A DNA stretch of 45,332 nucleotides from Verrucomicrobiota bacterium (lineage in GTDB: Bacteria; Verrucomicrobiota; Verrucomicrobiia; Chthoniobacterales; Terrimicrobiaceae), in contig JAPLTG010000007.1 of assembly GCA_026398255.1 (NCBI GenBank), positions 105,786 to 151,117 on the forward strand. The letters run 5' to 3'. Of this stretch, positions 1-45,332 are shown piece after piece; positions within the stretch are counted from its first letter, which is position 1, and every line of letters starts with the position of its first letter. The position numbers were made by a program, and so were the translations under genes. The notes under the pieces are model-generated. The model had not been told where the DNA came from. It saw nothing but the letters and a program-made list of their open reading frames with translations, and searched no databases.

Positions 1-635
1 GAAATCCCCTCCTTGTCCGAGCGATAGAAAAGCCCCAGCAGCGCGCCCAGCGCTATCGAATCCATCGACGAAAGTGGCGAGAACCAGACCAGCATCGGGT
101 CGAGCCCCCACTCCGTGCCGAGCCAGCGGTGAAGCCATGCTCCAACAAATAGAACCACCAGCGCCGGAGCCAAGAATCGCCCCGGTAGCCAGAGAAGGAT
201 CAAGGCGAGCGCAAAAACCATTTGCTCACTCGTGGCGAGGAACCAGTAATGCGACAAATTGCCTGGCCATTGTCCGGTAAGGCCCATGTGCAGATTGATC
301 GTGAAGGTCGTGATCCAAGGCCAGACGGCCTTCGCCGACTCGACGCCGACAAGACACAGGATACCGAACGCGAGGAAATAAACCGGTAAAATCCGGATAC
401 TCCGCTTTTGGTAGAAGACCTTGAAAATGGAAAAAGGCCTCTGACCGCGCTCCTTTTGCTGGAGCAGGTTGCCGATGAGCAAAAACCCGGTCATCACGAA
501 AAACAAACGCACTCCGAGTGGGCCGAGCGCGATGTGGCTGCTCGCCCCGGGCACCAGATGATGGAAGAGAACCATGAGGCACGCAATGCCTCGCAGGGCA
601 TCGAGTTGGTGGAAGTAGTTTTTCGTTTGGGCCAT
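1..635 (-). CDS. Acyltransferase 3 family membrane protein (3' part beyond window)
   Basis: The minus strand from the ATG at 635 is open to the window edge, about 211 residues. The protein starts MAQTKNYFHQLDALRGIACL and continues with HHLVPG and GVRLFFVMTGFLL. These match the first helices of the acyltransferase-3 (OafA/YrhL-like) family: an LDxLRGIA-type motif, the helix-1 histidines and an FFVxSGFL-type motif with Thr for Ser. Several hydrophobic segments follow. Family members O-acylate surface polysaccharides or lipids in the inner membrane; the substrate cannot be told from this fragment. The start lies 4 nt after the stop of the upstream NAD(P)HX repair gene, so it is probably the last visible gene of that operon. 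Family members are usually 350-400 aa, so roughly half is missing. Confidence 0.85.
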   Translation of the reverse strand, partial: MAQTKNYFHQLDALRGIACLMVLFHHLVPGASSHIALGPLGVRLFFVMTGFLLIGNLLQQKERGQRPFSIFKVFYQKRSIRILPVYFLAFGILCLVGVESAKAVWPWITTFTINLHMGLTGQWPGNLSHYWFLATSEQMVFALALILLWLPGRFLAPALVVLFVGAWLHRWLGTEWGLDPMLVWFSPLSSMDSIALGALLGLFYRSDKEGI

Positions 636-639
636 GGGT

Positions 640-2082
640 TCAAAGGGGATTGCGACGCAGATCATCAAAGGCGGCGCCGAGCCGGTCAATCACATCTGAC
701 GCCCTAAGAGATTCCTGCGAGGCGCCGCCGTCGCGGAGGGCGATTTCGGCAGAGCGGCCGCAGACCCACGCTCCGAGTTTTGCAGCCTCGAGCGGGGATT
801 TTCCTTGGGCCAGAAGGGCCGCGCAGACCCCGGTGAGGACATCGCCCATGCCGCCGCTGCCCATGCCGGGATGGCCGGTGGAATTGTAGGAAGTCGGGGA
901 GCCGGCTTCGCCCATGAGCGTGCGCGAGCCTTTGAGCAAAAGGGTGACTGGAAATTCGCCGACAAACGCCTCGAGCCAGGCGCGGCGGGGGAGGTTTTGG
1001 CGGGGAAAGAGGCGCTCCATTTCCAAGGGGTGGGGGGTGAGCAGGCGAGGGCCCGCGCAGGTTTTCAAAAGAGCGGGCGATTCCGAGATCGCATTCAGCG
1101 CATCGGCATCCACTACACAGGGAGTGGCGCAGCGCCGCACAAAATCCCGAACCATCGCGTCGCGTTCGCGTCCAAGACCTGGCCCAATTGCCACGGCGGT
1201 GAATTGATCCACGGGCACATCGGCGAAATCCTCGATTGGCGAAACCATCACTTCGGGAATCACGGAGGCGGAGAGGATTTGGGAAATTTCGGGCGGGCAG
1301 AAAAGAGTCACAAGGCCCGCCCCCGCATGAACAGCGGCGGCGGAGCAGAGGCGCGCGGCGCCGGGGTAGTTTTGAGAACCTGCGAAGATCGCCACTCGGC
1401 CATAGGTGCCTTTGTGGGAGTCGAAAGATCGCGGCGGCAAAAGGTGGCGCAAATTGTCAGCAGCCAAAACCTCGGCGGGGTCGGCGTTGGATGGAGCCTC
1501 CACGCCGGGAAGCGGGGCGATGGCGAGTCGACCGACAAAACGCGTTGCCTCATCATCGAGAAGAGAGGTTTTGGCGAAGCCCATCGCGAGCGTGGCATCG
1601 GCCTCGACGCCGTGATGGCCAAGCGCGCTGGGCAAGTCGGCGGCAAGAACCCAGGCGGCTTGCTCACGGCGGAGGGCGTTGATTCGCTGGATGGCAGAGG
1701 CTACCGGCTCGCGCGGTTCGCCAGTGGAGCCGATGCCGAGAAGCCCATCCAACACCACCAAGGGATACGCTGGAGTATCCAAGGATTTGGTCGGAAGGGC
1801 GGCCAGTTGCTTGGCGGTGAGTGGCGCGAGGTTTTGGGTGGAAAAGACGGGTTCGATTTCAATCTGCCAGCCCGATTCGGCGAGGTATCGGGCGGCGACG
1901 AGCACATCGCCGCCATTGTGACCCTTGCCCGCAAAAACGCGGCAGGTGCCGGGGCGCGGGTGGAATTGCTCCACAAACTCCGCCAAGCGCCGTCCTGCGA
2001 TTTCCATGAGGCTCTCTGCGGATTCGCCGGCGGCGAAGGCGGCCCTCTCCGCATCGACCATCTGGGCGGCGGTGAGGATCAT
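640..2082 (-). CDS. nnr: Bifunctional NAD(P)H-hydrate epimerase / ADP-dependent NAD(P)H-hydrate dehydratase
   Basis: 480 aa. Residues 1-210 form the NnrE (YjeF_N) epimerase domain, with ESLMEIAGRRLAEF, a GKGHNGGDVLVAARYL loop and an ADLPSAL motif. Residues 220-475 form the NnrD (YjeF_C, ribokinase-like) dehydratase, with GTYGRVAIFAGS, AIGPGLG, VVDADALNA, LTPHPLEM and GMGSGGMGDVLTG. Such fusions repair the damaged hydrates NADHX and NADPHX: the epimerase interconverts S and R forms and the dehydratase restores the cofactor using ADP. The epimerase loop reads GHNGGDV where families usually have GNNGGDG, and the PSG motif is PSA, so this half is slightly divergent but keeps the conserved Asp residues. 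It starts 6 nt after dnaJ ends, in the chaperone operon. Confidence 0.95.
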   Translation of the reverse strand: MILTAAQMVDAERAAFAAGESAESLMEIAGRRLAEFVEQFHPRPGTCRVFAGKGHNGGDVLVAARYLAESGWQIEIEPVFSTQNLAPLTAKQLAALPTKSLDTPAYPLVVLDGLLGIGSTGEPREPVASAIQRINALRREQAAWVLAADLPSALGHHGVEADATLAMGFAKTSLLDDEATRFVGRLAIAPLPGVEAPSNADPAEVLAADNLRHLLPPRSFDSHKGTYGRVAIFAGSQNYPGAARLCSAAAVHAGAGLVTLFCPPEISQILSASVIPEVMVSPIEDFADVPVDQFTAVAIGPGLGRERDAMVRDFVRRCATPCVVDADALNAISESPALLKTCAGPRLLTPHPLEMERLFPRQNLPRRAWLEAFVGEFPVTLLLKGSRTLMGEAGSPTSYNSTGHPGMGSGGMGDVLTGVCAALLAQGKSPLEAAKLGAWVCGRSAEIALRDGGASQESLRASDVIDRLGAAFDDLRRNPL

Positions 2083-2088
2083 GGCGGG

Positions 2089-3234
2089 TTATTTGAAGAA
2101 CGACTTCACGCGGTCGTAGAAACTTTTGTGAATCGGGTTGTTCTCCTCGCCACAAAGCTCTGCGAATTTCTGGAGCACCTCGCGCTGACCGCCATCCAGG
2201 CGCGTCGGCACCTCGACCTGCACATAGGTGAGGATGTCGCCCTTCGCCGTGCCTTGCAGAGCGGGCATTCCCAGGCCGCGGATGCGAAAGGTCGAGCCTC
2301 CCTGCGTGCCAGCGGGGATTTTCAAACTCACTGCGCCATTGAGAGTGGGAACGCGGATTTCGCCGCCGAGCGCGGCGGTGGTGAAGGGGATCGGAACCTC
2401 GCAGTTCAAATCCATGCCGTTGCGGGTGAAAACCTCGTGTTCCTTGATGTGAATGACCACATAGAGGTCGCCGGAGCCGCCTCCACGCAGGCCCGCCTCG
2501 CCGCCGCCGGTGCTGCGCAGGCGCGATTCGCTGTCGATGCCAGCGGGGATTTTGATTTTCACACGGCTTGTTTTTTCGACACGGCCCTCGCCTTGGCACG
2601 AGTGGCAGGGTTTTTCGATGATGCGGCCCGTTCCGTGACAGGCAGGGCAGGTTTGGGCGACTTGGAAAAATCCGCGCGAGACGACGACTTGGCCGCGTCC
2701 GCGACAGGTCGGGCAGGCCACGGCCTTTGAGCCCTTCTGCGCGCCGGAGCCGCCGCAGGGATCGCAGGCATCGAGTTTGCGGATTTCGATTTCCTTTTCG
2801 CAACCGCGCGCGGCTTCTTCGAGGGAGATTTGAAGATCGTAGCGCAAGTCGGATCCGCGCTGGCGGCCCGAGGAATCCACTCCGCCGCCCCCGCCGCCGA
2901 AAAACTGTTCAAAAATTCCACCGCCCCCTCCTCCACTGAATACCTCGCGAAAAACCTCGAAGGGATCGTGGAATCCACCGCCCCCGCCGCCTCCGCCCAT
3001 TCCACCTTGGAAGGCGGCATGGCCGTAGCGGTCGTAGGCCGCGCGTTTGCTGGCATCGCTCAAGACCTCGTAGGCCTCGCCGACTTCTTTGAATTTCGCC
3101 TCGGCCGAGTTGTCGTCGGGATTTTTGTCGGGATGGAATTTGACCGCGAGCTTGCGGTAGGCCTTCTTGAGGTCGTCCTCGGTGACGCTTCGTTCGACGC
3201 CGAGAATCTCGTAGTAGTCGCGCTTTCGGCTCAT
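2089..3234 (-). CDS. dnaJ: Chaperone DnaJ (Hsp40)
   Basis: 381 aa, usual length for a type I DnaJ. An N-terminal J domain (1-70) contains the HPD tripeptide in KFHPDKNP. A Gly/Phe-rich linker (75-120) follows. The zinc-binding region has four CxxCxGxG repeats: [24 protein letters not shown] and CHSCQGEG. The C-terminal substrate-binding domains close the protein. DnaJ delivers unfolded clients to DnaK and stimulates its ATPase. Its ATG overlaps the stop of grpE (ATGA at 3231-3234), indicating translational coupling. No dnaK lies in the window, so the third partner is encoded elsewhere. Confidence 0.98.
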
Positions 3235-3752
3235 TGAGGGCCTTTGGAAACAATCACCGACGAGGCACGGATCAGGCGGTCTTTGATTTTATAACCCTTG
3301 CGAACTTGCCGGATGACATGGCCATCGGGGATGTCGGCGCTGAATTCTTGGGACACGGCGTCGTGCTTGTTCGGATCAAAGGATTCACCTTCGGCTTGGA
3401 CTTCCTCGAGGCCGTTGTTTTTCAAAAAATCCTGAAGCTGTTTTTGGACCATCGACATTCCTTGAAGGATCGAGGCGGTGTCGGCGGCGGACTTCGCGGC
3501 GTCGAGTCCGAGTTCGAAATTATCGATGACGGGGAGGAGTCGCTCGAGCAGGCCATTGTTGGCATAGCGGATGGCTTCCTCTTTTTCGCGCAGGGCGCGT
3601 TTGCGGAAATTATCGAGATCAGCGCGGGCGCGGAGGGCGAGGTCCTTGAGCTTGGCGGCCTCGGCTTCGAAGTCCACCTCGGAGATTTCAGCTTCCTGAC
3701 CCGCGTCATTCGGTGCGGAGTCCTGTGTGTCGGATTCGTTAGGGTTATTCAT
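3231..3752 (-). CDS. grpE: Nucleotide exchange factor GrpE
   Basis: 173 aa. The N terminus is acidic and coiled-coil-like (residues 1-60). The GrpE core follows, with [19 protein letters not shown] and [15 protein letters not shown]. The C-terminal beta domain has FDPNKHDAV and [15 protein letters not shown]. GrpE releases ADP from DnaK and acts with DnaJ. Both ends overlap neighbours by four bases: the start with the phosphatase gene stop (3749-3752) and the end with the dnaJ start (3231-3234). The gene is therefore co-translated between a PP2C phosphatase and dnaJ, an unusual setting for this chaperone pair. Confidence 0.97.
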
Positions 3753-5158
3753 TTTTTAGAGATGGCGATGAGTGTGAAGTCGTCTTGTTTGGATTCGCGG
3801 CCGGTGAAGACCCGGACATCCTCGGCCACATTTCGGAGGACAGCGGCGGCGCCTTGGGCCGCGCCGGCTTCCAAGGCATGGGCGAGGCGGTCGACTCCGT
3901 ATTCCGCCCCGTCGGCATTCAGGGCCTCGGTGGCTCCGTCCGTGTAAAGCAGGATGCAATCTCCAGGCTCCAGGACGAGACCTAAATCGGCGCAAACTCT
4001 ATTAAAGACCTCCCCGCTGTCAATGCCGAGGGCCATGCCTTTCGGGTTGAGTGTTTCGACCTTGCGCGAGGCGGCTCGGTAGAGCAACGGGGCATCGTGG
4101 CCGGCACGCGCGAGCGAGAATTTTCCATCCGGGCCGTCTAGGATCGCATAGGCCATGCTGATGAACATGTCCTCCTTGATATCGGGATAAAGGAGGCTAT
4201 TCACCCGACGCAGCACATCGCCCGGCATGGTGGCATCGAGGGCCTCGCGGCGGAGCACGCCCCTGCACATGGCCATGATGAGAGAGGCTGGAACGCCTTT
4301 GCCGGAAACATCGGCGATCACGACAGCGAGGCGATCGGAGCCAAGCGGAATGAAATCGAAATAGTCGCCACTGAGATGGCCGGCGGCGAGGCTCAGGCCG
4401 CTGATATCATATCCTGCAAAAACCGGATCCGCGTCGGGAAAGAGAACACGCTGGATGTCGCGGGCAATCTCGAGATCGCGGTCCAAGAGTTTTTTCTGCC
4501 CGGCGGCGAGGTAGATGGCCTCGTTGTAGAGGGCGAAGGCGCTTTGCTCGGAAATGATGCGGAAGACGGCGAGGTGTTTGTCCTCGAAGGGGCGGTTGCC
4601 ATGGCCAGCGAGCGCGAGCACGCCGAGGATTTTGTTTCGATAAACCAGCGGGCCGAGAATCGCCGGGCATGAAGTGTTTTTTCCTGTGTCGAACTCCGGG
4701 ATGATCCGGACTTCGTTCGCGCGCCAGCAATCGGCCAGTGGGCCGCGACTTCCGGGAAGAACCGGCTGAATGCCGAGCAGGCCCTGGAGCAAGCTGGGCG
4801 AGCCTTTGGTTTGAGCGAGGAGCTCGGCGGGCACTTCAAAAAAAGCCGGGCAACCTTCCGAGAGATGGGATGGCGTGAGGCTGGAGCCGGCCTTGTCCGC
4901 TATGTAGAGCGCGCCGTGGTCGGCATTCACGATGCGCATGGCGCTTTCGACAATCAAGCGGTGGAGCTCCGAGCTGCGGACCCCCTCTGAAAACGCCGCG
5001 CCGATCCCATGGAGAAAATCGAACACGCGTGTCTCCTCGGTCTGCAATTCCTTCAAGCGGGAGCGAAGGCGGTGGGAGCGGATTTGCGACCACAATAGAT
5101 AGAGCGCGAATAACGCTACGACGAGCGCCAGGGTCGTCAGATTGTATGCGGTCCACAT
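3749..5158 (-). CDS. Membrane-anchored GAF-domain PP2C (SpoIIE/RsbU-type) serine phosphatase
   Basis: 469 aa. One membrane helix lies near residues 5-25, then a short coiled linker, then a GAF-like sensor domain (about 50-215). The PP2C/SpoIIE phosphatase domain (about 235-469) has VVIADVSGKGVPAS, LLYTDGATEALN and the C-terminal DDFTLI, which supply the metal-binding aspartates. Proteins of this build dephosphorylate STAS-domain anti-sigma antagonists in partner-switching pathways. A STAS gene lies 60 nt upstream in the same direction, so it is the likely substrate. The stop overlaps the grpE start by 4 nt, which ties this regulator to chaperone production. What the GAF domain senses is unknown. 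No anti-sigma kinase (RsbW type) is visible nearby. Confidence 0.9.
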   Translation of the reverse strand: MWTAYNLTTLALVVALFALYLLWSQIRSHRLRSRLKELQTEETRVFDFLHGIGAAFSEGVRSSELHRLIVESAMRIVNADHGALYIADKAGSSLTPSHLSEGCPAFFEVPAELLAQTKGSPSLLQGLLGIQPVLPGSRGPLADCWRANEVRIIPEFDTGKNTSCPAILGPLVYRNKILGVLALAGHGNRPFEDKHLAVFRIISEQSAFALYNEAIYLAAGQKKLLDRDLEIARDIQRVLFPDADPVFAGYDISGLSLAAGHLSGDYFDFIPLGSDRLAVVIADVSGKGVPASLIMAMCRGVLRREALDATMPGDVLRRVNSLLYPDIKEDMFISMAYAILDGPDGKFSLARAGHDAPLLYRAASRKVETLNPKGMALGIDSGEVFNRVCADLGLVLEPGDCILLYTDGATEALNADGAEYGVDRLAHALEAGAAQGAAAVLRNVAEDVRVFTGRESKQDDFTLIAISKK

Positions 5159-5218
5159 GAAGCTTTAGGAGGAGTGGACTTTCTGAAATCAAGCCCCACC
5201 AATCAAGAACGGACCGCT

Positions 5219-5722
5219 TTAGGCGTCGGTTGCCTCGGATTTTAGAAAATCAATCACATCCTGAAACCGCACGGCATTTCGGGGGTCTGCCTCGATCAGT
5301 GCTTCGTGGGCCTCGAGAATATGCACCCGAGCCTCTTCGGAATCCCTCTCTGGGGCAGAATCGGGATTTTTTTTCAGCGAGGATGGAGCGGAGTCGGAGG
5401 GCTCGGGCTCCACCGAGAAGAGGTGGTCCAGACCAAGGTTTTCAAGAAGCGAGAAATTGCGCGGGTTCGCCCGAACGACGCGGAGAAGCCCACCCTCGGT
5501 ATCGCGCAGGCTGAAAGCCAAGGCGGCGAGAGTCCCCATGAAAGTCGAGTCCATGAGTTCGCATTTTTCGAGATCAAGAATGAACTCCACATGCCCCTTG
5601 GCGATCATGCGGCGGGAAAATTCTTTGAGGCCTTGGCAATTTTCAAAAGTGCCCCGGCCGTCGACCTGCATCCAAATGGTTCCTGAGGCGCTCCCGACGC
5701 GAATGCTCGACGATTTGCTCAT
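5219..5722 (-). CDS. STAS-domain anti-anti-sigma factor with C-terminal extension
   Basis: 167 aa. Residues 1-108 resemble SpoIIAA/RsbV STAS domains: a GTFENCQGLKEF region, then LDLEKCELMDSTFMGTLAAL, where the Ser of DST is in the position of the phosphorylated serine. Residues 109-167 are an unusual extension. It is acidic and Pro/Ser-rich (PEPSDSAPSS), then probably helical (ARVHILEAHEALIEADPRN). Unphosphorylated proteins of this family bind an anti-sigma kinase and free a sigma factor; the phosphatase encoded downstream would reactivate it. The extension is not part of the usual 110-aa family and could be an extra interaction surface (inference). Confidence 0.85.
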   Translation of the reverse strand: MSKSSSIRVGSASGTIWMQVDGRGTFENCQGLKEFSRRMIAKGHVEFILDLEKCELMDSTFMGTLAALAFSLRDTEGGLLRVVRANPRNFSLLENLGLDHLFSVEPEPSDSAPSSLKKNPDSAPERDSEEARVHILEAHEALIEADPRNAVRFQDVIDFLKSEATDA

Positions 5723-5770
5723 GAATTCCTGAAAAAACCTAAGATCACGCGTCCCTTGTTAAGTCAACCC

Positions 5771-6304
5771 CTAGCGCCACATCGAAGACTGACGGAGACC
5801 CACCACGCGGCCATTCACGATCAGCAAAGCTCTCCAAGCGGAGACGAGGCCATTTTCCAAAAAATCATCACCTGTGACTTGAAAGGTCGACCGGTAAGAA
5901 CCGCGCGCGGCGGGATAGTAGCGTTCTTGGGCCATCACATAATTGCCGAGTCCGGCCTGGCGGTATTCCAAGCGAAGCGTGACATCCGAATCACTGGAGG
6001 TTCGCCAAAAGAAAGTAAAATACGATCCGTGGCGCTTGGAGACTTCGAGGCTGTCAACGGCTCCCCATGTCCGGCGCTGGCGCTCAAAATCAATCACCCC
6101 GCCCGTTCTTCCTCCTGGCGCGCGCTGTTCGGCCAAATAGGGATCGAAGACCGATGTGAGGATTTTCCGGAATTGGAAGGAATCGTCGAGTTCGAGAGGG
6201 AGGACATTGGCCTTGTCCAAGCGCGTGGCAGGCCCTTCTGGAGTGGCACAACCCGCCAGCGCGACGGCAAGCACCGCACTCAGCAGGAAAAACGGGCGAA
6301 TCAT
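5771..6304 (-). CDS. Predicted outer-membrane or periplasmic lipoprotein, unknown function
   Basis: 177 aa. A signal peptide ends in a lipobox (VALAGC, Cys about residue 19), so the mature protein is probably lipid-anchored. The rest is soluble and mostly beta-type in pattern (VTLRLEYRQAGLGNYVM), with no motif I recognise. It lies 48 nt upstream of the STAS gene on the same strand and may be the first gene of that transcription unit. Start ATG at 6304 gives a complete signal peptide. Confidence 0.75.
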   Translation of the reverse strand: MIRPFFLLSAVLAVALAGCATPEGPATRLDKANVLPLELDDSFQFRKILTSVFDPYLAEQRAPGGRTGGVIDFERQRRTWGAVDSLEVSKRHGSYFTFFWRTSSDSDVTLRLEYRQAGLGNYVMAQERYYPAARGSYRSTFQVTGDDFLENGLVSAWRALLIVNGRVVGLRQSSMWR

Positions 6305-6417
6305 GGAGGGCGATGAAAGCGATTTCGCCCTCGGGTGTCAATTTTCAGAGCCTGATTTTATCTACCATTGCGAGACCGGCGGGCTTGACCGGGAATTCCC
6401 TTTTCTTTTCCGAAGGG

Positions 6418-6798
6418 ATGGAATTATTTGGCGCCATGGATTTCCTCCAAATTATTCTCCAAGTCTTCGTGGGCCTCGGGATTTTGAATGTGTGGCTCAT
6501 CCGCGCCAACTGGTCCACTGGATACCGAGGTGGAGACGCCAGGAATTTGAAAGAGGAGTTTGCCACCTATGGGCTTCCGGTTTGGTTTTTTTATTTAGTG
6601 GGCACGCTCAAAATTACCTTCGCTCTCGCTTTGATTGCCGGCGTGTGGATTCCAATCCTGACACTGCCCGCCGCGCTGGGAATGGCGGTTTTGATGGCTG
6701 GGGCTTTTGTGATGCACTTGAAGGTCAAGGACTCGTTCAATAAGGCATGGCCATCGCTGACGGTGCTCGCTCTCTGCCTCGCGATTGCGGCCCTGTAG
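6418..6798 (+). CDS. DoxX-like small membrane protein
   Basis: About 126 aa from the ATG at 6418; the ATG at 6436 is also possible. An open frame extends to 6313, but those residues do not look like a membrane protein. Four hydrophobic helices are visible, starting DFLQIILQVFVGLGILNVW. A cytoplasmic loop RNLKEEFATYGLP and the final VKDSFNKAWPSL resemble the DoxX/DoxX-like family of four-helix proteins. The family is loosely linked to redox functions; no specific role can be given. The gene converges on a second DoxX-like gene whose sequence it resembles. Confidence 0.7.
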   Translation: MELFGAMDFLQIILQVFVGLGILNVWLIRANWSTGYRGGDARNLKEEFATYGLPVWFFYLVGTLKITFALALIAGVWIPILTLPAALGMAVLMAGAFVMHLKVKDSFNKAWPSLTVLALCLAIAAL

Positions 6799-6807
6799 AG
6801 TGCGAAC

Positions 6808-7155
6808 CTAATAGGCGAAGAGCGCCAGATAGGTATTCACAAAAAAGTAGAAGATCGCTGGCGTGGTCTTCAGAAAGCTATCGCGGATCCGGATCCGCAC
6901 CAAGACGGCTACGAGCATCATCACAGCGAGGCCCCCCCCGCTGCCTCTTCCTAGCCAAGGAAGCCACATCCCCGCGAGGAGCCCGAGCGATCCGCAGATT
7001 TGTAGGAACCCGATCAGGCGGCGTTCCCGAGAAAATCCATAGCGCACAAATTCATCCCGCAAATGCCGGGAGGTAAAACATCCCGTCCCATAAACGAGGA
7101 ACGAGAGAGCCGAAAAGAGAATGATCGCTTCTTTCAATTGGCGAACACTAGGCAA
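6808..7155 (-). CDS. Second DoxX-like small membrane protein, convergent paralogue
   Basis: About 115 aa from a TTG at 7155 preceded by GGAGG; the frame is open to a TTG at 7212 (134 aa), but that extension lacks a membrane signature. Four hydrophobic segments are present. The loop RHLRDEFVRYGFS aligns with RNLKEEFATYGLP of the convergent neighbour, and RIRDSFLKTTPA with KVKDSFNKAWPS. The two genes are therefore diverged paralogues. They end only 9 nt apart. The Leu/Val-rich core and Gly-rich loop (GRGSGGG) give no further function. Confidence 0.65.
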   Translation of the reverse strand: MPSVRQLKEAIILFSALSFLVYGTGCFTSRHLRDEFVRYGFSRERRLIGFLQICGSLGLLAGMWLPWLGRGSGGGLAVMMLVAVLVRIRIRDSFLKTTPAIFYFFVNTYLALFAY

Positions 7156-7225
7156 CGAACCCGCCACCTCCAAAAACAATCTGCATCTGTTCCACAACGG
7201 AGCAGTCTGCAAAAATTAAAATTTT

Positions 7226-7487
7226 CTAAACCGCCAAATCCAAGGGGAGGTCGGTCAAATCACGAATGCGTCTTCCTGCAACCATGGTGTGAAGCATTTC
7301 GTAGGCGTCGGGGAATTCGTCTTTATCGACGGACTCGATCAGCTCGGGCAACGCGATGTGATACAAGCAATCGATGTCACCAGTGCCCAGGGCCACCGAG
7401 GCTAGGCGGCTCGGGAGGCACTAGCTTGACCTTGAGCTGGGACGCTGAAATCTCGGCATCAATGATTTTTGGTGGCGGATTTATCAC
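7226..7487 (-). pseudogene. Two overlapping small ORFs, possibly one frameshifted gene formerly next to gyrA
   Basis: A GTG at 7487 overlaps the stop of the gyrA remnant (GTGA) and opens a 36-codon frame to a TGA at 7377-7379. A second frame starting at GTG 7396 runs 56 codons to the TAG at 7226-7228 and looks protein-like (LYHIALPELIESVDKDEF, then a C terminus RRIRDLTDLPLDLAV). The first frame is Pro-rich (INPPPKIIDAEI). They could be two tiny overlapping genes or one gene broken by a frameshift. I do not recognise either product. The coupling to the remnant stop suggests this was the gene after gyrA before the restriction-modification genes arrived (inference). Confidence 0.4.
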
Positions 7488-7576
7488 GTCTCCGCCTTGC
7501 CTTCTTCGACCTCTTCCTCGTCGCTGATGACGGGGGCGATGCCTTGGAGGACTTCGCCGGCACGGAGGTCGATGAG
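7484..7576 (-). pseudogene. Displaced 3' end of gyrA
   Basis: On the minus strand this reads LIDLRAGEVLQGIAPVISDE then EEVEEGKAET and a stop at 7484-7486. The intact gyrA reads LIDLRPGEVLQGIAPVISDE then EEVEAPEAQA. Only the last 30 codons or so are present, without the rest of the gene. The DNA is nearly identical up to the Val-Glu codons, after which the two tails differ. It begins 2 nt after the stop of the restriction gene. Confidence 0.9.
7504..7576. repeat. 73-bp direct repeat, copy 1 (remnant side)
   Basis: This matches 9727-9799 in the same orientation at 71 of 73 positions; the two differences are adjacent, near 7561-7562. The copies lie 2,223 bp apart and bracket exactly the restriction and methylase genes. 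This is the arrangement left by integration of a segment through homology to the gyrA 3' end. Confidence 0.95.
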
Positions 7577-7578
7577 AC

Positions 7579-8511
7579 TCAAAATCGAATTTTCAAGACC
7601 GGATCCGTTTCGCACTCCTCGACGATTTGATTGTAGCGCTCGAGGATGGTCTGGATTGTCGACTTGCATTCTCCGACCTTAAAAAGGCTGCGCTCGTAGA
7701 TGTTGGCAGTCAAAAATTGAGCCGCGTCCATGATGTCGATCCGGTCGCGCCATTCAGTTCCCTTAAGAAGAAAAAGCGCTCCTTCGACCCCATCCGCCAA
7801 GGTCACGATGATCGGCTTCAGGCCGGATTGGAGGTTGTCGGCGGCTTTTCGAATCAAGGCTTCGGTGGGGTGCGTTGTGACATGGACGGCGACACCGTTG
7901 ATCTCGAAATCCGCATTGCGCCCCGTCGGACCATCGGCGGTCGAATGGCTGTGATGCCGGATCGATGCCGGACCAAGAACGATGTCGAGTTTCGCTCCGA
8001 CAAGGTGCTGGAGCATGGCACCAACATAATTCGCCCCGCCTGAGTTTTTCTGGATTTCATGGGCCTGGGAAAGAATCCCCGCTAAGTTTGCGGAGACCGA
8101 CTTGGCGGTATCAAAGTGAAACTTCGGGCCGTCGCTGGAAAAGTGGAGTCGGACTTTTTCGATCCACCAAACCATCACCTTTTCAAGATCGAGGGGTGAG
8201 CGGCCTTTGTTGGCTTGATTGAGGGCAACGACATAGGCCTGCATCAATCCCAAGCTGCCACGACTCGTGCGGCCTCCTTCCTCAGCTAGCGTTTTAGTAA
8301 TTCCAAATTCAGCGAGGATCGACTGAACGGCTGCTTTGCCCAAGCCACGAACCTGTCCACCCTCGTTGGTTAGAAGTGCCAGCGCATCCAATGGCAAACC
8401 CTCTAGTTGAGCCGTGCGCGTGACGACCAGACCAATGCAAAGCCCTCCTTTATGAAGGAACTTTTTTTGCCGAACCGCAAGAGCATCGAGGAACTCGTGC
8501 ACCCTATTCAT
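7579..8511 (-). CDS. Putative type II restriction endonuclease (DUF4928-like)
   Basis: 310 aa. The gene follows a C5-cytosine methyltransferase with an ATGA overlap at 8508-8511, the usual arrangement of a type II pair. The sequence shows a helical N-terminal half and a C-terminal region with GAMLQHLVGAKLDIVLG, then DFEINGVAVHVTTHPTEAL and LIRKAADNL. I believe these belong to the DUF4928 family found beside C5 methylases, from memory and not checked. A clear PD-(D/E)xK triad is not obvious; DFE followed by VHVT may be a variant active site. Cleavage specificity is unknown but should match the methylase. The stop lies 2 nt before the gyrA-end repeat. Confidence 0.75.
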   Translation of the reverse strand: MNRVHEFLDALAVRQKKFLHKGGLCIGLVVTRTAQLEGLPLDALALLTNEGGQVRGLGKAAVQSILAEFGITKTLAEEGGRTSRGSLGLMQAYVVALNQANKGRSPLDLEKVMVWWIEKVRLHFSSDGPKFHFDTAKSVSANLAGILSQAHEIQKNSGGANYVGAMLQHLVGAKLDIVLGPASIRHHSHSTADGPTGRNADFEINGVAVHVTTHPTEALIRKAADNLQSGLKPIIVTLADGVEGALFLLKGTEWRDRIDIMDAAQFLTANIYERSLFKVGECKSTIQTILERYNQIVEECETDPVLKIRF

Positions 8512-9689
8512 GCGACATTGGACTTTGATGATCGACGAGGTTGATATCGAACAGCTTTTCGAGAGTCAGGCAGAGCCATCGGCGCCGAGCAAAGATCCTC
8601 AAGCAAAGGTTTAAGATAGTATCTGGCGATCCATTGGATCACCGGGACGCAAACCGCATCTCCAAATCCAAAAAGCGCCTGATTTAAAGGAACGGAAATT
8701 TTGTAATCATCCGCGCCCATCAAACGGGCGCACTCACGGGGTGTGAGCAGTCGAACACGATACTTGCCCTGCCCAGCACAAAAGAGAATTTGCCGGCCAC
8801 TGCCTCCGCGAGGCGTGCGCAAGCAGCCAGCGATACCATCCGTGCGAAGCTCCCCCATCGATCGGCCTGCCCGCACACGGCGAAACACGGTTCCGTAGGA
8901 GGTTTTTTCGCCACGGATCATTTTTTTGGCAACGGCAAGATGTTTTTCACTCATTTGTCCGAGAAGATATGCAGCGCGATCCTTGGACCACCAAACCTCG
9001 GAGTTCAGAGGAACATCTTCGACGATGTTATCGAGTTTTTGGGAAAGAATCGGCAGATACGGCAGCTCTCTGATGTTCCAACCAACCTCTGGGTTGAGGA
9101 AAATGAAATCAGCCAAGGATTCCGGGCGCGAGTCGCTTTGAAAAAAAAGCCCTTCCGCCACATTAAACTTTTGGGGCGTGGCCTTGCTGCCGACGACAAA
9201 AAGGCGCAAGCGGCTTTGCGGCACGAATCGCGCCGCGTCGACCATGAATGCATCAACGGCGTAGCCAAGATCGTTCAACGCAAGCAAAGCATCCCTAAAA
9301 TCATTTCCATCGTTCGAGGTCAAAAATCCAGGGACATTTTCGAGAAGAACCACCGGAGGGCGGCGGGAGCCCATGCCTTGTAGAACATCAATGAATCCCC
9401 AGTAAGCGGACGATTGGGTGCCGGCAAGACCATGACGGGCACCCGCAAGGGACAGGTCATTGCAGGGAAAGGAGGCCGTGGCGAGATCGATATCCGGCAA
9501 CTCGGAGGAATCGACCTGATGAACATCCTTGATCGAGAAAATGCCGTCTGCATCGTCAAAGTTGTGACGATACATCTGCCATTTTTTAGCATCGATATCA
9601 TTCGCCCACACAGTTGACACGCCTTCGCGGTCAAGGCCCATTCTCATCAGGCCTATTCCGGCAAAGAATTCGGCGGCTCGGTAGTTCAT
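8508..9689 (-). CDS. C5-cytosine DNA methyltransferase of a type II system
   Basis: 393 aa. Conserved motifs are in order: I, EFFAGIG (residues 7-13), for S-adenosylmethionine; IV, SFPCNDLSLAG with catalytic Cys76; VI, VVLLENVPGF; VIII, QSRLRLFVVG; then a target-recognition region (about 180-300); then IX-X, RVRLLTPRECARLMG and FGFGDAVCVPV. It methylates cytosine at C5 and protects host DNA from the neighbouring endonuclease. Motif IV reads PCNDLS instead of the commoner PCQxFS, but the Cys is kept. It starts 17 nt after the gyrA stop, so it may be transcribed from the gyrase operon. Base composition looks more AT-rich than the flanking gyrase genes by eye. Confidence 0.95.
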   Translation of the reverse strand: MNYRAAEFFAGIGLMRMGLDREGVSTVWANDIDAKKWQMYRHNFDDADGIFSIKDVHQVDSSELPDIDLATASFPCNDLSLAGARHGLAGTQSSAYWGFIDVLQGMGSRRPPVVLLENVPGFLTSNDGNDFRDALLALNDLGYAVDAFMVDAARFVPQSRLRLFVVGSKATPQKFNVAEGLFFQSDSRPESLADFIFLNPEVGWNIRELPYLPILSQKLDNIVEDVPLNSEVWWSKDRAAYLLGQMSEKHLAVAKKMIRGEKTSYGTVFRRVRAGRSMGELRTDGIAGCLRTPRGGSGRQILFCAGQGKYRVRLLTPRECARLMGADDYKISVPLNQALFGFGDAVCVPVIQWIARYYLKPLLEDLCSAPMALPDSRKAVRYQPRRSSKSNVA

Positions 9690-9706
9690 AGGGGTTCGGT
9701 TGGTTT

Positions 9707-12271
9707 TCAGGCCTGGGCTTCCGGGGCTTCGACCTCTTCCTCGTCGCTGATGACGGGGGCGATGCCTTGGAGGACTTCGCCGGGGCGGAGGTCGATGAGT
9801 TTCACGCCTTGGGCGTTGCGGCCGGTTTCGCGGATTTCTTTGATGCGGGTGCGGACCATTTTGCCTTTGTTCGTGATCAACATGAGCTCGTCTTCGTCGC
9901 GGACGGTGAGAGCGCCGGCGACGCCGCCGGTTTTTTTGTTGGTCTTCATCGTGATGATGCCTTTTCCGCCGCGGCCTTGGAGTCGGTATTCCTCGAAGCT
10001 GGTGCGCTTGCCGATGCCTTCTTCGCCTGCGACGAGGAGGAGGCAGTCTTTATTCACGATGGCGGCACCGACGATGTAGTCGCCCTTGTCGGGGCGGATG
10101 CCCCACACGCCGACGGTGTTGCGGCCTTGGTCGCGGAGTTCCTCTTCGGAGAAACGGATGCTCATGCCTTCGTGGGTAATGAGAACAATCTCGTCATGGC
10201 CGGTGGTGAGCTTGCAATCGATGAGTCGGTCATCTTCCTCGATCTGGATGGCGATGATACCGCCTTTGCGGATGTTTTTAAAATCGTTGAGGTTCGATTT
10301 TTTGACGATGCCGCTGCGGGTGGCGAAGAGGATGTGGAGGTTTTCGTTCCAGGTTTCCTCGGGGGTTTTCTGGCCTTGGATGCGGATGGTGGAGGCGATT
10401 TTCTCGTCTTGTTTGAGTTCGAGAAGATTGGCGATCGAGCGACCTTTGCTGGCGCGGGAGCCTTCGGGAATCTCGAATACGCGCTCGACATAGCAACGGC
10501 CCATGGTTGTGAAAAACATGAGGTAGTCGTGTGTGGTGGCGGTGAAGAGGTATTCGACGAAGTCGCTGTCCTCTTCCTTCTCCGATTCACGGGCGGTCAT
10601 GCCGATCACGCCTTTGCCGCCGCGCTTCTGGGCGCGGAAGGAACTGACGAGTGTTCGTTTGATGAAGCCGTTGTGGGTGAGCGTGACGATCACGCTGTCG
10701 TTGGCGATGAGATCCTCGATGGCGATGTCGCCTTCGGCTGGCACGATGTGGGTGCGGCGCGGGGTGGCGAATTTTTCCTGCAGGGCGCGGAGTTCGTCTT
10801 TGATGATGGTGAGGACGCGCTTCTCGCGGGCGATGATGTCGAGGAGGTCTTTGATCGTGGCGATGAGTTCGTCGTATTCCTTCTTGATGCTGTCGCGCTC
10901 GAGGCCGGTGAGTTGGTAGAGGCGAAGATCGACGATGTGGCCGACCTGCTTTTCCGTGAATTTGTATTTGCCATCCACGATGCGGGCTTCGCTGCGAATG
11001 AGGATGCCGAGTTTTTCAACGGTTTTTTGGGGCCAAGAGAGGGCGAGGAGTTTATTCTTCGCGTCGTCGCGGTCAGCCGAGTTTTTGATGATCTTGATGA
11101 AGTCATCAATGTTGGCGAGGGCGATGAGGTAGCCTTCGAGTTTCTCGGCTTCGACTTCGGCTTGGTTGAGGAGGAAGCGGGTGCGGCGGAGGATGACCTC
11201 ACGGCGGTGCTCGATGTAGCAATTGATGGCTTCTTTGAGCGAAAGGAGCTTCGGCTTGCCTCGGTCGATCGCCAGCATGTTCACGCTGAACGAGGACTCA
11301 ATTGCGGTGTGCTTGAAGAGATTGTTGATGATGACCTTTGGGTTGCCATCACGCTTCAACTCGATGACCACGCGGGTGTCTTCGGCGCTCTCATCGCGCA
11401 CATCGCTGATGCCGGTGAGAACTTTTTCATTCACGAGATCGGCGATCCGTTTGACGAGTTCCGCGCGGTTCACATTGTAGGGAATCTCGGTGACGATGAT
11501 GCTCTCGCGTCCGCCTTTTCCTTCTTCGACGGCCACGCGACCGCGCACGCGAACTTGGCCGCGACCGGTCTCGAAATACTGGCGAATGCCGGTGCTGCCT
11601 TGAATCAAGCAACCTGTGGGAAAATCCGGGCCGGTGATGTGTGCCATGAGGCCATCAATCGTGATGTCGGGATCATCGATCTGGGCGCAGATGCCATTGA
11701 TGCATTCGCCGAGATTGTGCGGGGCGATATTCGTGGCCATGCCGACGGCGATGCCGGTGCCGCCATTGACGAGGAGGTTTGGGAAGGCTGCTGGAAAGAC
11801 GGTGGGCTCGGACTCGGTCTCGTCGTAGTTCGGCACAAAATCGACGGTGCCTTTGTCCATATCGGTCATCAGGACCGCGCCGAGATGATGGAGGCGGGCT
11901 TCGGTGTAACGCATGGACGCGGGTGGATCCCCCTCGACCGAGCCGAAGTTGCCCTGGCCGTCGATGAGTTGTTCGCGCATGGCCCAGTGCTGCGCCATGT
12001 GAACGAGGGTCGGGTAGATCGCTTGGTCGCCGTGCGGGTGGTATTTACCCATCGTCTCGCCCACGATCCTCGCGCACTTGAGGTGTTTGCGGTTCGGTTG
12101 CACGCCGAGTTCGTTCATCGCATAGAGAATGCGGCGTTGGGAGGGTTTGAGTCCGTCGCGCGCATCCGGCAAGGCACGGGAGATGATAACCGACATCGAA
12201 TAGTCGAGGAACGACTTCGACATTTCGTCGGCCACATTTACAGGATCTACTTTTTCGTTTTGCGTATACAT
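9707..12271 (-). CDS. gyrA: DNA gyrase subunit A
   Basis: 854 aa. The N-terminal breakage-reunion domain has the catalytic Tyr122 in SMRYTEARL. The C-terminal beta-pinwheel carries a GyrA box (AQKRGGKGVIG) that marks gyrase rather than topoisomerase IV. It ends in an acidic tail. With GyrB it introduces negative supercoils using ATP. Residue numbering matches E. coli in the quinolone region: HPHGDQAIYP places Gln at 83 and Pro at 87, where E. coli has Ser and Asp. The last seven codons (EAPEAQA) differ from those of the displaced gyrA end at 7484, so the current tail may have come with the restriction-modification insertion. A toxin-antitoxin pair separates it from gyrB. Confidence 0.98.
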   Translation of the reverse strand: MYTQNEKVDPVNVADEMSKSFLDYSMSVIISRALPDARDGLKPSQRRILYAMNELGVQPNRKHLKCARIVGETMGKYHPHGDQAIYPTLVHMAQHWAMREQLIDGQGNFGSVEGDPPASMRYTEARLHHLGAVLMTDMDKGTVDFVPNYDETESEPTVFPAAFPNLLVNGGTGIAVGMATNIAPHNLGECINGICAQIDDPDITIDGLMAHITGPDFPTGCLIQGSTGIRQYFETGRGQVRVRGRVAVEEGKGGRESIIVTEIPYNVNRAELVKRIADLVNEKVLTGISDVRDESAEDTRVVIELKRDGNPKVIINNLFKHTAIESSFSVNMLAIDRGKPKLLSLKEAINCYIEHRREVILRRTRFLLNQAEVEAEKLEGYLIALANIDDFIKIIKNSADRDDAKNKLLALSWPQKTVEKLGILIRSEARIVDGKYKFTEKQVGHIVDLRLYQLTGLERDSIKKEYDELIATIKDLLDIIAREKRVLTIIKDELRALQEKFATPRRTHIVPAEGDIAIEDLIANDSVIVTLTHNGFIKRTLVSSFRAQKRGGKGVIGMTARESEKEEDSDFVEYLFTATTHDYLMFFTTMGRCYVERVFEIPEGSRASKGRSIANLLELKQDEKIASTIRIQGQKTPEETWNENLHILFATRSGIVKKSNLNDFKNIRKGGIIAIQIEEDDRLIDCKLTTGHDEIVLITHEGMSIRFSEEELRDQGRNTVGVWGIRPDKGDYIVGAAIVNKDCLLLVAGEEGIGKRTSFEEYRLQGRGGKGIITMKTNKKTGGVAGALTVRDEDELMLITNKGKMVRTRIKEIRETGRNAQGVKLIDLRPGEVLQGIAPVISDEEEVEAPEAQA
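9727..9799. repeat. 73-bp direct repeat, copy 2 (inside intact gyrA)
   Basis: This covers the last roughly 24 shared codons of gyrA and matches 7504-7576 at 71 of 73 positions in the same orientation. It is the probable crossover region for the restriction-modification insertion. Confidence 0.95.
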
Positions 12272-12289
12272 GGGCTGAGAGTGGTGAGG

Positions 12290-12724
12290 TTAGGAGGGAA
12301 GGGCTTCGGGGAAAAGTGGGATGCCGAGTTTGGTGGCGGCGGCGCGTATGCGGGAGTCGGTGGCGCAGAGGGGAAATTCCTGGGCGATTTCACAGGCGGA
12401 AACATGGATGGCGTCCATCGAGCGCAAGGCCACATCGGGGTGGGAGATCGCAAGGACGCGATTGGAGTTTCGGAGGGTGTGGGAGTTCAAAGAAAAAAGA
12501 ACGAGTTCCTTGGAATCGGTCCACCTGAGAAAGGTGTTCCAGGCACGCTGGCGCTGAGCGGGAGAGAGAATTTTCTCGCGCTGCTTTTTGAAAAGGGCGG
12601 CGGCGACTTCTGTGAACGCGAGTTCGGACGAGGCGATGGGCAGGTCTTGAGTGGCGGCTACAAAGATCGAGCTGTCGGGTTCAGCGACGAGAAGTTTCAC
12701 GATGATGGCACTGTCGAGATACAT
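12290..12724 (-). CDS. PIN-domain ribonuclease toxin (VapC-like)
   Basis: 144 aa from the ATG at 12724. The open frame runs back to 13072, but that part is an out-of-frame read of the antitoxin gene. PIN motifs: YLDSAIIVKLL with the first Asp, SSELAFTEV with the conserved Glu, SMDAIHVSACE with the third acidic residue, and ATDSRIRAAA with the last. Such toxins cut RNA, often tRNA, in a Mg-dependent reaction. The antitoxin gene ends 2 nt upstream. The pair sits between gyrB and gyrA on the same strand and is probably co-transcribed with them. Confidence 0.9.
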   Translation of the reverse strand: MYLDSAIIVKLLVAEPDSSIFVAATQDLPIASSELAFTEVAAALFKKQREKILSPAQRQRAWNTFLRWTDSKELVLFSLNSHTLRNSNRVLAISHPDVALRSMDAIHVSACEIAQEFPLCATDSRIRAAATKLGIPLFPEALPS

Positions 12725-12726
12725 GG

Positions 12727-13056
12727 TCAGGGCCTGGAGTCGCGGTCCTCGCGAATGATCTCGTCTGCGGTGGGACCGCCTCGCCAGGGTGGCATTTTTG
12801 CCAAATGCGCAGCGGCACCGGAAAATCGTTTGCGTGTTTGATTTTTTTCGGGCGAGACGATCATCGCCTTGGGTCTGCCGCCGGTGGTGATTGTGATTTC
12901 CTGCCCTTGCTCGGCGAGGTCGAGGAGTGCGGAGAGGTGGGCTTTGGCGGCGCGGACACCAATGGTTTTGCCGATGCCCGGAATGACCGCGATTTCCTGC
13001 AGGACCGAAGAGGATTTCTCGTCGAGTCCGTCGAAATAGCTGATGGATTTTTTCAT
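12727..13056 (-). CDS. Phd/YefM-family antitoxin
   Basis: 109 aa. The core GVRAAKAHLSALLDLAEQGQ then EITITTGGRPKAMIVSP is a typical Phd/YefM DNA-binding fold. The C-terminal tail, with PPWRGGPTADEIIREDRD, would wrap the PIN toxin. A 34-residue N-terminal extension precedes the core, longer than most family members. Such proteins neutralise the toxin and repress their own promoter. The gene begins 30 nt after gyrB ends, leaving little room for its own promoter, so it may depend on gyrB transcription. Confidence 0.88.
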   Translation of the reverse strand: MKKSISYFDGLDEKSSSVLQEIAVIPGIGKTIGVRAAKAHLSALLDLAEQGQEITITTGGRPKAMIVSPEKNQTRKRFSGAAAHLAKMPPWRGGPTADEIIREDRDSRP

Positions 13057-13086
13057 GACTCAATGTAGTCACGCGTAGTCACGAGG

Positions 13087-15830
<2,744 letters not shown>

Positions 15831-17372
15831 ATGTTGGATAAAACCCGTTGCCACAGAAAAATCCTATTCCTGCTCGGTCGAGGGTCTCTGATGGCTATGA
15901 TTGGCTGGCTCGCACTTGGCGCATTCACTTGGAACCAAGAGGCGGTTTTTTATGGAGGCGAGGTGTATTTTACCGATGGCGACTGCTACTCGCGGATGAC
16001 ACGGGTGCGGATGATCGATGAGGAGGGGCCGCGCTCGATTCGCTCCCATGCGTGGGAGAATTTTCCTCAAGGAACGGCGCCGCACACAACGATGCCTCTG
16101 GACGCCTTAATCGCGGGGATGTCTGCCGCGCTCGCGCCCTTCACCGCGCGTCATCTCGAACTCGCAGGCGCTTGGATCTCTCCGGCACTGGGAATCACCA
16201 CGGTGTTTTTTCTCATGATCTGGGGGCTCGCTGTGAAATTGCCGCATTGGTGGGCCATGGGATTGATGGCCGCCGTGTCACCGATTTTGGCGCATGGGTT
16301 TGAAGTGGGGCGGCCGGATCATCAGTCGCTTCTCGTTTTTCTAATCTCCGTGGCGCTGGCGGCGGAGGTGGGGATTTGGAGAAAAAACGAAACGCCCTGG
16401 AGCTATGTCTCCGCGGCGTCTTGGGGGCTGGCGCTGTGGGTTTCGCTGTTCGAGCCGGCGGTTTTGCTCGGCGCGGTGCTCGCGGCGCGGGTCGTCGCCA
16501 GGCGGCTCCGCATCGGACTGAGGCCGCTGGGGGTATTCTTGGGAATTCTTGCGCTGGCCTTGGTCATCGACGGCTGGCGCGCGGCGGCATTCCACGAGGC
16601 CTTCGGACGCTGGGCGCTGAATATCGGTGAACTTCGCAGCGCCGGTTGGAGTGTGATTTTTTCGTGGTGTGGTTGGCTGGTGGTCGCCGCAACCGCGATT
16701 CTCGCTTGGCGGTCCTTTCGCAATGGCGGCGCCGTGGGTGGCCTGATTGCGGCATTGCTCGTTCTGCTCATGGCGCTGTGTTTCTGGCATGCGCGTTGGG
16801 GGTATTTTTTGGCGCTGATTTTCGCCATGTCGCTTCCTTGGGTGCTGACCGCATTCCGCTGGAGCTGGGTGGCAGTCGCGATCCTGCTGATCTCGCTATG
16901 GCCGGTGGCGGCGGAGTGGGAGGGGATGCTGTATCCGCGCGGCGAGGCGTTCCAGGCGCGGATCGAAAAAATGGCGGACGCCGTGGCGTTGCGCGAGGCC
17001 GCGCTGTCTATTCAAAACCTCCCCGAGGGCGGCGTGCTTGCACCGTGGTGGTTTTGCCCGGCGATCGTGTGGTGGAGCGGTCAGCCGTGTATCGGCGGGA
17101 GTTCACACCAAAGCCTCCCGGGCATCGTGGACTCGTGCCGATTTTATCTGGTAACCGATGACGCCACCGCCCGCGAAATCCTGCGTCAGCTCAAAGTCGG
17201 CTATGTCTTCGCCTACGAGCCGCAGCGGGTGGTTTCGAACTCCGAGCAAATTCTTGGAGAAAAATCCAACGGCGGCACTCTTGCCGAACGGCTCTACAAA
17301 AACTCTCCGCCGCCTTGGCTGGAGCCCCTATTCCAGAATCGCTTCTTTCGAGTTTATCGCGTGGCCGATTGA
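15831..17372 (+). CDS. STT3/PglB-like GT-C membrane glycosyltransferase
   Basis: About 513 aa from the ATG at 15831, with GGGGAGG about 13 nt upstream; a GTG at 15804 is in frame. About ten hydrophobic helices are followed by a soluble C-terminal domain from about 385. First-loop FTDGDCYSRMTRV and APHTTMPLDALIAG, then VGRPDHQSLLVFL, resemble the acidic first-loop motif and the later DH motif of oligosaccharyltransferases. The soluble domain begins GGVLAPWWFCPAIVWWSGQP, the place of WWDYG, but lacks the DYG. It probably transfers a lipid-linked sugar or glycan on the periplasmic face. Whether it is an oligosaccharyltransferase is open. Confidence 0.65.
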   Translation: MLDKTRCHRKILFLLGRGSLMAMIGWLALGAFTWNQEAVFYGGEVYFTDGDCYSRMTRVRMIDEEGPRSIRSHAWENFPQGTAPHTTMPLDALIAGMSAALAPFTARHLELAGAWISPALGITTVFFLMIWGLAVKLPHWWAMGLMAAVSPILAHGFEVGRPDHQSLLVFLISVALAAEVGIWRKNETPWSYVSAASWGLALWVSLFEPAVLLGAVLAARVVARRLRIGLRPLGVFLGILALALVIDGWRAAAFHEAFGRWALNIGELRSAGWSVIFSWCGWLVVAATAILAWRSFRNGGAVGGLIAALLVLLMALCFWHARWGYFLALIFAMSLPWVLTAFRWSWVAVAILLISLWPVAAEWEGMLYPRGEAFQARIEKMADAVALREAALSIQNLPEGGVLAPWWFCPAIVWWSGQPCIGGSSHQSLPGIVDSCRFYLVTDDATAREILRQLKVGYVFAYEPQRVVSNSEQILGEKSNGGTLAERLYKNSPPPWLEPLFQNRFFRVYRVAD

Positions 17373-17375
17373 ACT

Positions 17376-18797
17376 TCAGCCGCGGTTGATGACGAGGCTG
17401 CGCGGCTCGGTCATTTCCTCCATCGCGTAGCGCACCCCCTCGCGACCGACGCCGCTGTCTTTCACACCGCCGTAAGGCATGTTCTCCACGCGGAATGTCG
17501 GAACTTGATTGATCATCACGCCGCCGACCTCGAGTTCCTCGAAGGCTTGAAGCGCCTTGGAGAGGTTGTTCGAAAAAATCCCGGCTTGGAGTCCGAAATG
17601 GGAATCGTTCACCAGCGCCAACGCCTCCTCAAAAGTCTCGTAACCCTGTAACACCGCGAGCGGGGCGAAGGCTTCCTCGCACAGCGCCGAGGCACTCGAC
17701 GGGGCATTTTCAAGCAACACTGGCCCGAGGAGTGAACGCCCTTCTTTGACCAGCGGCGTCAGCAGCGTCGCGCCACCGGCAGTTGCCTCCTCGATCCATT
17801 TCAAAACTTTCTCGCGGGCTTGGGAAGTGATCATCGGGCCGACAACAGTGTCACGTTGAGATGGGTCGCCGGCGCGGATTTTTTCCTGTGTGTGCGAAAC
17901 TAAAGCCTCACGGAATGGCTCCAAAATCTCACGGTTCACGAAGATTCGCTGGATGCTAATGCATGACTGGCCGGCGAAGCCGAACGCAGCGCTTGCGATT
18001 TTGGGAACCGCAGCACGCCAGTCGCTATCGGGTTCGACAACGACGGCTGCATTGCCGCCGAGCTCCAGGGCGACCTTCATTTTTCCAGCGCGGCTCTTGA
18101 GCTGCCAACCCACCTCGGCACTGCCGGTGAAGCTCAGCATTTTCAGGCGCAAATCCGAAAGAAGTCCGGCGACATGCGAGTGGTCGAAAGGAATCACATT
18201 CACCTGCCCGGCGGGGATCCCTGCTTCATCCAAAACCTCGGCGAGCAACAAAGCCGAGAGCGGCGTGCGCGGCGAGGGTTTGAGCACCATCGTGTTGCCG
18301 CTCGCCAAGCAGGGAGCGACTTTGTGGGCGACGAGATTCAGCGGAAAATTGAACGGCGTGATGCCGAGAATGACCCCGATCGGAAACCGGCGAACCAACC
18401 CGAAATGCCCCACCCCGGGTTTGCTGGCCTCCATGTTGATTCCGTGGCCAGGATCTGCGAGGGCTTGGGCAGCGGCGAACTGGAAGGTCCATCTTGCGCG
18501 GTCCACCTCCGCCTCGGCGAACGACACCGGCTTGCCGGCCTCGGCGACGATCACATCGACAAATTCCTGCCGCCGCTTGGCGAGGAGATCGCAGACCGAG
18601 TTCAGCTTTTCAACGCGCTCATAGGCCGGGATTTTCCGCGTCTTTTGGAACGCTGAGTGCGCGCTGGCGACAGCCCGCTCAACATCCTCTGAGGAGCCCA
18701 TGCAAACCTCGGCGAGCTTATCGCCGGACCACGGATTGTAAACGGCCTCCGAGGTTTTGGTCTGCACCCAGCGACCATCGAGATAAAAAGGTTTCAT
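17376..18797 (-). CDS. NAD(P)-dependent aldehyde dehydrogenase
   Basis: 473 aa, full length for the family. Motifs: GITPFNFPLNLVAHKVAP, LSFTGSAEVGWQLK for cofactor binding, LELGGN with the catalytic Glu, FAGQSCISIQR with the catalytic Cys, and EEAFAPLAVL. It oxidises an aldehyde to the acid. The start overlaps the stop of the upstream saccharopine-dehydrogenase-like gene by one base (TGATG), so the two are co-translated. That pairing suggests alpha-aminoadipate semialdehyde as substrate, the product of saccharopine cleavage in lysine breakdown. This is inference from context; lactaldehyde or succinate-semialdehyde specificity is not excluded. Confidence 0.9.
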   Translation of the reverse strand: MKPFYLDGRWVQTKTSEAVYNPWSGDKLAEVCMGSSEDVERAVASAHSAFQKTRKIPAYERVEKLNSVCDLLAKRRQEFVDVIVAEAGKPVSFAEAEVDRARWTFQFAAAQALADPGHGINMEASKPGVGHFGLVRRFPIGVILGITPFNFPLNLVAHKVAPCLASGNTMVLKPSPRTPLSALLLAEVLDEAGIPAGQVNVIPFDHSHVAGLLSDLRLKMLSFTGSAEVGWQLKSRAGKMKVALELGGNAAVVVEPDSDWRAAVPKIASAAFGFAGQSCISIQRIFVNREILEPFREALVSHTQEKIRAGDPSQRDTVVGPMITSQAREKVLKWIEEATAGGATLLTPLVKEGRSLLGPVLLENAPSSASALCEEAFAPLAVLQGYETFEEALALVNDSHFGLQAGIFSNNLSKALQAFEELEVGGVMINQVPTFRVENMPYGGVKDSGVGREGVRYAMEEMTEPRSLVINRG

Positions 18798-20023
18798 CAG
18801 ATCCGCTCAACCTCGCGCTTTTCAACAAAGGTCGGCAAGCCCTCGCGCGAGAAACACGACATCAACTCCTCGGGATCAAGCGCCTCGGGCATCATCACAC
18901 CGCGCTCGGGGATTTTTCCCGTGGCCAAAAGCCGCGCTGTGATGGCGGGCGGAATGCCTGTTTGCACCAGAGTGAGCGAGTAGCCGTATTTCTCGTAGGT
19001 GTCGCGGTGGCTATCCATCGAGTAGACGAAATACTCCATACGCTTGCGGTCCTTCGTGCCGCGAACCTCGGTGCCGACGCACGAGTAGCCATCGACCGTC
19101 GCGCCAAGCTGGGCAGGCTTCGGCAGGTGGGCGCTTGCGACGCGCACCGGCGAGACCTCCACGCCGTCGACTTTCACTTTCTTCCAGGTGTCGAGGTTCA
19201 AAAGCTGAAGCGTCTTCGAGATGTTCACCACCTTGTCGGGAACGCTGTATTTGAAGACCGAGTAGTGGACTCCCTTCTCCACAAACGGCGGGTAGATGCC
19301 CAGACTCACGCCCTCCTCGTGCGCAACGGCGTAGGTTTTTTGCAACCCGATCGGCTCGGGGAAACGCACCCACTCGACCTCGGTCTCCAGTGGCTTGCCG
19401 CTCACCACGCGGCCGTCTTTCACATAATAAGGGGGCGCGCCGAGTTCCTCGAAAAATGTCTCGGGCGAAAACAACACGGCGAACCGGTAGCCGCGCACCT
19501 CGGCGTTGTCGGCGTCGAGCACGCGAATGCTCGAGGCGGTGTCGAGTCGGTCCATGGCCCAACGCGCATAAACATTCACCGCTCCGGGGTCCATGCCCAT
19601 GCAGAGGATGCCCGCGATGCCACGGTCGAGATAGGGTTGGTTGAATTTTTCGATCTCGGCCTCGAAGGAATTCTTGCCCGGCTTCTTCACGCCTGGCGCG
19701 GAGTAGATATCCGCTGCCATGTCGATGTAGTGCGAGCCCGCGCGGAGGCAGGCTTCCATCACCGAGTGGTTCGTGAGGCAGACGCAGGCATTGCAGGTCA
19801 CATCAATGCGGTGCTCCTTCATCAGCGCGGCGAGAGTATCGGTCTGCATCGCATTCGCCTGCACAACGACGAACCGGCTTTTCGGCGTCTTCGCCGCGAG
19901 TTGGTTGGCGAAAACCGGATCCATGTCCGCCAGCACGATTCGGTCGAAACAATCGTATTCGTGGAGCTTTTGGCCGATGACCGAACCCACACCGCCAATG
20001 CCGATAACCATTGCGTTTGCCAT
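18797..20023 (-). CDS. Saccharopine dehydrogenase family protein
   Basis: 408 aa from the ATG at 20023. Nineteen further in-frame codons exist upstream, but the Rossmann fold starts at AMVIGIGGVGSVIGQKL, so this start is preferred. Other family signatures are CVCLTNHSVMEACLRAGSHY and CMGMDPGAVNVYARWAMD. The family includes saccharopine dehydrogenase (glutamate-forming) and carboxynorspermidine dehydrogenase, and sequence alone does not separate them for me. The co-translated aldehyde dehydrogenase favours lysine catabolism by the saccharopine route. No lysine-ketoglutarate reductase is seen nearby. Confidence 0.85.
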   Translation of the reverse strand: MANAMVIGIGGVGSVIGQKLHEYDCFDRIVLADMDPVFANQLAAKTPKSRFVVVQANAMQTDTLAALMKEHRIDVTCNACVCLTNHSVMEACLRAGSHYIDMAADIYSAPGVKKPGKNSFEAEIEKFNQPYLDRGIAGILCMGMDPGAVNVYARWAMDRLDTASSIRVLDADNAEVRGYRFAVLFSPETFFEELGAPPYYVKDGRVVSGKPLETEVEWVRFPEPIGLQKTYAVAHEEGVSLGIYPPFVEKGVHYSVFKYSVPDKVVNISKTLQLLNLDTWKKVKVDGVEVSPVRVASAHLPKPAQLGATVDGYSCVGTEVRGTKDRKRMEYFVYSMDSHRDTYEKYGYSLTLVQTGIPPAITARLLATGKIPERGVMMPEALDPEELMSCFSREGLPTFVEKREVERI

Positions 20024-20089
20024 AAAAAATCGCGGACTCCCGCTGGCAAAAACCCTAGTCCAGCCCCGGCAGGCTGGCAAGCGGGACGC

Positions 20090-20668
20090 CTATTTGTTCC
20101 TGATTTTGTTCAGCTTCGGATCGATCACCGCCCGCACATAAGGGTGCCCGGGGTTCCGCTCGGCGAAGTCCTGGTGGTATTTTTCGGCGGGAAAAAACTC
20201 CGCGCCCTCGATGATCTCCGTAACGATCCCGCCTCGAAACCTCGGTTGCGCGGCGTCTTTCGCTTTCTCCGCCGCCTCGAGTTGGGCTGCATTTTCCGCG
20301 ATGATGATCGAGCGGTATTGCGTGCCATGGTCGGCGCCCTGACGGTTCAGCGTGGTCGGATCGTGCGCGTCCCAAAAAAGCTCGAGGATTTGGTCATACG
20401 AAATTACGGACGGGTCGAACGAGATTTTCACCACCTCGGCATGCCCGCTTTCCCCGGTGCAAACCTCCTCGTAGGTCGGGTTGGGATTTTTTCCCGCCGC
20501 GTAACCGCTCACCACGGACTGGATGCCCGGCAACCTCTGGTAAACCGCCTCCACGCACCAGAAGCACCCCCCGCCCAACACCGCGTGTTCCTCGTTCATG
20601 GGCTCAGCAAAACACAAGGTCAGTGGCATGACCAGCGCGGCGAAGAATGCAGGCAGGAATGACTTCAT
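20090..20668 (-). CDS. msrA: Exported peptide methionine sulfoxide reductase A
   Basis: 192 aa. A signal peptide (MKSFLPAFFAALVMPLTLCF, cleavage about AxA-type near 22) precedes the MsrA domain. The catalytic motif is GGGCFWCVEAVY. ESGHAEVVKISFDP and YRSIIIAENAAQ are conserved MsrA segments. It reduces methionine-S-sulfoxide in proteins; the signal peptide places it in the periplasm. It is transcribed alone, divergent from cytidine deaminase. Confidence 0.95.
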   Translation of the reverse strand: MKSFLPAFFAALVMPLTLCFAEPMNEEHAVLGGGCFWCVEAVYQRLPGIQSVVSGYAAGKNPNPTYEEVCTGESGHAEVVKISFDPSVISYDQILELFWDAHDPTTLNRQGADHGTQYRSIIIAENAAQLEAAEKAKDAAQPRFRGGIVTEIIEGAEFFPAEKYHQDFAERNPGHPYVRAVIDPKLNKIRNK

Positions 20669-20752
20669 CGATTCCGTTTAGACCCGCAACCTGCCGCGCG
20701 CAACCGCTGAAAACATTCGACGTCGGTGCGCTCCGGCATGATTTTATCCCGC

Positions 20753-21148
20753 ATGGAAAACTCCCGACTCGTCGAGGCCGCCGTGCTCGCACGCGCGAAT
20801 GCCCACGCGCCCTACTCGAACTTCGCCGTCGGCGCTGCCCTTGAGTGCGAGGACGGCACCGTTTTCACCGGCTGCAATGTCGAAAATCTCAGCTTCGGCC
20901 TCACCATGTGCGCCGAGCGTGTGGCCATCGGAACCGCTGTGGCTGCGGGCCAGCGGGCGTTTCGTCGCATCGCCGTGGTCGCGGCCACCGATGTTCCGAT
21001 CAGCCCCTGTGGCGCTTGCCGGCAGGTCATGGCGGAATTCCATCCCGCGCTGAAAATCCTCTCCGCCACACTGGATGGAAAAACCGAGGAATTCACCCTC
21101 GACCAACTTCTCCCGCGCGCCTCGACAGGAATCCTCAACCGCCCTTGA
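20753..21148 (+). CDS. cdd: Cytidine deaminase
   Basis: 131 aa from the ATG at 20753, which fits the small tetrameric family; ATG 20738 and GTG 20726 are in frame but extend past the usual N terminus. Motifs: [14 protein letters not shown], then [20 protein letters not shown] with the first zinc Cys and the catalytic Glu region, then [13 protein letters not shown] with the other zinc ligands. It deaminates cytidine and deoxycytidine in pyrimidine salvage. The stop overlaps the TTG start of the copper ATPase gene (21145-21148), coupling two functionally unrelated genes. Confidence 0.95.
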
Positions 21149-23229
21149 AAAATAAACCCTGTTGCAGCGGCCACGGAGCGGAAAATCCCCCGCCAGCCAC
21201 CACCGCGAAATACTTCTGCCCGATGTGCCCTGGAGTCGAAAGTGATTCGCCTGGAAGCTGCCCGAAATGCGGCATGCCTCTGGAGCGAAATCCTCTCTTC
21301 GCTGCTGACGAAGTCGACCCGCTCCTGCGCGACTTCTCGCGCCGTCTGGCGGTCGGCGTGGTTTTCACGCTCCCGATCTTTGTTTTGGCGATGGCCCATA
21401 TGTTGCTGGGATCGGCGCACGCTGCGTGGTTGAGTGGCGATTCCGCGCGTTACGCCCAATTCCTCCTCAGCCTGCCAGTCGTGCTCTGGTGCGGTTGGCC
21501 GCTTTGGAAAGCCGGCCTGCAATCGATCTGCAACGCCTCGCCCAATATGTTCACGCTCGTTCTCCTCGGCGTCGGCGCGGCGTGGATTTTCAGCATCGCC
21601 GCACTTTTCTTCGGCGGCGGGCTCTATTTTGAGTCGGCGGCCGTGATCACCGTCCTCGTCCTCCTCGGGCAAATCCTCGAACTCCGAGCGCGCGAAAAAA
21701 CCGCAGGCGCCATCAAATCCCTCCTCGCCCTTTCGCCAAAAACCGCCCGCCTCGTCGATGGCGACACCGAACGCGACATTCCGCTCTCCGAGGTGAAACC
21801 CGGCGACCTCCTGCGCGTCCGCCCCGGCGAGAAAATCCCCGTCGATGGCATTCTCGCCGAGGGCTCCAGCACCATTGACGAATCGATGCTCACCGGCGAG
21901 GTCATGCCTGTCGAAAAAACCACCGGTGATCCGCTCACCGGCGGCACCGTCAACACCACCGGCTCGTTCCTGCTGCGCGCCGCGCACACCGGCTCCGAAA
22001 CCGTCCTCGGCCGCATCATCGCCCTCGTCGCCGAGTCCCAGCGCAGCCGCGCGCCTGTCCAAAACCTCGCCGACAAAGTCTCGGCGTGGTTCGTCCCGGC
22101 CGTTCTCGCAATTTCCGCAGTCACCTTTCTGGCGTGGCTACTCCTCGCCCAAAACCTCGCCCAAGCGGTTACCAACTCCGTCGCTGTTCTCATCATCGCC
22201 TGCCCTTGTGCGCTGGGCTTGGCCACGCCGATGAGTGTGATGGTCGGCATGGGGCGCGGCGCCTCGATGGGCATCCTTTTTCGCAACGCCGCTGCGATGC
22301 AAAACCTCGCCCGACTCAACATCCTCGCCATCGATAAAACCGGCACGCTCACTGAAGGAAAACCCCGGCTCGTCCGCTGCGTTGCGGATACTGGCTTTTC
22401 GGAGAACGACCTTCTGCGCCTCGCTGCCAGCCTCGAATCTGCGAGTGAGCATCCCCTGGCCCGCGCTGTGGTGACCGCCGCCACCGAGCGCGGCCTCGCG
22501 ACAAAACAACCCTCCGAAGTTCAAACCAAAACCTCCCTCGGCATCACCGGCGTGGTTGAGGGCCGCCGCGTCGCTGTCGGCAAAATTGCCTTCCTCGCCT
22601 CCCTCGGCATCCCTGCCCAAAACCTCCCCGAATCCCATGCCGCCTCGCTCGCCGTCGCCATTGACGGCCGTCTCGCTGGGTTTCTTGAAGTCGCCGATTC
22701 CATCAAATCCTCCACGCCCGCCGCCTTGGATTCGCTTCGCCAAATGGGCATCCGCATCGTTCTCCTCACCGGCGACCACCCACGCACCGCCCAGGCTGTG
22801 GCTTCGCAACTCGGCATCGACGAGGTCCACGCCGGAATCACTCCTGAAGAAAAACACCGCCTCGTCGCCGGCTTGAAATCCGCCGGCCGCCTCGTCGGCA
22901 TGGCGGGCGATGGGATCAACGACGCCCCCGCGCTCGCCGCTGCTGATGTGGGAATCGCCATGGGCACCGGCACCGATGTCGCCATCGAAAGTGCTGGCGT
23001 CACACTCGTGAAGGGCGACCTCCGCGCCATCGCCCGCGCCGTCAAACTCTCCCGCGCCATGATGCGCAACATCCGCCAAAACCTCGTCTTCGCTTTTGCC
23101 TACAACGCGCTCGGCATCCCTCTCGCCGCCGCGACCCACCTCAACCCCATGATCGCCGCCCTCGCCATGAGCCTCAGCTCGGTGTCGGTGATCACCAACG
23201 CGCTCCGCTTGCGAAGAGCTCGATTGTGA
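21145..23229 (+). CDS. copA: Copper-type P1B ATPase
   Basis: 694 aa from a TTG at 21145 that overlaps the cdd stop. The frame is open further upstream, but that part is a shadow of cdd. The N terminus has CCSGHG and a small metal-binding domain [20 protein letters not shown], in place of a classical HMA domain. Membrane CPC motif: [13 protein letters not shown]. Phosphorylation site: [12 protein letters not shown]. Also LTGDHPRTA and [13 protein letters not shown]. It exports Cu(I), or less likely Ag, across the inner membrane at the cost of ATP. No copper regulator or chaperone gene is seen beside it. Confidence 0.93.
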
Positions 23230-23257
23230 ACACGACAGCCACTTTACGGAAAGCTCA

Positions 23258-23343
23258 GGAGGGACCCGCTTGTCGGGTCCGGGGCGGTTTTCGCAACCAC
23301 GCCGACGCGGACACGACAAACGGGTCCCTCCTCGCGTTTTTTT
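23258..23343 (+). terminator. Long imperfect inverted repeat followed by a T-run
   Basis: Arms of 24 nt at 23258-23281 and 23309-23332 pair at 22 positions around a 27-nt loop. Seven T follow at 23337-23343. It fits a rho-independent terminator for the copper ATPase gene, although the loop is long. The T-run ends only 2 nt before the ATG of the next gene, leaving that gene no ribosome-binding site after it. Confidence 0.6.
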
Positions 23344-23345
23344 AA

Positions 23346-24566
23346 ATGAGCGCCTCTCGACACATCGTCGTCGCCGGGGGAGGCGCGGCAGGATTCTTCG
23401 GTGCCATTGCCGCTGCCGAAGCTGATCCGCGGGCCAGCGTGACCATTCTGGAAAAATCCCCCCGCTTCCTTTCGAAAGTTCGCATCTCCGGAGGCGGCCG
23501 CTGCAATGTCACCCACGCCTGCTTCGAGCCGCGCGAACTCTCCCTGCGCTACCCGCGAGGCGGCCGCGCGCTCATCGGCCCCTTCACCCGCTTCGGCCCG
23601 CGCGAGACGATAGAGTGGTTCCGCCTCCGCGCCGTGAATCTCAAAACCGAAGCCGACGGCCGCATGTTCCCCGTCACCGATTCCTCGCAGTCGATCATCG
23701 ATTGCCTCACCGACTCGGCCAAAAACGCTGGTGTCCGCATTCGCACTCAGACCGGCGTGGAAACGATCGCCCGCCGTGAGGGCGGGGGATTCACGCTCCA
23801 CTTTACGAACGGCGAAACCCTCGAGTGCGACCGCCTGCTCTGGGCCGCCGGCGGTTGCCGCGCTGAGAACCATCCCCTCGTCCCCCTCGGCCACACACTC
23901 GTCCCGCCGGTTCCCTCGCTGTTCACTTTCCACATCGACTCCCCCTGGCTGCGCGAACTCCCCGGCGTTTCGGTCGAGGATGCCCAAGTCACCGTCCCCA
24001 AAACCTCCCTCAAACAACGCGGCCCAATTCTCATCACCCACGCTGGTGTAAGCGGCCCCGCCATCCTGCGCCTCTCGGCCTGGGGCGCGCGGGAGCTCCA
24101 CGATCTCGACTACCGCTTCCCGCTCCGCATCGCCTGGCTCCCTGACGCGAAGCCCGAGGATTTGGTCGAGGAAATCCAACGCCGCCGCGAGACCCAAGGC
24201 GGGCAGACCGTCCTGCGCGCCCGCTGGAATCCCATTCCCGCGAGGCTTTGGGAACAACTCGTCCTGCAAGCCGGCATCGCCCCGGAGACGAAATGGGCGC
24301 GCCTCGCCAAGCCCGAGGCCCAAAAGCTCGCCGCGCTCCTCAGCGGCACCGAACTCCCCGTCACCGGAAAAAGTATGAACAAAGAGGAATTCGTCACCTG
24401 CGGCGGCATCCCGCTCCCCGAGGTCGATTTCAAAACCATGCAAAGCCGCCTCGTTCCCGGCCTCTTCTTCGCCGGTGAAGCGCTCGACATCGACGGCATC
24501 ACTGGCGGCTTCAACTTTCAAGCCGCCTGGACCACCGGCTGGACCGCCGGCCAAAACCTCGCTTAG
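23346..24566 (+). CDS. HI0933/BaiN-family FAD-dependent oxidoreductase
   Basis: 406 aa. FAD-binding motif HIVVAGGGAAGFFGAIAAAE at the N terminus. The family signature RISGGGRCNVTHACF lies near residue 50. Also LLWAAGGCRAENHPLVPLGH, and the C-terminal GEALDIDGITGGFNFQAAW closing the FAD site. The family is widespread and its physiological substrates are poorly known. The ATG follows a T-run with no Shine-Dalgarno sequence, but the N terminus matches the family, so the start is kept; translation may be leaderless or inefficient. Confidence 0.88.
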   Translation: MSASRHIVVAGGGAAGFFGAIAAAEADPRASVTILEKSPRFLSKVRISGGGRCNVTHACFEPRELSLRYPRGGRALIGPFTRFGPRETIEWFRLRAVNLKTEADGRMFPVTDSSQSIIDCLTDSAKNAGVRIRTQTGVETIARREGGGFTLHFTNGETLECDRLLWAAGGCRAENHPLVPLGHTLVPPVPSLFTFHIDSPWLRELPGVSVEDAQVTVPKTSLKQRGPILITHAGVSGPAILRLSAWGARELHDLDYRFPLRIAWLPDAKPEDLVEEIQRRRETQGGQTVLRARWNPIPARLWEQLVLQAGIAPETKWARLAKPEAQKLAALLSGTELPVTGKSMNKEEFVTCGGIPLPEVDFKTMQSRLVPGLFFAGEALDIDGITGGFNFQAAWTTGWTAGQNLA

Positions 24567-24600
24567 GGCTTTCTGAGGTTACGCCAAAAACGGGTCGTTT

Positions 24601-25242
24601 TTATTCTGCTGGAATTGGCTCGGGTGGGGTAGGGGGAGCTTTTTGTTCCAGAACATCGGCTAAAGATGGGTCAGCGGTGAGCATGGCATTGCGCATGGCT
24701 TCGCGGAATTCTTTCCCGGCGGCGGCTCGTTCCTCGGGGGTGGTGGCGGATTTGAGTTTCGCCTCGGCGGATTGCACGGCGGGGGCTTGCTTGGCGATCT
24801 CGCGGGCTTTTTCCATTCGGTCGCGTTGCTCGGGCGGGATCGGGGGTTTGGAGGCTTCGCCTTTATCTTTGTGTTTTTTTGGACGATCGCCGTCGTTTTT
24901 TTTGCGGTCCTCGAACTGCTTTTTGCGGCTTTCGAAAAAGTCCCCGACCTGCTTGGCGAGTTCGGGGTCGCGATTCATCATGGCCTCCCGCATGGCCTCG
25001 CGGAATTCCTTGCCGGCTTGATCGGCTTTTTCCTTCAGGGCTTTCATCTCGGGGTCCTGGAGCAGTTCGTCGCGGGCGGCTTTGAATTTTTCTTTCATCT
25101 CCTCGGGCATGCCTTCCGAGAATTTGTCGCGCGATTTTCCGCCGGGCTTGTCGCCTGGAGCTGGCGGGGGATTTTGGGCTTGGGTGCTGAGGGTGGCTCC
25201 GAAGAGCGCGGCGGCGAGAAGGAGAAGGCGGTAGGTTTTCAT
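24601..25242 (-). CDS. Secreted charged helical protein with internal duplication
   Basis: 213 aa. A signal peptide (KTYRLLLLAAALFGATLSTQ) is followed by a Lys/Glu/Asp-rich, predicted helical and coiled protein with few aromatic residues. A block AGKEFREAMREAMMNRDPEL (about residues 76-95) recurs as AGKEFREAMRNAMLTADPSL (about 174-193), so part of the gene was duplicated; the DNA of the two blocks is also similar. A Lys-rich central linker separates them. The pattern is loosely like periplasmic Spy/CpxP-type helical proteins, but I cannot assign a family. It converges on the flavoprotein gene, ending 34 nt from it. Confidence 0.75.
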   Translation of the reverse strand: MKTYRLLLLAAALFGATLSTQAQNPPPAPGDKPGGKSRDKFSEGMPEEMKEKFKAARDELLQDPEMKALKEKADQAGKEFREAMREAMMNRDPELAKQVGDFFESRKKQFEDRKKNDGDRPKKHKDKGEASKPPIPPEQRDRMEKAREIAKQAPAVQSAEAKLKSATTPEERAAAGKEFREAMRNAMLTADPSLADVLEQKAPPTPPEPIPAE

Positions 25243-25350
25243 TTCGGGAGATTGAACTGCGGCGGTGGGGAAAAGTTGCGAATTTTATTTGGTGGCGGGA
25301 TTGGCACGCGGGTTGACGCCCCTGCCGAGGTCGGCTTTCATTCCGCCCCT

Positions 25351-26712
25351 ATGTCGAAGGACGCCACATCCACCCGAATGGAAAAAATCGTCAGCCTCTG
25401 CAAGCGGCGCGGGTTTATTTTTCAATCCTCCGAAATCTACGGCGGCATCAATGGATTCTGGGATTACGGTCCGCTCGGGGTGGAGTTGAAAAAAAACCTG
25501 AAGGACTTCTGGTGGCGCCGGAATGTGCGCGAGCGCGATGACATGGAAGGCATGGACGGCTCGATCATTATGAACCGCGCCGTGTGGAAGGCCTCAGGAC
25601 ACGAGGAGACTTTCAGCGATCCGATGGTGGACTGCAAAGAGTGCCATTCGCGCAACCGCGCCGATCAGTTGCCTGAGAAGAATGGCGAAAAATACTGCCC
25701 GAACTGCGGCAGCCGCAACCTCACGGAAGCTCGCGATTTCAATCTGATGTTCAAATCCCACGCAGGTCCGCTCGAGAGCGACGACAACCTCGTCTACCTC
25801 CGCCCCGAGACCGCGCAGGCGATCTTCGTCAATTTCCGCAATGTCCTCGATACCTCGCGCCAAAAGCTCCCCTTCGGCATCGCGCAAATCGGTAAGGCGT
25901 TTCGCAATGAGATCAATCCGCGCAACTACATTTTCCGCTCCCGCGAATTCGAGCAGATGGAGATCGAGTATTTCTGCCGCCCCGAGGACGGCATGCAGCT
26001 CACCGACTACTGGCTCGAGGAGCGCCTGAAATTTTACGAGGACATCGGCATTCCGCGCTCGAAGATCCACATCAAGGACATCCCGGACGGCGAGCGCGCC
26101 TTCTACTCGAAGAAAACCTACGACCTCGAATACGAATTCCCCTTCGGCGTGAGCGAGCTGGAAGGCATCGCCTACCGCACCGATTACGACCTCGGGAAGC
26201 ACATCGAGCACTCCGGCAAACCGCTCGATTATTTCGACGAAGCCACGAAGGAACGCCTCGTCCCGCATGTCGTCGAGCCCAGCGCCGGGGTGGATCGCAC
26301 CACGCTCGCGCTCCTTTGCGAGGCCTTCGACGAGGAGACGGTCACCGACGAGAAGGGAAACTCCGAGACACGCACTGTGCTGCGTTTCCATCCCCGCATG
26401 GCCCCGATCAAGTGCGCGATCCTGCCGCTTTTGAAAAACAAGCCGCCGCTAGTCGAAAAAGCACGCGCCGTCGCCACATCGCTCAAGCCGTTCATGAATG
26501 TCTTCTACGACGAAGCCGGCGCGATCGGCCGCCGCTACCGCCGACAGGACGAAGCCGGCACGCCATTCTGCGTCACGATCGACTTCGACACGATTGGTGA
26601 AAACGGCCCTGAAAAACAGGACACTGTCACGCTCCGTCACCGCGACTCGATGGCGCAGGAGCGGATCGCCATCGCAGACCTCAAGGCTTACCTGCTGGAG
26701 CACATTCTCTAA
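25351..26712 (+). CDS. glyS: Glycyl-tRNA synthetase, single-chain class II type
   Basis: 453 aa from the ATG at 25351; the frame is open far upstream, but the family starts here. Class II motifs: GFIFQSSEIYGGINGFWDYG, a zinc-like CKECHSRN...CPNCGSRN pair, motif 2 FRNEINPRNYIFRSREFEQM, and motif 3 EPSAGVDRTTLALLCEAF. A C-terminal anticodon-binding domain follows. It charges tRNA-Gly. This is the alpha2 type shared with archaea, eukaryotes and some bacteria, unlike the two-subunit GlyQ/GlyS of many bacteria. A 7-bp hairpin (26711-26732) overlaps the stop but lacks a T-run. Confidence 0.97.
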   Translation: MSKDATSTRMEKIVSLCKRRGFIFQSSEIYGGINGFWDYGPLGVELKKNLKDFWWRRNVRERDDMEGMDGSIIMNRAVWKASGHEETFSDPMVDCKECHSRNRADQLPEKNGEKYCPNCGSRNLTEARDFNLMFKSHAGPLESDDNLVYLRPETAQAIFVNFRNVLDTSRQKLPFGIAQIGKAFRNEINPRNYIFRSREFEQMEIEYFCRPEDGMQLTDYWLEERLKFYEDIGIPRSKIHIKDIPDGERAFYSKKTYDLEYEFPFGVSELEGIAYRTDYDLGKHIEHSGKPLDYFDEATKERLVPHVVEPSAGVDRTTLALLCEAFDEETVTDEKGNSETRTVLRFHPRMAPIKCAILPLLKNKPPLVEKARAVATSLKPFMNVFYDEAGAIGRRYRRQDEAGTPFCVTIDFDTIGENGPEKQDTVTLRHRDSMAQERIAIADLKAYLLEHIL

Positions 26713-26763
26713 CGGAATTTTGCCCTTCCGTTTCGAAAGAAAGAGGATCACATTTTCGTCCGT

Positions 26764-27180
26764 ATGAAAGTTCTCCTCTTCTTTTTCCTAGCCATTCTTT
26801 TGTCGGGCTGTGCCGCGATTGAGCAGGCCCAGCGCGCCAGCACGGAGCGCATTCTTTCCGCGGCCGGCTTCGAGCCGACTCCAGCCAACACCGCCGCCCG
26901 CCAAAAATCCCTCGCCTCGCTCACGCCCTACAAAATCGAACGCAAGCTCCGCCACAACGAGTTTTACTACCTCTACGCCGTGCCCGAGCAGAACCTCGTC
27001 TACATCGGCAACCAAGCAGCCTACGGCAAATACCAGGAACTTCTCATCCAACAGGAAATCGCCAACGCGAACCTGAATGCCGCCCAGATGCAAATGAACA
27101 CTGCCCAGCAATGGAATGACTGGTCCTGCTGGGGCACTGCCGCCGCGATTCTTCCGCCGCCGCGCATGCGGGGCCATTGA
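26764..27180 (+). CDS. Predicted lipoprotein, unknown function
   Basis: 138 aa. Signal peptide with lipobox (ILLSGC, Cys about residue 17). The mature part has a helical Gln/Ala-rich stretch near 95-120 (ANANLNAAQMQMNTAQQWND), after YYLYAVPEQNLVYIGNQAAY. No family recognised. It lies 50 nt after glyS and 56 nt before holB, so it may be transcribed with either. Confidence 0.7.
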   Translation: MKVLLFFFLAILLSGCAAIEQAQRASTERILSAAGFEPTPANTAARQKSLASLTPYKIERKLRHNEFYYLYAVPEQNLVYIGNQAAYGKYQELLIQQEIANANLNAAQMQMNTAQQWNDWSCWGTAAAILPPPRMRGH

Positions 27181-27236
27181 CCCGCCAGGGGGAATAGGAT
27201 CGACGCCACGGTCGATATTCGCGACATTCCGCACGG

Positions 27237-28196
27237 ATGGCACTCGCCAAGGAAAGAGCCTTTAAACGCCTGCGCGATGCTCGCAAGTCGGGCCGCCTCG
27301 CCCATGCCTGTTTGTTGAGCGGGCCACCCGGTGCGGGAAAAAAATGGCTCGCTGCCGAGTTGGCCGCACTCGTTTTAGGCTCCAGCGCAAACGAGGTTTT
27401 GTCCCACCCGGACCTCCACCAGGTCGCGCCGGAATCGAAATCCCGCCGAATCCTCATCAGCCAAATGCGCGACCTCGAGCACGCGATCCAAATGAAGCCA
27501 CTCCTCGGAGCCAACAAAGTCGCTGTGATCCATGATGCCGACCGACTCCAGCCTGAGGCGGCGAACGCCTTTTTGAAGACGCTCGAGGAGCCGCCATCCG
27601 GTTGCCACATCGTCCTTACGACCACCCTGCGCGATGCCGTTCTGCAAACCATCCTCTCCCGCTGCATTACGATTCCACTCCTCGCTCCGGTCGGTGCTTC
27701 GCGGGACGAACTCTCTGCGGCCGTAGCCGCCGAATTCGAAAAAACCCTCCTCCAAGCCGGCGGAGCCGATGCGGGCGCCGCGTTTCGATTCACTCGATTT
27801 TTCCAAGCCACCCTTGCCGGCGTTCGCGAAAATGTTTCCGACGGTCTCGATGCCGAATTGAAGGAACAAGTGAAGCGCCACCGCGACTCGATTAACAAAT
27901 CGTGGAAGGAAACACGGGAGGACCAAATCAAGGCGCAGACCGAGTCCGCCGCCTTGCGGGAGCGGGAACGCCTCCTCGCGGCAATCGGGGAAGTCCTCGC
28001 CGCTGCTCTTCGCTACAAATTGCAGCCCGAGGAATCGGCCAGACCTGAAATCCGCCGCCTTGCCGAGGCCAATGACGCCCGAATTTTGCTCAAGCGCCAC
28101 GATGCGCTCGAGCGGACGAGGCGTCTCCTGGCCTCGGGAACTCAAGAGGCGCTTGCGCTCGAGAGCGGATTTCTTCAAATGATTTCCAATCCATGA
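27237..28196 (+). CDS. holB: DNA polymerase III delta' subunit
   Basis: 319 aa. AAA+ clamp-loader fold with Walker A LLSGPPGAGKKWLAAE, then VIHDADRLQPEAANAFLKTL and EEPPSGCHIVLTT, then a sensor-1 region with TILSRC (the SRC motif). The zinc-finger cysteines found in DnaX are absent, as expected for delta'. It is part of the clamp loader that places the beta clamp on DNA. It begins a compact run with ATGA overlaps: the stop overlaps the proB start at 28193-28196. Confidence 0.93.
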   Translation: MALAKERAFKRLRDARKSGRLAHACLLSGPPGAGKKWLAAELAALVLGSSANEVLSHPDLHQVAPESKSRRILISQMRDLEHAIQMKPLLGANKVAVIHDADRLQPEAANAFLKTLEEPPSGCHIVLTTTLRDAVLQTILSRCITIPLLAPVGASRDELSAAVAAEFEKTLLQAGGADAGAAFRFTRFFQATLAGVRENVSDGLDAELKEQVKRHRDSINKSWKETREDQIKAQTESAALRERERLLAAIGEVLAAALRYKLQPEESARPEIRRLAEANDARILLKRHDALERTRRLLASGTQEALALESGFLQMISNP

Positions 28197-28960
28197 AGAA
28201 ACGGATCGTCATCAAACTCGGCACCGGGGTGCTCTCCACGCCCGCCGGAAAATCGCTGGATACCGACCAGTTCACACGCCTCGCCGTCGAAATCGCCGCC
28301 CTCCAAAAAGAGGGTCACTCCTGCATCCTGGTGAGCAGTGCCGCGATCGCCGCTGGCGTGAGAGTCCTCAAGCTCAAACAACGCCCCGACGACCTCTCGG
28401 GTAAGCAGGCATGCGCGGCGGCCGGTCAGCCCGAGCTGATGAGGCTCTACGCCACTTCATTTAAAAAGCACGGATTCGCCGTCGCCCAACTTCTCCTCAC
28501 GCACGGCGACATCGATAGCTTCATGCGCCGCGACAACGCCCGCAACACGCTCGACTGTCTGCTCGAGCGCGGAGCCATTCCGATCATCAACGAAAATGAC
28601 TCCGTTGCGGTCGAGGAACTCCGATTTGGCGACAACGACCGACTTTCCGCTGAAGTCGCGATTCTTGCCGAGGCAGACAATTTGATCATTTTGACGAGTG
28701 TCGATGGCCTCCAGGACTCGAATGGCAAGCGGGTTGAAAAAGTCCGCAACATCTCCGAGGCGCTCCGCTTCGTTCGTCCAGACAAGGGCGCGGAGTCGGT
28801 GGGCGGAATGAAAACGAAGCTCGAGGCGGTGCGCAAAGTCTCCGCGGCCGGTATCTCCGCGCACATCCTCGATGGACGCAAGCCCGGCCAAATCCTCGGG
28901 GCGCTCCACGGCAAAGATGTGGGAACCGCCTTTTCGGCCAGCCCGCGAATCAAGCCATGA
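28193..28960 (+). CDS. proB: Glutamate 5-kinase, short form without PUA domain
   Basis: 255 aa. Amino-acid-kinase fold: KKRIVIKLGTGVLSTP, LVSSAAIAAGVRVL, IPIINENDSVAVEEL, FGDNDRLSAEVA and VGGMKTKLEAVRK. It phosphorylates glutamate in the first step of proline synthesis. The C-terminal PUA domain of about 100 residues found in many ProB proteins is missing; the stop is clean and the next gene overlaps by ATGA, so this is the natural form rather than a truncation. proA is not adjacent. Confidence 0.94.
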   Translation: MKKRIVIKLGTGVLSTPAGKSLDTDQFTRLAVEIAALQKEGHSCILVSSAAIAAGVRVLKLKQRPDDLSGKQACAAAGQPELMRLYATSFKKHGFAVAQLLLTHGDIDSFMRRDNARNTLDCLLERGAIPIINENDSVAVEELRFGDNDRLSAEVAILAEADNLIILTSVDGLQDSNGKRVEKVRNISEALRFVRPDKGAESVGGMKTKLEAVRKVSAAGISAHILDGRKPGQILGALHGKDVGTAFSASPRIKP

Positions 28961-29823
28961 GGCTCGCTGTCGTCGTTTGGGCGATCGGAAGAAACACCCT
29001 CACCGATCTCGTTCGCCAAAAGGTTTTTTATTTCCTGCTGATCTTCGCGCTGCTGGTCATCGGGAATTCCGCCTTCATCGCGAAGCTGTCATTCCAAGAG
29101 CAATTTCAGATGTTAAAAGACATCTCGCTCGGGGCCATGTCGGTCTTCAGTTCACTCCTTGCCATCCTTGCCACGGCGAATTTTTTGCCAAAGGACATGG
29201 AGGACCGCACGATTTACACGATCCTCGCCAAGCCAGTGCCTCGGCATTGCTACTTGCTGGGAAAACTCTGCGGCATCCTCGCCCTGCTCGCTATCGCGAT
29301 TTTGTTGATGAGTGGTTTGTTTCTCGGCGTCCTTTGGCTTGGTGAAAGCACCGCTCTGGCCGAGACGCGGGCGCAATTCGCCTCGGCCTCGCCCGAGGAT
29401 TTGGCGCTCGCTATCAAGGAGGTCACTGCCTCGACTTTCAATGCCAACCTTCTCCCGGGCATCCTCATCATTTTCATCAAGGCCGCCCTGCTGGCCTCGC
29501 TGACGCTGTTTATTTCCACATTCGCCACCTCCTCGATCTTCACGATCTTGATGGCTGTGGCGCTCTATTTCATCGGGCACTTGCAGGCTACGGCCCGCGA
29601 ATACTGGCTCTCGGGCGTGGATGTCGATTGGTGGTCGCGCCTGCTCACGGCGATTGTGGCTCTGCTCTTTCCCGACCTGCAGGCCTTCAACCTCACCGAT
29701 GACATCATCGCGGGCACGGCGATTTCTTTGAAGCTCTTCCTCGGCACAGCGGCGCTCGGCGGGATTTATATCGCCGTGTATTTCGCGCTCTCCGCGTTCG
29801 TGTTCTCCGGCCGCGAACTATGA
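28957..29823 (+). CDS. ABC-2 type transporter permease
   Basis: 288 aa with about six membrane helices. An early segment has VRQKVFYFLLIFALLVIGNS, and the conserved loop EDRTIYTILAKPVPRHCYLL resembles permeases of ABC-2 exporters. A large loop (about 125-165) follows helix 4. No ATP-binding subunit is encoded nearby, so its partner must lie elsewhere or it works with a shared ATPase. It overlaps proB and the next gene by ATGA on both sides. Confidence 0.8.
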   Translation: MRLAVVVWAIGRNTLTDLVRQKVFYFLLIFALLVIGNSAFIAKLSFQEQFQMLKDISLGAMSVFSSLLAILATANFLPKDMEDRTIYTILAKPVPRHCYLLGKLCGILALLAIAILLMSGLFLGVLWLGESTALAETRAQFASASPEDLALAIKEVTASTFNANLLPGILIIFIKAALLASLTLFISTFATSSIFTILMAVALYFIGHLQATAREYWLSGVDVDWWSRLLTAIVALLFPDLQAFNLTDDIIAGTAISLKLFLGTAALGGIYIAVYFALSAFVFSGREL

Positions 29824-30593
29824 AGTGGCGCCAAGTTGCGGCGGTTTTGCTGTTGGCGCTTTGCGGCGCGGCGATGTTGCCCTTGCAAGGCCGACTCGCC
29901 AGCGCGGCGCAGGCTGCTCATTTCCGGAAAACCTCGCTGGATATTGGACTGCGGGAGCGCATCGGCCAGGCGGGATTCCTTGCCGCGCTCAGTGGATTCC
30001 GCTCCCCCCTCGCGGCGATTCTTTGGATTGAGGCCCACAGCGCTTGGGAAAATACCGAGTGGGGCCGGATGGCCGGCTTGTTCGATACCGTCACCACCCT
30101 TCAACCGCGCTCGCTCACCTACTGGGACATGGCGTCGTGGCACATGGCGTGGAATGCCTCGATTGCCGCGCTTCAAAACGAAAAGCAGCCCAGCGAGGCG
30201 CTTCGAATCAAGGCCCAGCGCGAATACATCCACCTCGGCCGTGATTTTTTAGAGCGCGGAATCAAAAACAATCCGGACCGCTACCAACTCTATCTCCAGC
30301 TCGCGGTCCTGCTGCGTGACAAACTCGAGGACCACTGCGCGGCGTCGGAGTCTTTTGCGAAAGCTGCCTCGTTCCCCGACGCCCCGTCCTACGCGGCGCG
30401 ATTCGCGGGTTACGAACTCGCCAAATGCCCGGGCCGCGAACGAGACGCCTACGAAAAACTCCGCGCCCTCTGGGTGCAGGGTGAAAAACAACGCCTCCCC
30501 TCGCTGATTAATCTCCTCCGCGATATGGAAATCAGGCTGGATATTCCAGCCGACGAGAGAATAGATTCCACCCCTGCTTTTCGGCAGAACTGA
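29820..30593 (+). CDS. Signal-anchored protein with TPR-like repeats, unknown function
   Basis: 257 aa. One N-terminal hydrophobic segment (WRQVAAVLLLALCGAAML) is followed by a helical periplasmic region. Segments such as LGRDFLERGIKNNPDRYQLY and AASESFAKAASFPDAPSYAA look like degenerate tetratricopeptide repeats. It overlaps the permease gene by ATGA, so the two may act together, for example in envelope assembly (inference). Confidence 0.7.
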   Translation: MKWRQVAAVLLLALCGAAMLPLQGRLASAAQAAHFRKTSLDIGLRERIGQAGFLAALSGFRSPLAAILWIEAHSAWENTEWGRMAGLFDTVTTLQPRSLTYWDMASWHMAWNASIAALQNEKQPSEALRIKAQREYIHLGRDFLERGIKNNPDRYQLYLQLAVLLRDKLEDHCAASESFAKAASFPDAPSYAARFAGYELAKCPGRERDAYEKLRALWVQGEKQRLPSLINLLRDMEIRLDIPADERIDSTPAFRQN

Positions 30594-30599
30594 ATTTCC

Positions 30600-31322
30600 A
30601 TGCGTTTCGCCATTTTCGGAGACATCCACGCCAACCTTCACGCGCTTCAAGCCGTGTTGGAGGACATTCGCGACCAAGGTTGCACCCACTCGATCTGCAT
30701 GGGCGACATCGTCGGCTACAACGCCTTCCCGAAGGAATGCCTCGCCATCGTTCGGGAACTCGATTGCCCGACCGTCATGGGCAACCACGACGAACAAGTT
30801 TCCATGGACTCCACGCAGGAGGGCCTGAATCCCCTGGCAGAGGAAGCGCTGGATTGGACACGCAACCGGCTCGATGATTCCGAAAAAAAATGGCTGAGAG
30901 GCCTTCGCTTTCAGCGCCTCGTGCGGGATTTCACCATCGTGCACGCCACGCTCGATACCCCGCACAAGTGGGGATATGTCACGACCGCGCTCGATGCGGC
31001 GGCGAGCTTCACCTACCAGCACACCACGCTATGCTTCATCGGCCACACCCACCGACCCGTGGTTTATGTGCGCGATGGATCGGTGAGCCTCCAGCCTTTC
31101 GAAACCTTTCAGATCGAGAAAAACAAAAAATATCTCGTCAATGTCGGAAGCGTCGGCCAACCACGCGATGGGGACTGGCGCTCGGCGTATTGCATTTACG
31201 ATACCGATAAAAACGAGCTGACCCTGCGCCGGATTCCCTACGATCTCGAGGGGGCCCAGCGCGCCATTCTCGAAGCCAAACTTCCCGAAAAGCTCGCGCT
31301 GCGCCTGGCGAACGGGCGATGA
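30600..31322 (+). CDS. Calcineurin-like metallophosphoesterase
   Basis: 240 aa. Metal ligands are in the usual order: FGDIHAN, MGDIVGYN, MGNHDEQ, VHATLD and GHTHRPVV. The length and motifs match the YfcE/diadenosine-tetraphosphatase-like branch of phosphoesterases that hydrolyse phosphodiesters or phosphomonoesters with two metals. The substrate is unknown. It lies 6 nt after the TPR-like gene and 3 nt before the glycosyltransferase gene, within the same run. Confidence 0.9.
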   Translation: MRFAIFGDIHANLHALQAVLEDIRDQGCTHSICMGDIVGYNAFPKECLAIVRELDCPTVMGNHDEQVSMDSTQEGLNPLAEEALDWTRNRLDDSEKKWLRGLRFQRLVRDFTIVHATLDTPHKWGYVTTALDAAASFTYQHTTLCFIGHTHRPVVYVRDGSVSLQPFETFQIEKNKKYLVNVGSVGQPRDGDWRSAYCIYDTDKNELTLRRIPYDLEGAQRAILEAKLPEKLALRLANGR

Positions 31323-31325
31323 CCC

Positions 31326-32288
31326 GTGAGGCCCTCCTCCCTCCTTTTCATCAAGCCCGGCTCGATGGGCGATGTGATCCACGCCCTGCCCGTGGCGTCA
31401 TCCATCCACAACGCCTGGCCTGAAACGAAAATCACCTGGATCGTCGATCCCCGCTGGGAGCCGCTCCTAAAAGGGAATCCCGCCATCGATCGAATCCATC
31501 GCTTTCCGCGAGAGAATTTCCGTGGAGTCGCTGGCTTTGTGCGATCGATCCCTTGGTATCGCGACCTGAAGGCACTCAGGCCCGACATGGCGCTCGATCT
31601 CCAATGCCTCCTGCGAAGTGGGGTGATGGCTTCCTGTAGCGGAGCTCAAACCATTTTCGGGTTGGACGACGCCCGCGAGGGAGCCGGATTTTTTTACACG
31701 AATAAAATCCCCGTCCGCCGCGATGAACACGCCGTCACACGGTATTTGCGATCCATTCCGGCCCTCGGCATCGATCCGCTGACGCCTTGGCAGTGGAGCC
31801 TCCCGGCGGGCGAACCCTGCCGCGCGTTTTCGCCAACCGGGCCTTACATGATCCTGCACCCTTTCTCGCGCGGCGCAGGGAAGTCGATGGATGCTGCCTC
31901 GATCCGCGCCTTCGTGGATGCCTATTCAGGCTGCTGCCAAATCCTGCTCGTGGGTGCCGGATCGTGCGGGGAGGATTTGGGAAATCGAGTCGTCAATTTG
32001 CTTGGAAAAACGACCCTGTCGGAACTCATCTTCCTTCTTCGCGGCGCGAGTTTCGTCGTCAGCGTGGATAGCGGGCCGATGCACCTTGCTTCCGCTCTGG
32101 ATGTGCCGTTGCTCTCGATCCACACCTGGAGCGATCCGAGACTGGTCGGTCCCTATTCGGAGAAAGCCTGGATCTGGCAAGGCGGGGAAATCCGTCGCCA
32201 AAACCTCGCCGCTGCGCCTTTGCCGGAGCGAGCCTTCACGGACGCCGATGCGGCATCGATCAGCGAGTTCGTCGCGGGTCAGATGTAA
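31326..32288 (+). CDS. ADP-heptose:LPS heptosyltransferase family (GT9) protein
   Basis: 320 aa from a GTG at 31326. GT9 signatures: SSLLFIKPGSMGDVIHALPV at the N terminus, ILHPFSRGAGKSMDAA for nucleotide-sugar binding, and VVSVDSGPMHLASALDVPLL for the donor site. Such enzymes add heptose to the inner core of lipopolysaccharide on the cytoplasmic side of the inner membrane. It supports a diderm cell envelope. The last 10 nt overlap convergently with the FmdB-like gene. Confidence 0.9.
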   Translation: MRPSSLLFIKPGSMGDVIHALPVASSIHNAWPETKITWIVDPRWEPLLKGNPAIDRIHRFPRENFRGVAGFVRSIPWYRDLKALRPDMALDLQCLLRSGVMASCSGAQTIFGLDDAREGAGFFYTNKIPVRRDEHAVTRYLRSIPALGIDPLTPWQWSLPAGEPCRAFSPTGPYMILHPFSRGAGKSMDAASIRAFVDAYSGCCQILLVGAGSCGEDLGNRVVNLLGKTTLSELIFLLRGASFVVSVDSGPMHLASALDVPLLSIHTWSDPRLVGPYSEKAWIWQGGEIRRQNLAAAPLPERAFTDADAASISEFVAGQM

Positions 32289-32815
32289 TCAGTGATCTCG
32301 TAAAGCGCGGGATCGCGCTCGGCGGGTTTCCGACGGGCTTTCACGCCGCCAGAGCTGCCACCGCGCTCGGCTCCCTCGCCGCCCATGCCATCCGGAAAAT
32401 CCATATTTTCGAAGGCATCGCCGAATTCCTCCTCGAGCTTCTCGGGATCCTCGCCTGCTTCGAGCCGACGGATCATGTGTTCCATTTCCGCCGGCATTTT
32501 CTGGCCCGTCGCCTCGGTCATCTTGCGCATCATCTGGCCCAACGCACGCGGATCGGGATTGTTTTCATCCATCCCGGCCATGTCGCGCTCCATTTCGGCC
32601 ATCACCCGCTCCATGCGGGGGTCCATGTCATCCCCGGCGGGCATATCGGATTTCTCCTTTGCACGACCCGTGACGGCGAATTTGGAAACCATCCGCTCCA
32701 TCGGTGCTCCCGGTTTGTCGGGACAGCGCGGGGTTTTGGAGGCGTGGGCGAGACTGCGGGCAAAGAACGAATAAATCTTGTGCGTTTCCGGCGAGTAAAA
32801 TTCGTAAATGGGCAT
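32279..32815 (-). CDS. FmdB-like protein with degenerate zinc ribbon
   Basis: 178 aa. The start MPIYEFYSPETHKIYSF is the FmdB-family opening, which normally continues with two CxxC pairs. Here only one Cys remains (PRCPDKPGAP), so the zinc ribbon is probably lost. The rest is helical and Met/Glu-rich (RVMAEMERDMAGMDENNP), with a Gly-rich acidic linker near the end. The function of the family is unknown. The gene overlaps the convergent heptosyltransferase-like gene by 10 nt. Confidence 0.7.
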   Translation of the reverse strand: MPIYEFYSPETHKIYSFFARSLAHASKTPRCPDKPGAPMERMVSKFAVTGRAKEKSDMPAGDDMDPRMERVMAEMERDMAGMDENNPDPRALGQMMRKMTEATGQKMPAEMEHMIRRLEAGEDPEKLEEEFGDAFENMDFPDGMGGEGAERGGSSGGVKARRKPAERDPALYEITDYI

Positions 32816-32890
32816 GGATTGAAATCGTGGAGTGCGAAAAAATAAACTCTCTTCGGCGATCCGTCCACCGTCTGCTTGGAGGCCAAGGGG

Positions 32891-35725
32891 CTACTTCAAA
32901 ACTCCGCCGTGGGCTGGCCTCAAGAGCGCTTGGAACTCCTCGTTCGACCGGTATTTTTTAAACTCCTCGGTTTGACCCAAACCCTCGCGCATCGGGAGAC
33001 CGCCCAGCTCGATCGCCCGTCGGGCGGCTTGGAGACAGAGGGCTTGGTCGTCGTTTTCCGCAGCGGCTTTGGCGAGGCGATATTGGTTTTCGGCCACATC
33101 GGGTTCCGCCGCCACCAAGGCCCGGGCGGCGGCGAGTTGTTGTGTAACGAGGCGGGCTTCGATGGAGCAATCCACGGCGGCGCGGAGAAATTCGGGGTCT
33201 TTGGAAAAGGTCGTGATCGAGGGATCGAGAAAGGCCTGAAGTCCCTTTGTGTCTCCCGTGGCGAAGTGGAGCTCGAGCAAGGCGAGTGCGTCCTCGCGCG
33301 CGTCGGGCTTTTGGCGCAAGGCCTCCTCGCGCTCGGCGATTTGGCCCTGAAGTTTCTTCCGATTCTCCGCGATGAAAAACATCCGCCAGAGTGGGATGTT
33401 GTTCGGGTCCTTCTCGATCGCAGCGTTGAACATTTCCAAGACGCCATCGAAGGCCCCGCGATCCCAGAGGATTTGGCTGAGACCATTTAGGCTTTCCCCA
33501 TTTCCCGGCCAGAGGGCGAGGGACTGCCGGTAGGCGCGCTCGGCCTCAGCCTCGAGTTTGCGGTGCCGGTAGAGATTGCCTGCCGTCGCGCGGAGCTTGG
33601 AGAACGAACGCTGGGCGTCATAGTCTCTCGCGTAGTCGGGATTTGAGAGAAGCTTTTGGGAATACGCGTTCCAGAATTCAAAATCCGCGCGCACCGATTC
33701 GGAGGGGATTTCTTTGAGCGGTTCGCGGTGGATTTTATAGACCAAACCCTGTGGCTCCGCGTGATCGTAGGACCACTCCAGCGGAAAACTTTCCTCGACG
33801 AAAAACTCGTGCGCGTCGCGGTTCTTCTCCCAGATCAACCGCGTGACGACGCTGTGCGGGATCGACGGCTCGGGTGATCCGATCTTCGCCGCCTCGTTCA
33901 TTTCTTTTTCCACGGCGGTGTTGATTTCGGCCTCGGTGGGAAAAATGAGCGGCTTCTTCGGATACATCGTTCCCCGGCCCAGCCAGCGCTCAAAAGCATT
34001 CGCGGGCTTTGGCCTCTCAGGCCCGTAGTGGTCGGCGAGATATTTTCGGTAGAGCGGCTCGCCCACGCCGTTTTGGGTGATGATGTAGAGATCGCGCTGG
34101 TCGAAGTTCGGATCGCGCTTCACGCCTGCAGCCTGGGAGCTCTCGCCGAGAATCATGTAGGTCGGGACGAAGCGGCCGGGATCTGTGCCGCCCAGCACCA
34201 CGCTGCCCTTCGGCAGGTCCTTCAACATGTCGTGGCCATACTCCCACCCGAACCAATGCCCCCGCTGGTTGCAGAATTCGTAGTTGAAAAACAACGGCCA
34301 CATCGGCAATGCGAGAAGCCCGTAGCGCATCCACGCCAATCTCGGCGCACGAGCAAAAAGCCAGAGGGCGCCCGCGACAAATCCCAGCCCGGCCAGCAAC
34401 GCAAAGACGAGATTTGTGTAGGTGTGGTAGGGCATTTGCAGCCACCAACCGGCATTGTCGATCGAGGCCCCATCCGCCACGGGCTGCAGGATCGCCGCAA
34501 GAACGAACGCGATTTCGAGGAGATAAATCCAAGTCCGCGCCGCCACATCGCGCAGCCGCAGCACCACCACCAATGCCACGAAGTAGGCCACCACACCGAG
34601 AGGCGTAAAACTCATCCCCAGCTTCGACCAAAAAAATCCAACCCACTCTTGAAGACGCTCGAGAAGGCCCCTTTTCGGCAGGCTGCCGGGTTCCTCGGCG
34701 GGCGTTTTGGCATGGCCCGAAGTGCCCATGAGTTTCCCAAGCGAGCGGAGGCTTTGTTCCGAGAGACTCCCGCCGTATTGCGAGCGGTTGAAGGAAAAAT
34801 AAAAACCCTCCGGAGTCCGCGTGTAGGCCCAATTCATCGGCGGGTTGGTTGAGGAGGCCAGCGGCATGTAGGCGTAAGGGAGAAGGCCGAGAACGACGAC
34901 AAATGGCAAATACGCAACCAAGCGCCACTCGACCCGAAATTTTTTTAAAACCACGAGCGCTACGAACCCCGCTGCCACGCAATAGAACAACCGGATCCCC
35001 GTTTTCAGCACCGGCATTTCCTCCGACAGGATCGCGAACCCTAAAAAGACGATCAACAGAGTGATGGCCGACGCGATAACGAGGTCCCAGAAAATCTCGC
35101 GGCGCACCAGCAACACCGCAAGGAGCGGGAGCGGCGCCAGCGCCACGCTGAGTTGGTGGTTGCTGAAGGACAGCGCCAACAGGAAAAAAGGCGTCATCAG
35201 CAGCGCCAGACTCTCCGGCCGCCGGAGCCAAGCGTAGAGGGAGGCCAGAAACATCCCGATCAGCAGAGCATGAAGCGTGTAAACTTCCGCGATGACGGCC
35301 TGCGACCACATCGAGGCGCTGAACGCGAAGAGCAGCGCCATGCTCACCGAGGCCGTGAAATTCAGCCCGCGCCAGCGAGTGATCCGCTCGCCGAGCATCC
35401 ATCGGGTGGAACTCGAAAAAAGCGCCGCCGCGAGGCCCGTGGCTGCGGCTCCGCAGACGCCGCTGAAGAGATTGATCTCCCAAGCCGCATTGCCGAGTGG
35501 AAGAAGTTGAAAAAGCCACGCCAGCAAGGTCCAGAGCGGGTATCCCGTGGGGTGGGGGACTCCAAGATGCTGCGCGGCGACGAGGAATTCCCCCGAGTCG
35601 AGAAGAGTGACATTGGGCGCTGCAGTCCAAAAATACACCGCACCCGCAAGGACCGCGGAGATCGATGCGGCCCACCCATCCGATCCCTCCCAAATCCTCT
35701 CAGGCCTGGTCGCTGGTTTTTCCAT
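32891..35725 (-). CDS. DUF2723-family membrane protein with C-terminal TPR-like region
   Basis: 944 aa from the ATG at 35725; the open frame reaches 35983, but the earlier part is a shadow of the HAD gene. About 11-13 membrane helices fill residues 20-500. TLLDSGEFLVAAQHLGVPHP and GYPLWTLLAWLF are the DUF2723 hallmark, distantly related to protein-O-mannosyltransferase-type GT-C enzymes. A large soluble part (about 500-944) includes helical TPR-like pairs such as GNGESLNGLSQILWDRGAFD. It probably acts in envelope glycosylation or export (inference). The start overlaps the HAD gene by 26 nt. Confidence 0.8.
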   Translation of the reverse strand: MEKPATRPERIWEGSDGWAASISAVLAGAVYFWTAAPNVTLLDSGEFLVAAQHLGVPHPTGYPLWTLLAWLFQLLPLGNAAWEINLFSGVCGAAATGLAAALFSSSTRWMLGERITRWRGLNFTASVSMALLFAFSASMWSQAVIAEVYTLHALLIGMFLASLYAWLRRPESLALLMTPFFLLALSFSNHQLSVALAPLPLLAVLLVRREIFWDLVIASAITLLIVFLGFAILSEEMPVLKTGIRLFYCVAAGFVALVVLKKFRVEWRLVAYLPFVVVLGLLPYAYMPLASSTNPPMNWAYTRTPEGFYFSFNRSQYGGSLSEQSLRSLGKLMGTSGHAKTPAEEPGSLPKRGLLERLQEWVGFFWSKLGMSFTPLGVVAYFVALVVVLRLRDVAARTWIYLLEIAFVLAAILQPVADGASIDNAGWWLQMPYHTYTNLVFALLAGLGFVAGALWLFARAPRLAWMRYGLLALPMWPLFFNYEFCNQRGHWFGWEYGHDMLKDLPKGSVVLGGTDPGRFVPTYMILGESSQAAGVKRDPNFDQRDLYIITQNGVGEPLYRKYLADHYGPERPKPANAFERWLGRGTMYPKKPLIFPTEAEINTAVEKEMNEAAKIGSPEPSIPHSVVTRLIWEKNRDAHEFFVEESFPLEWSYDHAEPQGLVYKIHREPLKEIPSESVRADFEFWNAYSQKLLSNPDYARDYDAQRSFSKLRATAGNLYRHRKLEAEAERAYRQSLALWPGNGESLNGLSQILWDRGAFDGVLEMFNAAIEKDPNNIPLWRMFFIAENRKKLQGQIAEREEALRQKPDAREDALALLELHFATGDTKGLQAFLDPSITTFSKDPEFLRAAVDCSIEARLVTQQLAAARALVAAEPDVAENQYRLAKAAAENDDQALCLQAARRAIELGGLPMREGLGQTEEFKKYRSNEEFQALLRPAHGGVLK

Positions 35726-36311
35726 GGTGATTCGGGGAGGTAACAAACACCCATGCCATGCCAGCTGATTTGGCTGCCTCGATGCCCGTCGGGCTGTCCT
35801 CGAAAACCACACAATCCCCTGGAGGAACTCCCAGAAGTTTCGCCGCAAGAAGGAACGGATCGGGGTGCGGCTTGCCTCGATCGTAATCCTCCGCGCAAAC
35901 CACCGCGTCGAACCAATCCTCGATCCCGAGAGCTCGCAGCGTGGCGATAACGAGGGCCCGGTGGCCGCCGGATGCCACAGCAAGCGGGCTCTTTCCGCAC
36001 AGGCTCCGGGCTAACCCCACGACTTCCTCCATCGGCGCGACCTCGGGAATGAGTTGGAAATAGTAATCCTCTTTCCGCCGCACGACAGCCTCGACATCCA
36101 TCGATAAGCCGAACCGCTCATTCAATGCCGCGACGATATGCGCCGTGGGCCGACCGCCCCATTCGTAAAAAAGCTCCTCGGGATATTGCCCGCCAAAATC
36201 CGCCATCGCCAGTGACCAAGCCCGATAGTGCAGCGGCATGTTGTCCGCCAGCGTGCCGTCACAATCAAAAATATAACCGCCAAATTCGCGGGCCGGGATT
36301 TCGAGTTTCAA
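35700..36311 (-). CDS. HAD-superfamily phosphatase (beta-phosphoglucomutase-like)
   Basis: About 203 aa from a TTG at 36311. The frame is open to an ATG at 36368, but that ATG lies inside the tRNA-Arg gene, so it cannot be the natural start. Motif I is GGYIFDCDGTLADNMPL. The helical cap has ELFYEWGGRPTAHIVAALNE. Motif II is PLAVASGGHRAL, motif III GKPHPDPFLLAAKLL, and motif IV VFEDSPTGIEAAKSAG. It hydrolyses or isomerises a small sugar or other phosphate; the substrate is unknown. No Shine-Dalgarno sequence precedes the TTG. Confidence 0.85.
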   Translation of the reverse strand: MKLEIPAREFGGYIFDCDGTLADNMPLHYRAWSLAMADFGGQYPEELFYEWGGRPTAHIVAALNERFGLSMDVEAVVRRKEDYYFQLIPEVAPMEEVVGLARSLCGKSPLAVASGGHRALVIATLRALGIEDWFDAVVCAEDYDRGKPHPDPFLLAAKLLGVPPGDCVVFEDSPTGIEAAKSAGMAWVFVTSPNHHGKTSDQA

Positions 36312-36341
36312 AAAAATGGCGGGGTGGGCAGCGGTGGAGTT

Positions 36342-36414
36342 TGTCCTCAGGTGGAATTGAACCACCATCTGAGCTTTAGGAGAGCCCTGCTCTATCCATT
36401 TGAGCTATGAGGAC
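36342..36414 (-). tRNA. tRNA-Arg (CCU anticodon)
   Basis: 73 nt fold a cloverleaf: acceptor GTCCTCA/TGAGGAC, D-stem GCTC/GAGC, anticodon stem GGGCT/AGCTC with loop CTCCTAA (anticodon CCT), T-arm GGTGG-TTCAATT-CCACC and discriminator A. It reads AGG. CCA is not encoded and would be added after transcription. It is on the minus strand, immediately upstream of the HAD gene. Confidence 0.96.
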
Positions 36415-36458
36415 TTTAAAATGGAGGCGGCTGCCGGGTTGGCTGCCGACCCTTGGGA

Positions 36459-36489
36459 AGTATGATCGGCGCGGAGGCTGATCAGGCAA
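36459..36489 (-). promoter_or_regulatory. Possible promoter for tRNA-Arg
   Basis: On the minus strand TTGCCT (36484-36489) and CATACT (36459-36464) resemble -35 and -10 boxes, spaced 19 nt. The -10 box is 45 nt before the tRNA 5' end, leaving a short precursor leader. Weak match. Confidence 0.3.
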
Positions 36490-36873
36490 CTACAAACACG
36501 CGACGCACTCGATCTCGACATCGAAGCCGAGGAGTTGGGTGCCGATCGTGGCGCGCGAGGGCGCAGAGTCGCCGAAGTAGCGGATGTAGACTTCGTTCAT
36601 CTCCTTGAAATTCTCGGCGGTGAGTTCCGTGAGATACACGCGGGAGCTGACGACATTCTGAAAATCGGCGCCAGCAGCAGCGAGGACCTTCTTCACATTT
36701 TCAAGAACGAGTTCGGTCTGACGGGCAATCGAGCCGCGCTCGATTTTGCCGGTGGCGGGATCCCACGGCGTCATGCCGGAAACAAAGACAAATTTTCCCT
36801 CGGCAACAACGCCGAGCGAGTAGGGACCAAGGGCGGGCGGACCGCCTGGCACATCGCGGAGTTTGGTTTTCAT
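36490..36873 (-). CDS. ridA: RidA/YjgF/YER057c-family deaminase
   Basis: 127 aa from the ATG at 36873; upstream in-frame starts add residues not typical of the family. Conserved parts: ALGPYSLGVVAEGKFVFVSG, VVSSRVYLTELTAENFKEM, the active-site region SAPSRATIG with the Arg, and the C-terminal VEIECVACL with Glu. RidA hydrolyses reactive enamine/imine intermediates from amino-acid metabolism. It stands alone upstream of the tRNA on the same strand. Confidence 0.93.
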   Translation of the reverse strand: MKTKLRDVPGGPPALGPYSLGVVAEGKFVFVSGMTPWDPATGKIERGSIARQTELVLENVKKVLAAAGADFQNVVSSRVYLTELTAENFKEMNEVYIRYFGDSAPSRATIGTQLLGFDVEIECVACL

Positions 36874-36942
36874 CGCGCGCATCTGAACGGATCGATGGCG
36901 GTGAGACAAGCGGGTAGTTTGAGATTTTCCCAAGCTCGAAGC

Positions 36943-37464
36943 TCACACGGCTTCGGGCATCTTGAAATATCCGGCGAGCTTTTGGTTTTCATTCTCATCG
37001 TCGAGGAGGCCGAATTCCCTCAACTCGTGCTGGAATAAACGCAGACCGGCGACTTCTTGGATCGGCAGCCATTGGCTGACATGGGCGAGAACCGTGCGCA
37101 GGTCGGTCTCGGCGGGACTTTCCTCGCACGATGCAATCGCCTGGCAGAATGCGGCGCGTTCTTTGAACGACTCAGGCGCTGGAGGGATTTCGATCCATGT
37201 GTCGGAGCGCATGGAGCGGGTGTCCCCGGCAAGCCAGAGAAGGGCGGCGCCTTCGCTGAGGCATGACCAGGTGTGGACATGAACTTGGAGGCCGCCTGGT
37301 CGGTTGCGCAGGATTTCAAAGAGAATGAGGGCGGTGTCTGCGAGCAGCATTCCCGGGCCGAAAAGCTCTATGCGCAGTTCCTTCCCGGCGCGGGCCAAGG
37401 CGGGTTTGAGTTGGTGCATCAAGGCGACGGGATCGCCGCCGGAGAGGTTCAGGTGGATGGTCAC
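36943..37464 (-). CDS. Unknown protein, possibly a degenerate ClpP/SppA-fold
   Basis: 173 aa. ELRIELFGPGMLLADTALIL then VHTWSCLSEGAALLWLAGDT and RSMRSDTWIEI recall the alternating strand-helix layout of ClpP/SppA serine proteases, where a residue near SCLSEGAALL would sit at the nucleophile. No complete catalytic triad can be identified, so enzymatic activity is doubtful and the family call is tentative. Its start overlaps the stop of the LysM gene by 4 nt (37461-37464), so the two are co-translated and may work together at the envelope. Confidence 0.6.
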   Translation of the reverse strand: MTIHLNLSGGDPVALMHQLKPALARAGKELRIELFGPGMLLADTALILFEILRNRPGGLQVHVHTWSCLSEGAALLWLAGDTRSMRSDTWIEIPPAPESFKERAAFCQAIASCEESPAETDLRTVLAHVSQWLPIQEVAGLRLFQHELREFGLLDDENENQKLAGYFKMPEAV

Positions 37465-38279
37465 AGGGAGGCGATTTGTTCGGCGGGGACTTTGAGTTTT
37501 TGGCCAACGCGGAGCTGGCGCGGGTCGGACAGGTCATTCGCTTGCAGGAGGTCGTTGTAGGACACCTGCAGTTTGCGCGAGACCATGTAGAGGTTGTCGC
37601 CAGGGGCGAGGGTGTATTCGCTCGGGCGGGGAGCGGGTGCAGCGGGCTTAGGAGCCGGTGTGGTCGGGGCACTTGCGATCGAGGGGGCGGAGGAGACCTC
37701 GGGGTTTGTCGCGATCAATGGCACTGTCGCTCGCGATACGGGCAACGCTTCACGGGTTTCGACTGTCGGCAATGTCTGGGTTTGTGATGCGAGGAATGCT
37801 TTTCGGAGTGCGTCGTCGGTGGCTTGCGGTTGGCGAGGGGCCGTGTTGGCCACTACAGGAGTTGGCTTTGCCAGGGCCGGCGCGGGAGACTTTGGTTTTT
37901 CAGCAACAACGGCCTCGACCTTGGGCTCGGCTTTGGGCCTGGGCTTGGAATCAGCCACCTGTTTTTTGATCGGAGCCGGGGTGGCAACGACTTTGGGCTT
38001 CGCTGCCGGCTGTGGCCACTCGTTGCGGTCCAGTGAATCGGATTTGGGTCCGGGTTGTTTTTCAACGGGAGCTTCCGCAACCGGTGTTGGTTTTTTATCC
38101 GACTTGAGATTTGAAAAAGCAAAGATCCCGCCAACTCCGGCGAGGTGGATCGATAGGACAAGGATGAAAGCTGTAGCGAACGATATCCCGACCCGTTTGC
38201 GTTTTTTTATGGCATCCAGGTATTCGGGTTCGTCGATCCAGTGTGGGTGTTTCGTCGGGTATGTGGTGTTTGTTTTCAT
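37461..38279 (-). CDS. Membrane-anchored LysM peptidoglycan-binding protein
   Basis: 272 aa. A short cytoplasmic N terminus, one membrane helix (SFATAFILVLSIHLAGVGGI, about 33-52), a long Lys/Pro/Ala-rich periplasmic linker (about 60-210), and a C-terminal LysM domain with YTLAPGDNLYMVSRKLQVSY and LRVGQKLKVP. LysM binds the glycan backbone of peptidoglycan. The upstream region carries three AlgR/LytTR-like repeats, so it is probably controlled by the regulator encoded just upstream. Start ATG at 38279. Confidence 0.88.
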   Translation of the reverse strand: MKTNTTYPTKHPHWIDEPEYLDAIKKRKRVGISFATAFILVLSIHLAGVGGIFAFSNLKSDKKPTPVAEAPVEKQPGPKSDSLDRNEWPQPAAKPKVVATPAPIKKQVADSKPRPKAEPKVEAVVAEKPKSPAPALAKPTPVVANTAPRQPQATDDALRKAFLASQTQTLPTVETREALPVSRATVPLIATNPEVSSAPSIASAPTTPAPKPAAPAPRPSEYTLAPGDNLYMVSRKLQVSYNDLLQANDLSDPRQLRVGQKLKVPAEQIASL

Positions 38280-38336
38280 CGCCGCCAGCTATGCGGCATT
38301 TTTTATTTCCTTGCAAATCGCACACCCCTTGGAAGC

Positions 38337-38409
38337 CCGTTCCTGCGGGCCTCTACAGACCGCTCGCCGGATTTTACCGCCGTTCACCCCCCGAATCCGA
38401 CCGCTCGCC
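38337..38409. promoter_or_regulatory. LytTR/AlgR-like triple direct repeat upstream of the LysM gene
   Basis: On the plus strand CCGCTCGCC (38360), CCGTTCACC (38380) and CCGCTCGCC (38401) recur at 20 and 21 bp, about two helical turns. A looser CCGTTCCTG lies at 38337. LytTR proteins such as AlgR bind CCGTTC-type direct repeats at this spacing. The nearest repeat is 81 nt before the LysM start on the minus strand, and the cluster starts 22 nt after the response-regulator gene ends. Confidence 0.65.
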
Positions 38410-38431
38410 GGATTGGTGAAAAAAGTCGTTT

Positions 38432-39139
38432 TTAGATCGCCTTGAGGCGTCGAAATTCCGAACTCTGCCGCCGCGACATCTCGATGCGGACTCCATTCGT
38501 GAGAACCGCCACTAGACCGCTCTCGCCGTCTTCCACTTGGGTTACATACTCCAGATTGATCGCCTGCGTCCGGTTCACTTGGAAGAAAACCTCGGGGTCA
38601 ATTCGGCCCAGCACACTCTTGAGGGTTCCATTCACCATGGGGCCGCTTTTATCGGCGAGAACCAGCTTCGTATAGGAATCACCAGCCTCCAGCATATGAA
38701 TGTCTCCCACCTTGAGAAGCACATTTCGCGTCCCATCGCGGAACATCGCGGTTTCATGTTTGAGGAAAATCCTGACTTCTTCCGCGTCACTGGACTCACC
38801 AATTCGCTTCAGACTCTCCTTGAGCCGATGCGGATCGACGGGTTTGAGCAGATAATCCACCGCCTGTGTCTCAAAGGCGCGAACGGCATGCTCGGGATGG
38901 GCTGTAACAAAGATTACAGGAATTCCCTCGGCGGGCAGCGTCTCCAGAAGATCAAAACCCTGCTTCCCACCCCGAAGCTCGACATCCAGAAACATCACAT
39001 CTGGGCGTTGCTCGGTGAGGGCCTTCACGGCCTGCTCGATCGAACCTGCCTCGCGCACATCAGTGACACCAATATCCGCAAGCGCGTGTTTCAGGCTCCG
39101 CCGGGCCGGCGGTTCGTCATCGAGAATGAGAACATTCAT
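38432..39139 (-). CDS. LytTR-family DNA-binding response regulator
   Basis: 235 aa from the ATG at 39139 (a GTG at 39142 is in frame). The receiver domain has NVLILDDEPPARRSL for the acidic pocket, VMFLDVELRGGKQGF with the phosphoacceptor Asp, IFVTAHPEHAVRAF and the conserved Lys in YLLKPVDP. A LytTR domain (about 130-235) has DIHMLEAGDSYTKLVL, VLGRIDPEVFFQVNRTQ and a final GVRIEMSRRQSSEFRRL. It should be phosphorylated by the MASE1 kinase encoded 1.4 kb upstream in the same direction and bind the CCGTTC-like repeats at 38360 and 42167. Toxin-antitoxin genes on the other strand lie between the two. Confidence 0.93.
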   Translation of the reverse strand: MNVLILDDEPPARRSLKHALADIGVTDVREAGSIEQAVKALTEQRPDVMFLDVELRGGKQGFDLLETLPAEGIPVIFVTAHPEHAVRAFETQAVDYLLKPVDPHRLKESLKRIGESSDAEEVRIFLKHETAMFRDGTRNVLLKVGDIHMLEAGDSYTKLVLADKSGPMVNGTLKSVLGRIDPEVFFQVNRTQAINLEYVTQVEDGESGLVAVLTNGVRIEMSRRQSSEFRRLKAI

Positions 39140-39299
39140 CACAGCGATGTCACTCGCATCGGCACTAACTTGTCAACGAACTTGGCCTGCTAGCTCTGAA
39201 TCTTTCGATGAATATCGATGAGGTTTGTTTCACAAAGTCGCCATGCCTAGCCCCGAATACTTGTCTAGTCCTGAGTTCCGTGCATTTATAATCAATGAG

Positions 39300-39545
39300 A
39301 TGAGTATCACACTGGAATTAGATTTGCCTGAAGAGTTGGCATCAGAAGCCGCTTCAACAGGCTTATTGGAAAGCGGATCAATCTCCACTCTTCTCATGGA
39401 AGAAATTCGCCGCCGCAAATCCGCTGCCGAACTCAAATCCATCCTCACTGGTCTCCGCTCTCTCCCCGGAGAACCACTGTCTGATTCCGAAATCCAATCT
39501 GAAATTCATCTGGCAAGAGCCAAGCGCCAGCGCGGAGAAAGCTGA
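39300..39545 (+). CDS. Orphan antitoxin-like protein
   Basis: 81 aa from the ATG at 39300; the frame is open to 39225. SITLELDLPEELASEAASTG, LLMEEIRRRKSAAELKS and the C terminus SDSEIQSEIHLARAKRQR match small antitoxins usually paired with a PIN or other toxin. No toxin gene follows on this strand; instead the decayed hicA remnant begins 2 nt after its stop. It is either a solitary antitoxin left after loss of its toxin or a piece of a rearranged cluster. Confidence 0.6.
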   Translation: MSITLELDLPEELASEAASTGLLESGSISTLLMEEIRRRKSAAELKSILTGLRSLPGEPLSDSEIQSEIHLARAKRQRGES

Positions 39546-39547
39546 TC

Positions 39548-39583
39548 TCACGCCCTTCCGCTTATCGGTGGCAGTTCAGGCAA
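39548..39583 (-). pseudogene. hicA-like toxin remnant
   Basis: A TTG at 39583 overlaps the end of the hicB remnant and reads LPELPPISGRA before a stop at 39548-39550. LPPISGRE is the typical HicA N terminus. Only about 11 codons remain; the rest of the toxin, about 60 residues, has been lost next to the orphan antitoxin gene. Confidence 0.6.
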
Positions 39584-39796
39584 GGGCGAAACTTTCATCC
39601 CGCACTAAATGCAAACGGATCGCTTTGGGCATCGAATCTGGTGCGTCGAAAAAAAACCCCTTCACCGCATCGCCACCGCTTCGCGAAGAGCAACCCAATC
39701 ATCACCCTGCGTCACGATCGGTTCCGTCAACCACTCTGCCACAAACCCACCGTCGCTTTCTTGAACGACCTCAAAGATTAAATTAGGCACGACCAT
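39576..39796 (-). pseudogene. Frameshifted HicB-like antitoxin
   Basis: Starting at ATG 39796, the minus strand reads IFEVVQESDGGFVAEWLTEP then IVTQGDDWVALREAV and hits a stop at 39662-39664. In the next frame it continues VKGFFFDAPDSMPKAIRLHL then VRDESFALA and a stop at 39576-39578. Joined, it matches the HicB-like family (TQGD-type motif, then RLHLVRDE). The 221-nt length is one short of a multiple of three, so a single lost base explains the break. A hicA remnant follows, so this was a hicBA pair. Confidence 0.75.
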
Positions 39797-39859
39797 CGCT
39801 TAAGTCTGCGCTGATGTGAGCAGCTTGCAACCATCGAGTGGCCTGCTTATTTTTATCCT

Positions 39860-40114
39860 ATGACAAGCATCCCCATCCCAGAGGAGCTCCAACCTGCAGC
39901 CAATGAGATCACCGATCTACCGGAACGCGTCGCCCGCTTCATCAAAGCCGAAATCTCCCGCCGAAATCTCCAAAAAAACCGCTACGGCTCCGATATCCTC
40001 AGTCTTGTGGACAAAGCCTTCGCCGAAGCCCAAAACATCAAAAGCGCGGGATTCGACCTCGCCGAAGCCCGCGCAGAAATGGCACGGCTCCATAGCAACA
40101 TGACCAAGTCGTGA
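39860..40114 (+). CDS. Putative antitoxin of a PIN-domain pair
   Basis: 84 aa. An N-terminal helix-type region (TDLPERVARFIKAEISRRNL) and a C-terminal acidic, helical tail (FDLAEARAEMARLHSNM) fit a small antitoxin. The stop overlaps the GTG start of the PIN gene (40111-40114), the usual antitoxin-toxin coupling. The exact antitoxin family is not certain. Confidence 0.7.
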   Translation: MTSIPIPEELQPAANEITDLPERVARFIKAEISRRNLQKNRYGSDILSLVDKAFAEAQNIKSAGFDLAEARAEMARLHSNMTKS

Positions 40115-40539
40115 TTCGCGCCGTTCTGGATACCACCGTCGCCGTCGCTGCCGGCAAATCCGAATCCCCATCCAGCCCAAATCGCGAAATCATAGATCGG
40201 TGGCTGCAGGGTCAATTCACTCTTCTCATCTCGAGGGACATCGCGGCCGAATACGCCATCAAACTTCGAGATTGCGGCGTTGATGAGCCTACAATTCTTG
40301 CCTTCCTCCGCCAACTCGCCCTCTTGGCCGAAATCGTGGAAATCAAATATTTCCACTTCCGTCATTATCCCATCGATGAAAACGATATCGCATTTCTTCT
40401 CTGCGCAATGAATGGAGGGGCAACGCATCTCGTCAGCTACGACCCGCACTTATTGAATCTGGATATTCACTATCCGGAGGTGGACTTCATGCCATCACTC
40501 CCTTTTCTGATGACACTGCGACAAATCGAACCCCAGTAA
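40111..40539 (+). CDS. PIN-domain toxin
   Basis: 142 aa from a GTG at 40111. IRAVLDTTVAVAAG carries the first catalytic Asp. The middle has LISRDIAAEYAIKL with the conserved Glu, and YPIDENDIAFLLCAM and HLVSYDPHLL supply the later acidic residues. It resembles the COG1569-type PIN toxins encoded with small antitoxins. Such ribonucleases cleave RNA when free of antitoxin. The pair appears intact and points opposite to the kinase and regulator genes around it. Confidence 0.85.
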   Translation: MIRAVLDTTVAVAAGKSESPSSPNREIIDRWLQGQFTLLISRDIAAEYAIKLRDCGVDEPTILAFLRQLALLAEIVEIKYFHFRHYPIDENDIAFLLCAMNGGATHLVSYDPHLLNLDIHYPEVDFMPSLPFLMTLRQIEPQ

Positions 40540-40540
40540 C

Positions 40541-40561
40541 CGCCACTCGCCACTCGCCACT
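40541..40561. repeat. Three tandem copies of a 7-bp unit
   Basis: CGCCACT occurs three times in a row between the PIN toxin stop and the kinase gene end. It marks one edge of the toxin-antitoxin patch; a functional role is not evident. Confidence 0.8.
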
Positions 40562-40576
40562 CAGCCTAACTCCCGA

Positions 40577-42085
40577 TCAACTGACTGGCTTGATCCGAAC
40601 CAAAGCCTGAATCCAGCCATCGGGCGTCTTGCTGAACTCCACTCCGCTCCCAGTCGGGCAGGCTTCCTCGATGCGGGCGCGAACGCTGGCCAGTCCTACA
40701 CTTTCGCCCCAGTTAGCGGGATCGCATCCATCTGGTGCGGTGTTTCGAATCTTCACCAGCAAATCCCCACGATCCACAACCGCCGCTACATCGACCCGCC
40801 CGAAGCCATCGCTCACGCCATGCTTCACGGCGTTTTCTACAAGCGGTTGGAGCAGCATCGGAGGCACGCGGAATTTCTCAGCCTCGTCGTCTGCAGCAAC
40901 GCTCCATTCCAGACCCTCCTCGTAGCGCATTTTTTGCAACCGCAGGGCATCACGGATGATCTCCAACTCCTCGCCAAGCGGGATCAGCGGGTGTTTTGCC
41001 ACATCGAGCGATTTTCTGAGCAGCGAGGAAAGCGAGGTCAGACCTTCCTCCGCAGCCTTTCCATCCGTGCGGACAAGCGAATGAATTGCCGTGAGACAGT
41101 TGAAGAGAAAATGCGGATTCACCTGCGCTTTCAGCCGCTCCAGTTCGGCTTTGCGCGTGGCCGCCACAGCCTGCAGCACCTTTTCGCGCCGCTGAGCATC
41201 CGATCCCGCTCCGATGAGCAGACCGCTTGTCGTGATGATCGCGATAAAAACCTCGATCTGCCAAATCGAAGCCAGCGCGTTGTCGGAAACAAACGGGCCG
41301 AGGCCCATGCTGGTTGCCGCTACGGCCATCGCCACAGCACCAAGAACGGCAAGTGCCGATCCACACAGGCCGCGTGACAACGCCACCCACACCACAAACG
41401 GAAACGGCAAATAAGCGAGCGCCTGTCCCATTGTGCCTGACCCTAGCGAACCGAAGAATGCGAGCCAAGAGGCTGCAAGCACCAACAGAAGCTGCAGCCC
41501 CGCCGACACAGAAATTCCGAGTCCAAGTCCGCGCAGAGAAAAACGCCTCGCAGCGAGCAAGAGAGCCACTGGAGTAATCACTATTGCCCCGGCCGCATTC
41601 GCCATCCAGTAAAGCCCCCCTATTGGCAGGACATAAGATGCCTCGATCATCCCTGCGAGCTTCATGCTAGCGGCAGTCCAGAACCCCGCGATGCCCATTG
41701 GGAGGACCACGCCAAGCCCAGAGAGAATCAAAATATCCCGCGTTGATTCGAGAGCCGCATCAAAGCCACGCCACCGGCACAGCCAGCGACCGAGATAAAC
41801 GGAAACCACAATTCCCAGTGGCGCGAGCGCGCTGAAATGCCAAGGATTCCCCGCCGCAATACTACCCGCGACTAGCGGCAGCAGTATCCCTGGAGCAACC
41901 CGCAAACCCATTAGCAGTGTGGCTGCCAGAGCGATTCCCACCGCCGGCCACACCGGAGATATGGCCGTGTAATCGCTTGCCAACGCCGCTCGAAGTCCAA
42001 ACGCCGCCACTGAGATCAATGCGGCAACGCCAAGGTTTTCGATGAAAATCCTCGCTGCAGAAATTGACCTCTTCTCTTTGTTCAT
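40577..42085 (-). CDS. MASE1-type sensor histidine kinase (LytS-like)
   Basis: 502 aa from the ATG at 42085 (a TTG at 42097 is in frame). About eight membrane helices (residues 15-290) have the MASE1 pattern, with AISPVWPAVGIALAATLL near the N terminus. The kinase core has QVNPHFLFNCLTAIHSL with the phosphorylated His, PPMLLQPLVENAVKHG (N box) and GLASVRARIEEACP (ATP lid), typical of the LytS/YehU family. It should pass phosphate to the LytTR regulator. Its stop lies 1.4 kb upstream of the regulator's start, with toxin-antitoxin genes in between. The triple repeat at 42167 lies 82 nt upstream of the start, so autoregulation is possible. The sensed signal is unknown. Confidence 0.93.
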   Translation of the reverse strand: MNKEKRSISAARIFIENLGVAALISVAAFGLRAALASDYTAISPVWPAVGIALAATLLMGLRVAPGILLPLVAGSIAAGNPWHFSALAPLGIVVSVYLGRWLCRWRGFDAALESTRDILILSGLGVVLPMGIAGFWTAASMKLAGMIEASYVLPIGGLYWMANAAGAIVITPVALLLAARRFSLRGLGLGISVSAGLQLLLVLAASWLAFFGSLGSGTMGQALAYLPFPFVVWVALSRGLCGSALAVLGAVAMAVAATSMGLGPFVSDNALASIWQIEVFIAIITTSGLLIGAGSDAQRREKVLQAVAATRKAELERLKAQVNPHFLFNCLTAIHSLVRTDGKAAEEGLTSLSSLLRKSLDVAKHPLIPLGEELEIIRDALRLQKMRYEEGLEWSVAADDEAEKFRVPPMLLQPLVENAVKHGVSDGFGRVDVAAVVDRGDLLVKIRNTAPDGCDPANWGESVGLASVRARIEEACPTGSGVEFSKTPDGWIQALVRIKPVS

Positions 42086-42166
42086 TGGATCGATCAACTA
42101 GTCGGCATCACTCACCCCTTGCAACCACCATCACATTTTTAGGTTGTGATTCCTTTTGAGTTCCAG

Positions 42167-42217
42167 CCGTTCATTGCCGTATTTTTACCGCTCAACCTCC
42201 TAATTTATCCGCCCATT
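42167..42217. promoter_or_regulatory. LytTR/AlgR-like triple direct repeat between kinase and envelope operon
   Basis: CCGTTCATT (42167), CCGCTCAAC (42188) and CCGCCCATT (42209) repeat at exactly 21 bp. They share the CCGTTC-type core with the set at 38360. The site lies 49 nt before the ATG at 42266 and 82 nt before the divergent kinase start. Confidence 0.7.
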
Positions 42218-42265
42218 GAAAAGCGGGTTTACGCCCTCCTGATCCATCCATAACCTTTGCTCGCC

Positions 42266-43297
42266 ATGATAAAAATTCATCAACACATCGCAGCAGTTAC
42301 TATCGCAACACTATCCACCCTTGTTACGCCCACTCAGGCTCAATCCGCCGTCAAACCTACAGAGGAAGCTGGGCCAAGCCTTCCAGAGATTTGGCAAAAA
42401 GCCGGACCGCGAGAGCGCCTCAAAGCCCTACGCGCTGCGGAACTCGATGCCGACCGACTCCTCGCCGAACGCATCTACGGCTTACAAGTCGATGCAGAGA
42501 CGACAGTCGCGAATCTGGCCGACACAAACGACGCCGTTGACGCTGCGGTTTCGGCCACCCTTGTGGGGTCGGTTACAAATGGCGAACCCGAGTATCTCGC
42601 AGACGGATCTGTGCAAGTCGTCCGTGCCGTCAAAATCCGGGAAGTCATCAACACACTCAACACCGCTGTTAAGGGAAAAATTCTCTCCGATGGCTCCTTT
42701 GAAACTCTTTCCAACAAGACCAAGACAAACACGGAGGTGAAGGACAGCGTTATTGATGTCATGGGTAATGCGGCTCTTCCCAACTCGGAGGGTCATCAAA
42801 AGATTATGGCGAAGCGAGCCGCCGAACTCGATGCTTACCGCCGCTTGGCCGCCAGGATGATGGGCATCAAGATCGATGGTGAGACGACTGTCCGCGACAT
42901 GGCCCTTGAAAATGACGAACTTGTTGCAGCCCTCTCTCATGTGCTTAAAGGCGCCACCCCTACAGCCATCAAATACAACAAGGATGATGGATCCTGCGAA
43001 GTCACCATGAGTATCAAAACAGCCGATGTCCTGCGCACCACGAAACGCACTGTGAAAGGCGACAAAGTGCAAACAACCATTAAAGACGAAATCAATGAGA
43101 AATCCTTCTCGGAGACGGGACGAGGCGCGATGCGCGACATAGCCAAAGCTGAAACTCCATCCGAGACTGCCACGGAAAGCGTTCCTGCCAATCAGCCAAC
43201 CATCGATGCCGAGGTAAAAATCTCCGGCAAAGATCCGTTTTTTGAAACCACGGCCATCATCAAGCAAGTCGTCCAAAGCGGCCCAGTCGTGGAGTAA
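42266..43297 (+). CDS. Secreted protein with two LPP20-like domains
   Basis: 343 aa from the ATG at 42266 (TTG 42257 is in frame). A signal peptide (AAVTIATLSTLVTPTQAQSA) is present. Two repeats follow: RLKALRAAELDADRLLAERI then YGLQVDAETTVANLADTND, and KIMAKRAAELDAYRRLAARM then MGIKIDGETTVRDMALENDE. This is the RAAELDAxRxLAE...G pattern of the LPP20/FlgT-type domain, which occurs in envelope and flagellar-associated proteins. Domain duplication is visible at protein level. The C terminus is Thr/Glu-rich. It is the first gene of an operon with two lipoproteins and a CsgG/DUF4384 protein, and LytTR-like repeats lie just upstream. Confidence 0.8.
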   Translation: MIKIHQHIAAVTIATLSTLVTPTQAQSAVKPTEEAGPSLPEIWQKAGPRERLKALRAAELDADRLLAERIYGLQVDAETTVANLADTNDAVDAAVSATLVGSVTNGEPEYLADGSVQVVRAVKIREVINTLNTAVKGKILSDGSFETLSNKTKTNTEVKDSVIDVMGNAALPNSEGHQKIMAKRAAELDAYRRLAARMMGIKIDGETTVRDMALENDELVAALSHVLKGATPTAIKYNKDDGSCEVTMSIKTADVLRTTKRTVKGDKVQTTIKDEINEKSFSETGRGAMRDIAKAETPSETATESVPANQPTIDAEVKISGKDPFFETTAIIKQVVQSGPVVE

Positions 43298-43301
43298 GAA
43301 A

Positions 43302-43628
43302 ATGAAAAAAGCCCCAGCCCTTACCATTCTACTCTGCTGCCTCCTAAGCGCCTGCGCCAGCAGCCAGCCCCGCCCTGTGGCCAGTTACTCATCGGCCCTT
43401 CGCTCATCAGAAAGCGAACCGAGACAACTCGCCACAATGAGCGACAAGGAAGTTGATGATCAGCGCGCCGGCACCAGCAAGAAAGAAACCACTGCCGAGA
43501 GCCAAACCACTTCTAAACGCGGGAAAATTAAAAAACAGGAGTCCGAAGTCACCGAATTGGTGGAAACGGACATTTCCACCGTGATCGAAACAACCTCTTC
43601 ACCCACAGCCGATCAGGATGTCCAGTAA
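43302..43628 (+). CDS. Small Ser/Thr-rich lipoprotein
   Basis: 108 aa from the ATG at 43302, 4 nt after the LPP20-like gene. Signal peptide with lipobox (CCLLSAC, Cys about residue 18). The mature part is hydrophilic, low in complexity and rich in Ser, Thr, Glu and Lys (TSKKETTAESQTTSKRGK), probably disordered. No family recognised. It could tether or link the neighbouring envelope proteins. Confidence 0.7.
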   Translation: MKKAPALTILLCCLLSACASSQPRPVASYSSALRSSESEPRQLATMSDKEVDDQRAGTSKKETTAESQTTSKRGKIKKQESEVTELVETDISTVIETTSSPTADQDVQ

Positions 43629-43650
43629 TCGGCGAGGACATGGAGACACC

Positions 43651-44745
43651 ATGCGATTGTCAAACTACCCCCGAATTAGGTCTTGCCTGCTTCTCTGTGT
43701 GTCGATTGCCCTCTGCGGTGAAGTTTCAGCCGCGATCGACCCCTTCCAGAAACTCGCAGCCGACCTAGCGGCGGACTCCCCCGAGGGAAAAGTCAATGTG
43801 GGGGTGGGCAACTTCGCCTATGAGAATACAGACCTGCTTTCGCCCTTCTCTTCGCTGCTCCGGGATGAGTTGGAGATTACTCTCGGGAAAACCGGGAAAT
43901 TCAAGGTCGTCACCCGTGACCGCCTTGCCGACCTTCAGATGGAAGGTAAGTTTCAGGGCAAGGAAATCCTTGAGCCAGGCACCGGCGTTGAGAAGGTTTC
44001 CATCGAAGGGGTAAAGGGAATCATTCGGGGGCGATTTTACGCCACTGGAGACGAAGTAACAGTCTATGCAGAACTCGCCTGGCTGGAGGGGGGCGAGATT
44101 AAAAAAGCCCGCATCGCCATTCCCTCAGAAAACATCCGTGCAAAAATCTGGCCCGATCCTGCTGACGCCGCAGCCAAGCCGATGGATGGCGTTATCAAGC
44201 CGCAGAACATCGAGCAAAGCCTCGCCAATGTGCAGGAGATCGCCAAAGACCGCCTCGCCAAAGTGCCGAAGGATTTTCCGGTGGAAATCTTCACTGTGGA
44301 TGGCCGCCGCGCCTTTGCTGAAAAGGATAATGTCTCATTCCGCGTGCGCAGCGCCCGCGATTGCCACATCGCCGTTCTCTGCCACCAGAGCGACGGCACC
44401 ACCGTCGTCCTCTTTCCAAACCGCTTCTCAAGAAACACCCTCATTCCTGCCAATAAAGCCATCGACATCCCAGGCACGCACAAGAGCGGATTCGAGATCG
44501 AGATCGGCCCGCCCTACGGCTCCGATGTCGTCGAAGTCATCGCCTGCACTCAACCCAGCGAACTTCACAAGGCGCTATCCCAATACGCCTCCGAAACAAG
44601 CGCGCCCGCTCCCTTCCAAGTCCTCACCCGAGGCATGGCCGTGAAAGGAATCGACTCCGCCATCGCCGCTGCCAAAGTCGGCTCCACCGCCGCCCTGCTA
44701 TGGTCCCAAGACTCCATCGTCATCAGCACCTTCCCAAAACAATAA
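43651..44745 (+). CDS. CsgG/FlgO-like plus DUF4384 envelope protein
   Basis: 364 aa from the ATG at 43651, with GGAG about 6 nt upstream; the frame is open to 43618. A signal peptide is followed by a CsgG/FlgO-like part (about 35-150) with VGVGNFAYENTDLLSPFSSL, LLRDELEITLGKTGKFKVVT and RDRLADLQMEG. A DUF4384 domain (about 225-320) follows, with NVSFRVRSARDCHIAVLCHQ and VVLFPNRFSRN. CsgG-type proteins form or assist outer-membrane pores; DUF4384 occurs in secreted and kinase-linked envelope proteins. The set with LPP20-like and lipoprotein genes suggests an envelope assembly or export device (inference). Confidence 0.8.
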   Translation: MRLSNYPRIRSCLLLCVSIALCGEVSAAIDPFQKLAADLAADSPEGKVNVGVGNFAYENTDLLSPFSSLLRDELEITLGKTGKFKVVTRDRLADLQMEGKFQGKEILEPGTGVEKVSIEGVKGIIRGRFYATGDEVTVYAELAWLEGGEIKKARIAIPSENIRAKIWPDPADAAAKPMDGVIKPQNIEQSLANVQEIAKDRLAKVPKDFPVEIFTVDGRRAFAEKDNVSFRVRSARDCHIAVLCHQSDGTTVVLFPNRFSRNTLIPANKAIDIPGTHKSGFEIEIGPPYGSDVVEVIACTQPSELHKALSQYASETSAPAPFQVLTRGMAVKGIDSAIAAAKVGSTAALLWSQDSIVISTFPKQ

Positions 44746-44749
44746 TTGC

Positions 44750-45190
44750 ATGAGAACCATACTGCTACTCATACTCTGCTCACTACTGTCTGCCTGTGCG
44801 ACAACAAAAAAAGACCCGGTTTGGTCGGAGTTCTACTACCCCCAGGAAGTTCTCCTTAAGCCTGCCCCCAAAACTGACCCTTCAGGAGTTCAGGGAAAAT
44901 CCACTTTTTTGCAGAACGAGGCCGAATTTAAAGAGCATATGGATACCCTCACGATAGATTTAAAAAATCTCATCATCGCAGGGATTTACACCCCAGGCCC
45001 TAGCCCGCTTGATCCTGAGAAACTAAACTCCATCGTCTCCGAGTTCGGCGGCGACCGTTATGAATACTTCGCATACCCTCTAAGCCCCACAGCTACATAT
45101 AATCACATTTGGATAAAGCTTTCTCCTGAACGCCAAAAAATACTCCACAAACAAGGAATCATCGACTTCAAACTTCCTCCCGCCCAATAA
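44750..45190 (+). CDS. Small lipoprotein, last gene of the envelope operon
   Basis: 146 aa. Signal peptide with lipobox (CSLLSAC, Cys about residue 16). The mature protein is soluble, with segments LQNEAEFKEHMDTLTIDLKN and GGDRYEYFAYPLSPTATYNH. I do not recognise a family. It begins 4 nt after the CsgG/DUF4384 gene, so it is co-transcribed with it. Confidence 0.75.
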   Translation: MRTILLLILCSLLSACATTKKDPVWSEFYYPQEVLLKPAPKTDPSGVQGKSTFLQNEAEFKEHMDTLTIDLKNLIIAGIYTPGPSPLDPEKLNSIVSEFGGDRYEYFAYPLSPTATYNHIWIKLSPERQKILHKQGIIDFKLPPAQ

Positions 45191-45266
45191 ACTAAGGGTC
45201 TTGTCCAGTTTAGAGGGGAAAATAGCGAGTTTGCGTTAGCAATATTGAGTAGATGTTAACACTTCG

Positions 45267-45332
45267 ATGATTGAAACGCCACTCCGATTCTTTGAGGTGA
45301 ATGAGGAATTTTTCCTTCCGGACTCCGCGAAG
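45267..45332 (+). CDS. Possible start of a gene cut by the window end
   Basis: An ATG at 45267 opens a frame that runs to the last base (22 codons, MIETPLRFFEVNEEFFLPDS...). No Shine-Dalgarno sequence precedes it. It may be a real gene start, but too little is present to identify it. The 76 nt before it hold no other feature apart from a weak inverted repeat near the previous stop. Confidence 0.3.
   Translation, partial: MIETPLRFFEVNEEFFLPDSAK

Follow-up and report, generated by a model that had tools for sequence, protein, structure and literature searches.

The locus at 42266-45190 of the window (the whole stretch of 45,332 nucleotides that was analysed, G000:C26:105786-151117, whose right edge is the end of the contig) is best explained, with a probability of roughly 0.45, as part of a longer operon building a protease module of the cell envelope, in which an H-ring-like scaffold is combined with caspase-fold proteases. 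Genes A-D are predicted from their sequence context to be the promoter-proximal part of an operon of about 10 kb with the order A-B-C-D-[IS]-E-TPR-CHAT-F-G-H, whose second half lies on another contig of the same assembly. Since this operon joins flagellar-ring-like proteins to secreted caspase relatives in the genome of the window (G000) and in its relatives, it probably encodes a proteolytic device of the envelope and not a component of flagella or curli.

Work on bacterial caspase relatives mostly treats them as effectors in the cytoplasm; if the reading is true, an operon exporting them together with ring-forming proteins of flagellar type raises the question of the role of a caspase-fold protease in the envelope, and FlgP/FlgT-type proteins would have roles beyond the flagellum. 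The FGE and DUF4384 domains are already known as companions of caspase homologues (PMC6426788), and in bacterial conflict systems caspase and CHAT proteins are described as effectors and FGE/CLec domains as sensors (PMC10907252). What is new, as far as searched in one phylum and in a partial literature library in which no description of the combination was found, is the link of CHAT/caspase proteins to LPP20/FlgT-type proteins in a single operon.

Gene content of the operon and its continuation past a mobile element

Genes A-D (Table 1) are separated by 4, 22, and 4 bp, and the earlier note, which had described them as tightly packed genes for a secreted two-repeat LPP20-like protein, two lipoproteins, and a CsgG-like protein with DUF4384, is borne out in the coordinates and in these assignments, the CsgG part being partial and sub-threshold. 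The localisation of the module proteins was called from signal peptides and lipoboxes judged by eye.

Table 1. Features of the locus; coordinates refer to the window unless contig C33 is given.
Feature	Coordinates	Strand	Description
LysM protein	37461-38279	-	N-terminal hydrophobic stretch; second triple repeat upstream
Second putative LytTR-type triple repeat	38360-38407	+	between RR stop and LysM start; repeats at 38360/38380/38401, 20/21-bp steps
Response regulator (RR)	38432-39142	-	REC + LytTR
Sensor kinase (HK)	40577-42097	-	MASE1 + LytS-type His_kinase; divergent from A
Putative LytTR-type operator, HK-A gap	42167-42216	+	direct repeats CCGTTCA, CCGCTCA, CCGCCCA; starts 42167/42188/42209, 21-bp pitch
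Probable A promoter	42228-42254	+	TTTACG-15 bp-CATAAC, 11 bp past third repeat
Gene A	42266-43297	+	343 aa; two tandem LPP20/FlgP-like repeats; signal peptide, lipobox absent
Gene B	43302-43628	+	small lipoprotein, lipobox LLSAC; evolves fast
Gene C	43651-44745	+	signal peptide; partial CsgG-like domain, DUF4384 at C-terminus
Gene D	44750-45190	+	lipoprotein, lipobox LLSAC
Target-site duplication AAACTAA, 7 bp	45189-45195		left copy; right copy at C33:138-144
IS1595/ISXO2-type element, left 137 bp	45196-45332		contig C26 ends within element
E	C33:165-779		no family match
TPR-CHAT	C33:791-4468		1225 aa, signal sequence, CHAT peptidase
F	C33:4472-4930		lipoprotein, weakly DUF4156-like (E 0.0015)
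G	C33:4930-5583		lipoprotein
H	C33:5586-6830		FlgT_N-like, E 1.2e-6

The two halves of A are homologous, their LPP20 repeats aligning over 88 residues with a score of 158 against a maximum of 65 in 1000 shuffles. In a single-protein search A matches the Pfam LPP20 family at E 7e-4, under the gathering score, and a profile built from eight A proteins matches solved FlgP-type chains, in particular 9hmf_C (E 6.7e-12), which carries the annotation 'Lipoprotein, putative', and the FlgP of 8z5n (E 2.1e-7). The N-terminus of A (...TPTQAQSAV) has no cysteine and thus does not bear the lipoprotein signal of the LPP20/FlgP family, so that the protein would be exported and apparently unlipidated. The position of B is occupied by a short lipoprotein in most relatives; assignment of B to the NGK_0946 family was rejected, the match being far under the cut-off and probably due to the signal peptide. 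In G010 and G007 a gene for a four-helix S23-like protein, absent from the window, is located between B and C (L034:13467-13829, L035:11820-12167).

C matches DUF4384 at E 8.7e-17 (61.4 bits vs. a cut-off of 27), a domain recognised in all 13 members of its family. The CsgG match in its N-terminal half is restricted to about 60 residues (~62 of 210 positions) at E 0.003, with 17.3 bits vs. a cut-off of 20.8, and is found in 9 of the 13 members; neither a clear lipobox nor a Pfam match to FlgO was detected in C. The gene is present in a single copy in G000, and extra partial copies were observed in G095 (N-terminal part only; L038:1631-2788) and in G025 (C-terminal part only; L031:4461-5108). 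The orthologue of D in G010 sits between a caspase-FGE gene and E followed by TPR-CHAT.

The operon, described with four genes in the earlier note, does not stop at D. A mobile element begins 5 bp past the stop codon of D, and its complete copy of about 744 bp (C37:51967-52710) encodes a transposase whose sequence we take to be IS1595/ISXO2-like, the basis of the family name. The 137 bases that close the window recur at several contig ends and inside contig C37, and contig C33 opens with the final 137 bases of the element. Contig C33 is read as the far side of the break because AAACTAA is present on both flanks of the IS, as expected for the target duplication of one single insertion, and because D, E, and TPR-CHAT are consecutive in the relative G010. 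The effector half of the operon was therefore hidden from the window by a break at the IS just past D, an example of how an IS-caused contig break can conceal such a half; the insertion between D and E may also split transcription or lower the expression of the protease half in G000. An element of this type explains several breaks of the assembly, being present at the ends of C10, C28, C32, and C33 besides that of the window, and it also occurs at C39:17791.

On contig C33 the genes E, TPR-CHAT, F, G, and H follow one another with spacings of 11, 3, -1, and 2 bp. The TPR-CHAT protein is assigned as a CHAT peptidase on the basis of its match to PF12770 (E 1.7e-55) and of the motifs LHLATHG at 1001 and SACETG at 1091, and its gene is the only one with a CHAT domain in G000. 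The single C14 gene of this genome (C39:63266), considered as a missing part of the operon, was discarded since it is located elsewhere, among unrelated neighbours, and is unlinked to the locus. H scores 29.4 bits vs. a cut-off of 28.8 for FlgT_N, barely above it, and this match recurs in all 10 members of the H family; FlgT_M and FlgT_C are not matched in H and its PDB matches are weak (E 0.075), the resemblance to FlgT being confined to the N-terminal part.

Distribution among relatives and linkage to CHAT/caspase proteases

The survey covered 384 genomes of one class. The relatives that carry a name are MAGs of Verrucomicrobia, in several cases of lake origin, and include Terrimicrobiaceae, Spartobacteria, and one labelled Akkermansiaceae. 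At E < 1e-50, A is present in 14 of the 384 genomes and C in 11, and both occur in 10 (Fisher p 6e-16, uncorrected for kinship), where they always lie within 2.5 kb of each other. The gene order, for which the earlier note had proposed a neighbourhood search, is thus conserved and not scattered. In particular, gene maps of 20 C loci reveal a recurring core A-(short lipoprotein)-C-(H) with variable companion genes, an H-like gene being near A/C in eight cases (G010, G011, L033, G046, G413, G417, G276, and G239). The operon is patchily distributed among freshwater Verrucomicrobia, and a plasmid search with A and C gave no match.

The linkage of the module to CHAT/caspase genes is strong: on the gene maps and by Pfam, a CHAT or caspase (C14) gene is close to C at 15 of the 20 loci. 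The remaining five are those of G046, G239, G002, G025, and the second locus of G011, the last three lying on short contigs or close to where a contig stops. The companion is TPR-CHAT in G000, G010, G001, G004, G075, G417, and G122, with a TPR part at the contig end in G413; a caspase-FGE protein in G010 and G007; a caspase with a long propeller-like N-terminus in L033, G075, G413, G276, and G010; and other caspases in G011, G122, G095, and G417. The C14 caspases of the relatives contain His/Cys motifs, and the effectors inspected bear export signals. In the genus of the window, CHAT/C14 genes are present in 6 of 7 genomes with C vs. none of 9 without it (p 9e-4; 5e-3 excluding G011); at the Pfam level CHAT is found in 4 genomes and C14 in 4, giving 5 genomes combined, each with C. 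The caspase beside C in G011 has a Pfam E of 1.3e-18 and was missed in the genome scan. The protease is exchangeable and neither G046 nor G239 has one close to C, so that the core may function in its absence. In G075 the caspase gene that follows C (L037:13783-17172) is interrupted by a stop codon, with one internal TAA.

Two-component system and putative LytTR-type operators

The adjoining dedicated two-component system and the operator shared with a LysM gene, both reported by the earlier note, were recovered, the latter as a sequence pattern. The arrangement reported for LytTR activators consists of direct repeats of 9 bp, spaced by about 12 bp and placed about 10 bp before the -35 element (PMC6193735), and operators with three repeats are already known (PMC11347149). 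The repeats in the gap between the kinase gene and A, of the type RCCGYTCR, agree with the reported spacing and lie near the probable promoter of A, beside a gene for a LytTR regulator, which is consistent with an operator of this type; the system differs from those described in its apparent targets, a LysM gene and an operon for envelope and protease proteins. The repeats on the LysM side are on the strand opposite to that gene. Pairs of CCGYTCR repeats, with one mismatch allowed, were found 3 times vs. 0.75 expected from shuffles. The triple repeats before A and before LysM are kept in G010 and G007, as is the arrangement of repeats and promoter before A.

The module is divergent from or near a LytS-type kinase gene in eight genomes (G000, G010, G007, G005, G001, G004, G075, and G095), in which the LytTR regulator usually stands behind the kinase; this pair adjoins the module solely in the genus of the window and in family f13. 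Kinase and regulator genes are adjacent in G001, G075, and G095, and in G000 they are separated by toxin-antitoxin-like genes (39225-40539, with a PIN-type gene assigned by eye at 40111-40539), near-identical PIN-type genes being present in G010 and G005. After the regulator of G010, two copies of the LytTR-type repeat unit are separated by about 1.1 kb (L049:1130, 2239).

Proposed mechanism and alternative explanations

In the mechanism that we infer for the module, three proteins that are related to FlgP, FlgO, and FlgT or only resemble them (A, C, and H) would assemble with the lipoproteins at the outer membrane, on its periplasmic side, into a scaffold that would dock and gate the exported caspase-fold proteases. 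TPR, FGE, or propeller-like parts would select the partners, and the protease would be the effector, swapped between lineages. A signal from the envelope would be detected by the LytS-type kinase, and the operon and the LysM protein would be activated jointly by the LytTR regulator, so that envelope stress or attack would release proteolysis. A more specific and only tentative proposal is that this is an undescribed H-ring-like scaffold, independent of the flagellum, at which exported and interchangeable caspase-fold proteases are docked or gated at the outer membrane, with a dedicated two-component system as the switch; this would imply periplasmic or surface caspases. The module resembles orthocaspases and TPR-CHAT proteins in its C14 and CHAT domains, which bear the His and Cys motifs, and differs from them in that its proteases are exported and encoded in an operon with H-ring-like proteins, lipoproteins, and a LytS/LytTR pair.

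The Vibrio H-ring is built of FlgO, FlgP, and FlgT (PMC6375700), and a basal disk of FlgP is found in Campylobacter. A flagellar accessory cluster of this kind, which would reinforce the motor at the outer membrane with A as FlgP, C as FlgO, and H as FlgT, would account for the match of the A profile to FlgP chains, for the FlgT_N match of H, for the adjacency of the genes, with the exported CsgG-like C in the place of FlgO, and for the presence of FliF in G000, from which the organism is probably flagellated. However, FliF, found in 7 further genomes with A or C, is absent from G075, G095, G276, and G239 (95-98% complete), 4 of the 10 C carriers tested, so the module is not restricted to genomes with a flagellum. 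Moreover, A has two LPP20 repeats, C bears DUF4384 instead of a FlgO match, the likeness of H to FlgT stops at its N-terminal part, secreted CHAT/caspase proteases are often alongside, and the regions read around the module contain no recognisable flagellar gene. The statement of the earlier note that flagellar genes are missing therefore holds locally and fails for the genome as a whole. The flagellar explanation is improbable, and the resemblance to the H-ring is, on sequence grounds, one of parts and not of membership, since A and H resemble FlgP and the N-terminus of FlgT but C has no FlgO match. An even more improbable alternative is a curli-like or CsgG-type secretion pore: C shares a partial CsgG domain with the curli exporter but differs from it in the sub-threshold extent of the match, in having a different C-terminal half, in the lack of a clear lipobox, and in the absence of curli genes from the operon. 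An exporter substrate was likewise not seen, and the secretion device suggested by the earlier note has no direct support; its outer-membrane reading is plausible.

Control of wall-related functions is a known role of LytS/LytTR systems, and the LytTR-type pattern common to the operon and the LysM gene, the numerous lipoproteins, and the weak DUF4156 likeness of F would all suit an envelope or cell-wall stress module. In it, the assembly of peptidoglycan or of the outer membrane would be regulated by lipoproteins and the CsgG-like protein, and the proteases would clear damaged proteins, serving quality control and not death. Such a module is rather unlikely, as C is patchy (13 of 384 genomes of the class), unlike housekeeping quality control, and the operon encodes no amidase, transglycosylase, or chaperone; the cell-wall sensing put forward by the earlier note found no direct support. 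The patchy occurrence and a constant core with variable effectors (CHAT, caspase-FGE, caspase-propeller) would also fit a surface conflict system, directed against predators or phages or serving self-lysis, whose caspase-fold effectors are freed on envelope breach, and the known use of these domains as conflict effectors and sensors points the same way. Nevertheless, export signals on the effectors contrast with the described caspase defence systems, which act in the cytoplasm, PADLOC returned only general TPR and caspase matches, and no neighbouring defence genes were seen except toxin-antitoxin-like pairs, making this explanation distinctly unlikely. The envelope protease module remains the preferred reading.

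Structure prediction gave poor AlphaFold2 models, with a pLDDT of 36 for C (8 sequences) and 48 for A (4 sequences). With the latter model Foldseek returned no match at E < 0.001, and its rows for pore proteins (membrane attack complex, gasdermin) had a probability < 0.2 and were not taken as evidence; a PDB profile search with C gave nothing relevant, and Rfam detected tRNA only. Among the companion proteins, that encoded at L034:7296-9635 combines a caspase with two FGE domains, and these domains have a sub-cut-off match to GldK/PorK, a ring lipoprotein of the T9SS, which may indicate a ring- or ligand-binding half.
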